Assembly: GCF_003675875.1 (NCBI RefSeq)
Contig: NZ_RCDI01000001.1
Location: 930,001 to 994,000, forward strand
Reading direction: 5' to 3'
DNA: 64,000 bases
Origin: Halostella limicola
GTDB lineage: Archaea > Halobacteriota > Halobacteria > Halobacteriales > Natronoarchaeaceae
The notes under the pieces: model-generated
Seen by the model: only the letters and a program-made list of their open reading frames with translations
Told to the model about the DNA's origin: nothing
Database searches by the model: none
Made by a program: the position numbers and the translations under genes
In this document: positions 1-64,000 of the stretch, one piece after another
How the letters are laid out: every line of letters begins with the position of its first letter
Position numbering within the stretch: position 1 is the first letter of the stretch

Positions 1-195
1 TTCGTCCCGCCGGTCGCCGAACTCGTCGAGCAGCGACGCTGGCGGGGCGAGCGCCGGTCGGTTCTCGTCCACCGCGGGCGAGAACCAGCGCGTCGGCCGG
101 CGGACGACCCCCACCAGCGTCGCCCCGTCCGGGAGGTCCGCGAGGTCGTGCTGGAGCGCGGCGACGTACGTGTCGTGGAGCGTTCCGGCGGTCAC
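1..195 (-). CDS. DUF488-family-like protein, N-terminal fragment
   Basis: This minus-strand frame runs off the left edge; about 65 residues are visible. From the GTG at 195 it reads VTAGTLHDTYVAALQ and continues through VGVVRRPTRWF and VDENRPALAPP. That pattern resembles, from memory, haloarchaeal proteins annotated as DUF488 (small proteins of unknown function). The frame stays open upstream of the GTG, so the start is uncertain. Third codon positions are almost all G or C, as expected for coding DNA here. It is divergent from the ferredoxin gene. The function is unknown. Confidence 0.5.
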   Translation of the reverse strand, partial: MTAGTLHDTYVAALQHDLADLPDGATLVGVVRRPTRWFSPAVDENRPALAPPASLLDEFGDRRDE

Positions 196-279
196 GTGCG
201 GGCGTTCGACCGGGACCGTGGTGAACGTTGGGGCGGGGAACCGTAAGCCGAAAGACCGTTCGCCCCCAGTATCACGGTA

Positions 280-621
280 ATGAGCGATCCGGACGAGGTT
301 CTCGCGGCGAGCGACGTCGGCGAGAGCGACGCGCCGCCCGTCGAGGAGAAGCCGTACAAGATCATCTTCGAGGCGAACAAGTGCTTCGGCGCGGGCAAGT
401 GTGCCGAGGTCGCCGACAACTGGGAGATGGACCTCGCGAGCGGGATGGCGAAGCCGAAGTCGTACTTCTTCGACGAGGGCGACCTGGACGAGAACGTCCG
501 GGCCGCGGAGGTCTGCCCGGCGAAGAAAGGCGACGGCTGCATCCACGTGGTCGACCGCCGGACCGACGAGGAGATCGCGCCCGATCCGCACGGCGACGGC
601 ACGCTCTCCGTCGACTGGTGA
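280..621 (+). CDS. Ferredoxin (single Fe-S cluster)
   Basis: A 113-residue acidic protein predicted to be a soluble electron carrier. The cluster-binding cysteines are C35, C41, C79 (followed by Pro) and C87, in the blocks NKCFGAGKC and EVCPAKKGDGC. The usual C-x2-C-x2-C block has Ala where its middle cysteine would be, so a 3Fe-4S cluster, or a 4Fe-4S cluster using a non-standard ligand, is likely. It is neither the plant-type 2Fe-2S haloarchaeal ferredoxin nor a two-cluster type. The next gene begins 1 nt after its stop, so the two are probably co-transcribed. The redox partner is unknown. Confidence 0.85.
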   Translation: MSDPDEVLAASDVGESDAPPVEEKPYKIIFEANKCFGAGKCAEVADNWEMDLASGMAKPKSYFFDEGDLDENVRAAEVCPAKKGDGCIHVVDRRTDEEIAPDPHGDGTLSVDW

Positions 622-622
622 C

Positions 623-1099
623 ATGCCGGCGAGCGAGCGGGGGGACCGCCACGGGCTCGACGACACCCGCGACCACCTGCGCCGGTTGCTGGGGTCGTTC
701 GTCCCCCAGTGGCTGGCCCGCCGCGCGGTCGCCGTCGAAGTGCGGACCGACGCCGACCGCTACGAGGCCGGCGACTCGGTGGAGATGGCGATCGCGTTCA
801 AGAACCGACTACCGGTCCCGGTGACGGTCGATACGCCGGGCAAGCGCCTCTGGGGATGGACGGTCGACGGCGAACTGGAGGCCAGCGACGAACCGCGGAA
901 GCGCAGCACCGACGGCGGGTCGATCTCGTTCTCGCCGCGCGAGCGAAAGGAGATCACCCGGACCTGGGACGGTCGGTTCAAGCGCGTCGACGACCGGACG
1001 CGCTGGGTTCCGGCGGATCCGGGCACGTACGAGATCGCGGCGTTTCTCGCGCTCGACGGGGACCGGCCGTCCGACGCGACGACGATACGGATCGAGTAG
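623..1099 (+). CDS. Small beta-sandwich-like protein (BsuPI-like)
   Basis: A 158-residue protein whose ATG lies 1 nt after the ferredoxin stop codon. Residues about 30-158 alternate short hydrophobic strands with polar turns: a block on the value of being a 'free' ligand (YEAGDSVEMAIAFKNR), a tWDG block after a charged stretch (RTWDGRFKR) and a closing VPADPGTYEIAAFL. This order recalls the BsuPI intracellular proteinase-inhibitor fold, but the match is from pattern memory only. There is no signal peptide or membrane segment. Co-transcription with the ferredoxin is the only functional hint. Confidence 0.6.
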   Translation: MPASERGDRHGLDDTRDHLRRLLGSFVPQWLARRAVAVEVRTDADRYEAGDSVEMAIAFKNRLPVPVTVDTPGKRLWGWTVDGELEASDEPRKRSTDGGSISFSPRERKEITRTWDGRFKRVDDRTRWVPADPGTYEIAAFLALDGDRPSDATTIRIE

Positions 1100-1162
1100 G
1101 TCAGGGACCGCGGATCGCGGTGGCGTCCCCGCCGGAGCACGAGCGGCGCCGCGACCGCGCGG

Positions 1163-2524
1163 TCAGTGGACTCCGTCCAGGTCCTCCTGGTGGAGGTGAC
1201 ACGCGGCGAAGTGCCTGCCGTCGCCGTGCTCCGGCGGGACCTCGTAGGCGGGCTGCTCGCGGGCGCAGATGCTCTCCTCGGCGAACCACTCCCGGAGCAT
1301 GTCGGCGGCCTCCTCCCACTCTCCCTCCCCGACGAGGCCGATCGCTTCGTCGACGACGTCGCCCGCCTGGCCGCGCGGATCGGCGTCGGCGAAGAACCGC
1401 TCGCGGATCTCGGTGGCGCTCGTCGCCTCGAACGTCCGCCGGTCGACCGCCCGCACGAACGCCCGGACGTTGTCCCACTCCGCGGACGAGAGGTCGTAGT
1501 CCGGCGGCGAGATCAGTTCGGGACAGCGCGTCCGGAACCGGCAGCCGCTCGGCGGCTCGATGGGACTGGGCACGTCGCCCTCAAGAACGCCGCGCGTCCC
1601 CCGCTCTCGCGGGTCCGGCACGGGGATCGACGAGAGCAGCGCCCGGGTGTACGGGTGCTGCGGGTTCTCGAACAGCTCCCGCTTCTCCGCGAGCTCGACG
1701 AGCTGGCCGAGGTACATCACGGCGACGCGGTCGCTGATGTGCCTGATGACCGAGAGGTCGTGAGCGATGAACAGGTACGTCAGCCCGAACTCGTCCTGCA
1801 GTTCGTTCATCGTGTTCAGCACCTGGGCCTGGATCGACACGTCGAGCGCGGAGACCGGCTCGTCGCAGACGATCAGGTCCGGGTTGACCGACAGCGCCCG
1901 GGCGAGGTTCACGCGCTGGCGCTGTCCGCCCGAGAAGGCGTGCGGGTAGCGGTTGTAGTGCTGGGGGTCGAGGCCGACCTTCTCCAGGAGCTCCTTGGCG
2001 CGGGCCTCGCGCTCCCCCTCGTCGCCGTACAGGTCGTGGGCCTTCATCGGCTCCTCGACGATGCGGCCGACCTTCATCCGCGGGTCCAGCGAGGACTGCG
2101 GGTCCTGGAAGATCATCTGCATGTGCCGGCGCTGCGAGCGCAGGTCATCGCCGCCCATCTCCGCGAGGTTGCGGCCCTTGAAGTACACGTCGCCGTCGGT
2201 CGGCTTCAGCAGGCGGAGGATGGTCCGCGCGAGCGTGGACTTGCCGCAGCCGGACTCGCCGACCAGCCCCAGCGTCTCGCCCTTCTCGATCTCGAAGGTC
2301 ACGTCCTCGACGGCCCGCACCTGGTCGCGGTCGTACCTGAGCGGGAAGCCGCCGTCGGTGTCGACGGTGAGCCCCTCCAGGAACCCGCTCTCGCTGGTGA
2401 AGTACTTGGTGAGGCCGTCGACCCGCAGGAGCGTCTCGCCGAAGTCGACCTCTTCCTCCCCCTCGGGCATCGTCGTCCCGAGGTCCGGCGCCCCCCGACC
2501 GTCGGGGTCCAGCGCGTCACTCAT
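1163..2524 (-). CDS. dppF: Oligopeptide/dipeptide ABC transporter ATPase, DppF type
   Basis: A 453-residue ATPase, the second nucleotide-binding subunit of the peptide importer. It has Walker A GESGCGKS (89-96), the ABC signature SGGQRQRV (198-205), Walker B LIVCDEP (217-223), and a C-terminal oligopeptide-transporter domain with the [11 protein letters not shown] block. A roughly 100-residue acidic tail follows that block and is longer than in bacterial DppF; there is also an insertion before Walker A (about 43-66). I chose the ATG at 2524 over the one at 2533 because it overlaps the dppD stop by 8 nt and has a GGTGG motif just upstream. It is the last gene of the operon and converges on the gene ending at 1099. 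Confidence 0.93.
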
Positions 2525-3650
2525 CGCCGCCACCCCCGTCGGTCGTCAGTTCGGGGTCGCGCTCCGCCGGCTCACGGTCGCCGAGCGGTTCGCTCCCCCA
2601 GTACCCCGCCCTGAACGTCTCCTCGTGCTTGAGACAGGCGGCGCGGTGCGGGGTTCCCTCCTCGCCGGCGACGACGCGGTTGTCGGGGTGGACCTCGACG
2701 CACACCTCGCGCGCGTCGGGACAGCGCGGGTGGAACCGACACCCGCTCGGCGGGTTGATCGCCTCCGGCATCACCCCCTCGATCGGGTTCAGCTCCTCGA
2801 CCGTCTCGTCCGGCCGCGGGATCGAGTCCAGCAGCGCGTTCGTGTAGGGGTGTTTCGTGTCGTAGAACAGGTCGTCGACGTCGGCCTGCTCTATCACCTC
2901 CCCGAGGTACATCACGTTGACGCGGTCGCAGATCTCCGCGACCACGCCCATGTCGTGAGTGACCCAGATGAAGCTCGTCCCGTACTTCGCCTGCAGGTCC
3001 TCGACGAGGTCGAGGATCTGCCCCTCGACGGTGACGTCGAGCGCGGTCGTCGGCTCGTCCGCGATGATGAGGCTCGGCTCGCAGGCGAGCGCCATCGCGA
3101 TGAGCACGCGCTGGCGCATCCCGCCGGAGAACTGGTGCGGGTACTCGTCGTACCGGGCCTTCGGTTCGGGAATGCCCACCTCCCGGAGCATGTCGATCGC
3201 TTCCCGCTTCGCCTCCTTCTCGCCGAGTTCGCGGTTGATCTCGATGAACTCGCGCAGCTGGCCGCCGACGGTGAACACCGGGTTCAGGCTCTCCATCGGG
3301 TCCTGGAAGATGATCGCTATCTCCCGGCCCCGGATCCGCCGACGCATCTCCTGGTTCGAGAGCATCTCGTCGCGCTCCCGGAGCTCGCCCTCCGGACCCT
3401 CCTCGAAGCCGACGAGCGTCTCGCCTTTGAACCTGACCTCGCCGCCGACGATCTCGCCGGGCTCCTCGACGAGGCGGAGGATCGAACTCGCCGCGACGCT
3501 TTTGCCGGCGCCGGACTCGCCGACGATGCCGACGATCTCGCCCTCCTCGACGGTGAAGGAGACGCCGTCGACGGCGCGGACGGTCCCCTCCGCCGTGAAG
3601 AACTGCGTCTTCAGGTCGCGCACCTCCAGCAGTGGTTCGTCGGCGCTCAT
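2517..3650 (-). CDS. dppD: Oligopeptide/dipeptide ABC transporter ATPase, DppD type
   Basis: A 377-residue ATPase that pairs with DppF on the cytoplasmic face of the DppBC channel. Walker A GESGAGKS is at 44-51, the signature reads FSGGMRQRV, Walker B is [13 protein letters not shown], and the C-terminal domain has [11 protein letters not shown]. The ATG at 3650 overlaps the last base of the dppC stop codon (TGATG arrangement), which suggests translational coupling. The first ATG of a longer open frame near 4355 lies inside dppC and is not used. Confidence 0.94.
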
Positions 3651-4684
3651 CAGTTGTTCACCCTCGGGTCGAGCGCGTCTCGCAGGCCGTCGCCGAGCAG
3701 GTTGAACCCGACGACGGTGATCAGGATCGCGATCCCCGGCCACACGCTGAACCAGGGGTTCGGCAGCATGTACCCCCGCGAGTTCGAGAGCATCTGCCCC
3801 CACGACGGTTTGGGCGGTTGGACGCCGTAGCCCAGGAACGAGAGCCCAGCGACGATGAGGATGCTCACGCCGATCTGCAGGGTCGCCTGGACGAGCACCG
3901 GTGCGAAGCTGTTCGGGATGACGTGCCGGAGGATGATGTTCCGGTCGCGGACGCCCGCGGCGCGGGCCGCCTCGATGTAGTCCTCCTCGCGGACGCTGAC
4001 GACGCGCGACCGGATGAGCCGCGAGAACACCGGGATCGTCGTGATCCCGACGCCGACCATCGCGTACGTCAGGTCGCGGCCGAACGCGGCCATGAACGCG
4101 ATGACGAGGACGAGAAACGGGATGGCGTACAGCGTCTCGACGCCGCGCATCAGCGCGTCGTCGATCCACCCGCCGTAGTAGCCCGCGACGGCCCCGACGA
4201 GCGTCCCGCCGACCATGCCGATCACGGTCGAGATGAACCCGACCTGGATCGCGATCCGGGTGCCGTAGAACAGGCGCACGAGGATGTCCCGGCCGCGGTG
4301 GTCGGTGCCGAGCGGGTGCTCCCACGTCCCCGTCCCGAACGTGTTCTCCATCCACGCCGGCGGGAGCAAGGCCTGCACGTTCGACGGGTCGTTCTCCGGA
4401 TGCATCCAGTAGGTCCTCGCGAACCAGTACTGTTCGACCCCGAGATTGGCGAAAAACGAGTACTCCGCGAGGTAGTTGAAGACGACGGCGTCGACGTACG
4501 CGAACACCGCGATGACGGTCATCAGCGAGATGATCGCCAGCCCCGCGAGCGCCGTCGGGTCGCGCCGGATCTGGAAGAGCGTGTAGCTGATGCCGACGCG
4601 CGACTCGATCTCTTCTTCCTCGACGCCGCCCTCGCCGCGCCCCGAGGAGAGCATTTCGTCCGATTGCGTGTCACTCGTTGCCAT
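3650..4684 (-). CDS. dppC: Oligopeptide/dipeptide ABC transporter permease, DppC type
   Basis: A 344-residue inner-membrane permease. After an N-terminal charged tail (about 45 residues) comes the first membrane helix (LAGLAIISLMTVIAVFAY). A large external loop follows, unusually long for DppC (about 70-130), and then the BPD_transp_1 core with the EAA-type loop EEDYIEAARAAGVRDRNI. The start codon is 1 nt downstream of the dppB stop. The C-terminus ends DALDPRVNN, the typical DppC ending. It forms the translocation channel with DppB. Confidence 0.93.
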   Translation of the reverse strand: MATSDTQSDEMLSSGRGEGGVEEEEIESRVGISYTLFQIRRDPTALAGLAIISLMTVIAVFAYVDAVVFNYLAEYSFFANLGVEQYWFARTYWMHPENDPSNVQALLPPAWMENTFGTGTWEHPLGTDHRGRDILVRLFYGTRIAIQVGFISTVIGMVGGTLVGAVAGYYGGWIDDALMRGVETLYAIPFLVLVIAFMAAFGRDLTYAMVGVGITTIPVFSRLIRSRVVSVREEDYIEAARAAGVRDRNIILRHVIPNSFAPVLVQATLQIGVSILIVAGLSFLGYGVQPPKPSWGQMLSNSRGYMLPNPWFSVWPGIAILITVVGFNLLGDGLRDALDPRVNN

Positions 4685-4685
4685 G

Positions 4686-5684
4686 TTACTCTCGTTCTCC
4701 GTAGGTAACTCTCGGGTCGATGTAGGCGTAGGACAGGTCAGTCAGGATCACGCCGATCACGAAGGTGAACCCGAAGAACAGGGTCGTGCCCATCACGAGT
4801 TCGTAGTCCTGGTTGTTGATCGCCGTGATGATCAGTCGCCCCATCCCGTTGATACTGAACACCGTCTCCGTCAGCACCGCACCGCCGAGCGCGGACGTCA
4901 ACTGGAGGCCGACGACCGTGATAACCGGAAGCTGTGCGTTGCGGAACGCGTGCTTCCGCAGGATCGTCGTCTCGCCGACGCCGTAGGCGCGGGCGAGTTT
5001 GACGTACTCCTCGTTCAGCACCTCAAGCATGGCCGATCGCTCGATGCGCGTCACCGCCGCCATCTGCAGCGTCCCCAGCGTGATCGTCGGCATGAGCAGG
5101 TGCTCGCCCGCGGTCACCAGCACGTCCCACTGACTGCTCGCCCCCGCGACGCTCGCCGGGTCGGCCCACGGCATGACCAGGTTCGTCGCCGGGAGCAGGT
5201 TCAGGTGGAACGAGAAGACGATGATCAGCAGCAGGCCGATCCAGAACGACGGCGTGCTGACGCCGATCAGGGCAACGACCCGCGAGACGTGGTCGGTCGG
5301 CTGGTTGCGCCGCTTCGCCGAGATGACGCCGAGCGGGATCGCCGTCGCGAGCGCGAACGTGAAACTCGATACGAGCAACAGCAGCGTCACCGGTATCCGC
5401 TCCGCGATCTTCTCGGTGACCGGGACGTTGTAGTAGAGGCTCCGACCGAGGTCGCCCTGGAGCACGTCCGCGACGTAGTTGAGGTATCTGATGTACAGCG
5501 GCCTGTCGAGTCCGTACTTCGCCCGGACCGCAGCGGCCTGCTCCGCGCTCGGCGACGGGCCGAGCATGATACTCACTGGGTCACCCGGGATCGCGTTGGT
5601 CAGCAGGAAGGTGATGGTGACGATGCCGAGCATCACCGGGATGGCCTGCAGTAGTCGCCGGATCGTGTAGCTTAGCATTCCCAC
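4686..5684 (-). CDS. dppB: Oligopeptide/dipeptide ABC transporter permease, DppB type
   Basis: A 332-residue permease beginning with the typical helix YTIRRLLQAIPVMLGIVTITF. It has six predicted membrane segments, the EAA loop VLNEEYVKLARAYGVGE, and the ending YAYIDPRVTYGE typical of DppB. I prefer the GTG at 5684 over the ATG two codons later because an eight-base Shine-Dalgarno sequence, GGAGGTGA (5699-5692), lies 7 nt before the GTG. Strong internal SD sites are notable in a genome where first genes look leaderless. It pairs with DppC. Confidence 0.93.
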   Translation of the reverse strand: MGMLSYTIRRLLQAIPVMLGIVTITFLLTNAIPGDPVSIMLGPSPSAEQAAAVRAKYGLDRPLYIRYLNYVADVLQGDLGRSLYYNVPVTEKIAERIPVTLLLLVSSFTFALATAIPLGVISAKRRNQPTDHVSRVVALIGVSTPSFWIGLLLIIVFSFHLNLLPATNLVMPWADPASVAGASSQWDVLVTAGEHLLMPTITLGTLQMAAVTRIERSAMLEVLNEEYVKLARAYGVGETTILRKHAFRNAQLPVITVVGLQLTSALGGAVLTETVFSINGMGRLIITAINNQDYELVMGTTLFFGFTFVIGVILTDLSYAYIDPRVTYGERE

Positions 5685-5729
5685 GGGAGAGTCACCTCCG
5701 CTCGTGCCCGAAACGGAAGGGGGTCGGCG

Positions 5730-7325
5730 TCACTGATCGATGGAGACGTTGTTCCAGTCACTGACCAGACTGAAACTGTTGATCGGATGCGCTGCGAAGT
5801 CGTTGACGTACTCCCTGACGCCGAAGCTGTTCTTCAGGTTGTACGACGGGAGGTGCGCCCGGTCCTGCAGCATCGTGGTTATCGCCTCCTGATACAGCTG
5901 CTGGCGCGTCTCCCGGTCGGTGGTACGTCGGGCCTCGACGATCTGGTCGCTGATCTCGTTGTAGTACGTCCCGTCCGTGACGCCGTGGGACTCCTCGGCG
6001 AAGAAGTAGTACGTGTAGTCGTCGGGGTCGATCGCCGCCGACCACCCGAGCGTGTACATGTTGTAGTCGTCGGGGTCGCCGCTCACGTACTGGTCGAGGA
6101 ACGCCCCCCAGTCCAGCCGCTGGACGTTGGCGCTATAGCCGGCCTCCTCGATGCCGTTGGCGACCGTGATGCCGAGCTGTTCGCGCTTGTCGTCCGGCGG
6201 GACGATGATGCGCGCGGTCCAGTCGTCGGGGACGTTGTCGTTCCCGTCGAGTAGCTCCTTGGCCTGGTCGATGTCCTTGTCGTTCGGGATGTTCTGCCAC
6301 TCCTCCAGCGGCATGTTCCAGTTCTCCGCGACGCGCTGGGGGAGGGGACTGTACTGACGCACTCCGGTCGGCTCAACGAAGTTCTCCACCGCCTGGTCCA
6401 TCGAGAAGGTGTAGTCGATCGCCTCGCGGACCTCGGGATCCGTCGTGGGCCCCTCCTTACAGTTGAACGCGAGGTAGAAGTACCCCATCGCGTTCGTCTC
6501 CTCGATGGAGACGTTGTCCTCGCCTTCGACCTGATCCCAGAGCTTCGGCGGTATCTCCTCGATGACGTCGTTCTCGCCGGTGGTGATGCTCGTCACGCGC
6601 GTCGTCGGCTCCTCGACGGGGACGAACTCCACCTGTTCGAGGTTCGGTTGCGGGTCGCCCCAGAAGTCGCCCCAGCGCGTGATCCGCGCGAAGTCGCCCT
6701 CCTGCCAGTCGTCGAACTCGAACGGGCCGGACCCGACCGGGTTCTGGTTGAACGCCTCCGGGTCCTCCTCGCGGACGCTCTTCGGCACGACGTACCACGT
6801 GAGCACCTGCTTGAACGGGCCGAACGGGTACTTGAGGTTGAACCGGGCCGTCCGCTCATCGACGACCTCGACGTTCTCGATCATGTTCAGCTCGGCCGCG
6901 TTCTCCGTCTCCTCCTTGACGGGCGCTTCGAAGGAGTACTTCACGTCCTCGGCGGTGACCGAGTCGCCGTTCTGGAACGTCGCGTTTTCGTCGATCTCGA
7001 CCGTCCACTGCGTCCCGTCGTCGTTCTGCTGCGGCTCGCCGGCCGCGATCTCCGGTTTGATGTCCGTCCCCTCCTGATTGTACGTGTACAGCCCCTGTAC
7101 CACTTGGCTCGTGACCTGATCGGAGGGGACGTCGTTGAGGACGATCGGGTCGAACTCGATAGGCGATTTTACCTGCGCCATCGTCAGCTGATTGCCGTTG
7201 CCGCCACCGCCGCCACCGCCGGCGCCGCCGTCGCCGGAACAACCGGCGAGACCGATTACCCCTGCGGCACCGAGGGCTTCGAGGTACCGTCGTCGGCTAA
7301 GTCCCGTAATATCTCGTTCTGTCAT
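5730..7325 (-). CDS. dppA: Peptide ABC transporter substrate-binding lipoprotein, DppA/OppA type
   Basis: A 531-residue extracellular solute-binding protein of the SBP_bac_5 family. It starts with a Tat signal (SRRRYLEALG, Arg 11-13) and a lipobox ending at C29 (IGLAGC), followed by a glycine-rich linker, so it should be Tat-exported and lipid-anchored. The family core includes the block NPVGSGPFEFDDWQEGDF. The C-terminal lobe reads IDQAKELLDG and the ending is VSDWNNVSIDQ. It is the first gene of the dpp operon; B, C, D and F follow in order. The substrate is probably a peptide, but the same family also binds nickel, sugars or haem, so the ligand is inferred. Confidence 0.93.
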   Translation of the reverse strand: MTERDITGLSRRRYLEALGAAGVIGLAGCSGDGGAGGGGGGGNGNQLTMAQVKSPIEFDPIVLNDVPSDQVTSQVVQGLYTYNQEGTDIKPEIAAGEPQQNDDGTQWTVEIDENATFQNGDSVTAEDVKYSFEAPVKEETENAAELNMIENVEVVDERTARFNLKYPFGPFKQVLTWYVVPKSVREEDPEAFNQNPVGSGPFEFDDWQEGDFARITRWGDFWGDPQPNLEQVEFVPVEEPTTRVTSITTGENDVIEEIPPKLWDQVEGEDNVSIEETNAMGYFYLAFNCKEGPTTDPEVREAIDYTFSMDQAVENFVEPTGVRQYSPLPQRVAENWNMPLEEWQNIPNDKDIDQAKELLDGNDNVPDDWTARIIVPPDDKREQLGITVANGIEEAGYSANVQRLDWGAFLDQYVSGDPDDYNMYTLGWSAAIDPDDYTYYFFAEESHGVTDGTYYNEISDQIVEARRTTDRETRQQLYQEAITTMLQDRAHLPSYNLKNSFGVREYVNDFAAHPINSFSLVSDWNNVSIDQ

Positions 7326-7371
7326 GTGTTAAACCCCACCCAGGGATGCCTTCTCGTATGATGCAACCATC

Positions 7372-7384
7372 TAAAAGTATAACG
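7372..7384 (-). promoter_or_regulatory. TATA box of the dpp operon
   Basis: On the minus strand the region reads CGTTATACTTTTA, a good archaeal TATA element. Transcription should begin near 7350 and leave a leader of about 25 nt before dppA. The surrounding 7326-7546 stretch is AT-richer than the genes and holds no other reading frame that I can support. An 8-bp palindrome, GTAATTAC, sits at 7415-7422 upstream of the TATA box. Confidence 0.6.
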
Positions 7385-7546
7385 ATTTTAGATTAGGATT
7401 ACGTCGATTAGGTGGTAATTACTTCCGAAATACGATCCATCGGTGAACATTCTTGCACATACGTTAGACTCAAACGCCGCGCCGGAGCGCGGATCGCACG
7501 CCCGGACCGTAAACAACTTCACTGCAGACGGGAAGAGTACGACTGC

Positions 7547-7631
7547 GCGAGGGTGGCTGAGCTAGGCCAAAGGCGGCGGGCTTAAGACCCGCTCCCGTAG
7601 GGGTTCATGCGTTCGAATCGCATCCCTCGCA
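7547..7631 (+). tRNA. tRNA-Leu (anticodon UAA)
   Basis: An 85-nt class II tRNA. The acceptor stem pairs GCGAGGG (7547-7553) with CCCTCGC (7624-7630), followed by discriminator A. The anticodon loop CTTAAGA (7581-7587) gives anticodon UAA. A long variable arm (CTCCCGTAGGGG) and a T-loop GTTCGAAT are present; CCA is not encoded and no intron is seen. It is isolated between the dpp promoter and a methyltransferase gene. Confidence 0.95.
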
Positions 7632-7792
7632 CTTCTCTCGGCGCCGACTACCGCCGTAGCCGCCGCGTTAGCGTCTCGCTCGCCACGTAACCGTGTGTCC
7701 GAGGCGGTCGACGCCGCGCGTTCGGGATCCGTGCGATTGGTACGCAGAGTCGTCACAGACTTATGACGAATGCGGTGTGTTACGCAACCTGT

Positions 7793-8509
7793 ATGTCCGA
7801 CCCATTCGGCCGTGCGGTCCGCGACCACGAGCGCGGCGACCGGACGGAACCGCTGGTTCAGTGCGACGGCGAGGAGCGGCGAGGGCACCCGATCGAGGAG
7901 TTCTACTTCGGAGCGTTCGACCCGGACCGCGCGGACCACGCGTGGGTAGCCGACCGGCTCGACGGCCCGCTGCTGGATATGGGCGCGGGGGCGGGCCGCG
8001 ACGCGCTGTTCTTCCAGGAGCGGTTCGAGACGGTGGCGATCGAGGTGAGCGACCATCTCGTCGAGACGATGGAGCGCCGCGGCGTCGAGGACGCCCGGCG
8101 CGGCGATATGTTCGCTCTCTGCGAGTCGTTCGACCGCGACCGGTTTCGGTCGGCGCTCGCGTACGGCACGCAACTGGGGCTTGCGGGGTCGATGCGGGGG
8201 CTCCGCGAGTTCCTCGGGGACCTGGCGCACGTGACGACGCCGGACGCCACCGCCGTCGTCGACTGCTACGACCCCGATCGACCGGCTGCACGGGAACTGC
8301 TGGGCTTTCGCGACGACCCGACGCCCGGCCTCGCACACCGCGCGATGTGGTTCGAGTACGGGGACGAGACGGGCGCCGTTCTGCTGTTCCGGCTGTTCTC
8401 GCCCGACAGACTGCGCGAGGCGGCGGCCGGCACCGGGTGGACCGTCGAGGAGGTGCGCTACGGCGACGAGGAGTCGAGTCACTACGCGGCGGCGCTAGCG
8501 AAGCAGTAG
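7793..8509 (+). CDS. Class I SAM-dependent methyltransferase
   Basis: A 238-residue soluble protein with SAM-binding motif I LLDMGAGAGRDALFF (about 60-74), an acidic strand-2 end (TVAIEVSDHLVE) and a family-like C-terminal half. I chose the ATG at 7793, because a TATA-like CTTATGAC lies about 27-33 nt before it (7760-7767), consistent with leaderless expression; an in-frame ATG at 7763 would fall within that element. The substrate cannot be deduced. The following gene starts 32 nt downstream on the same strand. Confidence 0.8.
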   Translation: MSDPFGRAVRDHERGDRTEPLVQCDGEERRGHPIEEFYFGAFDPDRADHAWVADRLDGPLLDMGAGAGRDALFFQERFETVAIEVSDHLVETMERRGVEDARRGDMFALCESFDRDRFRSALAYGTQLGLAGSMRGLREFLGDLAHVTTPDATAVVDCYDPDRPAARELLGFRDDPTPGLAHRAMWFEYGDETGAVLLFRLFSPDRLREAAAGTGWTVEEVRYGDEESSHYAAALAKQ

Positions 8510-8541
8510 GAACTTCCGGCGCGAGCGCGTACTCGCGGGCG

Positions 8542-9084
8542 ATGACTGACGAGGACACCGACGCGGCGCGCGACGCGCTCGCGGCCCACGGCGCGTTCGA
8601 ACCGCGCGAGGACGACTTCGCCTGCACGACGACCCCGTTCGACGCGGTCGTCGACGTCGATCCCGCCGAGGGGCCGCGCGACGGCGAGTTCGTCGTCTCC
8701 GTCTCGATGCCGACGCTCTCGGCCGCCGTCGAGAGCGAGGACGTCGCCGACGTCGTCGAGGACGGCTGGTACGAGACGCTGGAACTCCGCCTGGAGGACG
8801 CGTTCGACGTCGCCCAGACCACGACGACCGAGCCGGTCGACGTCGGACGCGACGGCGACGAGGTCCGCGTCGAACTGACCTTCACCGCGTGGGACGCCGA
8901 ACAGGGCGTCGACGACGCGAAGGCCCTGATCGACTTCGTCGAGGGGACCTACGTCCAGGGGATAATCCCCGGCTACGACTACGGCGACCCGGTAGCACAG
9001 CTCCGGCAGGCCGCCCGCCAGCGCGGCGAGCGCGCCGCCGAGGACGACGACTCGACCGGCGGACGCGGCGGAACGCCGCTGTAG
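8542..9084 (+). CDS. Conserved haloarchaeal protein, probably DUF5813
   Basis: A 180-residue very acidic protein without signal or membrane segments. It opens MTDEDTDAARDALAAHGAFE and contains FVVSVSMPTLSAAVE and DGWYETLELRLEDAF, which I associate from memory with the haloarchaea-restricted DUF5813 family. The last 30 residues are low-complexity and hydrophilic. It lies 32 nt after the methyltransferase and converges on the small Lrp-like gene. The function is unknown. Confidence 0.7.
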   Translation: MTDEDTDAARDALAAHGAFEPREDDFACTTTPFDAVVDVDPAEGPRDGEFVVSVSMPTLSAAVESEDVADVVEDGWYETLELRLEDAFDVAQTTTTEPVDVGRDGDEVRVELTFTAWDAEQGVDDAKALIDFVEGTYVQGIIPGYDYGDPVAQLRQAARQRGERAAEDDDSTGGRGGTPL

Positions 9085-9099
9085 CGGGAAAAGAAGGCC

Positions 9100-9330
9100 T
9101 CAGTCCATCGCGATGTAGGTCTGGGTGTCCTCGACCCCCTCCGTCGCCTGGATCTCCGTCGCGGCGATCCCCTTCACCTCGGCGGGGGAGTCGACGCTAA
9201 CCTTGGCGATCAGGTCCACGTCCCCGGCGACGATGTGGGCCGATTGGACACCCTCGATGCTCTCGATGTCGTCTTGCAGACGGTCCGCCTCGCCCGTGTT
9301 CGCTTTGACCATGATGTACGCTGTGACCAT
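9100..9330 (-). CDS. Stand-alone Lrp/AsnC ligand-binding (RAM) domain protein, copy 1
   Basis: A 76-residue protein consisting only of the Lrp/AsnC effector-binding fold (MVTAYIMVKANTGEAD ... GVQSAHIVAGDVDLIAKV ... TQTYIAMD), with no helix-turn-helix. The ATG at 9330 follows the trkA stop by 1 nt and gives exactly the same length as the paralogue at 10109. A GTG nine bases upstream would also work. Proteins of this type can modulate partners by binding small molecules. The tight linkage to trkA suggests a role in regulating potassium uptake, but that is inference. Confidence 0.85.
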   Translation of the reverse strand: MVTAYIMVKANTGEADRLQDDIESIEGVQSAHIVAGDVDLIAKVSVDSPAEVKGIAATEIQATEGVEDTQTYIAMD

Positions 9331-9331
9331 C

Positions 9332-10015
9332 TCAGACACCTCCGGCAGCGGCGCGGCCCGACTCGCCGACGAGGATCTGGCGGACGTCGCTCAGCACGTC
9401 GAAGTCCGCGAGGACGACGAGGCGGTCGCCCGCCTCCAGTGACTCGTCGGGGCTCGGGATCTGGAGCGGTTCGTCTTCCTTGCCGAACGCGAGGACCGTC
9501 GCGTCGGCCGGGAGCTGGAGTTCGCTGATCGTGTACCCCCGTGTCGGCGCCTGCTCGGTGACGGTGAGTTCGACCACCTGGAGGTTCTGGGCGATGTCCG
9601 CGATGGCGCGGATGTCGCCGCCGAGCAGTGCGTTCTTCGCGCCGATCGCGCCGAGGCGCTCGGGGTAGACGATCTCGTCGACCTCCTCGGCGTACTTGCG
9701 GTAGATCTCCTCGCGGTAGTCCTCGTCGATGCGAAGCACCGTCCGGCAGCCGTAGTGCTTGCCGATCATGCAGGCCGCGAAGTTGACGTTGAGGTCGCCG
9801 GTGAGCGCGCCGAGCGCGTCCGCCGACTCGATGTCCGCCTGTTCGAGGATCGCCTCGCGGGACCCGTCGCCCTCGATCACCTCGTGGTCCTCGTTGCGGG
9901 CGCGTTTCGCCTTCGTCGCGTCCCGCTCGATGAGCGTCACCTCGTGGCCCTCCTCGCGCAACACGCGACCTGTTCGCAGACCGACCCGTCCGGCTCCAAT
10001 GATAACGAACCGCAT
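9332..10015 (-). CDS. trkA: TrkA-type potassium uptake regulator (RCK domains)
   Basis: A 227-residue cytoplasmic protein. The N-terminal Rossmann RCK_N domain has GAGRVG (7-12) for NAD(H) binding, then the acidic IERD after strand 2. The RCK_C domain occupies about 140-220 (GYTISELQLPADATVLAFG). It has no membrane part, so it must gate a separate Trk/Ktr channel that is not in this window. Its minus-strand promoter is in the divergent region next to it, and the Lrp-like gene follows directly. Potassium uptake is central to the salt-in strategy of haloarchaea, which fits. Confidence 0.9.
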   Translation of the reverse strand: MRFVIIGAGRVGLRTGRVLREEGHEVTLIERDATKAKRARNEDHEVIEGDGSREAILEQADIESADALGALTGDLNVNFAACMIGKHYGCRTVLRIDEDYREEIYRKYAEEVDEIVYPERLGAIGAKNALLGGDIRAIADIAQNLQVVELTVTEQAPTRGYTISELQLPADATVLAFGKEDEPLQIPSPDESLEAGDRLVVLADFDVLSDVRQILVGESGRAAAGGV

Positions 10016-10108
10016 ACTGGGAGGTACGCGAGGCCCCTTCAATAAGTTTGCCCCGGCCCCGACGCCGACCAAAGGTTTTTGTCGTGACAAAGAGTACCAC
10101 ACACCGAC
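10016..10108. promoter_or_regulatory. Divergent promoter region, trkA / Lrp-like gene
   Basis: The minus-strand TATA-like element AAACTTATTG (about 10039-10048) lies about 27 nt before the trkA ATG. On the plus strand AAAGGTTTTTGTCG (about 10072-10085) lies 25-35 nt before the ATG at 10109. Both genes would then be leaderless. Their shared region makes common control likely. Confidence 0.55.
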
Positions 10109-10339
10109 ATGGTTCACGCGTTCATCATGGTGAAGACCGCCGCCGGGAAGTCCGAGGACCTCCTCGCCGCCATCCGCGAGTTGGGCCGGATCCACGAGGC
10201 CCACATCGTCGCCGGCGACTACGACATCATCACGGAGGTCGACGCCGAGGAGGTGTACGAGGTCCTCCACACGGCGTCGTCCGAGATTCAGGGGTTGGAC
10301 GGCGTCGCCGACACGAAGACCTACATCTCGATGGGCTAA
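10109..10339 (+). CDS. Stand-alone Lrp/AsnC ligand-binding (RAM) domain protein, copy 2
   Basis: A 76-residue paralogue of the protein encoded at 9100-9330: both are 76 residues and share the blocks [VH]AFIMVK / AYIMVK, AHIVAGD and TYI[AS]M. It has no DNA-binding domain. It is transcribed divergently from trkA, so the trkA gene is flanked on both sides by these domains. Its TAA stop overlaps the stop of the convergent E1-alpha gene by three bases. It probably forms homo- or hetero-oligomers with copy 1. Confidence 0.85.
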   Translation: MVHAFIMVKTAAGKSEDLLAAIRELGRIHEAHIVAGDYDIITEVDAEEVYEVLHTASSEIQGLDGVADTKTYISMG

Positions 10340-11385
10340 TCCCCCGCCCCTTCTGCGTCCGCCCCCGCGCCGTGTCGCCGCAGGGTCGCTTCCTTCTGCG
10401 CCCGGAGCCCGTCCGGGAGGTCCGCGTACACGTGGTCGAACACGTCGGCGGGGTCGGCGTCTTCGACCGCCTCCGCGGTCTCGATCGCCCGGTCTAGCTC
10501 CGCCTCCGCGTCGTCTTCCACCTCGGCGACGAACGCTTCGTCGATGGCTCCCTGCTCGCGGAGGTACTCCTCGTAGCGCTCGATCGGGTCCCGGGTGCGC
10601 CACTCGGGCAGGTCCTCCTCGACGTCGCGGTACCGGCTCGGATCGTCGCTCGTCGTGTGCGCGCCCCGCCGGTACGTCATGCTCTCGACGAGCACGGGGT
10701 CGCCGTCGCGGACGCGTTCGAGCGCCGCGCCGACGGTCTGGTACACCGCGAGGGGGTCGTTGCCGTCGACCTGCACGCCGTCGAAGCCGTACGCCTCCGC
10801 CTTCTGGGCGATGGTGTCGCTCGCGGTCTGTTTCCGCCGCGGGAGGCTGATCGCCCAGTTGTTGTTCTCACAGAGGAAGACCGTCGGCGTCTCGAACACG
10901 CCGGCGAAGTTCATGCCCTCGTGGAAGTCGCCCTCGCTGGTCGCGCCGTCGCCGAGGTAACAGAGGACGGCGCAGTCGTCGCCGCGGTAGTCGGCCGCCA
11001 TCCCCGCGCCCACGGCGTGAGGAATCTGGGTGGCGATCGGCACCGCCTGCGGGAAGACGGGGACGTCGTGGTCGGAGTGGTACTCCGCGTGGCCGCGCCG
11101 GAACAGCAGCACGTCGCTCATCGGCACCCCGCGGGCGATCTGCATCCCGTTGGACCGATACGTCGGGAAGAGCCAGTCGCGCTCCCGCAGGACGCGAGCG
11201 GCCCCGACCTGCGAGGCCTCCTGGCCCTCGTACGGCGGGTAGCCGCTCATCCACCCGCGCCGCTGGAGGGCGAGCGCCCGCTCGTCGAAGCGCCGCGCGC
11301 GCACCATGTCGCGGTACAGGGCCCGCGCCGTCTCCGCCGAGAACGGCGTCTCGTCGAGGTCCCGTTCGCCGATCACTCGGTGCAT
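10336..11385 (-). CDS. Thiamine-dependent dehydrogenase E1 component, alpha subunit
   Basis: A 349-residue E1-alpha of the pyruvate / branched-chain 2-oxoacid dehydrogenase family. The thiamine diphosphate motif runs from GDGATSEGDFHEG (145-157) to ENNNWA (173-178). Also present are YPPYEGQEA (50-58) and FPTYRSNG. I chose the ATG at 11385 (MHRVIGERDL) because the longer frame upstream is a low-similarity extension. An active complex needs E1-beta, E2 and E3, and none lies next to it. The substrate could be pyruvate, a branched-chain oxoacid or acetoin. Confidence 0.88.
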   Translation of the reverse strand: MHRVIGERDLDETPFSAETARALYRDMVRARRFDERALALQRRGWMSGYPPYEGQEASQVGAARVLRERDWLFPTYRSNGMQIARGVPMSDVLLFRRGHAEYHSDHDVPVFPQAVPIATQIPHAVGAGMAADYRGDDCAVLCYLGDGATSEGDFHEGMNFAGVFETPTVFLCENNNWAISLPRRKQTASDTIAQKAEAYGFDGVQVDGNDPLAVYQTVGAALERVRDGDPVLVESMTYRRGAHTTSDDPSRYRDVEEDLPEWRTRDPIERYEEYLREQGAIDEAFVAEVEDDAEAELDRAIETAEAVEDADPADVFDHVYADLPDGLRAQKEATLRRHGAGADAEGAGD

Positions 11386-11457
11386 GGGCGGCGACTCGAC
11401 GGCCCGCGCCAAAGCCGTTCCGATACGCCAAAGGCGGTTCGCCCCCCACGTGAGGGT

Positions 11458-11787
11458 ATGGTGTCGGTCGCCTCGCTCGTCGGCTTCCTCGTCATCGTCG
11501 CGGTCCACACGCTCGTCGCCACCGTGGCGGCGCGGTACTTCCGGGTCCGGATGAAGACGCAGTGGGGGGCGGCGGTCTTCGCCCTCGTCGCGACGCCGCT
11601 GGTCCTTATCGTCTCGACGCTGGTCCTCTCGGGCGTGCTCGGCCTCGGCGGCGACCTCGGGGACAGAAGCACCGTGCTGTTCGTCGTCGTCCTCCTCCCG
11701 CTGACGCTCGGCTACTCGATCGACCTGTTCTGGCTCCCCTCACCGGAGGAGGTCGACCTGCCCGACACGCAGCGGGACCGCCGGTAG
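11458..11787 (+). CDS. Small haloarchaeal membrane protein (three helices)
   Basis: A 109-residue protein with three predicted membrane helices: about 5-25 (VASLVGFLVIVAVHTLVATV), 40-62 (VFALVATPLVLIVSTLVL) and 76-95 (VLFVVVLLPLTLGYSIDLF). It has a short charged tail with PSPEEVDLPD. I recall similar three-helix proteins in other haloarchaea (a DUF7991-like family), without a known function. It is divergent from the E1-alpha gene across a 72-nt gap. Confidence 0.7.
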   Translation: MVSVASLVGFLVIVAVHTLVATVAARYFRVRMKTQWGAAVFALVATPLVLIVSTLVLSGVLGLGGDLGDRSTVLFVVVLLPLTLGYSIDLFWLPSPEEVDLPDTQRDRR

Positions 11788-11836
11788 GGGTCCAGAGCCG
11801 GGCCGCGGGCGGACGCCGGGGGTCCCGGCGCGTCCC

Positions 11837-12427
11837 TCACCGCCGAGCGTCGAGCGCGTCGGCGACGGCCGACTCCGCGGCGTCTACGACGTGCTCGGGC
11901 GAGCGCGTCGCGTCGATCCGGACGAAGCGCTGGGGTTCGAGTTCGATCAGCGTCTCGTAGTTCTCACGCACCCGCGAGAGGTACTCGGTGCGCTCGAACT
12001 TGTTCGTCCCGCCGCTTCGCTCCGCGGCGGTCTGGGGGTCGAGATCGAGGTAGATCGTCAGGTCCGGTTCGACGGTGAACGGCTTGTGGACGCCGCGGAC
12101 GTACTCCATCGGCCGCTTTATCTCGCCCTCCAGCGTGGCCCCCTGGTAGGCGTACCGCGAGTCGGAGTAGCGGTCGGAGACGACGAGATCGCCCGCCGCG
12201 AGCGCGGGGCGGACGGTGTCGGCGAGGTGGGCGGCGTGGTCGGCGGTGTAGAGGAACAGTTCGGCGAGCGGGTCCGCGTCGTCGTCCTCGACGGACCGAT
12301 CGACGGCGTCGCCGTACCACGTCTCGGTCGGTTCGCGCGTGAACGTCGCGTCCGGGTACGCGTCGTGGAGGGCTTCCCACACCGTGGTCTTGCCGCTCCC
12401 GTCTAACCCCTCCAGCGTTACGAGCAT
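11837..12427 (-). CDS. tmk: Thymidylate kinase
   Basis: A 196-residue dTMP kinase (dTMP + ATP to dTDP), needed for DNA synthesis. The P-loop is GLDGSGKT (7-14), followed by TREPTE and the [12 protein letters not shown] segment that contacts the nucleotide. The lid region lies around [13 protein letters not shown]. Its length is close to the archaeal family norm. It converges on the small membrane protein gene. Confidence 0.93.
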
Positions 12428-12525
12428 GGCCGGGGGTTCCCGGCGCTCACATATCAGTCGTCCGGCTTCGGGCGCGTGCGGCCCTCCCCGGTACTTTTAG
12501 GACCGTTCCGTAACTAGCCACCGTC

Positions 12526-13413
12526 ATGAGGATTCTTGTCACCGGCGGCACGGGGTTCATCGGCGAGAAACTCTGCCGGGAACTGGACGAGCGCGGACAC
12601 GACGTGACCGCGCTCGCCCGGGACCCGGACGAGGCGACCCTCCCGTCGTCGGTCGAGCGGGCGAGGGGCGACGTCACCGTCTACGACTCCGTGGAGGCGT
12701 CGTTCGACGGGCAGGACGCCGTCGTCAACCTCGTCGCGCTGTCCCCGCTTTTCAAGCCCCGCGGCGGCGCGACCCACGAGGACGTCCACCTCGGCGGGAC
12801 CGAAAACGTCGTGCGAGCGGCCGAGGAACACGACGTCCCCCGCGTCGTTCAGATGAGCGCGCTCGGGGCCGACCCCGGCGGGTCGACGGCCTACATCCGC
12901 ACCAAGGGGCGCGCCGAGGAGGTCGTCCGCGACTCCGACCTGGACTGGACGCTCGTCCGGCCGTCGGTCGTGTTCGGCGAGGGCGGCGAGTTCGTCTCCT
13001 TCACCAAGAAGCTCACGCCGCCGTATCTCGCGCCGCTGCCCGGCGGTGGCAAGACCCGGTTCCAGCCGATCTGGGTCGGCGACCTCGTCCCGATGCTCGC
13101 GGACTGCGTGGAGGACGACGACCACGTCGGCGAGACCTACGAGATCGGCGGTCCGGAGGTGCTCACGCTCGCGCAGGTCGCCAAACTGGCCCGCCGCGCC
13201 GAGGGGCAGTCCGTGACGATCCTCCCCGTCCCGATGGCGCTCGCGGGGGTCGGCCTCAAGGTCGCCGGGTCGATCCCCGGGTTCCCCATGGGCGCTGACC
13301 AGTACCGGTCGCTGAAGTTCGACAACACGACAGCCGACAACGACATCGACGCCTTCGGCCGGTCGCCGGACGACCTGACGACGCTGTCCGAGTACCTCGA
13401 TATCGGCCGGTAA
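12526..13413 (+). CDS. NAD(P)-binding epimerase/reductase, complex I NDUFA9-like
   Basis: A 295-residue atypical short-chain dehydrogenase. The dinucleotide-binding loop is GGTGFIG (7-13), and the Tyr-Lys pair is in TAYIRTKGRAEE. It resembles the NDUFA9-like subfamily (FRPSVVFGEGG-type strand; WVGDLVPML), found as an accessory subunit of mitochondrial complex I and as stand-alone enzymes in prokaryotes. A TATA-like element, GTACTTTTAG, lies 26-36 nt upstream (12490-12499), consistent with leaderless expression. The substrate is unknown; a nuoH gene is 4 kb away but not in the same transcript. Confidence 0.85.
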   Translation: MRILVTGGTGFIGEKLCRELDERGHDVTALARDPDEATLPSSVERARGDVTVYDSVEASFDGQDAVVNLVALSPLFKPRGGATHEDVHLGGTENVVRAAEEHDVPRVVQMSALGADPGGSTAYIRTKGRAEEVVRDSDLDWTLVRPSVVFGEGGEFVSFTKKLTPPYLAPLPGGGKTRFQPIWVGDLVPMLADCVEDDDHVGETYEIGGPEVLTLAQVAKLARRAEGQSVTILPVPMALAGVGLKVAGSIPGFPMGADQYRSLKFDNTTADNDIDAFGRSPDDLTTLSEYLDIGR

Positions 13414-13607
13414 GGCGGTCGTACGAAACTTAAAATGCTTTAGTAGTAACGCGTGAAAATATTATCAGATACGGTAATGTCTCCCTACGGATCGGCGCTG
13501 CCTTGCGATTTAGAGAGGATCTCTGGGCGTGCTACGAAGTTACACCATCACAAAACTTATAATCGTCATCGCTCTGGTTCACTGCAACGGAGCCCCGGAC
13601 ACAAAGC
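13414..13607 (+). promoter_or_regulatory. cetZ upstream region with promoter
   Basis: A 194-nt AT-richer gap. The best TATA element is AAAACTTATAATCG (about 13551-13564), predicting a start near 13587 and a leader of about 20 nt before cetZ. A second candidate, AAACTTAAAATGC (about 13427-13439), lies further upstream. A 44-codon frame (13477-13611) that overlaps the cetZ ATG lacks the usual G/C bias at third positions and is not called. Confidence 0.55.
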
Positions 13608-14786
13608 ATGAAACTAGCGATGATCGGATTCGGACAGGCCGGTGGAAAAATCGTCGATAAATTCCTGGAGTACGACGACCGGACGGGGAGCGGAATCGTC
13701 CGCTCGGCCGTCGCGGTCAACACGGCGAAGGCCGACCTGATGGGCCTCGAGCGCGTGCCGCAGGAGAACCGCGTGCTCATCGGTCAGTCCCGCGTCAAGG
13801 GTCACGGCGTCGGTGCCGACAACGAGCTCGGCGCCGAGGTGGCCGAAGAGGATATCGACGAAGTACAGGGCGCGATAGACAGCATCCCCGTCCACGAGGT
13901 GGACGCGTTTCTCATCATCGCGGGGATGGGCGGCGGGACCGGCAGCGGCGGGGCCCCCGTGCTCGCGAAGCATCTGAAGCGGATCTACACGGAACCCGTC
14001 TACGGTCTCGGGGTCCTCCCCGGCAGCGACGAGGGTGGCATCTACACCCTCAACGCCGCGCGGTCGTTCCAGACGTTCGTCCGCGAGGTCGACAATCTCC
14101 TCGTCTTCGACAACGACGCCTGGCGACAGTCCGGCGAGTCCGTCGAGGGCGGGTACGCGGAGATCAACGACGAGATCGTCAAGCGCTTCGGCATCCTCTT
14201 CGGCGCCGGCGAGGTCGGGCAGGGCGACGAGGTCGCCGAGAGCGTCGTCGACTCCAGCGAGATCATCAACACCCTCTCGGGCGGCGGCGTCTCCACCGTC
14301 GGCTACGCCCGCGAGGAGGTCGAGAACGACAACGACGGCGGCGGTCTCCTCTCCCGATTCACCGGGGGCGAAGACGAGGGGATCGATACCGCGCACACGA
14401 CCAACCGAATCACCAGCCTGGTCCGCAAGGCCGCGCTCGGCCGGCTCACCCTCCCCTGCGAGATCGAGGGCACCGAGCGCGCCCTCCTCGTGATGTCCGG
14501 TCCGCCCCAGCACCTCAACCGCAAAGGGATAGAGCGCGGGCGGAAGTGGCTCGAAGAACAGACCGGTTCGATGGAGGTCCGGGGCGGCGACTACCCAGTT
14601 CCCAGTTCCAACTACGTCGCCAGCGTCATCCTGCTCTCCGGCGTGAACGACGTTCCGCGCATCAAGGAACTCCAGCAGGTCGCCATCGAGGCACAGGACA
14701 ACATCGAGGAGATCCGAGAGGAAAGCGAAGACAACTTAGAGAGCCTAGTCGAAGATGACGAAGATGAACTCGAACCGCTATTCTAA
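13608..14786 (+). CDS. cetZ: CetZ tubulin-like cytoskeletal GTPase (CetZ1-like)
   Basis: A 392-residue FtsZ/tubulin-superfamily GTPase of the haloarchaeal CetZ class, which controls cell shape and rod formation for motility in Haloferax. The start MKLAMIGFGQAGGK and the tubulin signature GGGTGSG (108-114) are diagnostic. The nucleotide-binding half is followed by a C-terminal tubulin domain and an acidic tail ending ELEPLF. Its length and N-terminus fit CetZ1 rather than FtsZ. The last 32 nt overlap the following membrane-protein gene, so the two are translated from one transcript. Confidence 0.95.
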   Translation: MKLAMIGFGQAGGKIVDKFLEYDDRTGSGIVRSAVAVNTAKADLMGLERVPQENRVLIGQSRVKGHGVGADNELGAEVAEEDIDEVQGAIDSIPVHEVDAFLIIAGMGGGTGSGGAPVLAKHLKRIYTEPVYGLGVLPGSDEGGIYTLNAARSFQTFVREVDNLLVFDNDAWRQSGESVEGGYAEINDEIVKRFGILFGAGEVGQGDEVAESVVDSSEIINTLSGGGVSTVGYAREEVENDNDGGGLLSRFTGGEDEGIDTAHTTNRITSLVRKAALGRLTLPCEIEGTERALLVMSGPPQHLNRKGIERGRKWLEEQTGSMEVRGGDYPVPSSNYVASVILLSGVNDVPRIKELQQVAIEAQDNIEEIREESEDNLESLVEDDEDELEPLF

Positions 14787-15567
14787 GCTCGCGACGCTAC
14801 TCGTCGCTCTGACGGTCCTGCTCGCAGCGGTCCCCGCCGCCTCCGCGCTCGCCACGGTGCAGACGGACGACGCCCCCGACGAGGCCCAGGTGGGCGAAGA
14901 GGTGACGGTGACGTACACGCTCACCGACCTCTACGACGGCGACACACCCCGGCAGTACACGCTGCGGGGCGACACGAACCTGACGAACGCCTCCTGGTCG
15001 GTGACGGCGTTCGACAACGCCGGCGACCAGGTCGATCAGACCCAGAGCTACGGCGGCAGTTCGTTCGAGCACCCGGTCAGCGCGGACAACGACGTCGCCC
15101 GGATCGAAGTGACCGTCACGGGCACCGTCCCGGAGATCGCGAACCTCACGTACGCTCCCGCGGAGACGTTCCTCCTGACGGAGTTCACCGAGGTCCGCGA
15201 CGGCGGCGGGACCACCAGCATCGACAGCTGGGAGACCCACCACTACACCGAGGACACCCGCGAGGCCCGCAACGCCATCGAGGCCGCCGAGGCCGACATC
15301 GACGACGCCCGCAGCAACGGCGCGGACGTCTCCGACGCCGAGGACGACCTCGACAACGCCGTCGGCTTCTACGAGGCCGGCGAGTTCGAGAAGGCCATCG
15401 AGAACGCCGAGTCCGCGCAGAACGCGGCCGAGCAGTCCCAGTCGAACGCCCAGACCCAGGAGCTGCTCCTCTACGGGGGCGTCGCCCTCGTCGCCCTGCT
15501 CGTGCTCGGCGGCGGCGGGTACGTCCTCTACCAGCGCCAGCAGGACGACTACGACAAGCTGGCCTGA
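14755..15567 (+). CDS. Secreted/membrane-anchored protein coupled to CetZ
   Basis: A 270-residue protein with a Sec signal peptide (about 8-32, LATLLVALTVLLAAVPAAS), an extracellular beta-rich domain (about 35-155) and an Ala/Glu-rich helical stretch (165-235, likely coiled coil). A single C-terminal membrane helix follows (about 237-261, LLLYGGVALVALLVLGGGGY), with a short charged cytoplasmic tail. Its ATG is inside the cetZ gene (32-nt overlap; a second ATG at 14764 would give 23 nt), so translation is probably coupled. A T-tract terminator follows. I do not recognise a named family; membrane anchoring or surface sensing for CetZ is an inference. Confidence 0.85.
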   Translation: MTKMNSNRYSKLATLLVALTVLLAAVPAASALATVQTDDAPDEAQVGEEVTVTYTLTDLYDGDTPRQYTLRGDTNLTNASWSVTAFDNAGDQVDQTQSYGGSSFEHPVSADNDVARIEVTVTGTVPEIANLTYAPAETFLLTEFTEVRDGGGTTSIDSWETHHYTEDTREARNAIEAAEADIDDARSNGADVSDAEDDLDNAVGFYEAGEFEKAIENAESAQNAAEQSQSNAQTQELLLYGGVALVALLVLGGGGYVLYQRQQDDYDKLA

Positions 15568-15573
15568 CGACCG

Positions 15574-15579
15574 TTTTTT
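15574..15579 (+). terminator. T-tract terminator after the cetZ operon
   Basis: Six consecutive T residues in ACCGTTTTTTCTCC begin 7 nt after the stop codon of the membrane protein gene. Archaeal terminators are typically T-rich without a required hairpin. The next gene, cofC, starts 26 nt later. Confidence 0.5.
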
Positions 15580-15604
15580 CTCCTCTCTCGCGAAACACCG
15601 AGCC

Positions 15605-16213
15605 ATGCGCACCGTCGTCCCGTTCGCGGCCGACTCCCCGAAGACACGGTTGAGCGACACGCTAACGCCCGACGAGCGGTCGGCGTTCGCCCGCGCGCTG
15701 CTCGACGACGTGCTGGCGACGGTGCGGGCCGCCGGCGGCGAGCCGACGGTGCTCGCGACGGCGCCCGTCGCGGTCGACGCACCGGTGACCGTCGACGACC
15801 GGTCGCTCTCGACCGCGGTCAACGCCGTCCTCGCGGACGCCGACTGCCCGGTCGCCGTCGCGATGGCCGACCTCGGCATCGCCTCCGCGGCGGCCCTGGA
15901 ACGGCTCTACGGCGCGGACGGCGACGTGGTGATCGCACCGGGTCGCGGCGGCGGGACGAACGCGCTGGTCGTCCGCCACGAGGGCTTCCGCGTGGACTAC
16001 CACGGCGTCTCCTACCGCGACCACCGCGAGATCGCCCGCGAGGCGGGTGCGAGCGTGGCGGTCGTGGACTCCCACCGCCTCGCGACCGACGTGGACGAGC
16101 GCGACGACCTCGCGGAGGTGCTCCTCCACGGCGACGGCCCCGCGCGCGACTGGCTGGTCGACGCGGGGTTCGAACTCGACGCCGGCGGCGGACGGGTGAC
16201 CGTGACGCGGTGA
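15605..16213 (+). CDS. cofC: 2-phospho-L-lactate guanylyltransferase CofC
   Basis: A 202-residue enzyme that activates 2-phospholactate (or phosphoenolpyruvate in some organisms) with GTP for coenzyme F420 side-chain assembly. It opens MRTVVPFAADSPKTRLSDTL, the typical haloarchaeal CofC start. The nucleotidyltransferase core follows, with VAVAMADLGIA and the APGRGGGTNAL block. CofG follows 62 nt downstream on the same strand, and cofH lies about 6 kb away on the other strand. Confidence 0.93.
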   Translation: MRTVVPFAADSPKTRLSDTLTPDERSAFARALLDDVLATVRAAGGEPTVLATAPVAVDAPVTVDDRSLSTAVNAVLADADCPVAVAMADLGIASAAALERLYGADGDVVIAPGRGGGTNALVVRHEGFRVDYHGVSYRDHREIAREAGASVAVVDSHRLATDVDERDDLAEVLLHGDGPARDWLVDAGFELDAGGGRVTVTR

Positions 16214-16275
16214 GGGACCGTCCGGATCTGCCGCGGGTGGTACTCTTTTGATGCTGGGGGGAGCACTGGGGAACG

Positions 16276-17421
16276 ATGATACCCGGGGCCGACGACTACG
16301 ACATCGATATCTCGATAGCCGACGCCGCCGTCGAGGAGCTGCTGTCCGTGTCCCCGGCCGACGTCTCGCCCGCGGACGAGCTCTCCTTCTGTCGGAACGT
16401 GTTCGTCCCGCTGACGACCGCCTGCCGGTACACCTGCACGTACTGCACCTACTTCGACCCGCCGGGGGAGGCGACGCTGATGAGCGCCGACGAGGTCCGC
16501 GAGACGCTGCGGCAGGGGGCCGACGCCGGCTGCACGGAGGCGCTTTTCACGTTCGGCGACGACCCCGACGACCGGTACGAGGCGATCCACGCGCAGCTCG
16601 ACGAGTGGGGCCACGACTCCATCCACGAGTACCTCCGCGAGGTCTGCGAGATAGCGCTTGAGGAGGGCCTGCTCCCGCACGCCAACCCCGGCGACCAGAC
16701 CTACGACGAGATGGCGACCGTCGCCAAGGTGAACGCGAGCATGGGCGTGATGCTCGAGACGACCGCCGAGGTGCAGGCCCACGGCGGCCCGCGGGCGAAA
16801 AACCCCGGGCAGCGGCTGAACACCATCCGCAACGCGGGCGAACTCGGCGTCCCGTTCACGACGGGCATCCTCCTCGGCGTCGGCGAGGACTGGACCGACC
16901 GCGCCGAGAGCCTGCTCGCCATCCGGGAGCTGCACGAGCGCTACGGCCACGTTCAGGAGATAATCGTCCAGCCGGTCGCCCAGAACGAGCGGTGGCGCGG
17001 CGACACGCCGGGCGTCGAGACGCTCCGGCGCGCCGTGGCGATGGCGCGGCACTGCCTGCCGGAGGAGGTGTCCATCCAGGTGCCGCCGAACCTCGCGCCC
17101 GCCCGCGAGGTGGTCGACTGCGGCATCGACGACCTCGGCGGCGTCTCGCCCGTCACCGACGACCATATCAACCCCGACTACGAGTGGCCGGCGCTGCGCG
17201 AACTGGAGGCCGTCGCCGACCACGCCGGCGTCCCGCTCCGCGAGCGCCTGCCCGTCTACGAGCGGTACCTCCCCGCCGACCTCCGGACCGCCGGCTTCGA
17301 CGGCGACCCCGCGCCGGGCGAGTGGCTCTCCGACCGGATCCGGGCGGCGCTCGCCGCCGACGGCCCCGCCGGCGAGCGCTACCGGTCGGTCCTCGCCGGC
17401 ACGTCGCTGGCCGCCGACTGA
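16276..17421 (+). CDS. cofG: FO synthase subunit 1, CofG (radical SAM)
   Basis: A 381-residue radical-SAM enzyme that, with CofH, makes the deazaflavin FO from a tyrosine adduct and the ribityl uracil precursor. The 4Fe-4S cysteines are C50, C54 and C57 (CRYTCTYC). The blocks EALFTFGDDPDDRY, ETTAEVQAHGGPRAKNPGQR and PFTTGILLGVGE are typical of CofG. A TATA-like GTACTCTTTTGATG (16238-16251) precedes it by about 27 nt, so it may also be transcribed on its own. Confidence 0.95.
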   Translation: MIPGADDYDIDISIADAAVEELLSVSPADVSPADELSFCRNVFVPLTTACRYTCTYCTYFDPPGEATLMSADEVRETLRQGADAGCTEALFTFGDDPDDRYEAIHAQLDEWGHDSIHEYLREVCEIALEEGLLPHANPGDQTYDEMATVAKVNASMGVMLETTAEVQAHGGPRAKNPGQRLNTIRNAGELGVPFTTGILLGVGEDWTDRAESLLAIRELHERYGHVQEIIVQPVAQNERWRGDTPGVETLRRAVAMARHCLPEEVSIQVPPNLAPAREVVDCGIDDLGGVSPVTDDHINPDYEWPALRELEAVADHAGVPLRERLPVYERYLPADLRTAGFDGDPAPGEWLSDRIRAALAADGPAGERYRSVLAGTSLAAD

Positions 17422-17492
17422 GCGCCCGAACTTAAATTAACCGCGCATACGCCGCAACGGAGCTACCGTCCGGGCGCGCGAACCCTCGGACG

Positions 17493-18554
17493 ATGCAGCT
17501 ACAGTCGCTCACGCTCTCGGAAACCTTCGCCCGGGCGCTCGGGTTCGGCGCCGATCCGGGACCGGTCGGATCGCTCGTCGGCGGGATCCTCGCCGCGGCC
17601 GTCGTCGCCGTCGTCCTGCTGACGAACGCCGCCGTCGCCGGCCCGTGGGCCAAGCGCAGGGTGATGGCGGGATTCTGGGACAAGAAGGGACCGAACCGGA
17701 TGGGGCCGCTCGGCCTCCTGATCATCGTCGCCGACGTCGTGCGCCTGCTGTCGAAGGAGCTGATCGTCCCGGAGCGCGTCGACCGACCCGCATACGACCT
17801 CGCGCCGCTGCTCGTGACGTTCTCCGCGCTGTTCGGCTTCGCCGTGATCCCGATGGGCAGCGGGATCCAGGTCGCGGACCCGGCGACCGGGATCGTCTTC
17901 GCGTTCGCCGTCGCGTCGCTGGCGACGCTCGGGATGACGATGGCGGGGTACGCGTCGAACAACAAGTTCTCCCTGCTCGGCGGCCTGCGGGCGGTCGCGC
18001 AGAACATCGCCTACGAGATCCCGCTGGTCGTCACCGCCGCGTCGGTCGTCCTGCTCGCGGGGACGATGCGAACGAGCGAGATCGTCGCGGCCCAGCAGGG
18101 GACGCTCGTCTCCGTCGCCGGCCTGTCGATACCGTCGTGGTACGGGTTCGTCAACCCGTTCGCGTTCGCGCTGTTCGTCACGGCGAACCTCGCGGAGGTG
18201 GGGCGCAACCCCTTCGACACGCCGGAGGCGCCGACGGAGATCGTCGCCGGGTTCCAGACGGAGTACTCATCGGTGTACTTCGTCCTGCTGTACCTCGGGG
18301 AGTTCCTCCACATCTTCCTCGGCGGCGCGCTGATCGCGACGCTGTTTCTCGGCGGCCCGGCCGGCCCGGTGCTGCCGGGGATCGTCTGGTTCCTCGCGAA
18401 GATGTGGGCCGTCTTCCTGTTCACGCAGTGGGCCCGTTCGGCGATGCCGCGCCTGCGGATCGACCAGCTGATCGGCGTCGGCTGGAAGGGGATGCTGATC
18501 CTGTCGTTCGCGAACCTGGTCCTGACCGCGGTCCTCGTCGGCCTCCTCGTCTGA
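17493..18554 (+). CDS. nuoH: NADH:quinone oxidoreductase subunit H (NuoH-like), solitary
   Basis: A 353-residue integral membrane protein of complex I subunit 1 family, about eight helices. Conserved loops include RVMAGFWDKKGPNRMGP, QNIAYEIPLV, EVGRNPFDTPEAPTE and a final FTQWARSAMPRLRIDQL. Family members form the quinone chamber next to the proton-pumping arm. No other nuo gene is adjacent, and it is flanked by cofG and a Bat-like regulator. It may be a second copy or a displaced member of the operon. AACTTAAATTAACC at about 17429-17442 is a good TATA element, giving a leader of about 28 nt. Confidence 0.9.
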   Translation: MQLQSLTLSETFARALGFGADPGPVGSLVGGILAAAVVAVVLLTNAAVAGPWAKRRVMAGFWDKKGPNRMGPLGLLIIVADVVRLLSKELIVPERVDRPAYDLAPLLVTFSALFGFAVIPMGSGIQVADPATGIVFAFAVASLATLGMTMAGYASNNKFSLLGGLRAVAQNIAYEIPLVVTAASVVLLAGTMRTSEIVAAQQGTLVSVAGLSIPSWYGFVNPFAFALFVTANLAEVGRNPFDTPEAPTEIVAGFQTEYSSVYFVLLYLGEFLHIFLGGALIATLFLGGPAGPVLPGIVWFLAKMWAVFLFTQWARSAMPRLRIDQLIGVGWKGMLILSFANLVLTAVLVGLLV

Positions 18555-18578
18555 CCCGTCGCGACGGCCGTCGGTCCC

Positions 18579-19265
18579 CTACGGCGTCGGCCGGCGGTCG
18601 TCCGTCGCCCCCGTCCGGACGAACTGCGAGAACACGCTCGACTCCACCTTCCGCAGGTGCTCGCCGACGGTGCTCGGGGAGGCGTCGACGGCGTCGGCGA
18701 CGTCCTCGTGGGTCGCCTCGCGGGGGTTCTCGTAGTAGCCGAGCCGCACCGCGGCGTCGAGTATCTCGCGCTGCCGGGCAGTGAGGGTGCCGAACAGGTC
18801 GTCGACCTGCGGCGCGTGGTCCCCGGTCTCCAGCACCTCGATCTCGTAGGCGTCGCTGTCCATCGGTATCGCGCCGGCGAAGGCCCCCTCGTCGCCGACG
18901 AACGTGATCTCCAGCGAGCCGTCCTCCGCGACGTCGTACGGCATCTCCATCATCAGCTCCGACTCGCGGCGCTGTTCCAGCATCCGGCGAGTGAGGTCCG
19001 TCGGCTCGTACTGGGTGTAGGAGTACCACCACCCGTCCGCGCCGGTGACCGCGAAGTCGACGACGGAGCGGGCCTGCTCCAGTATCTCCTCGTAGCGGTC
19101 GCGGTCGCCGCGGGCCTCCGCCAGGAGGACCGCCGTGCCGTCGTCCAGCAGTTCGTTGCGGTGGATCGCCTCCCGCGTGACCGACGGTTCGTCGGCGAGC
19201 GCCTGCCCGAGCGGGTGGAACGCCGTCCCCTCGGTCGGCGTGATCCGAACCGTGACGTAGCGCAT
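18579..19265 (-). CDS. HTH-10 (bacterio-opsin-activator type) transcription regulator
   Basis: A 228-residue regulator. The N-terminal two-thirds is the Bat-associated sensory domain (beta-rich, starting MRYVTVRITPTEGTAFHPLG), and the C-terminal 55 residues are the HTH-10 domain (LTARQREILDAAVRLGYYE ... VADAVDASPSTVGEHLRKVE). The ATG at 19265 is preferred because a TATA-like TAGATATTTGAC sits about 25-35 nt upstream. It is divergent from the cytochrome P450 gene and converges on nuoH, so the P450 is the most likely target. The inducer is unknown. Confidence 0.9.
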   Translation of the reverse strand: MRYVTVRITPTEGTAFHPLGQALADEPSVTREAIHRNELLDDGTAVLLAEARGDRDRYEEILEQARSVVDFAVTGADGWWYSYTQYEPTDLTRRMLEQRRESELMMEMPYDVAEDGSLEITFVGDEGAFAGAIPMDSDAYEIEVLETGDHAPQVDDLFGTLTARQREILDAAVRLGYYENPREATHEDVADAVDASPSTVGEHLRKVESSVFSQFVRTGATDDRRPTP

Positions 19266-19383
19266 ACCCGGAGGTTCCCCGCTCGGTGTCAAATATCTAC
19301 GGGGAACTGGTTCGGCGGTACTTAAACCCGCCTCGCATCCCGCGCACCACCCTTACCGAGCGACCGGCCGTAGGTTCACCCGC
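19266..19383. promoter_or_regulatory. Divergent promoters, Bat-like regulator / P450
   Basis: The minus-strand TATA (19289-19300 region, TAGATATTTGAC read on the minus strand) serves the regulator. The plus-strand GTACTTAAAC (19317-19326) serves the P450, giving it a leader of roughly 30 nt. No clear inverted repeat was seen between them. Confidence 0.55.
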
Positions 19384-20760
19384 ATGCCCCCAGAGAACAC
19401 GGCCGCCGAACGACCGCGGGAGTCCCGCCCGACGCGGGGCGACCGACCGGCCGCGGTCCGCGACCCGCCCGGTCCGCGAGGGCTCCCCCTGCTCGGCAAC
19501 ACCCACCAGTGGATCCGCGGCCCCATCGAGTTCAAGGAGCGGTGCGCCGACTACGGCCGGGTCGTCAACTACGAGATCATGGGCACGGACGCGTACATGC
19601 TCACCCATCCTGACGACGTCGAGCGTGTGCTCGTGACCGAGGGCGACCGCTTCCCGAAGCACGAGGGGAGCAACGAGCAGCTCCGGGAGAGCCTCGGGGA
19701 TGGACTGGTCACCAGCGAGGGCGATCTCTGGGAGCGCCAGCGCGAGGCCATCCAGCCGGCGTTCTACATGGACCACATCAAGCGCTACGCCGACATCATG
19801 GTCGACCGGTCGGCCGCCCGGACGACCGCGTGGCGCGACGGCGACGTCCGCGCGATGAAGCCGGAGATGATGCGTCTGACCATGGAGATCCTGGTCGAGG
19901 CGATGTTCGGCTCCGATCTCGATCTGGCGGAACGCGGCGTCTTCGACGCCGCGGAGACGCTCCGCGAACCGCTCCAACCGCGCAACCAGCCCGTCACTTT
20001 CCTCGCTCCGGACTGGCTCCCCGTCCCGATGCTCCGGCGCGCCGAGCGCGCCCGCGAGCACATCGAGTCGGTGATCTACGACATCGTCGCGGAGCGCCGC
20101 GCGAGCGACGCCGACCGCGACGACCTCCTGTCGATGCTGCTGGACGCCGACGCCGAGATGGACGACGAGCAGATCCGCGACGAGATATTCACCTTCCTCT
20201 TCGCCGGCCACGAGACGACGGCGGTCACCCTCACCTTCACCCTGGACCTGCTGACGCGAAACCCCTCCGCCGCCGCCCGTCTCCGCGAAGAGGTCGACGA
20301 CGTCGTCGACGGCCGCCCCGAGATAGCCGACGTCTTCGCGTTCGAGTACGTCGAGGCCGTCGTCAGGGAGGCGATGCGCCTCTACCCGACCGCCCACGAG
20401 ATCCGGCGCGAGCCGGTCGAGGACGTCACGTTCGGCGGGTACCGCGTGCCGGAAGGCGCGCTCGTCGTCCTCCCGACCTCCGTGCTCCACCGCGACGAGC
20501 GCTTCTGGGACGCCCCCGACGAGTTCCGGCCGGAGCGCTGGCTGGACGACCGGGACCGACCGGAGTTCGCGTACTTCCCGTTCGGCGGCGGCAAGCGCCG
20601 CTGCATCGGCCAGCAGTTCGCGATGACCGAGGCCCAGCTCGTGCTCGCCACGCTGTGTGCCGACTTCACGTTCGAGCGCCGCTACGACGACCTCGACCTG
20701 TCGGCGCCGGTCACGCTCCAGCCGAAAGGCGACGTGCCGATGACGGTCCGCGAGCGATAG
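19384..20760 (+). CDS. Cytochrome P450
   Basis: A 458-residue haem monooxygenase without a membrane anchor. It carries the I-helix motif AGHETT, the K-helix E-x-x-R in REAMRLYP, and the haem-binding loop [12 protein letters not shown] with the thiolate Cys407. A proline-rich entry segment ([12 protein letters not shown]) is present. The overall pattern is closest to CYP102/CYP4-like bacterial and archaeal forms. It needs a ferredoxin or flavodoxin reductase, and none is adjacent. A Bat-like regulator is divergent. The substrate is unknown; fatty acids or terpenoids are typical of such P450s. Confidence 0.93.
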
Positions 20761-20790
20761 GTCGTCGGCCGACCCACCGTCGCGGTCCGT

Positions 20791-21843
20791 TCACCACGTC
20801 ACGATCCGGGCGAGCACGAACACCAGAAGCGCAGCCAGGAGCGTCCCGAGGATAGTCTCGACGCCGGCCAGCATGCGCGCCAGGAAGCCGATAGGCTGGA
20901 TGTCGCCGTAGCCGAGCGTGGCGAACGTCACCACGCTGAAGTAGAAGCTCTTGAACATGACCCTGGCGATCCACCAGGCGGGCGCCTCCTGCGGATTCTC
21001 GATCGAGTACGTTATCGACCCGCCGTTCCCGACTTCTCGAATGCCGCCGGTGAGGGGGTACAGCAGCGCGGACGCGGTGATCACGATGAGCGACACCACT
21101 AAGATCCGGTACGGGCTGCTCCCGTACTTCATCGCCCACTTCGAGGCCGACCACTTGATCGCCTCCGCGTAGTCGCCCTGGTGCCACGCCAGCCGACGGC
21201 GGGCGTCTTTCTCCTGGTTGTAGCTCCGCTGGGCCAACCTCGGGAGCGCGTTGTCCTGATACAGCTGTTCGAGCTGTCGATACGCCCAGGCCGCGGCCTC
21301 TAACCGATGGACGTCGCTCAATTTCGGCTCGACGGATTCTTGATCGTAGGGGGAAACCGCCCCGAGATCCGTCGATCCCCCGATGTGGACGTCGGTGAGG
21401 ACCGCATCGTTGAGGAGCGCCTTCTGGAGCGTCGCCCGGCGGAGGTCGGCGTTGGTGAAGATGGCCCCCTCGAGATTGGCCTCCGAGAAGTCCGTGTTTA
21501 TCGCGCTCACGTTCGTCAGGTTCGTGAGCATCATGTCCGCCCCGGAGAAGTCGGCCCCGCGCAGGTCGGCGCCGGTCAGGTCGGCGCCGATGATAGACGA
21601 GTTGGCGAACCAGTCGACCCCGCCGAGCGCTGCTTCTCGGAGATACGCCCCGTCGACATCCACCGCCGACCCCTCCTGAACCTCCTCGATCGTCTCCTTC
21701 GTCTTCCCGTCGACCTTGGCGTGCCAGACGCAGCGGTCGTGATCCTCCCAGGTTGGACGACTGCAGGGATCGCTGGAGAAATCGTCGTCGATCAGCCCGA
21801 TCTCGAGCCGATAATCGCATTGATCGCCTTGTGCATCCGCCAT
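20791..21843 (-). CDS. Pentapeptide-repeat potassium-channel fusion
   Basis: A 350-residue protein. A cysteine-containing N-terminal segment (1-55; C9, C27, C38) is followed by roughly 18 pentapeptide repeats (about 66-155: GADLT GADLR GADFS GAD). Next comes a helical linker (165-240), TM1 (245-264), a pore loop with the selectivity filter TLGYGD (309-314), and TM2 (about 325-347). Two helices and one pore match a tetrameric two-pass potassium channel (Ion_trans_2). I chose the ATG at 21843 because the open frame further upstream is unrelated in composition. It converges on the P450 gene. The repeat helix probably acts as a cytoplasmic scaffold or gate. Confidence 0.9.
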   Translation of the reverse strand: MADAQGDQCDYRLEIGLIDDDFSSDPCSRPTWEDHDRCVWHAKVDGKTKETIEEVQEGSAVDVDGAYLREAALGGVDWFANSSIIGADLTGADLRGADFSGADMMLTNLTNVSAINTDFSEANLEGAIFTNADLRRATLQKALLNDAVLTDVHIGGSTDLGAVSPYDQESVEPKLSDVHRLEAAAWAYRQLEQLYQDNALPRLAQRSYNQEKDARRRLAWHQGDYAEAIKWSASKWAMKYGSSPYRILVVSLIVITASALLYPLTGGIREVGNGGSITYSIENPQEAPAWWIARVMFKSFYFSVVTFATLGYGDIQPIGFLARMLAGVETILGTLLAALLVFVLARIVTW

Positions 21844-22071
21844 ACCCGCTTGACAACCGCCATCCTCAAACCGTCGGGGGTGCCTACAGCGGCTCTCGCG
21901 CCTATTTTTCGGTAGTTCGATGCTATAGAGGAAGCTTCGGAAGCCCAGACGACTCCGTCTACGGTCTGCGGGGCCTTCCCACCACTTCACCGCGCGTCGC
22001 CATCGGCGGTAGCACCGACGATCGCTGGCAGCCAGCCCCGCTGACGAGCCGCTGCCGACGACAGGTTCGGT
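21844..22071. other. Intergenic region upstream of the channel gene
   Basis: A 228-nt gap. The only feature I see is a possible minus-strand TATA (CCGAAAAATAGG, about 21902-21913) for the channel gene, giving a leader of about 35 nt. No RNA or additional reading frame can be supported. Confidence 0.4.
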
Positions 22072-22359
22072 TCAGCTGTCCGCTTCACTCTCGCGCTTGA
22101 CGTTCCAGCAGTCCTCGCCCGTTCTCTCCAGCACGGCCGGTTCTCGGAGCGTCACGCGCTCGCCAGTCGGCGTCGCCTCGCGCTCGCAATCGGCGCTTAC
22201 CCGATTAAGACGGCCTAGCAGTTGCGCAGTCGGCGGTTTCTGCGCCGCCGCGCAGTCGTAAATAGTGAGTAATCCCCGCTCTCGCTCGCCGTACACGACG
22301 ATTCGGGCGTGTCGCGGGAGTTCCCACGCGTTTTCGCCTGTCTGCGCGAGCTTGTTCAT
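22072..22359 (-). CDS. Hypothetical small protein
   Basis: A 95-residue protein with no membrane segment or signal. The N-terminal half is hydrophobic with beta character (HARIVVYGERERGLLTIYDC) and the C-terminal half is charged. A TATA-like ACTTAAAGTTTA on the minus strand (about 22384-22395) lies about 27 nt before the ATG, which supports a real leaderless gene. Its composition is less G/C-biased than the neighbours. I do not recognise a family. Confidence 0.55.
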   Translation of the reverse strand: MNKLAQTGENAWELPRHARIVVYGERERGLLTIYDCAAAQKPPTAQLLGRLNRVSADCEREATPTGERVTLREPAVLERTGEDCWNVKRESEADS

Positions 22360-22570
22360 ACGCTGTGTAGTACCAGTTCCGACTAAACTTTAAGTGTGAT
22401 AGGTAGGGTTTCGGAGTTACGCATGCTGTATTAAGTGGCTAGTTTATATCTTTAGCTGATGTGGAGGAATGATTGGATTATTGGGCTGCTAACCGTTCCA
22501 TAGGTAATAATCGAAACGATAGTCCTCGACTTTGTGAGTCGGGGTTAGAGTGGCTGACGGAGAAATCGCA
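22360..22570. promoter_or_regulatory. AT-rich promoter region of the Tat-exported protein
   Basis: This stretch is visibly AT-richer than the rest of the window. Candidate plus-strand TATA elements are AGTTTATATCTTT (22440-22453) and GTAATAATCG (about 22504-22513); the second would give a leader of about 35 nt before the ATG at 22571. A minus-strand TATA for the small gene ending at 22072 is at 22384-22395. Confidence 0.45.
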
Positions 22571-22978
22571 ATGACAGACAACAACTCAGCAGACGAGCGG
22601 AACCTAGACCGGCGGACGTTCGTGAAAGGAGCGGCAGCCACTGGTGTAGCAGCAGCGGGACTCGGATCGATGGGTAGTGCTGCTGCCCAGGAGAACATCA
22701 GGAACCTGAACGTCCAGATCAGCAGTGGTCTGGTGAATATAAGCAATATCAACGCCTTGCAGAACGTCAACGTAAGCGAGGTCGACGTCACCGTCATCGG
22801 CGGAGACGTCAACGTCAACGTTGAGAATATCGCTAACAACTTAGACATTGACGTTTCGGACGTACAGGTTGTCAACGTCGAAAACGTCCTTAACGACAGC
22901 GTCGTCCAAGTTGCAGTCGGCGTCCTCGGTAGTGCTGGAAACCTCGTCGCAGCAGGTAGCGACGCTGCCAATCTCTAA
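22571..22978 (+). CDS. Tat-exported small Asn/Val-rich repeat protein
   Basis: A 135-residue protein with a Tat signal (DRRTFVKGAA, Arg 14-15; probable cleavage after AAA at 37-39). The mature ~96 residues carry repeated short alternating patterns such as DVNVNVEN, NVSEVDVTV and DVQVVNVEN, with no cysteine or aromatic residues. This is what a small beta-solenoid or fibre-forming surface protein would look like. The ATG at 22571 is chosen over 22550 because the twin-arginine motif then lies at the standard distance. Codon third positions are less G/C-rich than the flanking genes, which hints at transfer. The function is unknown. Confidence 0.75.
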   Translation: MTDNNSADERNLDRRTFVKGAAATGVAAAGLGSMGSAAAQENIRNLNVQISSGLVNISNINALQNVNVSEVDVTVIGGDVNVNVENIANNLDIDVSDVQVVNVENVLNDSVVQVAVGVLGSAGNLVAAGSDAANL

Positions 22979-23009
22979 GCAACGTAAACGGGCGTTCTTC
23001 GGCAGGAGA

Positions 23010-23015
23010 TTTTTT
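23010..23015 (+). terminator. T-tract terminator after the Tat-exported protein
   Basis: Six T residues in GAGATTTTTTGATG lie 32 nt after the stop codon, a plausible archaeal intrinsic terminator. Confidence 0.45.
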
Positions 23016-23127
23016 GATGCAGTACAGTTCCGCTACGTGTTCACGTGACGTTAGAATGTTTCGACGAAGGAACGGTTACTGACACAGTCAAGTGCCGCAG
23101 AACGTCTAACAAAATCTACCAACTGTT

Positions 23128-24504
23128 CTAGTCGTCCGCAACGCGCGTTTCCCTCTCCAGCATCGGCGTTCCGTCGGCCTTCGGCCCTAACTCCGGCCCG
23201 TGCGGGCGGTCATCGGGGTCGATGACGCGGCGCTGCCGGTAGTCGGTCGAGCGCTCGACGGGGGTGCGCCCGATGGCGGTGATCATGTCGACGTACTCGT
23301 CGAACGAGCGGTACTCGCCGTAGTCGCCGCCGGCGCGTTTCGTGATCTCCTCGGAGAGGATGGTGCCCATGAAGTCGTCCGCGCCGCAGTTGAGCAGTTT
23401 CAGGCCCTTCGCGTCGCCGAACTTCACCCACGAAGACTGAACGTGGTCGACGTTGTCGAGGAACAGCCGCGAGACGGCGATCATCAGTTCGTCCTCGGCG
23501 TCGCTCGCGCCGCCGTCGACCATGCCGTACTCGTACAGCGGCGTGGTCTCGTGGATGAACGACAGCGGCACGAACTCGGTGACGTTGTCGGTGCGGTCCT
23601 GCAGGTCGCGCACCCGTTTGAGGTGCATGACGCGGTGCATCTCGTTCTCGACGTGGCCGTACATGATCGTCGCGGTCGTGTCGAGACCGACGTTCGCGGC
23701 CGCCTCCATCGCTTCCAACCATTCGTCGGTGCCGATCTTGCCGGGACAGATGACGTCGCGCACCTCGTCGACGAGGATCTCGGCGGCCGTGCCGGGGACG
23801 CTGTCGAGCCCGGCGTCTTTCAGGCGACTGTACACCTCCTCGTAGGACCAGTCGGTGCCGCGGCGGGCGTGATACGCCTCTTCGGGCGTCATCGAGTGGA
23901 GGTGGACGCCGTCGACGGCCATCGCGTCCATCTGCTCGCAGTAGGTACCGGGGTCCGTGTCGTACCGCTCCGGCGGCTTGTAGTTCAGGTCGCCGCGGTC
24001 GCTCGCCGCCAGGATCTCTTGGTGCTCCTCGTCCAGCACGAACGCCGGATGGAGGCCGGAGACGGAGGTGACCTCGTAGATCCCCATCTCGACGGCGTCG
24101 CGGATGATTTCACGGGACTCCGCCGGCGTCTTCGTGAAGCCCGGGTGGGCCTCGTCGCTGTCGGCCTCGAAGTTCTCGGCGGTGTCCTTGAAGTTGCAGA
24201 ACAGGCAGCCGGTGTTGCACGCCGTCGTCACGTTGTTGTTCAGGTTCGCGACGAACGTCACCTCCTCGCCCACGACCGCCGCTCGCCGGCGGTCCGCCGC
24301 TTCGAGCACGCGCTCCTTCCGGTCGGGGTCGATCCCGTCGACGTCGGTGCCGGTGGTCAGCAACTCGACGCCGTCGGCGACGGTCAGGCGGTCGCCGTCG
24401 CGGGCTTTCGCCAGCGCGTTCTCGAACGACTGGTCGGTCTCGGGGCGGTGCCGGAACTCGTAGTCGTCCGGCACCCCCTCGCTGGTCTCGAACCTGTCGG
24501 CCAT
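23128..24504 (-). CDS. cofH: FO synthase subunit 2, CofH (radical SAM)
   Basis: A 458-residue radical-SAM enzyme that works with CofG to build the F420 chromophore. The cluster cysteines are C96, C100 and C103 (CNTGCLFC). The N-terminal 60 residues form a charged extension, followed by the barrel blocks FTKTPAESREIIRDA, VDGVHLHSMTPEE and ATIMYGHVENEMHRV. The ATG at 24504 has a TATA box in its expected place (minus strand AGCGTTATAGCG, 24526-24537) inside an inverted repeat. Confidence 0.95.
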   Translation of the reverse strand: MADRFETSEGVPDDYEFRHRPETDQSFENALAKARDGDRLTVADGVELLTTGTDVDGIDPDRKERVLEAADRRRAAVVGEEVTFVANLNNNVTTACNTGCLFCNFKDTAENFEADSDEAHPGFTKTPAESREIIRDAVEMGIYEVTSVSGLHPAFVLDEEHQEILAASDRGDLNYKPPERYDTDPGTYCEQMDAMAVDGVHLHSMTPEEAYHARRGTDWSYEEVYSRLKDAGLDSVPGTAAEILVDEVRDVICPGKIGTDEWLEAMEAAANVGLDTTATIMYGHVENEMHRVMHLKRVRDLQDRTDNVTEFVPLSFIHETTPLYEYGMVDGGASDAEDELMIAVSRLFLDNVDHVQSSWVKFGDAKGLKLLNCGADDFMGTILSEEITKRAGGDYGEYRSFDEYVDMITAIGRTPVERSTDYRQRRVIDPDDRPHGPELGPKADGTPMLERETRVADD

Positions 24505-24522
24505 TGTCTCGTAGAGCGCGGG

Positions 24523-24540
24523 CCAGCGCTATAACGCTGG
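24523..24540 (-). promoter_or_regulatory. cofH TATA box inside an inverted repeat
   Basis: CCAGCG at 24523-24528 and CGCTGG at 24535-24540 form a perfect 6-bp inverted repeat around CTATAA. The element is centred 27 nt upstream of the cofH ATG. A repressor bound here would mask the TATA box. Confidence 0.45.
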
Positions 24541-24584
24541 GGATAGGCGATCCCGCCTCGGCGGTCCGCGCCAGACGGCGCCGG

Positions 24585-26171
24585 TCACAGCGCGTCGCCG
24601 GTGAGCGCGCGCTCCACGTCGGCGTCGGACATCCCCATCGCGTCGGCGATCCGCCCCAGCAGCTCCATCTCCTCCGGATCCACGTCGTCGTCCGCGGCGG
24701 CGACGACGGCGGCGAACTGGAGCGCCTGCTCCTTGCCCGCCGGGGTGAGCATGTCGCTCAGGCCGCGCGCGACCTGGACCGCGTTGGTCACGGACTCGGC
24801 GCCGTCGCGGATCCGCCGCTCTATCTCGTCGGTCGGGTAGTCGGGGTAGAGTTCGACGGCGGCGTCGCGCATCGCCGTCGCCTCCGCCTTCGTCGCCTGC
24901 CCGTCGGTGAGCATCGTCGCACAGCCGAGGCGGATCAGCGCGCGCAGGTGGAACTCCGCCTCGGTGTGGCGGGAGGGGTCGAACGCGTCCGCGTCGCGCA
25001 GGAACTCGTAGTCCATGCCGGAGTCGTTCAGCGACTCGGCCAGCGCGCTCGTCGGGCCACGGTTGACCAGCGACCGCCCGACGTCGTACAGCGTCGCGAA
25101 CGGCGTGATGACGATGGCGGTGATGCTCCACCAGCCGGTGAGGAGGTTCTTCCCCGCCATTCCCCACAGTTTCCGGCGGTTACAGCCGTGACACCCGACC
25201 GACTGCACCGTCGTGATCCGGTACGCGAGCAGGAACCCGGTGACGCGGTACCCCTTCGCCAGCTCCTCGATCGGGCGCTCGCCGCAGTGCTGGCAGGCGA
25301 TGTCGACCGCGACGGCGCCGTCCGGCACCGACCCGCGGCGGGCCGCCGCCTCGCTCGATGCGGCGGCCGACTCGCCGGGCGCGGTCGCGGGGTCTGGAGT
25401 GGCGCCCGCCGGAGCGCCAGCGGCGGTCGCCCGTTCGCCGGGCGCGGACGCCGGCTCGGCCGGGCCGGCGATCCCCACCAGCGACGCCGAGCAGTGCGGA
25501 CAGGCGTCGGCGGACGGGTCGACGTCGCGCTCGCAGTCGGGGCAGACGGCGTCGTCGACCGCCGCGGACTCCGTGAACCCGAACAGCGACCGCAGTCGCT
25601 GGGGGATCATCGGCGCGACCGTGTCGCTGTACTCGACCACGAGCGGTTGCGCGAACACCCCCATCAGACCCACCGAAAAGATCGGCACGGCGGCGAGCGT
25701 CGGGTCGAACGTGGCGGAAAGCACCGCGGCGTAGGCGTACACCGGCAGGACGCTCCCGACGACGGCCGTCGACACGACCAGCCCCGGACGCCGGAACTTC
25801 CACACGACGGCGGCGACCGCGACCGCCAGCGCGGCCATGACGGCGTAGGCGGACGGGGCGGTGCCGGCGAGGCGGCCGAGCACTAGCCCGGCGGCGGCGC
25901 CGGTCACCACGTCCGCCCCGCGCCGGTGCAGCCCGGCGGCGGCGACGCCCGCGACGGCGCCGACGGCGGCCCCGCCGGCCAGCGCGGCCGGGTGCGCGAC
26001 CGGGAGCGCGATCGCCAGTCCGCCGACCGCGCCGACCGCGGCCGCCATCGGCCGGGGGTACGACTGCAGGAGCCAGTATCCGCCGAACGGGATCGCGACG
26101 ACGGCCCCCAGCGTGAGCGGGAGCGTCAGGAACGAGGCGAGCGCCGACGCCACGCCGATCAGATCTACCAC
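24585..26171 (-). CDS. Multi-pass membrane protein with zinc ribbons and TerB-like domain
   Basis: A 528-residue protein of unknown function. Residues about 1-180 form six or so Ala/Gly/Val-rich membrane helices. Around 208-226 is a zinc ribbon (CPDC ... CPHC), then an Ala/Pro linker, then a second cysteine set (CQHC near 292 and GCHGC near 328). Another possible membrane segment (ITAIVITPFATLYDVG) follows. The last 140 residues (AEFHLRALIRLGCATMLTDG ... DDVDPEEMELLGRIADAMGM) look like a TerB-type all-helical domain with an acidic metal-binding-type repeat. The start is a GTG. The name reflects the parts only. Confidence 0.75.
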   Translation of the reverse strand: MVDLIGVASALASFLTLPLTLGAVVAIPFGGYWLLQSYPRPMAAAVGAVGGLAIALPVAHPAALAGGAAVGAVAGVAAAGLHRRGADVVTGAAAGLVLGRLAGTAPSAYAVMAALAVAVAAVVWKFRRPGLVVSTAVVGSVLPVYAYAAVLSATFDPTLAAVPIFSVGLMGVFAQPLVVEYSDTVAPMIPQRLRSLFGFTESAAVDDAVCPDCERDVDPSADACPHCSASLVGIAGPAEPASAPGERATAAGAPAGATPDPATAPGESAAASSEAAARRGSVPDGAVAVDIACQHCGERPIEELAKGYRVTGFLLAYRITTVQSVGCHGCNRRKLWGMAGKNLLTGWWSITAIVITPFATLYDVGRSLVNRGPTSALAESLNDSGMDYEFLRDADAFDPSRHTEAEFHLRALIRLGCATMLTDGQATKAEATAMRDAAVELYPDYPTDEIERRIRDGAESVTNAVQVARGLSDMLTPAGKEQALQFAAVVAAADDDVDPEEMELLGRIADAMGMSDADVERALTGDAL

Positions 26172-26453
26172 AGGCGACCATCGCCGGACGAGCCGTCGCG
26201 GCGAACTGATATGTAGGTATACATTTCTATAGTTTAACGCACATCATCGGGACTTAATTTTTTCTACTCGAGAGGTAGATCGGCCACTTCGACCCGAAAC
26301 GGACGGCGATCGAGCGGCGGCTCTCGGCGGCGTAACTGAAACCTTCTTAATCCGCGCCCCCGCCAGTTGCACGTATGACCGTGGTGGTCGGCGCGTGACT
26401 CGCGCCTCGGTAGAACTGCTCCGGAGCCTCGGGATCCGCCGGGGGTGGCTCGC
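26172..26453. promoter_or_regulatory. purC promoter and leader; divergent promoter
   Basis: The plus-strand TATA-like CCTTCTTAATCC (about 26342-26353) predicts transcription from about 26375. The purC start at 26454 has a G-rich Shine-Dalgarno stretch (GGGGGTGG, 26441-26448). That leaves a leader of about 79 nt, unusual for a promoter-proximal haloarchaeal gene. TATA-like elements for the minus-strand gene lie around 26205-26235 (GTATACATTTCTATAGTTTAA). A T-run (TTAATTTTTTC) is at about 26254-26264. Confidence 0.5.
26375..26398 (+). other. Possible 7-codon leader reading frame upstream of purC
   Basis: ATG at 26375 begins MTVVVGA and stops at 26398. It begins almost exactly where transcription from the TATA element at 26342-26353 should start, so it could be translated as a leaderless mini-ORF. 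It is not in frame with purC. A regulatory role is speculative. Confidence 0.25.
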
Positions 26454-27479
26454 GTGACGAGCGTCAAGGAGTTCCGCATCGACGAGGCGGCGACCGAGAG
26501 CGACCTCGGCGCGGGCTCGTTCGTGTTCACGGACGACTACTCCGTGTTCGACTGGGGGAAGATGCCCGACGAGATCCCCGACAAGGGCGCGAGCCTCTGC
26601 TCGATGGGGGCGTACAACTTCGAGCTACTGGAGTCCGAAGGCGTCCCGACCCACTACCGCGGCGTCGTGCCGCGGGACGGCGGCGACCCCGTCCCGCTCG
26701 ACGACGCGGACGAACCGCCCCGCGAGATGGCGATCGACCTGACGCAGGTCCCCGACCTCCCCCACGAGGGACGGGAGTACGACTACGACGCCTACCACGA
26801 CGAGGCGGGCGAGAACTACCTGATCCCCCTGGAGATCGTCTTCCGCAACCGCGTGCCGGTCGGGTCCAGCCTCCGCCGCCGGACCGACCCGTCGGACCAC
26901 GGCCTCGACTTCGCGGAGTGGCCCGACGAGGCCGTCGACCTCGACGAGCCGATCACCGAGTTCTCCACGAAGTACGAGAAGGGCGACCGCTACCTCTCCC
27001 GCGAGGAGGCCGACGACATCGCCGGCGCGGCGTCGATCGACGACCTCGAAGCCGTCGCCCGCGAGGTGAACCGCCTCGTCACCGAGCGCGCCGCCGAGGC
27101 CGACCTGCGCCACGAGGACGGCAAGATCGAGTGCCTGTACTACCGGGGCGAGATCCGCGTCGCCGACGTGGTCGGGACGTTCGACGAGAACCGCTTCAGC
27201 TACGAGGACACCCAGATCTCGAAGGAGGTGCTCCGGCAGTACCACAAGCGCACCCAGCCCGAGTGGGTCGAGGCGGTGCAGGCGGCGAAGGAGGCGGCCA
27301 AACGCGAGGACGTCGCGGACTGGAAGTCGCTGTGCGACGCCGCGCCCGAACCCCTCGACGACGACGTGGTCCAGATCGCCCGGGACCTCTACGCCGCCGG
27401 CGCGAACGCCTACGTCGGCCGCGAGCTGTTCGACGCGCCGCCGCTCGACTCCGCGATCGGCGAGGTCTGGCGGCTCTGA
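26454..27479 (+). CDS. purC: SAICAR synthetase PurC
   Basis: A 341-residue ligase that joins CAIR and aspartate to give SAICAR in purine synthesis. The N-terminal block [19 protein letters not shown] and [20 protein letters not shown] are typical of the longer archaeal PurC, and the core [18 protein letters not shown] follows. I prefer the GTG at 26454 over the GTG at 26445 because of the G-rich Shine-Dalgarno stretch 6 nt before it and the canonical start TSVKEFRID. The other purine genes purU, purS and purQ are 2.6-4 kb downstream. Confidence 0.92.
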
Positions 27480-27551
27480 CGGCCGGGCCGGTTCCCGGAC
27501 ACCTGCGGGAAGAGGTCGATTTAAGGCCGCCGCTCGCCTCGGTCCGTGCAA

Positions 27552-27734
27552 ATGGTCGACCCGACGTCGGATCTCGGCGAGGACGTGAGCGAGGAGGACG
27601 CGCCGGAGTGCGAACAGTGCGGCGACCCCGTCGTGGCGGACTCGGACCACCGCGTCCGTACGTCGGTCGAGGACGGCACCGTCGAGCACCGGCACTTCTG
27701 CGGCGACGACTGCCTCGACGAGTGGCGCGCCTGA
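27552..27734 (+). CDS. Small zinc-finger protein (DUF7576-like)
   Basis: A 60-residue acidic protein with CEQC (residues 20-23) and CGDDC (50-54) as a likely zinc site. This C-x2-C ... C-x3-C arrangement recalls short haloarchaeal zinc proteins (a DUF7576-like family, from memory). A TATA-like CGATTTAAGG (about 27518-27527) is about 27 nt before the ATG, so it should be leaderless. It converges on the citrate synthase homologue with an 10-nt gap. The function is unknown. Confidence 0.7.
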   Translation: MVDPTSDLGEDVSEEDAPECEQCGDPVVADSDHRVRTSVEDGTVEHRHFCGDDCLDEWRA

Positions 27735-27744
27735 CGGCCCTCTC

Positions 27745-28878
27745 TCACCTGTTCTCGACCGGCGTCCACGTCCGCCCGGTCGCGCCGTCGTAGCGCGAGG
27801 CGGGCCGAACGAGCCGGTTGTCGTCGAGCTGCTCGAGGCAGTGCGCCGTCCACCCGCCGGCGCGCGCCACGCCGAACGTCGCCGTGAACAGGTCCCGCGG
27901 AACGCCGACGCCGTGGAGCAGGGCGGCGGTGTAGAACTCCACGTTCGTCTCCAGCCTGCGGTCGGGTTTGTGCTCCGCGAGCGCGTCGACGGCCACGTCC
28001 TCGAACTCCCGGACGGTCTCGAAGAAGTCGGCGTCCCCGCGCTCCTCGTAGAACCGTTCCGCGGCGGTCGACAGCACCGCCGCGCGGGGGTCGCGGACCC
28101 GGTAGACCCGGTGGCCGAAGCCCATCAGGCGCTCGCCGGCATCGAGTTTCTCGCGAACGTACCCCTCGGGGTCGCCCGACTCGTGGACGTCCCGGAGCAT
28201 GTCGAACACCGGCCCGGGCGCGCCGCCGTGGAGCGGCCCCTTGAGCGCGCCGACCGCGGCGGTCGCCGCGGAGACCACGTCCGACTCCGTCGACACCACG
28301 ACCCGCGCGGTGAACGTCGAGGCGTTGAGGCCGTGGTCGATGACGGCGTTCAGGTACGTCTCCAACCCGCGCTCGGCGGCAGCCGAGGGCTCCTCGCCGG
28401 TCAACATGCGGAGGTAGTTCCCCGCGTGGCCGAGGTCCGGGTCGGGCGCGACCGGCTCCTCGTCCTGCCGGTACCGCCAGTACATCGCCACGATGGTCGG
28501 GAACGCGGCGACGACCCGTCTGGCGTCCGCTTCCGGGTCACCGTCGTCGGTGCCGAGGGTCGCCGCCGCCGCGCCCATCCGGAGGGCGTCCATCGCGGGC
28601 TTCCCGTCGGCGGCGGCCCGCCGGAGGACCGCCCGCACCTCGTCGCCGATCTCCCGCCGCCCCGCGAGGTCGGCGCGGAACTCGTCCAGCTCGTCGGCGG
28701 TCGGCAGTCGGTCGTGCAACAGCAGGTAGAAGCTCTCCTCGAACGTCGCGTTCGTCGCGAGCTCCTCGACCGGGTAGCCGCCGATGACGAGCTCGCCGGT
28801 CTCGCCGTCGATGTCGCTGAGCCGCGTCTCCGCCACCGCGATGCCGTCTAACCCCGGGGAGAACGTGTCGTCACCCAT
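27745..28878 (-). CDS. Citrate synthase homologue (citrate/2-methylcitrate synthase family)
   Basis: A 377-residue enzyme of the citrate synthase family. The catalytic His-containing blocks LHGGAPGPVFDM and GFGHRVYRVRDPR are present. The residue equivalent to the catalytic Asp of the family (usually in an N-V-D-F-Y block) is Glu314 here (ETNVEFY). From memory this occurs in a subgroup of bacterial citrate-synthase paralogues, so it may be a paralogue of the main enzyme, with citrate or 2-methylcitrate activity uncertain. A GAATTAACC element at about 28903-28911 (minus) is the promoter candidate. Confidence 0.87.
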   Translation of the reverse strand: MGDDTFSPGLDGIAVAETRLSDIDGETGELVIGGYPVEELATNATFEESFYLLLHDRLPTADELDEFRADLAGRREIGDEVRAVLRRAAADGKPAMDALRMGAAAATLGTDDGDPEADARRVVAAFPTIVAMYWRYRQDEEPVAPDPDLGHAGNYLRMLTGEEPSAAAERGLETYLNAVIDHGLNASTFTARVVVSTESDVVSAATAAVGALKGPLHGGAPGPVFDMLRDVHESGDPEGYVREKLDAGERLMGFGHRVYRVRDPRAAVLSTAAERFYEERGDADFFETVREFEDVAVDALAEHKPDRRLETNVEFYTAALLHGVGVPRDLFTATFGVARAGGWTAHCLEQLDDNRLVRPASRYDGATGRTWTPVENR

Positions 28879-29061
28879 ACGCCCGGTGCACCGGCCGGCG
28901 GGTTAATTCTTCCCCGGGCGTGCCGGTCGCTGTAGGTACTGAACCGGCGAAAAAGCGGGCGGTCGGTCGACGGGCGCGTCGGGGTCTCCGCCCCCGCCGT
29001 GCCAGTCAATCGTCGGCCTCGTTGGCTGCGACCGCGGTCTCGGGATGAGCCCCTCGACCGA

Positions 29062-30036
29062 TCAGTCGTCAGCCGATTCCTCGACCGACTCCCCGTCGGC
29101 AACCGCCTTCCCGATGCCGTCGAGCGGCCGGTCGGGGTTGGCCTCGGTCGCCTCGCGGGTGAGGCCGAGCTGGTAGTCGTCGGCGTCGTCCCGCAGCGTC
29201 GTGCGGCCGCGGTGGACGCTGACGTCGTTGCCGAGGTGGAGCTTGACCGCTTCGAGCAGGGCGTCGGCTTCGAGGGGCTGGCCCCGGTTCCGGAGGTCCT
29301 CCACCGTGGCGTCGTCGGGCACGTCGAACGCGCGTTGGGTGATGATCGGGCCCTGGTCGAGGTCCGTCGTCACGTAGTGAGCGGTGACGCCCGCGATGCG
29401 GACGCCCTCCTCGAGCGCCTGCCGGTAGGCCTTCGCGCCGGGGAAGGCCGGCAGGAGGCTCGGGTGGATGTTGATGATGCGGTCCTCGTAGCGGAACACG
29501 ACGTTCGGGCTGAGGATGCGCATATACCGCGCGAGGACGATGAGGTCGGTGTCGTACTCCGCAAGCAGGTCGAGCAGTTCGTCCTCGTCGGGCTGTCCCT
29601 TCTCGTCGCCGATATCGTGGAACGGGACGCCGTACTGCTCGGCCAGCGGCTGCAGGTCGTCGTGGTTGCCGATCACGACGCTGATGTCCGCGCCGAGGTC
29701 GTCGTTGGCCCACGCCTCGAACAGCGCCTCAAGGCAGTGGGACTCCTTCGTGACGAGGACGGCGATCTGCTGGGTGTCGCGGTCGCTCGGGAACCGGACC
29801 TGCACGTCGACCCCGAGGTCGTCGCCGAGGTCGTGGAGGTCGCGGCGGAGCGTCGCGTCGGTACAGACCATGTCGGAGGTGTCCACCGACATCGTCATGC
29901 GGAACAGGCCGTCGCGGACGGCCTGGTCCAGGTCCTCGATGTTGATTCCGCGCTCGAACAGGAGCGACGTCACTCGCGCGATGAGTCCGGTGTCGTCTCC
30001 TCCGATCACCGTGATCTCGGTCAGGTCGGTCGTCAT
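29062..30036 (-). CDS. purU: Formyltetrahydrofolate deformylase PurU
   Basis: A 324-residue enzyme that hydrolyses 10-formyl-tetrahydrofolate to formate, which formate-dependent purine enzymes use. The N-terminal ACT domain (1-85, ITVIGGDDTGLIARVTSLLF) is followed by a formyltransferase domain with the catalytic HPSLLPAFPGAKAY block and the helical hydrolase loop VTTDLDQGPII. The ATG at 30036 has a strong GGAGGTGGAG Shine-Dalgarno sequence 5 nt upstream. It is divergent from purS and purQ. Confidence 0.93.
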   Translation of the reverse strand: MTTDLTEITVIGGDDTGLIARVTSLLFERGINIEDLDQAVRDGLFRMTMSVDTSDMVCTDATLRRDLHDLGDDLGVDVQVRFPSDRDTQQIAVLVTKESHCLEALFEAWANDDLGADISVVIGNHDDLQPLAEQYGVPFHDIGDEKGQPDEDELLDLLAEYDTDLIVLARYMRILSPNVVFRYEDRIINIHPSLLPAFPGAKAYRQALEEGVRIAGVTAHYVTTDLDQGPIITQRAFDVPDDATVEDLRNRGQPLEADALLEAVKLHLGNDVSVHRGRTTLRDDADDYQLGLTREATEANPDRPLDGIGKAVADGESVEESADD

Positions 30037-30195
30037 CGCCTCCACCTCCTGTTCGATTGGAGCGGCGTCATCGGCAACCTCTCAGCCACGCGTCGGGAAA
30101 AGCCTTCTTTTCGGCGCGAACGTTGGGTAGGCACGAACGTGTATACCGAAGACGAGTCACAAGAGTTTTTGAACACGAACGCGCCTGTTCAGGTG
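30037..30195. promoter_or_regulatory. Divergent purU/purS promoter region with inverted repeat
   Basis: The inverted repeat GAAAAG (30097-30102) / CTTTTC (30107-30112), separated by 4 nt, lies between the two genes. AAGAGTTTTTGAAC (30161-30174) is a TATA-like element for purS, about 27 nt before its ATG. The minus-strand GAAGGCTTTT is a candidate for purU. Confidence 0.45.
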
Positions 30196-30447
30196 ATGAC
30201 CGCCTACACCGCCACCGTCACGGTGCGACTCAAGCGCGGCGTGTTAGACCCCGAGGCAGAGACGACCCAGCGCTCGCTCGAACGCCTCGGTTTCGAACTG
30301 GAGGACCTGCGCTCCGCGGACCGCTTCGAGATCGATCTGGACGCCGAATCGCCCGAGGCGGCGGCCGACCGCGTCGACGAGATGGCCGAGCGCCTACTCG
30401 CGAACCCGACCATCCACGACTACGACGTGAGCGTCGACGAGCGATAG
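30196..30447 (+). CDS. purS: FGAM synthase subunit PurS
   Basis: An 83-residue small subunit of the three-part FGAM synthase (PurSQL). The sequence MTAYTATVTVRLKRGVLDPE through NPTIHDYDV is typical. The ATG at 30196 has an AGGTG motif immediately upstream. PurQ follows 59 nt downstream; PurL is not in the window. PurS is thought to form the scaffold between PurL and PurQ, shielding the ammonia tunnel. Confidence 0.93.
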   Translation: MTAYTATVTVRLKRGVLDPEAETTQRSLERLGFELEDLRSADRFEIDLDAESPEAAADRVDEMAERLLANPTIHDYDVSVDER

Positions 30448-30506
30448 ATACCGATGACCGTTGCCACAACGATTACGACGCTCTGCTCCCACACGAGGTG
30501 GTCGCT

Positions 30507-31190
30507 GTGACCGTCGCAATCGTCCGCTTCGGCGGTTCGAACTGCGACCGCGACGCCGAACGCGCGCTCTCACACCTCGACATCGACGCCGAGATCGTCT
30601 GGCACGAGGACGGCCTCCCGGCGGAGACGACAGGCGTATTGCTCCCCGGCGGCTTCTCCTACGGCGACTACCTGCGCGCCGGCGCGATGGCCGCCCGCTC
30701 CCCGATCATGGAGGAGGTGCGCGAGGCCGCCGCGGACGGCGTCCCCGTGCTCGGCGTCTGCAACGGCGCGCAGATCGGCTGCGAGTCCGGTCTCACGGAG
30801 GGGGCGTTCACCACGAACGAGAGCGCGCGCTTCCAGTGCGAGCGCGTCCACCTCCGGGTCGAGCGCGCGGACACGCCGTGGACGGCGGCGTACGAGGAGG
30901 GCGAGGTGATCGAGGTCCCCATCGCCCACGGCGAGGGCCGCTACGAGGTCGACGACGACCGCCTCGCCGAACTGGAGGACGAGGAGCGCGTCCTCTTCCG
31001 GTACTGCGACGAGGACGGCGAGCGCACCGCCGAGGCGAACCCCAACGGCTCGAAGCACGACGTGGCGGGCGTCCTCGGCGAGGACGAAACGGTCGCCGTG
31101 CTGATGCCTCATCCCGAGCGCGCGACGCTTCCCGACGTCGGGCCGACCGACGGCCAGGGGATCCTCCGCGGGTTCGAGCGCGCCGACTAA
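30507..31190 (+). CDS. purQ: FGAM synthase glutaminase subunit PurQ
   Basis: A 227-residue class I glutamine amidotransferase that supplies ammonia to PurL. The nucleophile elbow is VLGVCNGAQIGCE, and the catalytic His-x-Glu is in the HPERAT block near the end. The oxyanion strand is LPGGFSYGD. The GTG at 30507 is chosen because a GAGGTG Shine-Dalgarno lies at 30495-30500. It follows purS on the same strand. Confidence 0.94.
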   Translation: MTVAIVRFGGSNCDRDAERALSHLDIDAEIVWHEDGLPAETTGVLLPGGFSYGDYLRAGAMAARSPIMEEVREAAADGVPVLGVCNGAQIGCESGLTEGAFTTNESARFQCERVHLRVERADTPWTAAYEEGEVIEVPIAHGEGRYEVDDDRLAELEDEERVLFRYCDEDGERTAEANPNGSKHDVAGVLGEDETVAVLMPHPERATLPDVGPTDGQGILRGFERAD

Positions 31191-31276
31191 CTGTATCATT
31201 TTAAATACTGTCGGTGGAACATTCAAGTTCGTCCGCCGCGTTGCTCGGATGAGACGGAACAGTAACGGAAATATAC

Positions 31277-34200
31277 ATGTCGAAAAGGAAAACTGTCCTC
31301 CACGTCGACCCGGCGAGCGCCGTCAGGTCGCGCGTCCGCGACGCGCTCTCCGACGCGGGCGCGAGCGTCGAGTCGGTCGGCGACCTGTCTGCGGCGCGCG
31401 CGGCACTCGATGAGGCGTCGTTCGACTGCGTCGTCGCCGAGACGGCCCTCCCGGACGGCGATGGCCTGTCGCTAATCGACGCCGCGGCGGGCGCGTTCGT
31501 CGCCTACACCGACGCCGGAGACGAATCGCTCGCCGGGCGCGCGGTCGCCGCCGGCGCCGACGGCTACGTGCCGAAGGCGGACGGCGTCGCCACGCTCGTC
31601 GAGCGCGTAACGGCGCTGCTCGACGGCGGGGAAGAGCGGTCCGACGAGCCCTCGGCGGAGCGCGCCGCCAGCACCGCCGCCGGCCTCTCCATGCTCGTCG
31701 AGCAGTCGCCGCTCCCCATCGTCGAGTGGGACCTCGACTTCCGCGTCGCCGCGTGGAACCCCGCGGCGGAGGAGCTGTTCGGGTACGAACGCGCGGAAGC
31801 GCTCGGTCGCGCTCCGACGGAACTCATCCTCCCGGCCGCCGAGCGCGAGGCGGTCGACGCGGTGTGGGAGGACCTGGTCGCGGGCGAGGGCGGGCGGCGG
31901 ATCGTCAACGAGAACGTCCGGAAGGACGGCGAGACGGTCGTCTGTGAGTGGAACAGCGCCCCGCTGGTCTCCGACGCGGGCGAGGTGGTCGGCGTCCTCT
32001 CGTTCGTCCGGGACGTCTCGGAGCAGGTGCGACGCACCGAGGCGCTGGAGTCGCTACAGGAGACGACGCGGGAGATGATGCGGGCGGAGACGAAAGACGG
32101 CGTCGCCGAGACGGTCGTCGACGCCGCCTTCGACCTGCTCGGCCAGCCGCTCGCGGGCGTGCGGCTGTACGACGCGGAGACCGGCCGCCTCGAATCCGCC
32201 GCCGCGACCGACGCCGCGGTCGAACTGCTCGGCGACCTCCCGTCGGTGGGCCCCGGTGACGGCATCATGTGGGAGGCGTTCGCCGCGGACGAGCACGCCG
32301 TGTACGACGCGGTGCCGGTGGACGAGACGGTCTACGGCGACGCCTTTCCCGACGGTATCGGGAGCGTCTCGTACTTCCCGCTCGGCGACCACGGCGTGCT
32401 CGTGCTCGGCTCGCGCGAGACCAGCGGGTTCGACGACACTGACGTCCACCTCGCGAACGTCGTCGCGACGACGACGGCGGCGGCGCTCGACAGCGCCGAG
32501 CGCCGTCGGGAGCTCGAACGCCGGGACACCATCGTCGAGGCGGTCGGCGACGGCGTCTACGCGCTGGACGCGGACGGGCGCTACACCGCCGTCAACGACA
32601 CGATGCTCACCATCACCGGGTACGACCGCGAGGAGCTGCTCGGCGAGCACGTCTCCGTGCTGCTGGACGACGAGGACGTCGAGGCCGGCCGCCGCCTCGT
32701 CGCCGACCTCCTCGACGACGGGAGCGATCCGGTACAGACCTACGATATCTCCCTGACGACGAGGGACGGCGACCGGATCCCCTGCGAGGTGAACATGTCC
32801 CTGCTCCCCGCCGACGCCGGGTTCGAGGGGACCGTCGGGACCGTGCGGGACGTCAGCGAGCGCAAGGAGATGGAGGACGCCCTGCGCCGACAGAAGCGGA
32901 AGGTGCGCAACCTCCACGAGGTCGCCTCGGACCTCGACGCCTGCGAGACCGAGGCGGAGATATACGACCAGGCGGTCGAGGCCGCCCAGCAGGTGCTCAA
33001 CTTCGACATCTGTGCGGCGCAGCGGATCGAGGGCGACGAGTCCGTCATCGTCGCCCTCTCGTCGGGGCCGCTCCCGGACGAGGTCGAGACGCGACGGGAA
33101 CTCGGCGACAACCTCGTCACCGCGACGCACCGCAGCGGCGAGACGCACCGCATCGACGACGCAAGGGAGAGCGATATCGCTGACCCGGTCTCCGACGACT
33201 ACCGGGGAGTGCTCTCCGTTCCCATCGGCGACGTCGGCGTGTTCCAGGCGGTGTCGACGACCGTCGGTGCGTTCGACGAGAGCGACGCGGAGCTGGCGGA
33301 GCTGCTCATGTCCCACGTGGCGAACGCGCTCGAACGGGTCCGCTTCGAGTCCGACCTCCGGGAGGAGCGCGACCGCTTCGCCGCGCTGTTCGAGAACGTC
33401 CCCGACCCCGTGGTGAGCGTCCGCGACGGCGAGGACGGCGACCCGGTGTTCACCGACGTGAACCCGGCGTTCGAGCGCGTGTTCGGGTACGACGCGGACG
33501 CCGTCGTCGGCGAGTCCGTCTACGACTACCTCGTCCCGCCGGAGGAGCGGTCCGAGGCGAGGGCCCTCAGCAGGCGCGCGGCCGCCGGCGAGACGCTCGA
33601 GCGCGAGGTCGAGCGCCGGACGACCGACGGGATCCGCGAGTTCCTCGCGACGGTGGTCCCGGTCCGCCTCGGCGAGCGCCACCCCGAACGCTACGTCGTC
33701 TACACCGACATCACGGAGCGCAAGCAGCGACGCAAGCGCGTGGAAGTGCTGAACCGCGTCCTCCGCCACGACCTGCGCAACGGGATGAACATCATCAGGG
33801 GGTACGCGGAGACGCTCTCCCGGGACGTTTCGCCCGACCTGAGCCCCGCGGTGGACGCCATCGAGGACCGCGCGACGGAGCTCATCGAACTCGCCGAGAA
33901 GACCCGGGCGGTCGAGCGGACGCTCGGCGACGGCGAGCGCGCGGCGGGGCCGACGGACGTCGCGTCCGAGGCCGCCGCCGTCGCCGAGCGCGTCCGCGAG
34001 GAGTACCCGTTCGCGACCGTCGAGTGCTCGGTCCCCGACCGCGCGCTCGCCAGCGCCGACAGCCTCCTCGAAACGGCGATCTACCACGTCGTCGAGAACG
34101 CCGTCCTCCACAACGACCGGACGGACCCGACGGTCCGGGTCGAGGTCCGGCACGAGGACGACGCGGTCGCGGTCGAGGTCCGGGACGAGGGCCCGGGGAT

Positions 34201-34423
34201 CCCGCAGATGGAGCGGGAGCTCCTCTTCGAGGACCGCGAGATAACGCAACTGCGCCACGCCAGCGGGCTGGGCCTCTGGCTGGTCAACTGGGTCGTCGAG
34301 CAGTCCGGCGGCGCGCTCACCTTCGCCGACAACGAGCCCCGCGGGAGCGTCGTCACCATCCGCGTGCCGCGGGCCCGACGGGGGACCCGCGCCGGCGAGA
34401 CGGAGGTCGAGTCGGACACCTAG
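31277..34423 (+). CDS. Hybrid PAS/GAF sensor histidine kinase with degenerate receiver
   Basis: A 1048-residue cytoplasmic kinase. Order: receiver-like domain (1-115), PAS (about 135-255), GAF (262-405), PAS (410-535), GAF (541-695), PAS (697-815), HisKA with H831 (VLRHDLRNGMN) and HATPase (about 920-1035; N-box near 932-947, DEGPGIP at 970). The receiver has Glu55 where the phospho-acceptor Asp should be (VVAETALPDGDG) and only one acidic residue of the pair at 11, so it is probably not phosphorylated normally. It has no membrane helices, so it senses internal signals. Its partner regulator is not obvious. Confidence 0.93.
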   Translation: MSKRKTVLHVDPASAVRSRVRDALSDAGASVESVGDLSAARAALDEASFDCVVAETALPDGDGLSLIDAAAGAFVAYTDAGDESLAGRAVAAGADGYVPKADGVATLVERVTALLDGGEERSDEPSAERAASTAAGLSMLVEQSPLPIVEWDLDFRVAAWNPAAEELFGYERAEALGRAPTELILPAAEREAVDAVWEDLVAGEGGRRIVNENVRKDGETVVCEWNSAPLVSDAGEVVGVLSFVRDVSEQVRRTEALESLQETTREMMRAETKDGVAETVVDAAFDLLGQPLAGVRLYDAETGRLESAAATDAAVELLGDLPSVGPGDGIMWEAFAADEHAVYDAVPVDETVYGDAFPDGIGSVSYFPLGDHGVLVLGSRETSGFDDTDVHLANVVATTTAAALDSAERRRELERRDTIVEAVGDGVYALDADGRYTAVNDTMLTITGYDREELLGEHVSVLLDDEDVEAGRRLVADLLDDGSDPVQTYDISLTTRDGDRIPCEVNMSLLPADAGFEGTVGTVRDVSERKEMEDALRRQKRKVRNLHEVASDLDACETEAEIYDQAVEAAQQVLNFDICAAQRIEGDESVIVALSSGPLPDEVETRRELGDNLVTATHRSGETHRIDDARESDIADPVSDDYRGVLSVPIGDVGVFQAVSTTVGAFDESDAELAELLMSHVANALERVRFESDLREERDRFAALFENVPDPVVSVRDGEDGDPVFTDVNPAFERVFGYDADAVVGESVYDYLVPPEERSEARALSRRAAAGETLEREVERRTTDGIREFLATVVPVRLGERHPERYVVYTDITERKQRRKRVEVLNRVLRHDLRNGMNIIRGYAETLSRDVSPDLSPAVDAIEDRATELIELAEKTRAVERTLGDGERAAGPTDVASEAAAVAERVREEYPFATVECSVPDRALASADSLLETAIYHVVENAVLHNDRTDPTVRVEVRHEDDAVAVEVRDEGPGIPQMERELLFEDREITQLRHASGLGLWLVNWVVEQSGGALTFADNEPRGSVVTIRVPRARRGTRAGETEVESDT

Positions 34424-34504
34424 CGCCGACGCTCGCTGGGTCGTCGGTCGCGGCGATCGCGGATCGTAGAAATCGCGGGACTGGAGGGCCGCCGATCGGT
34501 TAGA

Positions 34505-35575
34505 CTACCGGGTCAGCGGCATGCTGTAGCTCTTCTCGCGCTCGATGACCGCCTCCCAGGTGCGCTCGCACTCGCAGGAGACCTGCTCGAACACGGTGGG
34601 GTCCTGGCGCAGGTCGAAGTCCTTGATCGCCTTCTGGACGCGGTCGTCGCACTCGCCGCAGTTGTGCGGGCCGCGGTCGCTCCCGTGGCCCACCGGGTCC
34701 GAGACGACGATGGCGTCGGCGTCGGCCGTGTCTTCGAGCACCTCGGCGACGCTCCAGAGCCACGGCGGGCGGTAGCCGTCCCGGAAGAACAGCTCGTCGA
34801 CCATCGTGTAGCGCTGGACGTTACACGGGTTCATCGAGACGGTGTGGGCGTACTCGGCGCACTTGCGGACCGACCGCTTCATGTCCTCGACGGCCTCGGC
34901 CTCGCTGAGGAAGGGCGGTTTCATCAGCAGGTACGCCTTGATGCCGGCCCCGGCGGCGTCGGCCTCCTCGCTGGCCGCGACGAACTCGTCGAAGTCGAAG
35001 TACTTGTTGACGCAGTCGTGGCGCACGCGGTCGGTGCCGGTTTCGAGGCCGACCGCCACGTCGGTTTCGAGGCCCACCTCGGTGAAGTCGGCGAGCTTCT
35101 CGCGGTCGACGAAGTCGGGCAGGCTCTCGACGACGATGCGGTCGCGGTCGGCGAACGCCTCGGCGATCGCCTGCCGGGACTCCGCGCCGACCTCGCGCTC
35201 GTCGAGGAAGGAGCCGCTCGTGTAGATCTTGATGAGGCCGGACTTCTCGTCCGCGTTCTCGGCCTCGTGCTCCAGACAGGCGTCGATCTGGTCCATCAGC
35301 GCGTCGTGGGCGACGCTCCCGCCCTCGACGGACTCCGCGACGTAACCGCACATCGTGCAGCCGCCGGCCCGCGCCCAGCGACACCCGCCGGTGTTGAGGA
35401 TGATGGTGAGGCTCTGGTAGACCCCGTCGGGCGTGTTGTCCTCGTCGATCCACACCCGCGTGGGCTCGTGGGGGTCGTAGGACGCGTCCTTCTCGGAGCG
35501 GATGTCCCGCATCACCTTGTTGTGGGCGTCCATCCCCTTGCCCTGCTCGTACACTTCGGGGCTCGGCTTGCTCAT
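34505..35575 (-). CDS. raSEA: Archaeosine synthase radical-SAM subunit RaSEA
   Basis: A 356-residue radical-SAM enzyme that acts with ArcS to turn the lysine-modified base at tRNA position 15 into archaeosine. The cluster cysteines are C65, C73 and C76 in GGCRWARAGGCTMC, a C-x7-C-x2-C spacing characteristic of this family. Other blocks are GLIKIYTSGSFLDERE, GLETGTDRVRHDCVNK and the SMNPCNVQRY motif. A further C-rich motif occurs at the end (CGECDDR, VSCECER). ArcS is encoded at 51737-53551 and TgtA at 55619-57094. It ends 39 nt from the Bat regulator gene. Confidence 0.92.
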   Translation of the reverse strand: MSKPSPEVYEQGKGMDAHNKVMRDIRSEKDASYDPHEPTRVWIDEDNTPDGVYQSLTIILNTGGCRWARAGGCTMCGYVAESVEGGSVAHDALMDQIDACLEHEAENADEKSGLIKIYTSGSFLDEREVGAESRQAIAEAFADRDRIVVESLPDFVDREKLADFTEVGLETDVAVGLETGTDRVRHDCVNKYFDFDEFVAASEEADAAGAGIKAYLLMKPPFLSEAEAVEDMKRSVRKCAEYAHTVSMNPCNVQRYTMVDELFFRDGYRPPWLWSVAEVLEDTADADAIVVSDPVGHGSDRGPHNCGECDDRVQKAIKDFDLRQDPTVFEQVSCECERTWEAVIEREKSYSMPLTR

Positions 35576-35614
35576 TGGCGGTCCGTAGCGGTCCGAACGG
35601 TAAAGCGACTTCGT

Positions 35615-38047
35615 TCACGGCCGCCGGCGTTCGAAGACGCCGGCGAGCAGTTCCCGCTGGCCGACCCGCAGGTGCTGGTGGAAGGTGGGCTGGGTGATGC
35701 CGAGCACGTCCGCGACCTCCTCGCCGTTCTGCGACCGGGGCCACTCGAAGAAGCCGCTGTGGTACGCGACCTGCAGCACCTCGCGCTGCCTGTCAGTCAG
35801 GCGCGCGGTCAGGGCCGACCACGGGTCGCCGTCCCCGTCCCCGCGGTCCGTCACGTCGCTCCGGGAGACGAGTTGCGCGCCGTCGAACCCGCTCTCGAAC
35901 CGCTCGACGAGCCGGCGGACGTCGGCGCTCTCGCGCACCTCGACGACGACCCGTCCCCGCCCGTCCTCGGCCCGCGCGGTCGACAGCGTCGCGCCGTGGT
36001 CGGCGACGTACTCGACCAGCGGGGACTCCCGGATCGCCACCTCGTACACCCGGTCGTCGCCGTCGCCGAGGTCGCGGACGCGGTCCACCGTCGACACGCC
36101 CGCCGCCCACGCGGCGACGGCTCCCTCCTCGGCGTCGTCCGCGCGGACGAACAGGTGGAGCCGGCCGTCCGACCGGAGGGAGCGCCCGACGAGTTCGACC
36201 CCGCAGCCGACCGCCTCCGAGAGGGCGACGAGCAGCGACGACGAGTCCCGCAGGGTGAACGTCAGTTCAACCGCGCCCATGTCGATCCGCGCGGAGCGGC
36301 GCTGCGCGGTGTTGATCGCGTAACCGATCGTCTCGCCGAGCTCCGCGAGCATGTCCCGCTCCCTCGGCCCGAACGCCTCGCGGGACCCCGCGTAGACGAC
36401 GAGCACGTCGTAGAGGATGTTCTGGTACGTGACGGGCACGGCGGCGACCGAGCGGTAGCCCCGCGCCCGCGCCATGTCGATCCGCTCGGCCGGGAGGTCG
36501 CTCCTGGCGACGTCGGGCACCACCGTCACGTCGCGTTCCTCGACGGTCTCGACGAGGACGGGGTCCTCGGCGACGGCTATCGGCGAGTCGGTCACGTAGC
36601 CGTCGCCCACGCCCGCCCGGAACCGCGGCGCGACGGTCCCGTCTTCGAGGTCGTAGCGGCCGAGCCACGCGAACTGGTACTGGTCGGCGGCGCCGAACTG
36701 CTCGCAGACGAGCCGCTCGATCTCCTCCCGCGTCGAGACGTGGACGAGCGCTTGGTTGACGTCCCGGATCACCTCGTTCATGTTGTTCAGCGCCTCCAGC
36801 TCGTCGCGCTGGTCGGCGAGCTGGCGCTCGCGGTCCCGGAGCAGCCGGTCCCGGTCGGCCCGGTCGAGCGCGCCGCCGACGTGGGCGGCGAGTATCTGCG
36901 CGAGGTCGCGGTCGTACCGGTCGAACCCCTCCCCGTCCGTCGCGCCGGCGTAGAGGACGCCGTGCTCGCCGAGCGGCACGCGGAGGTCGGCCGACAGGCC
37001 CTCGGGCGCGTCGTCGCCCTCGCTGAGGTCGTACCGCCGGTCGGACGACCGCGGGAAGATGAGGTCCTCGACGGCGACGTCGACGGTCAGGGCGGCGTCG
37101 CTCAGCGCCGCCCTCGCGTCGTCGGTCGCCGCGGCGGGTCGGCTCGCACCCCCGGTTTCCTCCAGGAGGTACGCCCGATTGACCGTCGCGCCGAGCAGGT
37201 CGCTCGCCGTTTCGACGGCGGTCGAGAGGACGGACTCCTTCGCCGTCATCGTCATCAGCTCCCGGGTCGTGCTCAGGAGGGCGTCCCGCGCCCGCTCGCG
37301 GCGGCGGCGCCCCGTCACGTCGCGTGCGGTGACGTACACCCGCGGTCGGCCGCCGAGGTGGATGCGCCTGAGGTTCACCTCTATCCAGACCGGATCGCCG
37401 TCCGCCCGCTCGCAGCGCCAGTCGACGACGTCGTCGGGGAGCGTCTCCCGCGACCGGAGCCACTCCGCCACGGGCGTCCCGCCGTCGTCGGGCACCGTCG
37501 CCGCCAGCGCGTCGAGCGTCAGATCGTCGTCCGACTCCGCCGAACAGCCCCACAGGGTGCAGGCGGCGGGGTTAGCGTCGACCACGTCGCCCTCGTCGTC
37601 GACGACGAACACCGGGTCGTCGACGGCGTCGAACAGCACCTCGTAGGAGCGCTGCCGCCGCCGCCCGTCGACCGCGTTCCTGATGCGGTTGGCGAGCAGT
37701 TCGTACTGGCCGGTGCCGGTCGATTTCCTGATGTAGTCCGTCGCGCCCGCGCGGATGGCCGCCGCCGCGACGCTCTCGCTCCCCTCGCCGGTGAAGAGGA
37801 CGAACGGGACGTCGGCCCGGCGCTCGCGGACGGCGTCGAGGAACTCCAGCCCGTCCATCGCCGGCATCCGGTAGTCGCTCACGACGCAGTCGACGCGCTC
37901 GCCGGCGTCCAGTCTGTCGAGGGCGTCGGCGGGCGCCGCCTCGGCGACCACCTCGATGTCCGGCTGGGTGTGTTCGAAGTGGTCGGCGACGAGCGACGTG
38001 ATCCGCTCGTTATCGTCTACGCAGAGTACTCGGATATCTGATGTCAT
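35615..38047 (-). CDS. Receiver-PAS-GAF-Bat-HTH10 transcription regulator
   Basis: An 810-residue regulator. A CheY-like receiver (1-120) has the acidic pair D11/D12, phospho-acceptor D58 (VVSDYRMPAMDG) and K108. A PAS domain (about 128-245), two GAF domains (255-390 and 425-565) and a Bat sensory domain (from about 589) follow, ending in an HTH-10 DNA-binding domain (about 750-808, LTDRQREVLQVAYHSGFFEW). The start is the ATG at 38047 because the upstream extension lacks domain content. It is divergent from the surface cluster at 38173, which makes it the best candidate for that cluster's control. The kinase at 31277 is a plausible phospho-donor. Confidence 0.92.
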   Translation of the reverse strand: MTSDIRVLCVDDNERITSLVADHFEHTQPDIEVVAEAAPADALDRLDAGERVDCVVSDYRMPAMDGLEFLDAVRERRADVPFVLFTGEGSESVAAAAIRAGATDYIRKSTGTGQYELLANRIRNAVDGRRRQRSYEVLFDAVDDPVFVVDDEGDVVDANPAACTLWGCSAESDDDLTLDALAATVPDDGGTPVAEWLRSRETLPDDVVDWRCERADGDPVWIEVNLRRIHLGGRPRVYVTARDVTGRRRRERARDALLSTTRELMTMTAKESVLSTAVETASDLLGATVNRAYLLEETGGASRPAAATDDARAALSDAALTVDVAVEDLIFPRSSDRRYDLSEGDDAPEGLSADLRVPLGEHGVLYAGATDGEGFDRYDRDLAQILAAHVGGALDRADRDRLLRDRERQLADQRDELEALNNMNEVIRDVNQALVHVSTREEIERLVCEQFGAADQYQFAWLGRYDLEDGTVAPRFRAGVGDGYVTDSPIAVAEDPVLVETVEERDVTVVPDVARSDLPAERIDMARARGYRSVAAVPVTYQNILYDVLVVYAGSREAFGPRERDMLAELGETIGYAINTAQRRSARIDMGAVELTFTLRDSSSLLVALSEAVGCGVELVGRSLRSDGRLHLFVRADDAEEGAVAAWAAGVSTVDRVRDLGDGDDRVYEVAIRESPLVEYVADHGATLSTARAEDGRGRVVVEVRESADVRRLVERFESGFDGAQLVSRSDVTDRGDGDGDPWSALTARLTDRQREVLQVAYHSGFFEWPRSQNGEEVADVLGITQPTFHQHLRVGQRELLAGVFERRRP

Positions 38048-38172
38048 AGAGAGATATTCATCGATGCTTGCCACCGAAATGTACCAGGGAGCCAAATATG
38101 TTAGGGAATATTTCAGACGTCCCTAATATAATGGCGGGAAGGTATAACCCTACATATCAGTTCTCCAGATAT
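38048..38172. promoter_or_regulatory. Promoter and operator-like region of the surface cluster
   Basis: A 125-nt AT-rich gap. GGTATAACC (38141-38149) lies about 27 nt before the ATG at 38173, a good TATA element for leaderless expression. TTAGGGA (38101-38107) and TCCCTAA (38120-38126) form a perfect 7-bp inverted repeat 20-40 nt upstream of the TATA element. The repeat could bind the divergent Bat-type regulator. Confidence 0.6.
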
Positions 38173-38730
38173 ATGCAGCGCAAAGCTGTCTTGGTAATCG
38201 GCACAGTATTGATCGCGTCGGTCGCAATGGGTTCGGCCGCGTTCACCAGCGGTAGCGTCGACCGTGCGGCCACGGTCCAAGTTGTCGGCGACGACGCGGC
38301 CGCCACCGGCCTCGCGCCGGGCGGCGGAACGAACAGCGGCGTCGTTCAGTACGACTCGAACAACCAGCTCTCGATCGACTTCTCGAACGTGAGCAGCAAC
38401 GCCGACGGCATCAACGGGAACGCTAACTACACGATCGGTGACCACTCGAGCGCGACTACCACCTACGCGTTCAACGTTACCAACAACGACGATGCCACTC
38501 ACACCTACACGCTCTCGTACGCTTTCTCCGGGTCGCCGGCTACTGACTCGAGCGTGACGTTCACGGCGTACAACAGCACGGGCTCGAAGCTCGCGACTGC
38601 CTCCGACAGTGGCTCCGGGTCGTTCGATCTGGGTAGCACGGAGACGGCCTACGTCGTGATGGAAGTCAATTCGACGGGGACGACGAGCGCTGAATCGCTC
38701 TCCGGCGACCTGACGATCACGGCGACGTAA
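38173..38730 (+). CDS. DUF1102/TasA-like secreted fibre subunit candidate
   Basis: A 185-residue exported protein with a Sec signal (RKAVLVIGTVLIASVAMGSA) and probable cleavage before AAFTSG. The start of the mature chain (FTSGSVDRAATVQVVGDD) matches the haloarchaeal DUF1102 pattern. The rest is Thr/Ser/Asn-rich beta-sandwich sequence with many N-x-S/T sites (for example NVSS, NYTI, NVTN, NSTG), so it may be N-glycosylated. There is no C-terminal membrane anchor. It is the first gene of the cluster; the signal peptidase gene follows after 25 nt. A TasA/AbpA-like subunit is my inference. Confidence 0.8.
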   Translation: MQRKAVLVIGTVLIASVAMGSAAFTSGSVDRAATVQVVGDDAAATGLAPGGGTNSGVVQYDSNNQLSIDFSNVSSNADGINGNANYTIGDHSSATTTYAFNVTNNDDATHTYTLSYAFSGSPATDSSVTFTAYNSTGSKLATASDSGSGSFDLGSTETAYVVMEVNSTGTTSAESLSGDLTITAT

Positions 38731-38755
38731 CCACGTCCCACCTCGTTTCAGACTG

Positions 38756-39823
38756 ATGTACCGTTACGTCGGCGCGGTCGTGCTGGTCGGGTTCGTGGCG
38801 CTCTCAGCGGCGACGCCGCTCGGGGCGGCCTACGTCTACTCCGACAGCATGGAGCCGACGATATCGACCGGTGACGGGTTCGTCGTCGTCCCAGCGGACG
38901 ACGCCGGCCCGGGAGACGTCGTCACTTTCTGGTCCGACCACCGCGAGGAGTACGTCACGCACCGCGTCGTCGCGGAGACGGAGTCGGGGTACGTCACGAA
39001 GGGGGACAACAACCCGATCACGGACCAGGCCGCCGGTCATCCGCCCGTTCGGCAGTCGGACGTCGAGGGGACCGTCCTGACGCTCGGCGGCGGGCCGGTG
39101 ACGGTGCCCCACGTCGGGGACGCGGTGCGGTTCGCGTCGAAGCACGCGACGGTCCTCGCGGGGGCCGGCGCCCTGTTGGTCGCCGCCCTCGTCGGTTCGT
39201 CCTCGTCCCGGTCGCGGGACGTGCTCAGCGCGCGGACGCTGTTCCGCGGGCTGATCGCCGCGAGCGTCATCGTCGGCGTCGTCGGCGTCCTGCTGACCGG
39301 CGGCACGGTGCGTTTCCCGGTCAGCGATTCCGCCGACGGAGCGACGCCGGAGACGGTAATCTTCGAGAACGACAGCGCGAACGTGACGTTATCGATGGCA
39401 TCGTCGCCGTACTCGTACCGGGCGATAGCGGCGTCCGGCGTCCGGATCGTAGACAGGTCGTCGGCGGGCGACGGGGAAGCGAAGCCCGCGGACGGCGGGG
39501 AGGCGACGACCGACGGCGGAGAAACGACCGGCGAGAAGGGGTCCGCGAACGCCGACGAAAGCGGGGCGACGACCGGCGAGGTCACGCTGACGCTCGCGAG
39601 GGACGGCTCCGGCGCGGACGCCGCGACCGTTCGGGTGTACCAGTACCCGAGGGTCCTCCCGGCGGGGATCGTCCGCGCGGCGCACGCGGTTCACCCACTG
39701 GTCGCCGCGGTACTGACGGTCGGCGTCGGGCACCTGCCGGTCGCCGCGCTGTACCTGCTGACGATAGACGGGCGAGAACCGCTGCGGTCGGGCCGCTGGC
39801 GCGGACCGCTTCGGGGGAAGTGA
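38756..39823 (+). CDS. Dedicated signal peptidase I (Ser-His type)
   Basis: A 355-residue membrane peptidase of the archaeal/ER-type S26B family. The catalytic serine is S31 (DSMEPT), the base is His69 (VTHRVV) instead of Lys, and the acidic block is KGDNNP (82-87). TM1 is near the N-terminus, and a second helix pair lies at about 130-185 (VLAGAGALLVAALVG and LIAASVIVGVVGVLL). A long Ser/Glu/Gly-rich extracellular insert and a C-terminal helix (VAAVLTVGVGHLPVAALYLL) follow, which makes it larger than housekeeping peptidases. It probably processes the neighbouring subunits, as SipW does for TasA. Confidence 0.92.
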   Translation: MYRYVGAVVLVGFVALSAATPLGAAYVYSDSMEPTISTGDGFVVVPADDAGPGDVVTFWSDHREEYVTHRVVAETESGYVTKGDNNPITDQAAGHPPVRQSDVEGTVLTLGGGPVTVPHVGDAVRFASKHATVLAGAGALLVAALVGSSSSRSRDVLSARTLFRGLIAASVIVGVVGVLLTGGTVRFPVSDSADGATPETVIFENDSANVTLSMASSPYSYRAIAASGVRIVDRSSAGDGEAKPADGGEATTDGGETTGEKGSANADESGATTGEVTLTLARDGSGADAATVRVYQYPRVLPAGIVRAAHAVHPLVAAVLTVGVGHLPVAALYLLTIDGREPLRSGRWRGPLRGK

Positions 39824-39824
39824 G

Positions 39825-40352
39825 ATGCGCCGACGCACCCGCTCCCGTCGGCGTTCGGGGCGACCCTGGCTGTCGGTGGTCGTCGTCGCGGTGACGAGCC
39901 TGCTCCTGCTGACGGCGATGCCGCCGTCGGCGTCGTTCGACACCGGATCGGTGGGACGAGGATCGGGAATCGCCGTCGCCGACGACGGGAACGCGATCCT
40001 CGGCTTGAGCAACCACTCCGCGCTGAAGACGGGGGAGACCTGCAAGCTCGTCAACGTCACCAACCGGTTCGACCGGTCGGTGACGGTCACCGTGGCGCTC
40101 CGCGAGGACTCCGAGAAGTACGGTAACCTGACGCTGGGGAACGGCCGCGAGGGGAACCAGACCAGCTTCTCGCTCGGGACCGGGATTTCGCGGACGGTCG
40201 GGCTGGAGACGGACAACGAAAGCGCCTACGACGGCGACGACGTGTACTTCCACGCCAACGCCACGGGGGACGGCGTTCGCGCCGTCGCGACGGACAGGCA
40301 CTCGACCATCGACGACGGCGCGTCCACCACGGACTGCGACATCACGCTATGA
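39825..40352 (+). CDS. Second DUF1102-like secreted subunit
   Basis: A 175-residue protein beginning 1 nt after the signal peptidase stop. It has an arginine-rich N-terminus followed by a hydrophobic signal (LSVVVVAVTSLLLLTAMPPS), with the mature start near SFDTGSVGRGSGIAVADD, the DUF1102-like beginning also seen in the first gene. The core has CKLVNVTNRFDRSVTVTV and a late Cys (TTDCDITL), so a disulphide C-C pair is possible, unlike the cysteine-free first subunit. N-glycosylation sites are frequent. The stop overlaps the next start (ATGA). Confidence 0.78.
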   Translation: MRRRTRSRRRSGRPWLSVVVVAVTSLLLLTAMPPSASFDTGSVGRGSGIAVADDGNAILGLSNHSALKTGETCKLVNVTNRFDRSVTVTVALREDSEKYGNLTLGNGREGNQTSFSLGTGISRTVGLETDNESAYDGDDVYFHANATGDGVRAVATDRHSTIDDGASTTDCDITL

Positions 40353-41731
40353 GCTGGATCGCAGCCGGACGGCTCCGGTACGAGCGGCTGGTCGCCACTC
40401 ACGGCAGGAGCGTCGTGCTCGCGCTGGCGGTGCTCGGCCTCGTCGCGGCGGGCGTCACGGCGGTCGGCGTCGCCTCGCCGCCGACGGAGACAAGCCGGAT
40501 GGCGACCGACACCGTCAGGGTCACCGCGGACGGGTCGGACTCGGCGACGGTCACCGGCGAGAGCGAACTGTACGAGCGCGGGGAGGTCGTCCGCGACAGC
40601 CCGGCGTACCTGACCGCGGCCGCGCCGAACCTCACCGTCACCGCCGAGACGAGCGTCTCCGACGGTCGGTCGGCGAACGTCACCCAGGACCTCGTGCTGA
40701 CCTACCGCGCGAAGCGCGGCGGCGAGACGTACTGGGAGGAGCCGGTTCCTATCGGGCACGCCGAGGGCGTCGCGGGCGACGACCCCGCGACGGTGTCGGC
40801 GACGGTGAACGTGGCCGACGTGCGCGACCGGATCGAGGCGATACGCGGGGAGACGGGGTCGCGGACGACCGTCAGCGCCGTCGTGGTCCACCGCGCCGCC
40901 TACGAGACGGGGAGCCGCAGCGGGGAACTGCGAAGCAGCGCGGGACTCAGCGTCGGCGACCGCTCCTACTCGCTCGGCGACGGCCTCGGTACGAGCGACA
41001 CGTACCACGACCGCGAGGTCGTCACCCGGGCCGACGAGGACCGGACGACGGCGCTGTTCGGCGTCACTGTCGCGTCGTGGTCCCTCTGGTCGGCCCCGCT
41101 GGCGCTCGGCTTCCTGCTCGGTGCCGGTCACGCTGGCGTCGTCCGGCGGCGCGGCGTCGACCCGCGAGCGGTCGAGCGCCGACTGGAGCGGGACCGGTTC
41201 GCCGAGTGGGTCTCTCACGGCGAGGTACCGGACGACGTCGCCGACCGGCGCGTCGCGATCGCCTCGCTCGCGGACCTGGTCGACGTCGCCATCGACGCCG
41301 ACCGCCGCGTCGTCTCCGACCGCCGGACGGAGCGATACGTGGTGATCGACGGGAACGTGGCGTACGTCTACGCTCCCGACGGTCCGGCGGCGGCCGAGGA
41401 CCCGACCGAGAGACCTGCCGGCGGCACGACCGACGACGCCGATCCGCTGGCGCCGGACCGCGCGGAAGCCGCTTCCGGGGGAAGCGGCGGCCGCGACCGG
41501 GACGCGCCGCGAACCGGCATCCCGGAGACTACAACTCGTTCGGCCGGGGACCGAGCGAGCGTCGAGGGGAACGGGACTGACGACGTGGCGGCACGCGAAT
41601 CAGCAGACGTCTTCGAGACGAACGACGTCTTCGTCGCGGAGGAGGGCGACGATGCGGACGCGTCCGCGGCGGGGGCCGCGGACGAGTTCGTCTGGAGCGA
41701 CCCCGCCCCGGAGAGCGACTCCGAGGCGTGA
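40349..41731 (+). CDS. DUF5305-family membrane protein of the surface cluster
   Basis: A 460-residue protein with TM1 (about 23-45, VVLALAVLGLVAAGVTAVG), an extracellular domain (about 50-225, containing many N-x-S/T sites), TM2 (about 233-260, VASWSLWSAPLALGFLLGAG) and a cytoplasmic domain with an RVVSDRRTERYVVIDGNVAYVY strand block. The last 90 residues are an acidic, low-complexity tail. This layout fits DUF5305, a family that co-occurs with signal peptidases in archaea. It overlaps the previous gene by 4 nt. A platform or anchor role for the subunits is likely but unproven. Confidence 0.83.
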   Translation: MSWIAAGRLRYERLVATHGRSVVLALAVLGLVAAGVTAVGVASPPTETSRMATDTVRVTADGSDSATVTGESELYERGEVVRDSPAYLTAAAPNLTVTAETSVSDGRSANVTQDLVLTYRAKRGGETYWEEPVPIGHAEGVAGDDPATVSATVNVADVRDRIEAIRGETGSRTTVSAVVVHRAAYETGSRSGELRSSAGLSVGDRSYSLGDGLGTSDTYHDREVVTRADEDRTTALFGVTVASWSLWSAPLALGFLLGAGHAGVVRRRGVDPRAVERRLERDRFAEWVSHGEVPDDVADRRVAIASLADLVDVAIDADRRVVSDRRTERYVVIDGNVAYVYAPDGPAAAEDPTERPAGGTTDDADPLAPDRAEAASGGSGGRDRDAPRTGIPETTTRSAGDRASVEGNGTDDVAARESADVFETNDVFVAEEGDDADASAAGAADEFVWSDPAPESDSEA

Positions 41732-41769
41732 TACCGGCAGCGAAGTCACAGCTGTCTGGCGAGTCCCGC

Positions 41770-42132
41770 CTATCGCCCCATCCTCCGACGATATCCGACG
41801 ACGACGGCGGCGCCGAGGACCGCGCCCAGCGCGTTCGCGCCGGCGTCGGCCAGGGAGAACGCTCGGTAGGGGATGCCCGCCTGTAGCAGTTCTATCGCGA
41901 GTCCGTACGACGTCGCGCCGCAGACCGAGAGCCCGGCGGCCCACTTGGTGGACCGCCGGTGCGCGGTCAGCCCGACGACCAGCGTTCCGGCCAGCGCGGC
42001 GTAGCCCGCGCCGTGGAGGAGTTTGTCGAGCGGGAGCGGGCCGGCCGCGCCGCCCGCGGGGCCGGGCGGGACCGCCGACGCGACGAGGAGGGCGACCGCG
42101 ACGGCGAGCGCGGGGAGCCAGCGTCGGTGCAC
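41770..42132 (-). CDS. VanZ-family membrane protein
   Basis: A 120-residue four-helix membrane protein. It has LPLDKLLHGAGYAALAGTLV, the conserved D-K-x-x-H motif of VanZ-like proteins, and SLADAGANALGAVLGA near the end. The role of the archaeal homologues is unknown. It converges on the surface cluster and is divergent from the aldehyde oxidoreductase gene. Confidence 0.88.
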   Translation of the reverse strand: MHRRWLPALAVAVALLVASAVPPGPAGGAAGPLPLDKLLHGAGYAALAGTLVVGLTAHRRSTKWAAGLSVCGATSYGLAIELLQAGIPYRAFSLADAGANALGAVLGAAVVVGYRRRMGR

Positions 42133-42301
42133 GTTCGATCCCGGAACCGGTCGCCGAAAAAACTGACCGGTTCGGCGCGGTGCGACGGCGGGGTCCCGGA
42201 ACCCGACCGGCCCATAAGTGCGCGAACGTAACCGCCGACGGTTACGCCGCTATGCTAACGGCTAACACATTGGAGAGCATATGTAACGAACGTAATTAAC
42301 A
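42133..42301. promoter_or_regulatory. VanZ/AOR divergent region with two inverted repeats
   Basis: Two perfect inverted repeats are present. GAACCGGTC (42144-42152) / GACCGGTTC (42165-42173) lies near the VanZ start. CGTAACCG (42227-42234) / CGGTTACG (42239-42246), with a 4-nt spacer, lies near the aldehyde oxidoreductase. A tandem GCTAAC repeat occurs at about 42254-42266. CATATGTA (about 42279-42286) is the likely TATA element for the oxidoreductase. Confidence 0.55.
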
Positions 42302-44233
42302 ATGACCGACATCGGAGGGTTTCAGGACAGGGTCGCGAGGGTCGACCTGTCCGAGGGAGACGTGCGGTACGAAGGCATCGACGAGGAGGACGCGAAGAAG
42401 TACATCGGGGCGCGCGGACTGGGCGTGAAGTACGTCTTCGAGCAGGGGCCGGACGTCGATCCGTTAGGTCCGGACAACCTGCTGGCGTTCATGAACGGCC
42501 CGCTGACGGGGACGCAGACGACGATGAGCGGCCGCATCGCCGTCTGCACGAAGTCGCCGCTGACGGGAACGGTGACGGACTCGCACCACGGCGGATGGTC
42601 GGGCGCGCGCCTCAAGTGGGCGGGCTTCGACGGCCTCCTGTTCGAGGGCCAGGCCGACGACCCCGTCTACGCCGTCGTCGAGGACGGCGAGGTCGAACTG
42701 CGTGACGCCTCGCACGTGTGGGGCCAGGGCGTCCACGACACGCTGGACGAACTGGAGGGCGAGGTCGACGGCGCGTACGGCAAGAACCTCTCGGCCATGG
42801 CGATCGGGCAGGGCGGCGAGAACCAAGTGCGGTTCGGCTGCATCATCAACGAGGACGACCGCGCCTCGGGCCGCGGCGGCACCGGCGCGGTCATGGGCTC
42901 GAAGAACCTCAAGGCGGTCGTCGTCAAGTCCGGCACCGACATGCCGAAGCCGGAGGACAAGGAGACGTTCATGGAGGGCCACAAGCAGGCGATGCAGGCC
43001 ATCCAGGAGTCCGACGTCACCGCGCCGAACGAGGGCGGCCTCTCGCAGTTCGGGACGAACGTGCTGATGAACGTCACCGAGGAGATGGACGGGCTGCCGA
43101 CCCAGAACGGCCGGTACACCTCGACCGCCTCCGAGGCCGAGGAGTCGCCGAGCGAGCCGAACATCGACTCGGAGAACGTCTCGGGCGAGAACGTCCGGGA
43201 GAACATCCTCGTCGACGAGCCGACCTGTCACTCCTGTCCGGTCGCGTGCAAGAAGGAGGTCGAGGTCGACGTCCACCACAAGGGCGAGGAGATGAACGTC
43301 CGGATGGAGTCCTACGAGTACGAGTCCGCGTGGGCGCTCGGGCCCAACTCGATGAGCGACGACCGCGACAAGGTCGCCGTGATGATCGACCGGTGTAACG
43401 ACTACGGCGTCGACACCATCGAGATGGGCAACATCATGGCGATGGCGATGGAGGCCACCGAGAAGGGCTACCTCGACGACCTCGGCGAGGGCCTGGAGTG
43501 GGGCGACGAGGAGACGATGATCGAGATGATCGAGCGCGTCGCCCACCGCGAGGGCGACCTCGCGGACCTGCTCGCGGAGGGCCAGCGGCGCATGGCCGAG
43601 GAGATCGACGCGCACGACTGCCGCCTCGACGTGAAGGGGCAGGCGATCGCCGCGTACGACCCCCGCTGCATGAAGGGGATGGGCATCGGCTACGCCACCT
43701 CGAACCGCGGGGCCTGCCACCTGCGCGGGTACACGCCGGCCGCGGAGATCCTCGGCATCCCCGAGAAGGTCGACCCCTACGAGTGGGAGGGCAAGGGGGA
43801 GCTCACCGCCACGTTCCAGGACATGCACGCCATCTCCGACTCGTTCGACATCTGCAAGTTCAACGCCTTCGCGGAGGGCATCGAGGAGTACGTGCTCCAG
43901 TACAACGGGATGACCGGTCTCGATTACTCCGAAGACGATCTGCTCGAAGCGGGCGAGCGGATCTACAACCTGGAGCGGTACTACAACAACCTCGTCGGCT
44001 TCGACGGCGACGACGACACCCTGCCCGACCGCTTCCTCGAAGACGGCGTCCGCGGGCAGGGCGCGAGCGAGGGCGAGTACTGCGAACTCGACGAGATGAA
44101 AGCGGAGTACTACGACGTCCGCGACTGGGAGGACGGCGTCGTCCCCGACGAGAAACTCGAAGCACTCGGCATCGAGATCGGCCCCGGCACCGGCGTGAGT
44201 GGCGGCGGAGCGGCGGCTCCGTCCGATGACTGA
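42302..44233 (+). CDS. Aldehyde:ferredoxin oxidoreductase (tungsten-pterin)
   Basis: A 643-residue enzyme of the AOR family, which binds a bis-pterin tungsten cofactor and a 4Fe-4S cluster and oxidises aldehydes (or related substrates) to acids with ferredoxin as acceptor. Pterin-binding blocks are GARGLGVKYVFE, MNGPLTGTQTTMSGR and GRGGTGAVMGSKNLKAV. The cluster cysteines are in CHSCPVAC and the later SDSFDICKFN. The usual family length is about 600. Ferredoxin genes elsewhere could serve it, including the one at 280. Confidence 0.93.
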   Translation: MTDIGGFQDRVARVDLSEGDVRYEGIDEEDAKKYIGARGLGVKYVFEQGPDVDPLGPDNLLAFMNGPLTGTQTTMSGRIAVCTKSPLTGTVTDSHHGGWSGARLKWAGFDGLLFEGQADDPVYAVVEDGEVELRDASHVWGQGVHDTLDELEGEVDGAYGKNLSAMAIGQGGENQVRFGCIINEDDRASGRGGTGAVMGSKNLKAVVVKSGTDMPKPEDKETFMEGHKQAMQAIQESDVTAPNEGGLSQFGTNVLMNVTEEMDGLPTQNGRYTSTASEAEESPSEPNIDSENVSGENVRENILVDEPTCHSCPVACKKEVEVDVHHKGEEMNVRMESYEYESAWALGPNSMSDDRDKVAVMIDRCNDYGVDTIEMGNIMAMAMEATEKGYLDDLGEGLEWGDEETMIEMIERVAHREGDLADLLAEGQRRMAEEIDAHDCRLDVKGQAIAAYDPRCMKGMGIGYATSNRGACHLRGYTPAAEILGIPEKVDPYEWEGKGELTATFQDMHAISDSFDICKFNAFAEGIEEYVLQYNGMTGLDYSEDDLLEAGERIYNLERYYNNLVGFDGDDDTLPDRFLEDGVRGQGASEGEYCELDEMKAEYYDVRDWEDGVVPDEKLEALGIEIGPGTGVSGGGAAAPSDD

Positions 44234-44531
44234 TCGGGGAGCCCCTCGTGGGCGACCTGCAGTCATCGGTCGTGAAAGCGACGACTGACCGGCACTGAGT
44301 GGGCCGGTAGGCCCCGAAGTGCAGCGGTTTCACTGGGATAGTCCGATGACTGAGCGGTGTCTGCGCGAGCGCAGGCTCGTCGGACCGCCGGTCCGGCGGT
44401 GAGCACCTCGCGGGCCAACCGCAGCGCGGAAACAGTTCGGATCGATCATGGAGTTTCCTTCCGCCGTCCCCGAGTTCGTCGTCGCCACTCGGCCGAAGTT
44501 TTCTTACCACAGTATCGACAATATCGGATCG
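44234..44531. other. Intergenic region with a direct repeat and a palindrome
   Basis: The 13-nt sequence GTCCGATGACTGA, which forms the end of the oxidoreductase gene (44221-44233), recurs exactly at 44341-44353, 120 nt later. ACCGCCGG/CCGGCGGT around a single T (44384-44400) is a near-perfect hairpin. TTTTCTTACC (about 44498-44508) is a TATA candidate for the HalX gene at 44532. No reading frame or known RNA is supported. Confidence 0.4.
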
Positions 44532-45107
44532 ATGACTGAAAGGGCCACAGTCCTCGTCGTCGAAGACGAGGTGAACCTCGCGGAGCTCTACGCGTCCTAC
44601 CTGTCGGACGAGTACGACGTCCGGACGGCGTACGGCGGGGACGAGGCCCTGGCGATGATGGGCCCGGAGGTGGACGTGGTCCTGCTCGACCGGAAGCTGC
44701 CGAACACCCCCGGCGACGAGGTGCTCAGCCGCATCCGCGGGCGGAACTACAACGCCTACGTGGCGATGGTGACCGCCGTCGACCCCGACTTCGACATCGT
44801 CGACGTGCCGGTCGACGACTACCTCTGCAAGCCCGTGACGCGGGCGGACCTGCTGAGGATGGTCGAGGAGTTCTACGCCCGGCGCACCCACGACGACCTC
44901 CAGCGCGAGCTCTCGGCGAAGCTCGTCCGCCGGAACGTCCTCGCCGTCGAGAAGACGGCGGCCGAACTCGAAGCAAGCGAGGAGTTCCGGCGCCTCGAAG
45001 CGCGCATCGCGGAGCTCCGGGACGAGGTCGAGCACCTCTCGCGGTCGCTCGACGAGGCGGACGCCGGGGACGCTCGGCGCGGGTCCGTGGCGGGGTTCTC
45101 CGAATAG
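44532..45107 (+). CDS. HalX-domain response regulator
   Basis: A 191-residue response regulator. The receiver (1-115) has the acidic pair E11/D12, phospho-acceptor D53 (VVLLDRKLPNTPG) and the conserved K near 98 (YLCKPVT). The C-terminal HalX domain (about 120-180, coiled-coil-like, RRLEARIAELRDEVEHLSRSL) is specific to haloarchaea. No DNA-binding domain is present. The ATG at 44532 fits the TATA element at 44498-44508. Confidence 0.9.
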   Translation: MTERATVLVVEDEVNLAELYASYLSDEYDVRTAYGGDEALAMMGPEVDVVLLDRKLPNTPGDEVLSRIRGRNYNAYVAMVTAVDPDFDIVDVPVDDYLCKPVTRADLLRMVEEFYARRTHDDLQRELSAKLVRRNVLAVEKTAAELEASEEFRRLEARIAELRDEVEHLSRSLDEADAGDARRGSVAGFSE

Positions 45108-45143
45108 CGGGATTTATCCACGGACCGGGCGCTTGTTCTAGCC

Positions 45144-46466
45144 ATGTCTCTCTACGACGCCGCGCCGGACGGCGGCGGCCGCACCGCAGCGTGGACCCGG
45201 GGGCAGGCCCGCGAGGTCGCGCGCTCCGACGACGTCGTCGCGCCGGTCGTCTACCCGCCCGAGACGGACCCGCTCTCCGACGACGTGCACGTCTGGGACA
45301 CGTGGATCCTCCGCGACCGCGACGGGAGCATCGCAACCGTCGACGGCTACCGCGTCATCCTCTCGCTGACCGCGCCGGCCGACGTACTGCCGGGCAAGCG
45401 CCACGACCTGGCGACGATCCGGTACTTCTACTCCCGAGACGGGAAGCAGTGGCGGGACGGGGGTCCCGTGTTCGACGCCGACGCCGCGTTCGGCCAGCGC
45501 CAGTGGGCCGGCTCCGCGCTGCTTGACGACGACGGCGCGGTGTACGTCTACTACACCGCCGCCGGCCACGCTGACGCCGAGGCCCTCACCTACGAGCAGC
45601 GCATCGCCGTGGCCGCCGGCGGCCGCGTCAAGACCGGCGACGGCCTCCGCATCGAGGGTGACTGGGAACACGAGGTGATCCTCGAACCCGACGGCAACCG
45701 CTACGAGCGCGAGGACCAGTCCCGGGGAATGATCTACACGTTCCGCGACCCGTGGTTCTTCGAGGACCCGGCGACCGGCCGGACGCATCTCCTCTTCGAG
45801 GCGAACACGCCGGTTCCCGAGGGGAGCGACGCCTGCGACGGCGACCCGGCGCTCCAGGAGTTCAACGGCAGCATCGGGATCGCGACGTCGCCGACCGGCG
45901 ACCCGACCGACTGGGAGCTCCGGCCGCCGCTGCTCGACGCCGTCTGCGTCAATCAGGAACTCGAGCGCCCGCACGTCGTCGTCCGCGACGGGCGGTACTA
46001 CCTCTTCTTCTCCAGCCACGACCACACGTTCGCGCCCGGGATCGACGGGTTCGACGGTCTCTACGGTTTCGTCGCCGACTCACTGCGCGGCGACTACCGA
46101 CCCCTGAACGACACCGGCCTCGTCCTGACGAACCCCGCGAACGCGGCGTTCCAGACGTACTCCTGGATGGCGTTTCCCCACCGCGACGAGGTGCTCGTCC
46201 AGAGCTTCTTCAACTACTACGACCTCGGCGACCTCTCGCTGGACGACGTGGGGCACCTCCCGGAGGAGGAGCAGTTAGGGAAGTTCGGCGGGACGCTCGC
46301 GCCCACCGCGCGCCTCGGCGTCGACGGCGACCGGACGTGGATCCGCGGGACGCTCGACCACGGCCACGTGCCGACCGAGGCCGAGGACCTGCCGCCGCTC
46401 CGCCGGTTCGGCGACGAACGGGTCGCGACCGGGCGGTACGGTCGGCGGAATCCGAGCGGACGGTAA
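45144..46466 (+). CDS. GH68 fructosyltransferase (levansucrase-like)
   Basis: A 440-residue glycoside hydrolase family 68 enzyme that makes fructan (levan or inulin) from sucrose or hydrolyses it. The catalytic nucleophile is D52 (VWDTW), the transition-state stabiliser D202 (TFRDPWFF) and the acid/base E274 (ELERPHV). No signal peptide is visible, although GH68 substrates are normally outside the cell. An alternative translation start or non-classical export is possible. It lies 37 nt after the HalX gene. GH32 (47247-49415) is the apparent partner. Confidence 0.93.
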   Translation: MSLYDAAPDGGGRTAAWTRGQAREVARSDDVVAPVVYPPETDPLSDDVHVWDTWILRDRDGSIATVDGYRVILSLTAPADVLPGKRHDLATIRYFYSRDGKQWRDGGPVFDADAAFGQRQWAGSALLDDDGAVYVYYTAAGHADAEALTYEQRIAVAAGGRVKTGDGLRIEGDWEHEVILEPDGNRYEREDQSRGMIYTFRDPWFFEDPATGRTHLLFEANTPVPEGSDACDGDPALQEFNGSIGIATSPTGDPTDWELRPPLLDAVCVNQELERPHVVVRDGRYYLFFSSHDHTFAPGIDGFDGLYGFVADSLRGDYRPLNDTGLVLTNPANAAFQTYSWMAFPHRDEVLVQSFFNYYDLGDLSLDDVGHLPEEEQLGKFGGTLAPTARLGVDGDRTWIRGTLDHGHVPTEAEDLPPLRRFGDERVATGRYGRRNPSGR

Positions 46467-46537
46467 GACCGGTTCGCGCCGTTCCCCTGACCGTTCTAAC
46501 GAGAAAACACTTACCGCGGGCCGCCGCACGCTCGGCC

Positions 46538-47242
46538 ATGTCCCCCCGCGACCGACGACGCTTCCTCCGGACGAGCGCCGCGGCCGCCGCCCTTCTCGCA
46601 GGTTGTACCGGCACCGACGGCGGGACGGAAACGACCGGCCCCGCGACCGAACAGACGAGTACCGCGACGACCGCCGCCGAAACGACGGCGGAGCCGGCCC
46701 CGTCCGCGATCGGCGCGAGCGCCTCTGTCGTCTCGCAGGCATCGGCCGATTCGCCGCCGGTCGCGGAACTCGAACTGACGAACCGGAGCGACCGGCCCGT
46801 GCCGGTGACGCCGACCGGCGAGGGCGGGCTCCCGATGGAGTACCTCGGGCCGCTCTACGGCGACGGCGAGAGCGATGGCCGCGTGATCTTCTTCCCGACC
46901 GCTCCCGACCACGTCTCCGTCCGCGGCGGGTCGCTCCCGGACGAGCGTCGCGACGGCTGCTGGCGGTTCCCGCGGGCCAAGGGCGACGACTACGTCGGCG
47001 TCGTCGTGGAGAACCTCGGCTTCGACGTCACCGTCGGCCCGGGGGAGACGTACGCGCGCCGCCACCGGATCTACTACGACGGGGCCGACGCCTGCTACCC
47101 GGCGTCGACGTACGAGGCGACAACGGGGCTCGTCCTCTCCGAGGGGATGTCCGGCGGGCCGACGTTCACCCTCGCGTACTCGCTCGACGCGTCCGACCCG
47201 GCGGCCCTCGCGCTGAGCGTCGAGAAGCGGACCGAGGACTGA
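46538..47242 (+). CDS. Tat-exported lipoprotein of the fructan island
   Basis: A 234-residue protein. A Tat motif (DRRRFLRTSA) and a lipobox ending at Cys23 (ALLAGC) are followed by a Thr/Glu-rich spacer (25-60). The mature domain has a beta-rich pattern (SVVSQASADSPPVAELELTN ... WRFPRAKGDDYVGVVVENL) without known catalytic residues. The ATG at 46538 has a TATA-like AAACACTTACC (about 46504-46514). It converges on the GH32 gene with only a 4-nt gap. A role in fructan binding would fit its position but is unproven. Confidence 0.7.
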   Translation: MSPRDRRRFLRTSAAAAALLAGCTGTDGGTETTGPATEQTSTATTAAETTAEPAPSAIGASASVVSQASADSPPVAELELTNRSDRPVPVTPTGEGGLPMEYLGPLYGDGESDGRVIFFPTAPDHVSVRGGSLPDERRDGCWRFPRAKGDDYVGVVVENLGFDVTVGPGETYARRHRIYYDGADACYPASTYEATTGLVLSEGMSGGPTFTLAYSLDASDPAALALSVEKRTED

Positions 47243-47246
47243 CGAA

Positions 47247-49415
47247 CTACCGCCGAACGGACCGCTCCTCGCGCTCGTCGGCCCCCGGCCACGCCGACCC
47301 GACCCGCCACACGTCGAGCGACTCGACGGTCGCGGTGCCGCCCTCGGCGGCGATCGACACCGCCTCGCTGTCGGGGCGCACCGGGTAGCCGCGGCTCGTC
47401 AGGCAGCGCCGGTCGTTCGCGAACACCTCGATCACGGAGCCGTCGACGAAGACGCGGAGGTCGACCGGCCCGCCCCCGTCGAGCGGCATCGTCTGCGTCG
47501 ACGCGTCCGCGCCGGGGTGGAGGCTGGACGACGAGCGGTCGACGGCCACCTCGCCGGCGTCGGTGACGCGTATCGTCGTCTCTTCCTCGCCGTCCGGCGA
47601 GCCGAGGACGGTGAGGTCGAACGCCGCCGCGTCGCCGAGGTCGACGGCGAGGTCGATCTCCAGGGCGTCGCCGTCGATGCCGAGCGGTTCGCGCTCGCCC
47701 GGTTCGACCGCGACCGACCCGCTCCGGAGGCGCTCCTCGCGGAGGTCGCGGAGTTCGGCGGGCGGGCGCTGGACGAGGCGGCCCTCGTCGTCCACGTCGA
47801 GGACGCGCGGGAGCGACATCGCGCCGGACCACCCGGCGTCCCACTGCGCGGCCGGGTCGCGGGCCTCCTGCACCCAGCCCCAGGTGAGGACCCGGCCGTC
47901 GTCAGCGCGGGTCGACTGCGGCGCGTAGTAGTCGCCGTAGTCGAGCAGGCCCTCGCGCTCGGGGGCGAACTCGCCGTCCTCGTACTGGCCGACGAAGTAC
48001 ACCACGTCCTCGTAGTTCGAGACGTGGAGCAGCTGTCGGTCGCCGAAGTCGAGCAGTTCGGGGCACTCCCAGACCGTCCCGTCGGCGGCGTCCGACGACG
48101 ACAGGATGGGGCCGACGTACTCCCACTCGTCGAGGGTCTCGCCCTCGTACAGCAGCGCCGCGCCGCCGCCGTCCTGCAGGCCCGCGCCGACGAGCTGGTA
48201 CCAGGTGTCGCCGTCGCGCCAGACGCAGTGGTCGCGGAACTCGGCCGCCCAGTGCTCCGTGCTCAGGATCGCCGGGTCCGTCGGCGGCTCCTCGACGACC
48301 GGGTTATCGGGGTCCTTGACCCACGTGCGGAGGTCGCCGTTGCCGGCCCGCGCGAGACAGGGTAACTGCCACTCGCCGCGGCCGCCGGTGTACAGCGCCG
48401 TCGGCGTTCCGTCGGTGTCGACCACGGCGCAGCCCGACCAGCAGCCGTCGCGGTCCGGGCCGTCGGGCGACGGTGTGAGCGCGACGGGTTCGTCCTCCCA
48501 GTGGATCAGGTCGTCGCTGACGGCGTGGCCCCAGTGGATCGCGTGGTGGAACGGGCCGACGGGGTTGTACTGGTAGAAGACGTGGTAGCGGCCGTCGTGC
48601 TGGATGACCCCGTTCGGGTCGTTGAGCCAGTTCGCCGGCGGGCTCAGGTGGTACTGCGGTCGGTGCCGGTCGATCCCGTCGAGCGAGGCGCGGACCGACG
48701 ACAGTTCGTCGGCGCTTTTCGGTCGGCCGGTCGCCGACCACGCCTCGGTCGCGACCGATTCGAGCAGGCCGCCCGCCACCTGCGTCCGCTCGGCGACGTA
48801 GGCGTCGCTGGCGTCGAACGCGAGTCCCGCGCCGGCGCCGACGACCGTTCCCTCGCCGTGGCGCCACGCGAACGTCGTCATCTCGTAGGGGGAGTCGTCG
48901 GGGCCGCGGGTCATCGACGCGAGGAGGTCCCCTTGCGACGGGACGACCTCCTCGTACCGGGCGTACGAGTGGGTGATGCCAGTGGGGAGCGTCGTGATAC
49001 GGAGGCGCTCGTCGGTCACCGCGGGGTGGTCGGCGTGGCGCGCCGCCCAGAGGAAGCCGTCGTCGCGGGTGATCTCCTCGCGGCCGGCCGCGTCAGGCGC
49101 GACGTCGTCGAAGCCGAGCGTCGCTATCGCGGAGAGCGCCCGGAGACTGAGAAAGAGGCCGCCGCCGTCGGCCACGAACGACCTGACCGTTGGGGCGACC
49201 TCCTCGACGCTCCGCTCGTCCGCGATCTCGCCGTCGGCGTGCCACCAGAGCGCGTCGTACCCGGCGAGGTCGGCGTCGCCGCGGCGCAGGTCGCCGAGCG
49301 AGACCCGGTCCGCGCGGGCGGCCGCGTCGCGACACCAATCGTACGCCGCCGCCTGTTCCGCGGAGAGCGTCCCGGCGTGCAGGCAGGCGACGGCTACCGG
49401 CGATCCGTTCATCAC
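47247..49415 (-). CDS. GH32 fructan hydrolase fused to an amidotransferase-like domain
   Basis: A 722-residue two-part protein. Residues about 1-215 form an alpha/beta domain like class I glutamine amidotransferases or the beta-galactosidase trimerisation fold (YDALWWHADGEI; DGGGLFLSLRALSAI). Residues about 245-715 are GH32: nucleophile D266 (WLNDPNG), the RD block FRDHCVWR where a family RDP usually occurs, acid/base E450 (WECPEL), and the C-terminal beta-sandwich ending RVFVDGSVIEVFAND. No signal peptide is seen. Levan, inulin or sucrose are the likely substrates. Confidence 0.92.
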   Translation of the reverse strand: MMNGSPVAVACLHAGTLSAEQAAAYDWCRDAAARADRVSLGDLRRGDADLAGYDALWWHADGEIADERSVEEVAPTVRSFVADGGGLFLSLRALSAIATLGFDDVAPDAAGREEITRDDGFLWAARHADHPAVTDERLRITTLPTGITHSYARYEEVVPSQGDLLASMTRGPDDSPYEMTTFAWRHGEGTVVGAGAGLAFDASDAYVAERTQVAGGLLESVATEAWSATGRPKSADELSSVRASLDGIDRHRPQYHLSPPANWLNDPNGVIQHDGRYHVFYQYNPVGPFHHAIHWGHAVSDDLIHWEDEPVALTPSPDGPDRDGCWSGCAVVDTDGTPTALYTGGRGEWQLPCLARAGNGDLRTWVKDPDNPVVEEPPTDPAILSTEHWAAEFRDHCVWRDGDTWYQLVGAGLQDGGGAALLYEGETLDEWEYVGPILSSSDAADGTVWECPELLDFGDRQLLHVSNYEDVVYFVGQYEDGEFAPEREGLLDYGDYYAPQSTRADDGRVLTWGWVQEARDPAAQWDAGWSGAMSLPRVLDVDDEGRLVQRPPAELRDLREERLRSGSVAVEPGEREPLGIDGDALEIDLAVDLGDAAAFDLTVLGSPDGEEETTIRVTDAGEVAVDRSSSSLHPGADASTQTMPLDGGGPVDLRVFVDGSVIEVFANDRRCLTSRGYPVRPDSEAVSIAAEGGTATVESLDVWRVGSAWPGADEREERSVRR

Positions 49416-49483
49416 GCGCCCCTATCCGAGGCGCACACTAAGGGTTTGCCATCGTTTACTACACCTGTACCGAACCTGTCCGA

Positions 49484-49834
49484 TCACTTCCCGACGACGA
49501 CCGGGTCGCGGATCTCCAGGGCGCTCTCGAACTCCGACTCCCGGTCCTCCCGGCGCGCTATCCGCCGGACCTGCTCCTCGTGGGCGCGCCTGACGGCGTC
49601 GCGCTCCCTGTCGACGAGGTCGAGGTCCTCGCCGAGACGCTCCCAGTGGTCGGGGTCGGCGAGAAACACCGCGCGGTCGTCGTCCTCGTGGACGCACTCG
49701 AATCGCTCGCGGTACTCCGCGAGCGACAGTTCGGCCGCCACCTGCTCGACGAGCGCCGGCAGGCGCTCGGCGGCCACGCTGGCTTTCGCGCCCGCGACGA
49801 GGAGTATCTGGCCCTCGATGGCGTCCCCGGTCAC
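49484..49834 (-). CDS. Hypothetical protein, coupled to the MoaD-type gene
   Basis: A 116-residue acidic protein, mostly helical by composition, with no signal or membrane segment. The GTG at 49834 overlaps the stop of a 37-residue frame (GTGA), which in turn overlaps the MoaD-type gene. The operon position hints at a link to the ubiquitin-like protein. I do not recognise the family. Confidence 0.65.
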   Translation of the reverse strand: MTGDAIEGQILLVAGAKASVAAERLPALVEQVAAELSLAEYRERFECVHEDDDRAVFLADPDHWERLGEDLDLVDRERDAVRRAHEEQVRRIARREDRESEFESALEIRDPVVVGK

Positions 49835-49944
49835 GGCTCGTCCCCGACGCGGCCAGCGATCGGCCCTTCCGGCCGACCGACCGGCGCGCTCTCGGGCGAT
49901 CGGTCCCGCTCTCGCCGCGGCGCGGTGGCGACCTGTCCGGTCAT
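49831..49944 (-). CDS. 37-residue reading frame coupled on both sides
   Basis: The ATG at 49944 overlaps the stop of the MoaD-type gene (ATGA), and its TGA overlaps the GTG of the next gene (GTGA). It encodes 37 residues, rich in Arg, Pro and Glu (starts MTGQVATAPRRERD). Third codon positions are overwhelmingly G or C, as in real genes here. It could be a genuine microprotein or a translational bridge. Confidence 0.5.
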   Translation of the reverse strand: MTGQVATAPRRERDRSPESAPVGRPEGPIAGRVGDEP

Positions 49945-50486
49945 CCCCCGGCCCGGATCGCCTTCTGCGCGAACCGGTCGACGAGCGAGTCCAGGGTCTC
50001 GGGGTCGCCCTCGAACTCCACCGTGACCTCCGTCAGGGAGAGCGACGGCCCGATGTTCACTTTCTCGTCCGAGAGGGCGGCGCGCCAGTCCGACCCCTCG
50101 ACGGCGGTGTCGGTGATCGCTTCGCCGCCGAGGTTCTCCAGGTACCGGCGGGCGAGCCGGACCGAGATGCCCCGGAACGAGCGGGTGCGCGACTCCCACG
50201 ACTCGCTCCCGCCGGCGACCGGCGGGAACACCGACAGCGAGTCGCCGTCCGACAGGACGGTGTCCGGCCCCTCCATGTGGATCACCTCGCGGCCGTTTTT
50301 CAGCACGCTCAACTGCGGTCGCAACTCGTCGTCCTCCAGCAACTGGCCCTCGAGGCCCTCGTACTCGTCCTCGAGGGAGGCGAGCACCTCGCCGACGGTC
50401 ACCGCCTCGCCGTCGTACTCCCGGGTCGTCTCCTTCTGGCCGACGGCCTCCCGGAAGGTGGCGAACGTCCGCAACTCGATCTCCAT
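49941..50486 (-). CDS. MoaD/SAMP-type ubiquitin-like protein with C-terminal extension
   Basis: A 181-residue protein. Residues 1-93 are a beta-grasp MoaD domain ending VFPPVAGG (Gly92-Gly93). A further domain (about 95-178; RSFRGISVRLARRYLENLGG ... LTEVTVEFEGD) resembles the DUF1952-like domain found on some MoaD proteins. The chain ends KAIRAGG, with Gly180-Gly181 exposed. In haloarchaea SAMP proteins act as sulfur carriers and protein modifiers through a C-terminal di-glycine. A TATA-like AGGTTTAAGCC (about 50509-50519) fits leaderless expression. Confidence 0.85.
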   Translation of the reverse strand: MEIELRTFATFREAVGQKETTREYDGEAVTVGEVLASLEDEYEGLEGQLLEDDELRPQLSVLKNGREVIHMEGPDTVLSDGDSLSVFPPVAGGSESWESRTRSFRGISVRLARRYLENLGGEAITDTAVEGSDWRAALSDEKVNIGPSLSLTEVTVEFEGDPETLDSLVDRFAQKAIRAGG

Positions 50487-50557
50487 GTCACCGCAATGGG
50501 ATGCGAGCGGCTTAAACCTCCGCCGGTCGGGTATCGTCGGCCGACGACCGACCGCGC

Positions 50558-50944
50558 TCAGCCGTCGGAGAGTCGGATGCCGTCTTCGACGAGCCGCGCG
50601 TTCCGCTCGCGGTCGAGCTCGTCAGCGATGTCGTCGCGCTCGTAGAGCTGCTCTATCAGGTCCGCGTACAGGTTCCGCCAGGCGATGGCGTAGATGGGCG
50701 ACTGCCCCCACGCGCGCAGCTCCGGCACGAACTCGTCGAACGTCTCGGCGCGGGTTTCGAACCGCTCGACGGCGTCGGCGACGTACCCCGCCGCCTCGCG
50801 GTCGTCCTCGGCTGCCTCGATCGCGCGGTTGATCCGTCGTTCCCACCCTTCCACCGCTCGTTGCATGTCCTGTGCGGCGCTCTGTCCGTCATCGGGAAGC
50901 GAGTCGACGATCGGCTTCGGTACCGCGAGTGACACCTCGTCCAT
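50558..50944 (-). CDS. Hypothetical helical protein
   Basis: A 128-residue acidic, mostly helical protein (DMQRAVEGWERRINRAIEAA; DDREAAGYVADAVERFE), without signal, membrane or metal motifs. The ATG at 50944 has a minus-strand TATA candidate (GGGTTTTTGGG, about 50970-50980) at the expected distance. I do not recognise the family. Confidence 0.65.
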   Translation of the reverse strand: MDEVSLAVPKPIVDSLPDDGQSAAQDMQRAVEGWERRINRAIEAAEDDREAAGYVADAVERFETRAETFDEFVPELRAWGQSPIYAIAWRNLYADLIEQLYERDDIADELDRERNARLVEDGIRLSDG

Positions 50945-51261
50945 GCGGGTTCCTGCGTGCCGACGACCCAAAAACCCACTCGCCGGGGATCGCGGACCCC
51001 GGATGGTTCCGTCGACCGCGATAGCACCCGCGTCGGCGCGTCGTAATCGGAAATTTCCCTCATGCAGAGAGAGTAACTGCATCTTACAACTACCGGCTCC
51101 GATTGAACGAGGAATACAACGCCGTTGTGCGCGTTAGCAAGACTCACGCCTCGTCGCGACGGACATCACCCGATTCCGTCGGACGGTTCGCCACGAACCG
51201 GCGAAACTGGCCGCAACGGTATCACCGGTTTATGTACTATATCTGTGTAACTCGTAGCGTC

Positions 51262-51735
51262 GTGAAACCGCTCGAAGACGAGTCGATCGACCGGCTACGG
51301 GAACGCCCGGACGACGCCGACCCCGGCTCCGACCGGTGGCGGCGGGCGATGGCGCGGCGGGACCGCGCGACCGTCGAAGCGGTCTACTCCGCCGCCGACC
51401 AGCCCGACCTCCCCTGCGGCTGGAGCGCGCGGCCCGGTGGAGATGGGATCGGATTCGCGCGACACGCCGGCGAGCGCTACGTCGTGTCCGCGGAGCGGAC
51501 GCCGGACGGGGTCTGGTGTCTCCGCGCGGAGCAGTCCGCCGACGAGCAGACCTACGGCATCGAGGTCGGCGGCGCGCCGACGCGGGAGCGCGCGCTCCGC
51601 GGGCTGTTCGAGTGCATGGAACGGATCAACGCGGCGCTCGACGACGTGGGCCTCGACGGGCACGTCTGCCTCGCCGACGTCCTCGACGGCGTCTGTCGCT
51701 ACGAGGCGGGGCGGCTCGCCCACATCGTCCAGTAA
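51262..51735 (+). CDS. Hypothetical protein
   Basis: A 157-residue protein. The GTG at 51262 (MKPLEDESIDRL) is preferred over the ATG at 51232 because TTTATGTACTATA (51229-51241) is an evident TATA element about 27 nt before the GTG and would be transcribed only if the ATG were used. Sequence blocks: WSARPGGDGIGFARHAGERYVV and ALRGLFECMERINAALDD. No signal or membrane segment. It converges on arcS, with a 1-nt gap between the stops. Confidence 0.6.
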   Translation: MKPLEDESIDRLRERPDDADPGSDRWRRAMARRDRATVEAVYSAADQPDLPCGWSARPGGDGIGFARHAGERYVVSAERTPDGVWCLRAEQSADEQTYGIEVGGAPTRERALRGLFECMERINAALDDVGLDGHVCLADVLDGVCRYEAGRLAHIVQ

Positions 51736-51736
51736 C

Positions 51737-53551
51737 TCACTTCTCTTCGACGTGGCGGACCGAGCAGGCGATGCCGCGAGCGCTCTCAGCCATCTCCGGG
51801 CCGGTCATCTGCGCCCGGCCGACCGCGAACGCCGACGGCCCCTCGACGACCACCTCGTCGCCGACGCGCACGTCGTCGTCGGCGTCGACGACGCCCGGCG
51901 CGAGGACGCTCCCGTGCGGGACGAAGCCGTCTATCTCGACGCGCTTCGTCGCCGCGTCGCTCTCGACCCAGCGGCGCGCGCCGGCGAGGGTGAACGCGAG
52001 CACGCCGTACTGCGGCACCATCGCCGCGAGCTGCTCGCCGTCGGCGTCGTGGACGCGGAGCTTCGGGTAGCGGCTCTGCGTCGAGATGTCGCCGAAGAGG
52101 TCGTCGCCGGCGCCGTCGCCGAACTGGTAGTCCGCGATGGCGCGGACGGTGTTGTGCTCGCGCTCGCGCTTCGGGAACTTCAGCTCGCCCGACAGCGTCG
52201 AGGAGAGGTTGGCGAGCGACTCGGTCGTCGTCGGGTGGTCCTCGACGGTGTACTCGAAGTCGAGGCCGAGCGACTCCTCGACGCGCTCGCAGACGTCGCG
52301 GTAGCCCTCGTCCGGCACGTGCGCGACGACGCGGGGGTACTCGTTGCGTTCGAGGTAGCGCCGGAGGACGCTCGCGACGAACCCCTTCTCGTCCTCCGAC
52401 CACCGCCCGGTCACCACGGAGTCGTAGTGCTGGGCGGGGTAGGTGAGTTCGAGCTCCTGGGGTACGACGCCGATGGGCGAGGTCATCGACACCGTGTGCG
52501 CGCGGAACTGGACGGCGTCGTGGAACTGGCCGTGACTCTGGGACTCGCTGTAGGGCTTCGTCGCCGAGCACGGGACCAGCACCAACGGGTTGTCGAAGCG
52601 GTTGCGGTACCGCGAGGTGACGCGGTCGGCGAACCGCTGGATCTCGACGCGCCGGAGGGTGTCCTCCGTCGCGGCGGTGATCTCGCTGGTGCGGTAGACC
52701 GGTGCGCGCTCCTCGGCGTACTCCCACTGCTGGTCGAACTCGCGGAACGCGGCGGTGAGCCACTGCTCGTGGCGGGCCTGCCCCTCGACGTAGTCCCGCA
52801 GGCGGCCCGAACGGATCCGCTCGCGGACTCTGGCGAGTTCCGCCGCCAGCGCGTTGACGTTGTGCTCGGCGCAGTCGCCGCGGTCGAACGACTCGACGGA
52901 CTGCTGGCACGCCGGACAGGCGCAGGGGAGTTCGGTGAGGTCCTCCAGGAACGCCTCGCCGTCGCTGGTGAGGTACTTGCCCTGCGTCCCCTTGACGTAC
53001 GCCTTGTCCGGGTCGACGAGGTCGACGCCCGCGTAGACGAGCGTCGCGACGTTCGCCGGCGTGGCGACGCCCGGCAGGTAAAGCGCGCTGTCGGCGGGGA
53101 TCGCCTCGCGCAGGTCCACGATCGCCTCCCGGAACGCCGCTCCGTGGCCGACGAACCCGGGCGTGCCGGAGACGACGTAGGCGTCGGCCCCGAAGTCCTC
53201 GGCGGTGTCCGTCGTGACGACGACGGCGTTCGGGTAGTCGACCGCGGGGTAGTCGACGGCGAACGACTCCTGCACCTCGTCGGCGGTGCCGGAGGGGAAC
53301 GCGCGGTGCGGGAGGACGGTCAGCGTCGACTCGTCACCCTCGGGGAGTTCGCGCTCCTCGGGCCAGAGGCTCCCGGCGTCCCGGACGATCCGGTGGACGC
53401 GGGCGCTCGTCTCGTCGCGGTCCGCCCTCGCGTCCGCGGATCGTGGATCCGCGCTGTCGACCAGGGCCGGTGTCGTCACCGGATCCGAGAGGCGGAGTTC
53501 CGCCACTCGCGCGGCCCCGTCGCGCTCGTGGACCTCGAAGTAGTCGGTCAT
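51737..53551 (-). CDS. arcS: Archaeosine synthase ArcS
   Basis: A 604-residue protein related to tRNA-guanine transglycosylase. It has an N-terminal TGT-like domain that has lost the transglycosylase active site, a zinc cysteine cluster (CACPACQQSVE near the middle), the diagnostic PCSATKPYSESQSH motif whose Lys takes part in attaching lysine to preQ0-tRNA, and a C-terminal PUA domain (about 525-604). With RaSEA (34505-35575) it makes archaeosine at tRNA position 15. The ATG at 53551 fits the short intergenic distance. Confidence 0.92.
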   Translation of the reverse strand: MTDYFEVHERDGAARVAELRLSDPVTTPALVDSADPRSADARADRDETSARVHRIVRDAGSLWPEERELPEGDESTLTVLPHRAFPSGTADEVQESFAVDYPAVDYPNAVVVTTDTAEDFGADAYVVSGTPGFVGHGAAFREAIVDLREAIPADSALYLPGVATPANVATLVYAGVDLVDPDKAYVKGTQGKYLTSDGEAFLEDLTELPCACPACQQSVESFDRGDCAEHNVNALAAELARVRERIRSGRLRDYVEGQARHEQWLTAAFREFDQQWEYAEERAPVYRTSEITAATEDTLRRVEIQRFADRVTSRYRNRFDNPLVLVPCSATKPYSESQSHGQFHDAVQFRAHTVSMTSPIGVVPQELELTYPAQHYDSVVTGRWSEDEKGFVASVLRRYLERNEYPRVVAHVPDEGYRDVCERVEESLGLDFEYTVEDHPTTTESLANLSSTLSGELKFPKREREHNTVRAIADYQFGDGAGDDLFGDISTQSRYPKLRVHDADGEQLAAMVPQYGVLAFTLAGARRWVESDAATKRVEIDGFVPHGSVLAPGVVDADDDVRVGDEVVVEGPSAFAVGRAQMTGPEMAESARGIACSVRHVEEK

Positions 53552-53697
53552 ACGCGTCGAGAGTGGTCCCGCCGGAATGAGGGTGTCGTTACGGCGTCGC
53601 CGGCGCGACGACGCAAGTGCCCGAGGGTCGGGGGTTCGTGTGCTACTAATTACCACACCCTCACAAGGTTTTTTGAACCGCCGGCTGGCCTTGACTC

Positions 53698-55581
53698 ATG
53701 GATCAACTCGACACGGAGCGGGACGGCCGTCGCGCCCTCCTCGCCCTCGTCAGGCGATACGGCGACGGCTACCGCGTCCACCTCGCCGCCGGGATCTGCC
53801 TGACGGTGCTGACCGTGGCGGTGTCGCAGGTGATGCCGTACGTCCTCGGCGTCGCCATCGACGCGCTGTTCACGGGGGCGCAGCCGTACTCCATCCGGTT
53901 CCTGCCGGACGCGTGGATCCCCGCAGAGCGAACCGGCCAGTTCTGGTTCACCCTCGTCCTCATCGTCGCGCTGTCCGGCGCGGCGCTGCTTTTCGGCACT
54001 GCGGCGGACTTCCTCTGGGGCAACTTCGCCCAGCACATGCAACACGAGGTGCGCGTCGACGCTTACGAGGCGGCCCAGGAGCGCGATCTCTCGTTCTACG
54101 ACGACGTGCAGACCGGGGAGGTGATGAGCGTGCTGAACAACGACGTGAACAAGCTGGAGAACTTCTTCACCCAGATCGTCTCGATGGGCATCCGCGTGCT
54201 GGTGATGACCACCGGGATCGCCCTGTTCATGCTGTGGATCCACTACCAGCTCGCCGCCGTCGCGCTCGTCGTCCTCCCCGTCCTCTTCGGCGTCACGCGG
54301 CTGTTCGAGCGCCGCGTCTCGCCGAAGTACGAGGAGAAACGGTCCCGCGTCGGCAAGCTGAACGGCCGGCTGGAGAACAACGTCGGCGGCATCCAGACGA
54401 TCAAGTCCTACAGCACCGAGGACGAGGAGCGCGAGCGCGTCCGTGGCTCGTCGGCGGGCTACCGCGACATCGCCTGGAGCGCCTTCCTCGAACGCGTCGG
54501 GCTGATCGGGGCCATCTCCGGGCTGACCTCGGTGGGGTACGCCGTCACCTTCCTCGTCGGCGGCTACTGGGTGCTGTTCGGCCCGCCACTTTTCTTCACG
54601 GCGTCGCTGTCGGTCGGGACGCTCGTCACGTTCCTGCTGTACAGCAACCGGTTCCAGTTCCCGATGTACCAGTTCGCCGGCGTCCTCGACGGCTACCAGA
54701 ACGCCCGCGCCGCGGCGGCGCGGGTGGTCACGCTGCTGGAGGGCGAGAGCGACGTGCGAACGCGTCCGGACGCCGACGACCTCTCCGTGCGAGAGGGCCG
54801 CGTCGAGTACGACGGCGTCACGTTCAGCTACGAGGGGAACGAGGAGTCGGCGCTCGACGACGTCTCCTTCGAGGCCGAGCCGGGGTCGTTCGTCGGCCTC
54901 GTCGGCCCCACCGGCGCGGGCAAGTCGACGACGATGAAGCTCCTCCCGCGCCTGTACGACGCGGACGAGGGCGCCGTGCGGGTCGACGGGCAGGACGTGC
55001 GGGAGGTGACCCTCGACAGCCTGCGCGAGCGCGTCGGCTACGTCTCGCAGGAGCCGTACCTCTTTACGGGTACCGTCGCGGAGAACGTCGCCTACGGCCT
55101 CGACGCGACCCACGGGGAGGTCGTCGCCGCCGCGAAGAGCGCCGGCGCGCACGAGTTCGTCGTCGACCTCGACGACGGCTACGACACGGAGGTCGGCGAG
55201 CGCGGCGTGAAGCTCTCCGGCGGCCAGAAGCAGCGGGTCGCGCTGGCCCGCGCGCTCCTCAAGGACCCCGAGATACTCGTCCTCGACGAGGCGACCAGCC
55301 ACGTCGACAACGAGACGGAGGCGGTCATCCAGGAGCGCCTCGGCGACCTCACCGCCGACCGGACGACGTTCGCCATCGCCCACCGCCTCTCGACGGTGCG
55401 GGACGCCGACACCATCCTCGTGTTCGACGACGGCGAGATAGTCGAGCGCGGCAGCCACGAGGAGCTACTGGCCGCGGACGGCCTCTACGCTAACCTCTGG
55501 CGGGTACAGGTCGGCGACGTGGAGGAGCTGCCGGACTCGTTCCTCCAGCGAGCCCACGAGCGGATGCGGGCCGAAACGTAG
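53698..55581 (+). CDS. ABC exporter, fused permease and ATPase
   Basis: A 627-residue half-transporter. The N-terminal membrane domain has six helices (1-330), with the intracellular loop block DVQTGEVMSVLNNDVNKLE. The ATPase has Walker A GPTGAGKST (about 404-412), signature LSGGQKQRV (about 506) and Walker B ILVLDEATSHVD. As in MsbA and related exporters it must form a dimer. AAGGTTTTTTGAAC (53665-53678) is the TATA element, indicating leaderless expression. The cargo is unknown. Confidence 0.92.
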   Translation: MDQLDTERDGRRALLALVRRYGDGYRVHLAAGICLTVLTVAVSQVMPYVLGVAIDALFTGAQPYSIRFLPDAWIPAERTGQFWFTLVLIVALSGAALLFGTAADFLWGNFAQHMQHEVRVDAYEAAQERDLSFYDDVQTGEVMSVLNNDVNKLENFFTQIVSMGIRVLVMTTGIALFMLWIHYQLAAVALVVLPVLFGVTRLFERRVSPKYEEKRSRVGKLNGRLENNVGGIQTIKSYSTEDEERERVRGSSAGYRDIAWSAFLERVGLIGAISGLTSVGYAVTFLVGGYWVLFGPPLFFTASLSVGTLVTFLLYSNRFQFPMYQFAGVLDGYQNARAAAARVVTLLEGESDVRTRPDADDLSVREGRVEYDGVTFSYEGNEESALDDVSFEAEPGSFVGLVGPTGAGKSTTMKLLPRLYDADEGAVRVDGQDVREVTLDSLRERVGYVSQEPYLFTGTVAENVAYGLDATHGEVVAAAKSAGAHEFVVDLDDGYDTEVGERGVKLSGGQKQRVALARALLKDPEILVLDEATSHVDNETEAVIQERLGDLTADRTTFAIAHRLSTVRDADTILVFDDGEIVERGSHEELLAADGLYANLWRVQVGDVEELPDSFLQRAHERMRAET

Positions 55582-55618
55582 CTCCGTTCGACGCGCTCGC
55601 CGGCCGCGATCCGGCGAC

Positions 55619-57094
55619 CTACTGGCGCTCGGCCAGGTCGATCCGCTCGACGCCGTCGGGCAACCGGCGGACGACGTGGTCCGGCCAGTCGTAGTGGGCG
55701 ACGGTGACCGCCGTCTCGGGGTTCAGTTCGGCGAACCGCGCCACGGCCTCGGCGGCGGCGCGGCGGGCCTCGTCGTCGGCCCTGCTCGGCGTCTCCGCGG
55801 TCAGCGGGTACGTCTGGGCGAGTGCGGGCGGCACGGGGCCGAACGGCGGGACGAGCCGCCACGTCTCGTCGTAGCCGGTGACGTCCGCGCCCTCCGTGAG
55901 CAGCAGGTCGCCCGCCGGCGCGTCGATCCGGTCGAGGCGCTCGCGGTGGCGCAGCACCTCCGGCCGGCGCGCGCTCTCCGAGGAGACGTAGAAGAACGTG
56001 CCCTTGGAGGTGGGGTCCTCGCGCTCCAGTTGCTCGGCGTGGTCGAGCAGCGCGCGGTAGCCGTCGAGCATCGCCGGGTGGCCGCGGGCGCGGGTCTCGA
56101 CGAGTTCCAGCAGGTTCCCTGTCCGGATCGCCTGCTTGATCCGCCGGATCTCGGCGAACGTGACGTGGAGGTTGTGCGCGGCGAGTTCCTCCTCGCGGGC
56201 GTCGCGGCCCAGCGCCCGGACCTCGTCGGGGGTGTGCTCCGAGCACACCGGGCAGTTGCAGGGGAAGTAGTCGAGGTCGTCCAACTGCTGGGTGCCGCGC
56301 ACGGTGAGGTAGCGGTCGTCGCGCGCGTACAGCGCGTACGCGGCGGAGTCGAACAGGTCACAGCCCAGCGCGGCGGCGAGCGCGAACATCATGGGGTGGC
56401 CCGCGCCGAACAGGTGGACCGGCGCGTCCGCCGAGAGGCCGCGCTTCGCGGCGGCGACCACGTCGACCATGTCGTCGAACCGGTAGTCGTTCATCATCGG
56501 TACGACCGCGCCGACCGGGAACACGTCGAGCGACGAGGCGTCGGCCGTTCGGGCCGCCTCCTCGCGCAGGTCGGGGTACGTCGACCCCTGCACCGGCGCG
56601 GTGACGAGCATGTCGCCCGTGTCGATCGTCTCGGCCTCGGCGATGCGCTCCTCGGTCGTCTCCAGGTCGATCTCGGCGGTCTCGCGCGACGCGTCGGGCG
56701 GCGTCGGGATGTCCACCGGCGTCCCGATGTCCGAGCCGATGTCGCGCTGGAACTCCAGGATCTCGGGCGGCGTCACGTCGATCTCGCCGTACACCGACAG
56801 CTGGAACGACCCCGAGTCCGTCATGATCGCGCCGTCGAAGTCGAGCAGTTCGTGGAGGCCCTCCGACAGCGCCCGCTCGCGCAGCGACTCGTTGCCGTGG
56901 ATGATGTAGGAGTTGGTGATGAGGATCTCCGCGCCGAACTCGTCGGCGAGCCGCGACGGGCTGATCGTCTCCAGGTTGGGGTTTATCACCGGCAGCAGCG
57001 CCGGCGTCTCGACGGTCACCCCCGCCCGGGGGACGGTCAGCTCCCCGATGCGGCCCGCGACGTCCGCGTCGCGGAGTTCGAAGTGGTCGCGCAT
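55619..57094 (-). CDS. tgtA: Archaeal tRNA-guanine(15) transglycosylase TgtA
   Basis: A 491-residue enzyme that swaps guanine-15 of archaeal tRNA for preQ0, the first step of archaeosine synthesis. The active-site Asp is D93 in [10 protein letters not shown]. The zinc cysteines are CNCPVC (near 225). The C-terminal domains follow in the usual archaeal order, ending [16 protein letters not shown]. The ATG at 57094 is about 27 nt downstream of ATCCTTACCC (57121-57130, minus). Confidence 0.94.
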
Positions 57095-57172
57095 TGACTC
57101 GTCGTAGCCCGGGCGCGTGGGTAAGGATTCCGTTCTGTACGGGCGCACCGCTCGGAGCGGCGTTAGAGCCGT

Positions 57173-57757
57173 TCACTCGAACAGCGCGTAGTACATGACG
57201 CCGAGCGCGGTCCGGCCGTCGCGGATCTCGTTCTCGCGGACGGCCGCCAGCAGCGAGTCGAACGGCGTCGTGTCGACCCGGATGGTCTCGTTGTCGTCGA
57301 GGTCCTGCTCGCCGGTCGCCGTGCAGTCGCGGGCGACGAAGTAGTGGAAGACGGCGTCGGAGAAGCCGTTCGCCGGTTCGACGGTAACGAGGTGCTCGAC
57401 GGCGTCGGCCTCGTACCCCGTCTCCTCGGTCAGTTCGCGGCGGACGGCCGCGGGCAGGTCGTCGTCGTTCTGTTCCAGACCGCCGGCGGGGAGCGCGCGG
57501 TTGACGCGGTCGACCGCCTGTCGCCACTCCTCGATGACGACGACGTCGCCCTCGGGGGTGAACGGGAGGACGACGACGCTCTCGCCCTCGGAGAGGTAGT
57601 CGAAGTCTGTCTCGGTGCCGTCCGGGAGGCGCACGTCCTCCTGCACGACGTCGAAGCCGGGACAGGTGTAGGCGACGCGGGAGTCCAGTGTCTGCCACGC
57701 GAGGCCGTCGCTCGCGGTCGGGTCGTTCGCAGCGGGGTCTACGGCGTCGTCGGGCAT
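57173..57757 (-). CDS. Nudix hydrolase (ADP-ribose pyrophosphatase-like)
   Basis: A 194-residue Nudix enzyme. The Nudix box region GLEQNDDDLPAAVRRELTEE has the REL-x-EE-x-G core, but the first conserved Glu (G-x5-E) is Asp. Preceding sequence (FDVVQEDVRLPDG; VVVIEEWRQAVDR) is like the ADP-ribose/GDP-mannose pyrophosphatase group. The ATG at 57757 is in a short intergenic region. It probably cleans nucleoside diphosphate sugars; the substrate is not fixed by the sequence. Confidence 0.88.
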   Translation of the reverse strand: MPDDAVDPAANDPTASDGLAWQTLDSRVAYTCPGFDVVQEDVRLPDGTETDFDYLSEGESVVVLPFTPEGDVVVIEEWRQAVDRVNRALPAGGLEQNDDDLPAAVRRELTEETGYEADAVEHLVTVEPANGFSDAVFHYFVARDCTATGEQDLDDNETIRVDTTPFDSLLAAVRENEIRDGRTALGVMYYALFE

Positions 57758-57939
57758 GCTCGGCGGTACGGCGACGGCCCGCAAAAGCGCGCCGGACCGG
57801 CGTCGGGACGAGGCGTCGCCCGGTTCGCCCCGGTCGGTTCGGGCGGTTCAGCCGTCACGCCGGTGATTTCGCGTAGTGTGACAACTCCTACCAGTGAAAC
57901 ACCAATAATAATTATATTGGTCGAGGAAAGAGTTCCAGT
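57758..57939. promoter_or_regulatory. Promoter of the 40-residue zinc ribbon gene
   Basis: AATTATATT (57910-57918) is a strong TATA element about 25 nt before the ATG at 57940. It lies inside a perfect 6-bp inverted repeat, CCAATA (57902-57907) / TATTGG (57915-57920). The Nudix gene diverges from the same region; no clear TATA is seen for it. Confidence 0.6.
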
Positions 57940-58062
57940 ATGCTCCCGAGATGCTCGAACTGCGGGTCCCTCATGCGCCTGCAGGACGAGTCGTCCCGGC
58001 TGTTCCAGTACAGGTGCGCCACCTGCCACTCGAAGCTGACCGAACACAAGTCCGGCCGCTAG
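57940..58062 (+). CDS. 40-residue zinc-ribbon protein
   Basis: The ATG at 57940 opens a 40-codon frame with two C-x2-C pairs (CSNC, residues 5-8, and CATC, residues 26-29), a treble-clef or ribbon that would bind one zinc ion. It sits directly after a strong TATA box. Its TAG and the TAG of the ABC-2 permease on the other strand share the CTAG tetranucleotide (58059-58062). It is likely to be a nucleic-acid- or protein-binding microprotein; no name can be given. Confidence 0.75.
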   Translation: MLPRCSNCGSLMRLQDESSRLFQYRCATCHSKLTEHKSGR

Positions 58063-58829
58063 TCGGTGAGCCCGTAGCCTCTTTTGAACAGCGCCACGTC
58101 GACCAGCACCACGGCCAGCGTCAGCGCCGAGAGCACGGCCAGCGCGACGTTGTGGTCGATGTCCGAGTACGCGAGGAAGCCGTAGCGGACGCCGTTGACC
58201 ATGTACACCATCGGGTTCAGTAGCGACAGCGTCCGGTAGATCGGCGGCAGGATATCCAGCGAGTAGAACACGCCGCCGAAGAACACGAGCGGCCGGACGA
58301 TGAACTGATTCATGACGGTGAGGTAGTCGAAGTCCTCGGCCCAGAGGCCCCCCACGACGCCGAGGCTGGCGAACAGCACGGAGATGACGACGAGGAAGGC
58401 GACGAGGTAGAACGGCTTCGCGACGCCGACCGGTTCGAACGCCCAGCCGACGAGCGCGATGATGACGCCGACGACGAGCCCGCGGAGCGCGCTCGCCCCG
58501 ATGTACGCGAGCACCATCTCCGTGTACGACATCGGCGAGGTGAGCGTCTCGTGGATGTACTCGTTCCACCGCCCGTGGAAGATCGAGAACGAGGCGTTCT
58601 CGAACGCGTTCGAGATCGCGCCCAGCACGATGAGTCCGGGCAGGATGAACACGATGTAGTCGAACCCCTGGATCTTGTCGATCCGGTCGCCGAGGATGAC
58701 GCCGAACACCGAGAAGTACAGCACGTTGGTGATAAGCGGCGGGAGGAAGGTGTTCGAGGGGCGGCGGACGTACCGCAGTATCTCCCGCTTCACGAGCGCC
58801 CGCGTGCTCACCGACAGGAGGCGGGTCAC
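58059..58829 (-). CDS. ABC-2 type transporter permease
   Basis: A 256-residue permease with six predicted membrane helices. The ABC-2 pattern includes FHGRWNEYIHETLTSPMSYTE and NPMVYMVNGVRYGFL. Together with the ATPase encoded just upstream (58826-59782, 4-nt overlap) it should form a drug, lipid or polysaccharide exporter. Its stop codon overlaps that of the convergent 40-residue gene. Confidence 0.9.
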   Translation of the reverse strand: MTRLLSVSTRALVKREILRYVRRPSNTFLPPLITNVLYFSVFGVILGDRIDKIQGFDYIVFILPGLIVLGAISNAFENASFSIFHGRWNEYIHETLTSPMSYTEMVLAYIGASALRGLVVGVIIALVGWAFEPVGVAKPFYLVAFLVVISVLFASLGVVGGLWAEDFDYLTVMNQFIVRPLVFFGGVFYSLDILPPIYRTLSLLNPMVYMVNGVRYGFLAYSDIDHNVALAVLSALTLAVVLVDVALFKRGYGLTD

Positions 58830-59782
58830 GCTTCGGCACCTCCCGCGTCGCCGTCGCGTCGGCCGTCGTCGTTCGTCAGTTCCACGAACACCTCTTCGAG
58901 CGAGGTACGGGTGATCTCGAGATCGACGATCTCGTGGCCGCGGGCCTCCAGTTCGTTCAGCACCTGCGGGGCGGCGCGACCGCCCTGCTTCGCCTTCACG
59001 GCGAGGCGGCCCTCCTCGAACGCGACGCTCTCGACGCGCTCCACGTGGTCTAACGCGGGCGGCGCGGTCGGCATCTCCTGCAGTCGGACGTAGATGGTGT
59101 CGGTCCCGCGCCCCATCAGGTCGTCGGGGCTCGCGACCTCAAGCTTCCGCCCCTCGTTGATGATCGCGACGCGGTCGCAGAGGCGCTCGGCCTCCTCGAT
59201 GTAGTGCGTCGTGAGCAGGACGGTGGTACCCTCCTCGTTGAGCTCTTGGACGATCTCCCAGAGGTCGTGGCGGAGCTGCACGTCGACGCCCGCGGTCGGT
59301 TCGTCGAGGATGAGCAGGTCGGGGTCGGTGACAAGCGCCCGGGCCAGCAGGAGGCGGCGCTTCATGCCGCCGGAGAGCCAGTCGAAGCGCTCGTCGCGCT
59401 TGTCGTAGATACCGACCTTCTTCAGCACCTCGTCGGCGCGGCGCTCGGCCTCCTCCTCGGGGATGCCGTGGTAGCCGGCCTTGTGTTGCAACACTTCCCG
59501 GATCGGGAAGAACCGGTCGACGTTGTACTCCTGCGGCGCGAGGCCGATGGCGTCTCTCGCCTGCCGGTAGTCGTCGACCACGTCGTGGCCGAACACGCGC
59601 GCCTCGCCGGAGGTCTTGCGGACCAGACCGACCAGCGTCTCGATGAACGTCGTCTTCCCGGCGCCGTTCGGCCCGAGCAGGCCGAAGAACTCGCCGTCCT
59701 CGACCGTGATGTCGAGGCCGTCGAGCGCCCGGAGGTCGCCGTACTCCTTCACTAAGTCCCGCGTCTCGATCGCGCGTGGCAT
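58826..59782 (-). CDS. ABC transporter ATPase (drug/lipid export type)
   Basis: A 318-residue ATPase. Walker A is GPNGAGKTT (about 36-44), the signature LSGGMKRRL and Walker B LLILDEPTAGVDV. A C-terminal domain of about 85 residues (EMPTAPPALDHVERVESVAF) resembles the DrrA-type regulatory extension. The permease follows with a 4-nt overlap. Confidence 0.92.
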   Translation of the reverse strand: MPRAIETRDLVKEYGDLRALDGLDITVEDGEFFGLLGPNGAGKTTFIETLVGLVRKTSGEARVFGHDVVDDYRQARDAIGLAPQEYNVDRFFPIREVLQHKAGYHGIPEEEAERRADEVLKKVGIYDKRDERFDWLSGGMKRRLLLARALVTDPDLLILDEPTAGVDVQLRHDLWEIVQELNEEGTTVLLTTHYIEEAERLCDRVAIINEGRKLEVASPDDLMGRGTDTIYVRLQEMPTAPPALDHVERVESVAFEEGRLAVKAKQGGRAAPQVLNELEARGHEIVDLEITRTSLEEVFVELTNDDGRRDGDAGGAEA

Positions 59783-59890
59783 CTACCGATCTGTCGCCGC
59801 TTCGCGGGCTAAAGGGCGTCGAAGCGGCGGCGCGCAACCGGAAAGAACGGCCGCATCGATCCCCTGTCGCCGGCGCGCAGTCCCGCCGGC

Positions 59891-62002
59891 TCAGAGCTTC
59901 CCAGCGTCCATCGCCTGCTCGTTCCGCCGTCGGGCCTGCGCGACTCGGCGGTCGACGGCGTTCGCGACCGGGTCCGGAACGTCGTCGGCCGCGTCCGACA
60001 GCCGCTCCGCCGCCCGGTCGAGGCGGTCACGGACCGCTTCGAGGCGGTCGTCCGCGCCGTTTTCGTCGCCCGCGTCCGCCCGCTCGGCGGCGCGCGCCGC
60101 GGCGTCCCCGACCGCTTCGAGCGCCCGCGCCAGTCCGCGGACGTTGCTCCCGTCCCCGCCGTCGCCGTCGTCGTCTCCGCCGTCACCGTCCGCCTCCGCC
60201 CTGACCCGCGCGGCCGTCTCCGTCGCCACCGACGCGAGGTATTCCGCGAGCGAAGCCTTCCCCGTCCGCGGGCGGTCGACGGTCGCGACGGCCCCCTCGT
60301 TCCCGTCTCCGCCGTCCCCGTCCGGGTCGGGATTGACGCGGAACGCGCCCACCTCGCCGTCGGCGTCGCGTACTTCCGTCGTGTACGCGCCGCCGCGGTG
60401 GACGTAGACGGCGTCGGGATCGGAGAGCGGCGCGTCGTAGAGCCGCCCTGCGAAGTCGTCCTCGACGGCGAGCGCTTCGAGGTCGTCGTCGGTCCCGTCG
60501 GGATCGACCCGGAGCTTCACCGCGTCCTCGCGGGGCGCGAGCGGTATCTCGCCGTCGACGCCCGCCACGGTCGGCGCGGCGTCGCCGCTCACCGAGACTC
60601 GCTCGCTGTGGGGTGCGACCCCCGCGCCGTTGACCGTCAGGCGGTGCTCGCCGGGGGGGACGTCTTGCGCGACCGCGACGCCGCCGAACGTCGGGACCGC
60701 CGTCGGCTCGCTCTCCAGCAGGACGACCGACTCGACACCGAGGTCGGTCGTGATCAGCCCCTCGCCGTCGGGCGCGTCGGCGCTCTCGGCGAGCCTGGAG
60801 ACGGCCGCGACGACTCGCCCCACCGAGTCCGGGGGCGCGACGGCGTCGTAGCGCTCGGCGAGCGCCGACCGGTGGGACGGGTCGGAGATGTCCGCGGCCG
60901 GGTTCTCGTAGCGGGGCTGCTCCCAGGGCACGCCCGTCGCGGTGATGTGCCCGGCGATGCGGTCCTCCGCGAACTCCGGCACGTCGAACTCGAAGGAGAG
61001 CTGCGGCCCCTCGAACGCGTCGACGTGCTCCAGGTCGGCGGCGGGTTCGAGGGCGTAGGTCACGTCGGCGGTCGACTCGCGCTCGGACCCGAAGACGACG
61101 CCGGTCTCGCGCCGCGGCAGGTCGTCCGGCGGCGACGCGAGGTCGCCGTAGGACCGCACCGTCAGGTCGCTCGGGATCAGATCGGACCGGTCGACCGACG
61201 GGAGGCGCTCGTGCTCGTAGAGCGGTGCCCCGTCGAGTTCGGGGACGACGAAGGGGAGCCGCGACCCCTCGTCCCGCGGCAGACCGTACGCGAGCGGCCA
61301 CTCGCCGACCGCCTCGACGCCCTCCAGCGCGCGGTTCGTCACGTCCGGGAACGTGCCGTCGAGCGAGAACCGCTGGAAGCTGTCGCGGTTGGCGTTGACC
61401 GAGAGGCCGCTGGAGTGCGACCCGAGTTCGGGCAGGACGCGCGGGATAGCGTCCGGCTCCGGGTCAAGGAACTCGTTGTTCGGGACGTTCCGGGAGTGGG
61501 CGCTGGCGACGAAAAGCACCGGCTCGTCCGCCTCGACGTCGACGAACACGTGGACCACCTCCCAGTCGTGCCAGTGGAAGTTCGTCGTGAACTGGTCGAA
61601 GACGGAGTAGAACCAGAACTGCACGACCGCGAGCGGCGACTCCTCGTACCGGACGGCGCTGTAGAACGCCGTCGGGGCTGGCGGAGCCCCGTCGGACTCG
61701 AACCTGCGCGTGTAGCCATCGAGCGCGTCGAACCCGTCGACGACCGTCCGGTCGCCGTCGTCGCTGACATACGGGCGCGGGTCGGTCGGGAACCACGGCT
61801 CCGCTTCGTCGAAGTACAACGTCGGCGCGAACCGCTCGGCGAGTTCGCGGGCCCGCTCGTCGTCGACGCCCTCCGTCGGCGCGTCCTCCCCGCCGTCGAG
61901 GAACCGCGCGCCGGCGAACCCGCCCGCGCCGACGACGCCCGCGCCGCCGGCGAGTTTCAGCAGGTCCCGCCGGGAGAAGCGGGCGGCATCGGGGTCTGCC
62001 AT
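59891..62002 (-). CDS. Tat-exported protein with an HDWE motif (Vps62/NLP-like)
   Basis: A 703-residue exported protein. It has a Tat motif (FSRRDLLKLAG, Arg 11-12) followed by a hydrophobic stretch. The domain at about 55-175 has RFAPTLYFDEAEPWFPTDPR and FHWHDWEVVHVFVD (around 141-147). The HDWE core recalls the GHRHDWE heptapeptide of NLP/NPP1 proteins, and the opening segment recalls Vps62-like (DUF946) proteins. A middle beta-rich part (to about 590) and an Ala/Asp/Arg-rich helical tail (590-700) follow. No biochemical function is known. The ATG at 62002 fits the Tat motif; a TTG start further upstream is not convincing. Confidence 0.82.
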   Translation of the reverse strand: MADPDAARFSRRDLLKLAGGAGVVGAGGFAGARFLDGGEDAPTEGVDDERARELAERFAPTLYFDEAEPWFPTDPRPYVSDDGDRTVVDGFDALDGYTRRFESDGAPPAPTAFYSAVRYEESPLAVVQFWFYSVFDQFTTNFHWHDWEVVHVFVDVEADEPVLFVASAHSRNVPNNEFLDPEPDAIPRVLPELGSHSSGLSVNANRDSFQRFSLDGTFPDVTNRALEGVEAVGEWPLAYGLPRDEGSRLPFVVPELDGAPLYEHERLPSVDRSDLIPSDLTVRSYGDLASPPDDLPRRETGVVFGSERESTADVTYALEPAADLEHVDAFEGPQLSFEFDVPEFAEDRIAGHITATGVPWEQPRYENPAADISDPSHRSALAERYDAVAPPDSVGRVVAAVSRLAESADAPDGEGLITTDLGVESVVLLESEPTAVPTFGGVAVAQDVPPGEHRLTVNGAGVAPHSERVSVSGDAAPTVAGVDGEIPLAPREDAVKLRVDPDGTDDDLEALAVEDDFAGRLYDAPLSDPDAVYVHRGGAYTTEVRDADGEVGAFRVNPDPDGDGGDGNEGAVATVDRPRTGKASLAEYLASVATETAARVRAEADGDGGDDDGDGGDGSNVRGLARALEAVGDAAARAAERADAGDENGADDRLEAVRDRLDRAAERLSDAADDVPDPVANAVDRRVAQARRRNEQAMDAGKL

Positions 62003-62224
62003 CGTTACCGGTCCTCCAGAGCGCCCGCGGAACGCTTCGGCGGGACGCGGGCGAGCCGATCCGTCGTGGAACGCGCGAAGCGACCGGGCGGGCGACCCGA
62101 GCGCGCCGCTCCGCCCTGCGTGCGTATCATACCGCGACAAATTACCGCCGAGGGATAGGTCTTCCGGCAGCGTGTTCGACGGCGCGTTCCGGCACCGCGT
62201 GACGACCGGCCCGCTGCCGTCGCC

Positions 62225-62761
62225 TCAGAAGTGCCGGTCGATCTGCCGCCGCGTTCGCAGTTCCGTCTCCGAGTTGTCGACGGTCACGTGGTCCATCGCG
62301 AGCGGGTCGAACTGTTCGCGGATCTGCCTGTGCACCTCGAAGTCGGCGTCGCTCTCGCCGCCCTCCCGCGCCTCGATGCGCTCGCGGACCACCGACTCCT
62401 CGCACTCGACCTTCACCGACCGGAACTCCGCGCCGAGGTCGTCGGCCAGGTCTCGTGCGCGCTCGCGCATCTGCCGGTACTGGAACGTGCCGTCGAACAC
62501 GACGTCGTCGCCGCGGCGGATCGCGGCGCGGCCCCGGGAGAACAGTTCGTCGTACACGCGCTTCCGCTCCGCCTCCGTGTACTCGGGATCTGGAGCGACG
62601 TCCCGGCGGACGACGTCGGTCCGGACGAGGACGGCGTCGAGGCGGTCGACGATCGACTCGGAGACGGTCGTCTTCCCGACGCCCGGCGGGCCGCAGACGA
62701 CGACCAGCGTCGGGTGGTCGGCCGCCGTCTGCCCGGCGGCCGCCGACCCGGAGTCAGCCAT
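62225..62761 (-). CDS. P-loop kinase (AAA_33-type)
   Basis: A 178-residue nucleotide-binding protein. The P-loop is GPPGVGKTT (24-32). After it comes VLVRTDVVRRDVAPDPEYTE, typical of small-molecule kinases such as the AAA_33 family (chloramphenicol, gluconate or RNA-end kinases). The substrate is unknown. I used the ATG at 62761, which places the P-loop 24 residues in. Confidence 0.82.
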   Translation of the reverse strand: MADSGSAAAGQTAADHPTLVVVCGPPGVGKTTVSESIVDRLDAVLVRTDVVRRDVAPDPEYTEAERKRVYDELFSRGRAAIRRGDDVVFDGTFQYRQMRERARDLADDLGAEFRSVKVECEESVVRERIEAREGGESDADFEVHRQIREQFDPLAMDHVTVDNSETELRTRRQIDRHF

Positions 62762-62910
62762 CGGTCTCACCCGCGGTGCGCCCGTCAGCGACGCGTCCGG
62801 AACTCATTCGAGATGACGATCAGCCGGGTGGTACAAATTCCTGTCGGGACCGACCGGGGCGACGCTCGCCGGTCGCGATACCGGCGAGTTGCTCCGCTCA
62901 GCGGGCAAAA

Positions 62911-62950
62911 TGCGGGAGAAGTGGGCCGGCGCGAATGTCGAATCACGTCC
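62911..62950 (+). repeat. Duplicated tRNA-Pro 3' end (possible attachment-site scar)
   Basis: TGCGGGAGAAGTGGGCCGGC at 62911-62930, continuing through GCGAAT, recurs at 63069-63094 with one substitution. It covers the acceptor 3' strand and T-arm of tRNA-Pro plus 11 nt of flank. After one inserted G the match continues (TCGAATC). The copy lies 158 nt from the real tRNA on the same strand. Duplication of a tRNA 3' end next to the gene is a typical mark of past integrase-mediated insertion. Confidence 0.7.
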
Positions 62951-63079
62951 AGAGGGTCCTGCTCGGTCGCTTCGCTCGCTGTGCGGGCTACCTCTGGCCT
63001 ACTTCGAATTCGCTTGCCGCGATTTACCACGCATCGCAGACTCGTCGCTCCGCTCCTCGTCATTGCGATGCGGGAAAAG

Positions 63080-63152
63080 TGGGCCGGCGCGAATTCGAAT
63101 CGCGGTTACGGCCACCCGAAGGCCGAAGGATACCAAGCTACCCCACCGGCCC
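63080..63152 (-). tRNA. tRNA-Pro (anticodon CGG)
   Basis: A 73-nt tRNA on the minus strand. The acceptor stem GGGCCGG (63152-63146) pairs with CCGGCCC (63087-63081), followed by discriminator A. The anticodon loop TTCGGGT (63120-63114) holds CGG in the 34-36 position. The T-arm is CGCGA / TTCGAAT / TCGCG. There is no encoded CCA and no intron. The TATA element is at 63176-63184. Confidence 0.93.
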
Positions 63153-63175
63153 GCACTGAGAACAAGGGTGGGGTC

Positions 63176-63184
63176 GTTTTTAAC
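63176..63184 (-). promoter_or_regulatory. TATA box of the tRNA-Pro gene
   Basis: The minus strand reads GTTAAAAAC, 24-32 nt upstream of the tRNA 5' end at 63152. Confidence 0.6.
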
Positions 63185-63211
63185 GGTTGCGGAACGGTCG
63201 CCCCCTGCGGA

Positions 63212-63808
63212 TCAGTACCGCTCGAACCCGTCCGTGTCGAGGTAGTTGTGCGCCACGGTGATCGCGTGGTCGGCGTGGAGGCGCTCCGGGCCGAGGCGGA
63301 CGCGGCGGTCCGCGGCCTCGGCCAGCAGGTCGGCCTCCGCGTCAGCGAAGTCGTGGTGGTCCGAGAGGACGAACGCGGGGTCCTCGGGTGGGTCGACGTC
63401 CACGACGGGGTCGCCGTCTTCGTGGAGCTGCACGACGGTGCTCTCGCTCGCCACGTCCTTGATGACGGGTTCGACGCCGCGGCGGGTGAGCGACACGCCG
63501 GGGCTGGTCTCGACGGGCATGTGGCCGATGGCCTCCTCGCGCTCGTCGAGGGCGTTGCGGACGAGCGCCGCGGTGGAGCGCTCGTCGGGGTTGAGCCGTC
63601 GGATCTCGCTCCCCTCGAACGTGACGGTGAACTCGTCGGCGAGCACGAGGTGGGCGCGGACGTCCTCGCGGACGTCGTGCGAGAGGAAGAACGCGGAGTT
63701 GACGCAGCGACAGAGCACGTCGAGGCGGCCGGCGCCGCCGGCGATGTCGTCGAGCGAGAAGTCTGGCGTCGTCGGCGCGTCGTGGCCGATGATGACGAAC
63801 TGGCGCAT
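63212..63808 (-). CDS. trmY: tRNA pseudouridine-54 N1-methyltransferase TrmY
   Basis: A 198-residue SPOUT-fold methyltransferase that converts pseudouridine-54 of archaeal tRNA to N1-methylpseudouridine. It opens [21 protein letters not shown], the TrmY-type start. The C-terminal block [15 protein letters not shown] and [20 protein letters not shown] form the SAM-binding knot. The ATG at 63808 has ACGTATTGGAG (about 63829-63839, minus) as TATA candidate. It is divergent from pus10, whose product makes its substrate. Confidence 0.93.
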
Positions 63809-63885
63809 ACCGGAGCCTGCGCCGCCGCTCCAATACGTCCGTCGGAATGGCAAGGCAATTACCCGCCCCGCGTCTCTGTCCGGGT
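63809..63885. promoter_or_regulatory. Divergent promoter, trmY / pus10
   Basis: The plus-strand GGCAATTACCC (about 63853-63863) lies about 27 nt before the pus10 ATG. The minus-strand CGTATTGGA (63829-63838 region) serves trmY. Both genes appear leaderless. Confidence 0.5.
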
Positions 63886-64000
63886 ATGACCGTCATCGAG
63901 GACGCCCGCGCCGTCATCGACGCGGGGCCGGTCTGTGACTCCTGTCTCGGCCGCTGCTTCGCCGACCGGAGTTTCGGACTGACGAACGCGGAACGGGGGA
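63886..64000 (+). CDS. pus10: tRNA pseudouridine synthase Pus10, N-terminal fragment
   Basis: 38 residues are visible before the right edge: [20 protein letters not shown], then LGRCF and [13 protein letters not shown]. The zinc-type cysteine pair CDSC followed by a third Cys and the phrase [14 protein letters not shown] are typical of archaeal Pus10. Pus10 makes pseudouridine at tRNA positions 54 and 55. The remaining gene lies outside the window. Confidence 0.85.

Follow-up and report, generated by a model that had tools for sequence, protein, structure and literature searches.

The four genes at positions 38173-41731 of the sequence studied here most probably form an operon for an archaeal pilus of the donor-strand kind, as a sister variant of the locus that encodes the Tafi pilus of haloarchaea. 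The sequence, hereafter the window, is a stretch of 64,000 nucleotides (G000:C2:930001-994000) from the 4.1 Mb genome of Halostella limicola. That the four genes constitute a fibre locus is well supported. A surface-fibre locus had already been proposed in a preliminary description of this DNA, and the proposal is borne out by the fold matches of the first subunit, which are led by archaeal filaments, and by the sequence match of this subunit to the solved pilin 9p0a.

Gene order and distribution

Four co-directional genes had been described, and all four ORFs are indeed present on the + strand. They encode subunit 1 (38173..38730, 185 aa), likely the main pilus subunit; a SipW/Sec11-type signal peptidase (38756..39823, 355 aa); subunit 2 (39825..40352, 175 aa), which is related to subunit 1 and likely a minor subunit; and a DUF5305 membrane protein (40349..41731, 460 aa). 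The first two ORFs are separated by 25 nt. The described spacing of 1 nt between the peptidase and subunit 2 is correct, whereas the supposed 4-nt spacing before the DUF5305 gene is a 4-nt overlap (ATGA).

The gene order was compared in two sets of loci, which share organisms, so that their counts are not to be added. The first set consists of 20 regions chosen for a match to subunit 1 and, in most cases, to subunit 2 as well. The order subunit 1-peptidase-subunit 2-DUF5305 is found on one strand in 18 of these 20 regions, picked for subunit/peptidase homology, and in all 18 the peptidase and subunit 2 genes overlap by 1-4 nt or abut; in the other two (L110 and L119), no subunit 2 was found by simple search. 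The second set, 80 named loci retrieved by a search with only the peptidase, is the fairer test of synteny, because the 20 regions had been chosen on subunit matches. Here, the four-gene order occurs in 26 of the 80 loci, the peptidase and DUF5305 without this order in 40, and neither gene order, at the thresholds used, in 14. Therefore, the subunits, the peptidase and DUF5305 can come apart. Since the order is repeated in both of these overlapping sets, the four-gene arrangement is not due to chance, and the search of haloarchaeal genomes suggested in the preliminary description does find it again.

The distribution of the four-gene order is patchy, and the taxa that have it belong to several haloarchaeal families. 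For example, a close peptidase is found in two of the nine genomes of the family, namely the window's own genome (100%) and G327 (80%), and the remaining genomes have distant peptidases (E 1e-20 to 1e-25) or none. The nearest named locus, from the MAG Halobacteriales archaeon QS_9_68_17 (L127), shows 79% identity. The neighbourhood, for which six flanking genes were tested, is kept in this closest relative; beyond it, only the regulator gene among the six is well matched in place.

Subunit 1

According to hydropathy, subunits 1 and 2 have one hydrophobic N-terminal segment apiece and are exported. Both had been called DUF1102-like, a label that has to be withdrawn, as neither has a Pfam match at E<=1 (0 families). 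In NCBIfam, subunit 1 scores 18.6 bits against TafE (cut-off 155) and 14.9 bits against TafA (cut-off 190). The alignment of subunit 1 contains 21 orthologues. Its profile search of solved structures gave one convincing chain, 9p0a 'Pilin' (E 1.5e-5), and the match spans the signal peptide and the mature start of subunit 1. The signal peptide occupies positions 38173-38241, with a predicted cleavage at SAA|FTSG. In 9p0a, the alignment sets in at F28, straight after ..GTGA, and subunit 1 is aligned at F24 after SAA; judged from this alignment, the F28 start of 9p0a would correspond to the predicted A|F site of subunit 1. Haloferax mucosum (L158) and Haloferax massiliensis (L141) also have the operon, and at their A|F/Y site the predicted mature start reads F-T-A-A in H. 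mucosum and Y-T-S-A in H. massiliensis.

The AF2 model of mature subunit 1, which starts at the predicted cut and is based on 29 sequences, has a pLDDT of 84.9 and a pTM of 0.80. Its residues 1-20 are unpaired and without secondary structure (pLDDT ~50), and past residue 20 the model is an all-beta sandwich. The model thus supports a fold of the donor-strand type, that is, a sandwich with an unpaired N-terminus. An incomplete sandwich with a free donor strand had been anticipated for both subunits; the monomer model of subunit 1 agrees with this, and the beta-sandwich of subunit 2 is putative, on the basis of its profile match to subunit 1.

The best Foldseek match of subunit 1 is the Sulfolobus thread, at E 3.4e-3. 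With a second aligner, the top three matches are 7ueg (Z 9.4, 140 aligned residues), 9p0a (Z 9.1, 141) and 7pnb (Z 8.6, 137), all of which are thin archaeal surface filaments, and the next row is an unrelated protein at Z 7.6. Since the top fold matches are archaeal filaments, we infer that the locus is best read as one for a fibre assembled by donor strands. The first of them, 7ueg, is the AbpA bundling pilus of Pyrobaculum calidifontis, and the unpaired N-terminus of subunit 1 suggests a donor strand like that of AbpA. However, 7ueg has 11% identity to subunit 1 and is absent from the profile search list at E<=10, and P. calidifontis is a hyperthermophile of another phylum. The thread Saci_0406 of Sulfolobus acidocaldarius (7pnb) is similar to subunit 1 in fold but has 12% identity to it. 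This thread is a donor-strand filament, whose subunit cleavage by signal peptidase I has been predicted (PMC9715654). As absolute values, Z-scores of 8.6-9.4 are modest and the best Foldseek E is weak.

Alternatively, the subunits could be monomeric or surface-layer-associated proteins matured by a dedicated peptidase, with DUF5305 as a sensor or anchor. This would be in line with the fact that the fibre reading of the subunits comes entirely from genes and models, that beta-sandwiches are common (many unrelated folds match at Z 5-7.6), and that exported proteins matching subunit 1, mostly weakly, are found in 133 of 292 haloarchaeal genomes. Against this, the fold matches are led by three archaeal filaments, which score above the row that follows them, the sequence matches a solved pilin, and the N-terminus is unpaired, as would be expected of a fibre subunit. 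We consider such monomeric or surface-layer proteins unlikely and retain the donor-strand fibre.

Signal peptidase

The protein encoded at 38756..39823 had been taken for a Ser-His signal peptidase. This is confirmed by its score of 73.6 bits, above the cut-off, against the NCBIfam archaeal signal peptidase TIGR02228, and by Ser31 and His69, which are invariant among 21 peptidase orthologues. By sequence, its best solved relatives are SEC11C and SEC11A. From hydropathy, the protein is predicted to have four TM segments, the third and the fourth of which are separated by an extra domain of ~130 residues (about 181-310) on the outside; a comparison gave no signal of kinship of this domain with subunit 2 or DUF5305. 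The possibility, raised earlier, that the peptidase is only a housekeeping copy was rejected: a separate housekeeping-like peptidase of 291 aa, with one TM segment and without the extra domain, is encoded elsewhere in the genome (C2:219708), and the peptidase of the window has added TM segments and the outside domain. In a tree of 84 peptidases, the four-gene type is split from the Tafi-type and other rows with a support of 100/99; the four-gene clade consists of 32 rows and one Halorarius row with a different gene order.

The preliminary description had seen the logic of the bacterial TasA/SipW operon here. As an analogy of gene order this may stand, since fibre subunits lie beside a dedicated SipW-type peptidase, as in TasA/TapA/SipW, a system of donor-strand assembly (PMC9674648). 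The peptidase itself, however, scores 45.1 bits against the NCBIfam SipW model NF046067 (cut-off 190), and is thus below the SipW equivalog. No Pfam match links the subunits to TasA, and no TasA structure is among the listed fold matches, an absence that proves nothing. Could the locus then be a direct counterpart of TasA/TapA/SipW, imported from bacteria? The subunit-peptidase-subunit logic and the weak SipW match would fit, as would a Tissierellia contig (L165) with a subunit-1-like protein ahead of a similar peptidase. However, the archaeal signal peptidase model scores above the SipW model, subunit 1 finds its best matches, by sequence as well as by fold, among archaeal proteins, and the Tissierellia row falls, with a long branch, on the side of the tree that holds the Tafi-type peptidases, so that a bacterial import is very improbable.

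Subunit 2

The profiles of subunits 1 and 2 match each other in hhalign with a probability of 97.3 (E 2e-11). Subunit 2 scores 19.8 bits against TafC of NCBIfam (cut-off 410), and its relative in the region corresponding to Haloferax mucosum (L112, L158) scores 67.7 bits. The protein is domain-variable, with C-terminal domains added in relatives; for example, the H. mucosum homologue carries a LamG domain. Because a lectin-like domain is sometimes present, subunit 2 may act as a tip adhesin or as a cap, and it is likely a minor subunit more than the bulk of the fibre.

As had been described, the first subunit is free of cysteine and the second has two (C73 and C171). The further suggestion that cysteines divide the subunits into a major one and a cap or anchor was ruled out, because the two residues are unconserved: both are kept only in the nearest aligned relative, G144, and the mature part lacks cysteine in 9 of 19 subunit 2 proteins.

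DUF5305 membrane protein

The last gene of the set (40349..41731) matches PF17231 with 133.8 bits, in accordance with its first identification as a DUF5305 membrane protein. The AF2 model of residues 1-352 (pLDDT 90.3, pTM 0.56) consists, in order, of a TM helix, a beta-sandwich/Ig-like outside domain (46-228), another TM helix and a small cytosolic domain, and the protein also has a low-complexity acidic tail. The outside domain matches only generic Ig-like folds of unrelated proteins (Z up to 8.7), which point to no particular function. DUF5305 is present in 321 of the 391 haloarchaeal genomes sampled, and we know of no DUF5305 protein in the bacterial TasA/TapA/SipW system. Its topology and constant company suggest that it acts as an anchor or platform.

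Relation to the Tafi pilus

The Tafi system is known here from a PDB title and from NCBIfam names; the literature search gave general papers on donor-strand assembly and TasA, but nothing that deals with DUF5305, DUF1102 or the Taf/Tafi pili. The entry 9p0a, released on 2025-07-23, is the Tafi pilus of Natrinema sp. J7-2, and genome G092 encodes a pilin that is identical to it across 172 residues. In G092, the pilin gene is followed on one strand by the genes for a CARDB protein, a peptidase (392 aa) and DUF5305. The window's genome has a Tafi-type locus as well, on contig C4, which encodes a subunit (178 aa), a CARDB protein (385 aa), a peptidase (373 aa) and a DUF5305 protein (383 aa); the profile of this subunit finds 9p0a at E 2.6e-13. 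The pilin-CARDB-peptidase-DUF5305 arrangement is also found in the genus mate G053.

The window locus and the Tafi loci both are one-strand clusters with a SipW-like multi-TM peptidase and DUF5305. The predicted model of subunit 1 resembles the Tafi pilin in fold (Z 9.1, rmsd 3.3, 141 aligned residues, 21% identity), and the mature protein starts after A|F in both, the cut of subunit 1 being predicted. Consequently, the claim of an undescribed machine goes too far, since the 9p0a locus is related and likewise comprises a peptidase of this kind and DUF5305. However, there are differences. The Tafi loci have a CARDB protein with a C-terminal TM segment between the pilin and the peptidase, whereas the window has none between 38730 and 38756; the gene order is pilin-CARDB-peptidase-DUF5305 in the former and subunit 1-peptidase-subunit 2-DUF5305 in the latter; and the peptidase of the window falls outside the Tafi-type clade. 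As for the Taf families in the June 2026 release of NCBIfam, subunit 1 is akin to TafE/TafA and subunit 2 to TafC, but all scores are far under the equivalog cut-offs (155-410 bits). The separate peptidase clade, the lack of CARDB and the position of subunit 2 after the peptidase therefore make the window locus a sister variant beside the Tafi-type locus.

The locus might also be a plain Tafi pilus locus, the same machine with a trivial gene rearrangement, given the shared peptidase and DUF5305 families, the related subunits and the overlapping taxonomic range. This we regard as possible but rather doubtful: the peptidase clade stands apart with strong support, a CARDB gene is missing, a second subunit lies downstream of the peptidase, the Taf models score far below cut-off, and the window's genome holds both loci.

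Proposed mechanism

From the sister-variant reading we infer donor-strand exchange, fibre formation and roles for subunit 2, DUF5305 and the extra domain of the peptidase, as follows. Subunits 1 and 2 would be exported and then cleaved by the membrane-bound Ser-His peptidase of the operon after a short A-x-A-like motif. The cut would free an N-terminal segment, starting with F-T-S-G in subunit 1, which would fill the open beta-sandwich of the adjoining subunit, so that subunit 1 polymerizes into a thin fibre. Subunit 2, whose C-terminus varies by species and is at times lectin-like, would be the minor subunit, and DUF5305, perhaps with the extra outside domain of the peptidase, would hold the fibre at the membrane and end it there. 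More tentatively, the locus may encode a mobile pilus machine of the donor-strand type that is distinct from the Tafi pilus and present alongside it. In this machine, the four-TM peptidase, with its extra outside domain, and DUF5305 would form a membrane platform that matures and feeds the subunits, and subunit 2 would be a tip adhesin that can be exchanged, its C-terminal domain determining the adhesion target.

DUF5305 accompanies the pilin of a solved pilus and is present in most of the haloarchaeal genomes sampled, which suggests a testable role for a common family. Because one genome holds both loci, of which one is patchy in its distribution, the two pilus machines can be compared directly, and a domain-swapping subunit 2 suggests how cells might change adhesion targets.

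Upstream region and candidate regulator

The operon is preceded by an AT-rich intergenic region (38048..38172, GC 0.416), which likely contains divergent promoters. On its other side, a Bat-type regulator is encoded on the - strand (35615..38047; receiver, PAS, GAF, BAT and HTH_10 domains in Pfam). Such a regulator is also beside the cluster in L127 (85% identical) and G144/L100 (50%). An HTH_10 regulator is near 7 of 12 loci with a short subunit 2 versus 2 of 53 other loci (Fisher p 3.5e-5); the loci were divided by the length of subunit 2 with the data already in view. Because of this post hoc split and the 43 HTH_10 genes in the window's genome, the association is taken as a lead, and the regulator at 35615-38047 as a candidate regulator of the operon. 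The intergenic region also contains the inverted repeat TTAGG-N16-CCTAA (38101-38126), which is kept with the same spacing in L127.

An inverted repeat, TTAGG-N16-CCTAA, is located between the Bat-type regulator gene and subunit 1 (38101-38126), and its spacing is unchanged in the nearest relative locus, that of the Halobacteriales archaeon QS_9_68_17 MAG (L127). This repeat could be an operator. An in-frame ATG is also present upstream of subunit 1 at 38131, which would add 14 residues to the protein if used as the start. L127 shares the conserved DNA surrounding this ATG, and a relative (G144/L100) shares part of it. Because the conserved block in G144/L100 occurs without read-through into subunit 1, the block around ATG 38131 in the window may be regulatory rather than a start codon.

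The same genome contains a second locus, of the Tafi type, on contig C4 (about 255.2-259.3 kb; L007 5232-9315). Its gene order, subunit, CARDB protein, signal peptidase and DUF5305, is identical to that at the locus of the solved Natrinema pilin. A fourth signal-peptidase-like gene of this genome, which is small (164 aa), is located on the 44.6-kb contig C8 (about 7.2-7.7 kb; L009 3196-3690), perhaps a plasmid.

Some relatives of the locus are irregular. For uncultured archaeon A07HN63 (L155 6001-11650), the peptidase and DUF5305 genes are each broken across two frames and about 2 kb precedes DUF5305; in Haloquadratum walsbyi J07HQW1 (L151 8189-10515) subunit 2 and DUF5305 are separated by 2.3 kb. 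These irregularities are possibly insertions or assembly errors. A subunit-1-like protein is encoded on a Tissierellia (Bacillota) MAG contig (L165 184-2053), and a signal peptidase of similar kind comes after it.
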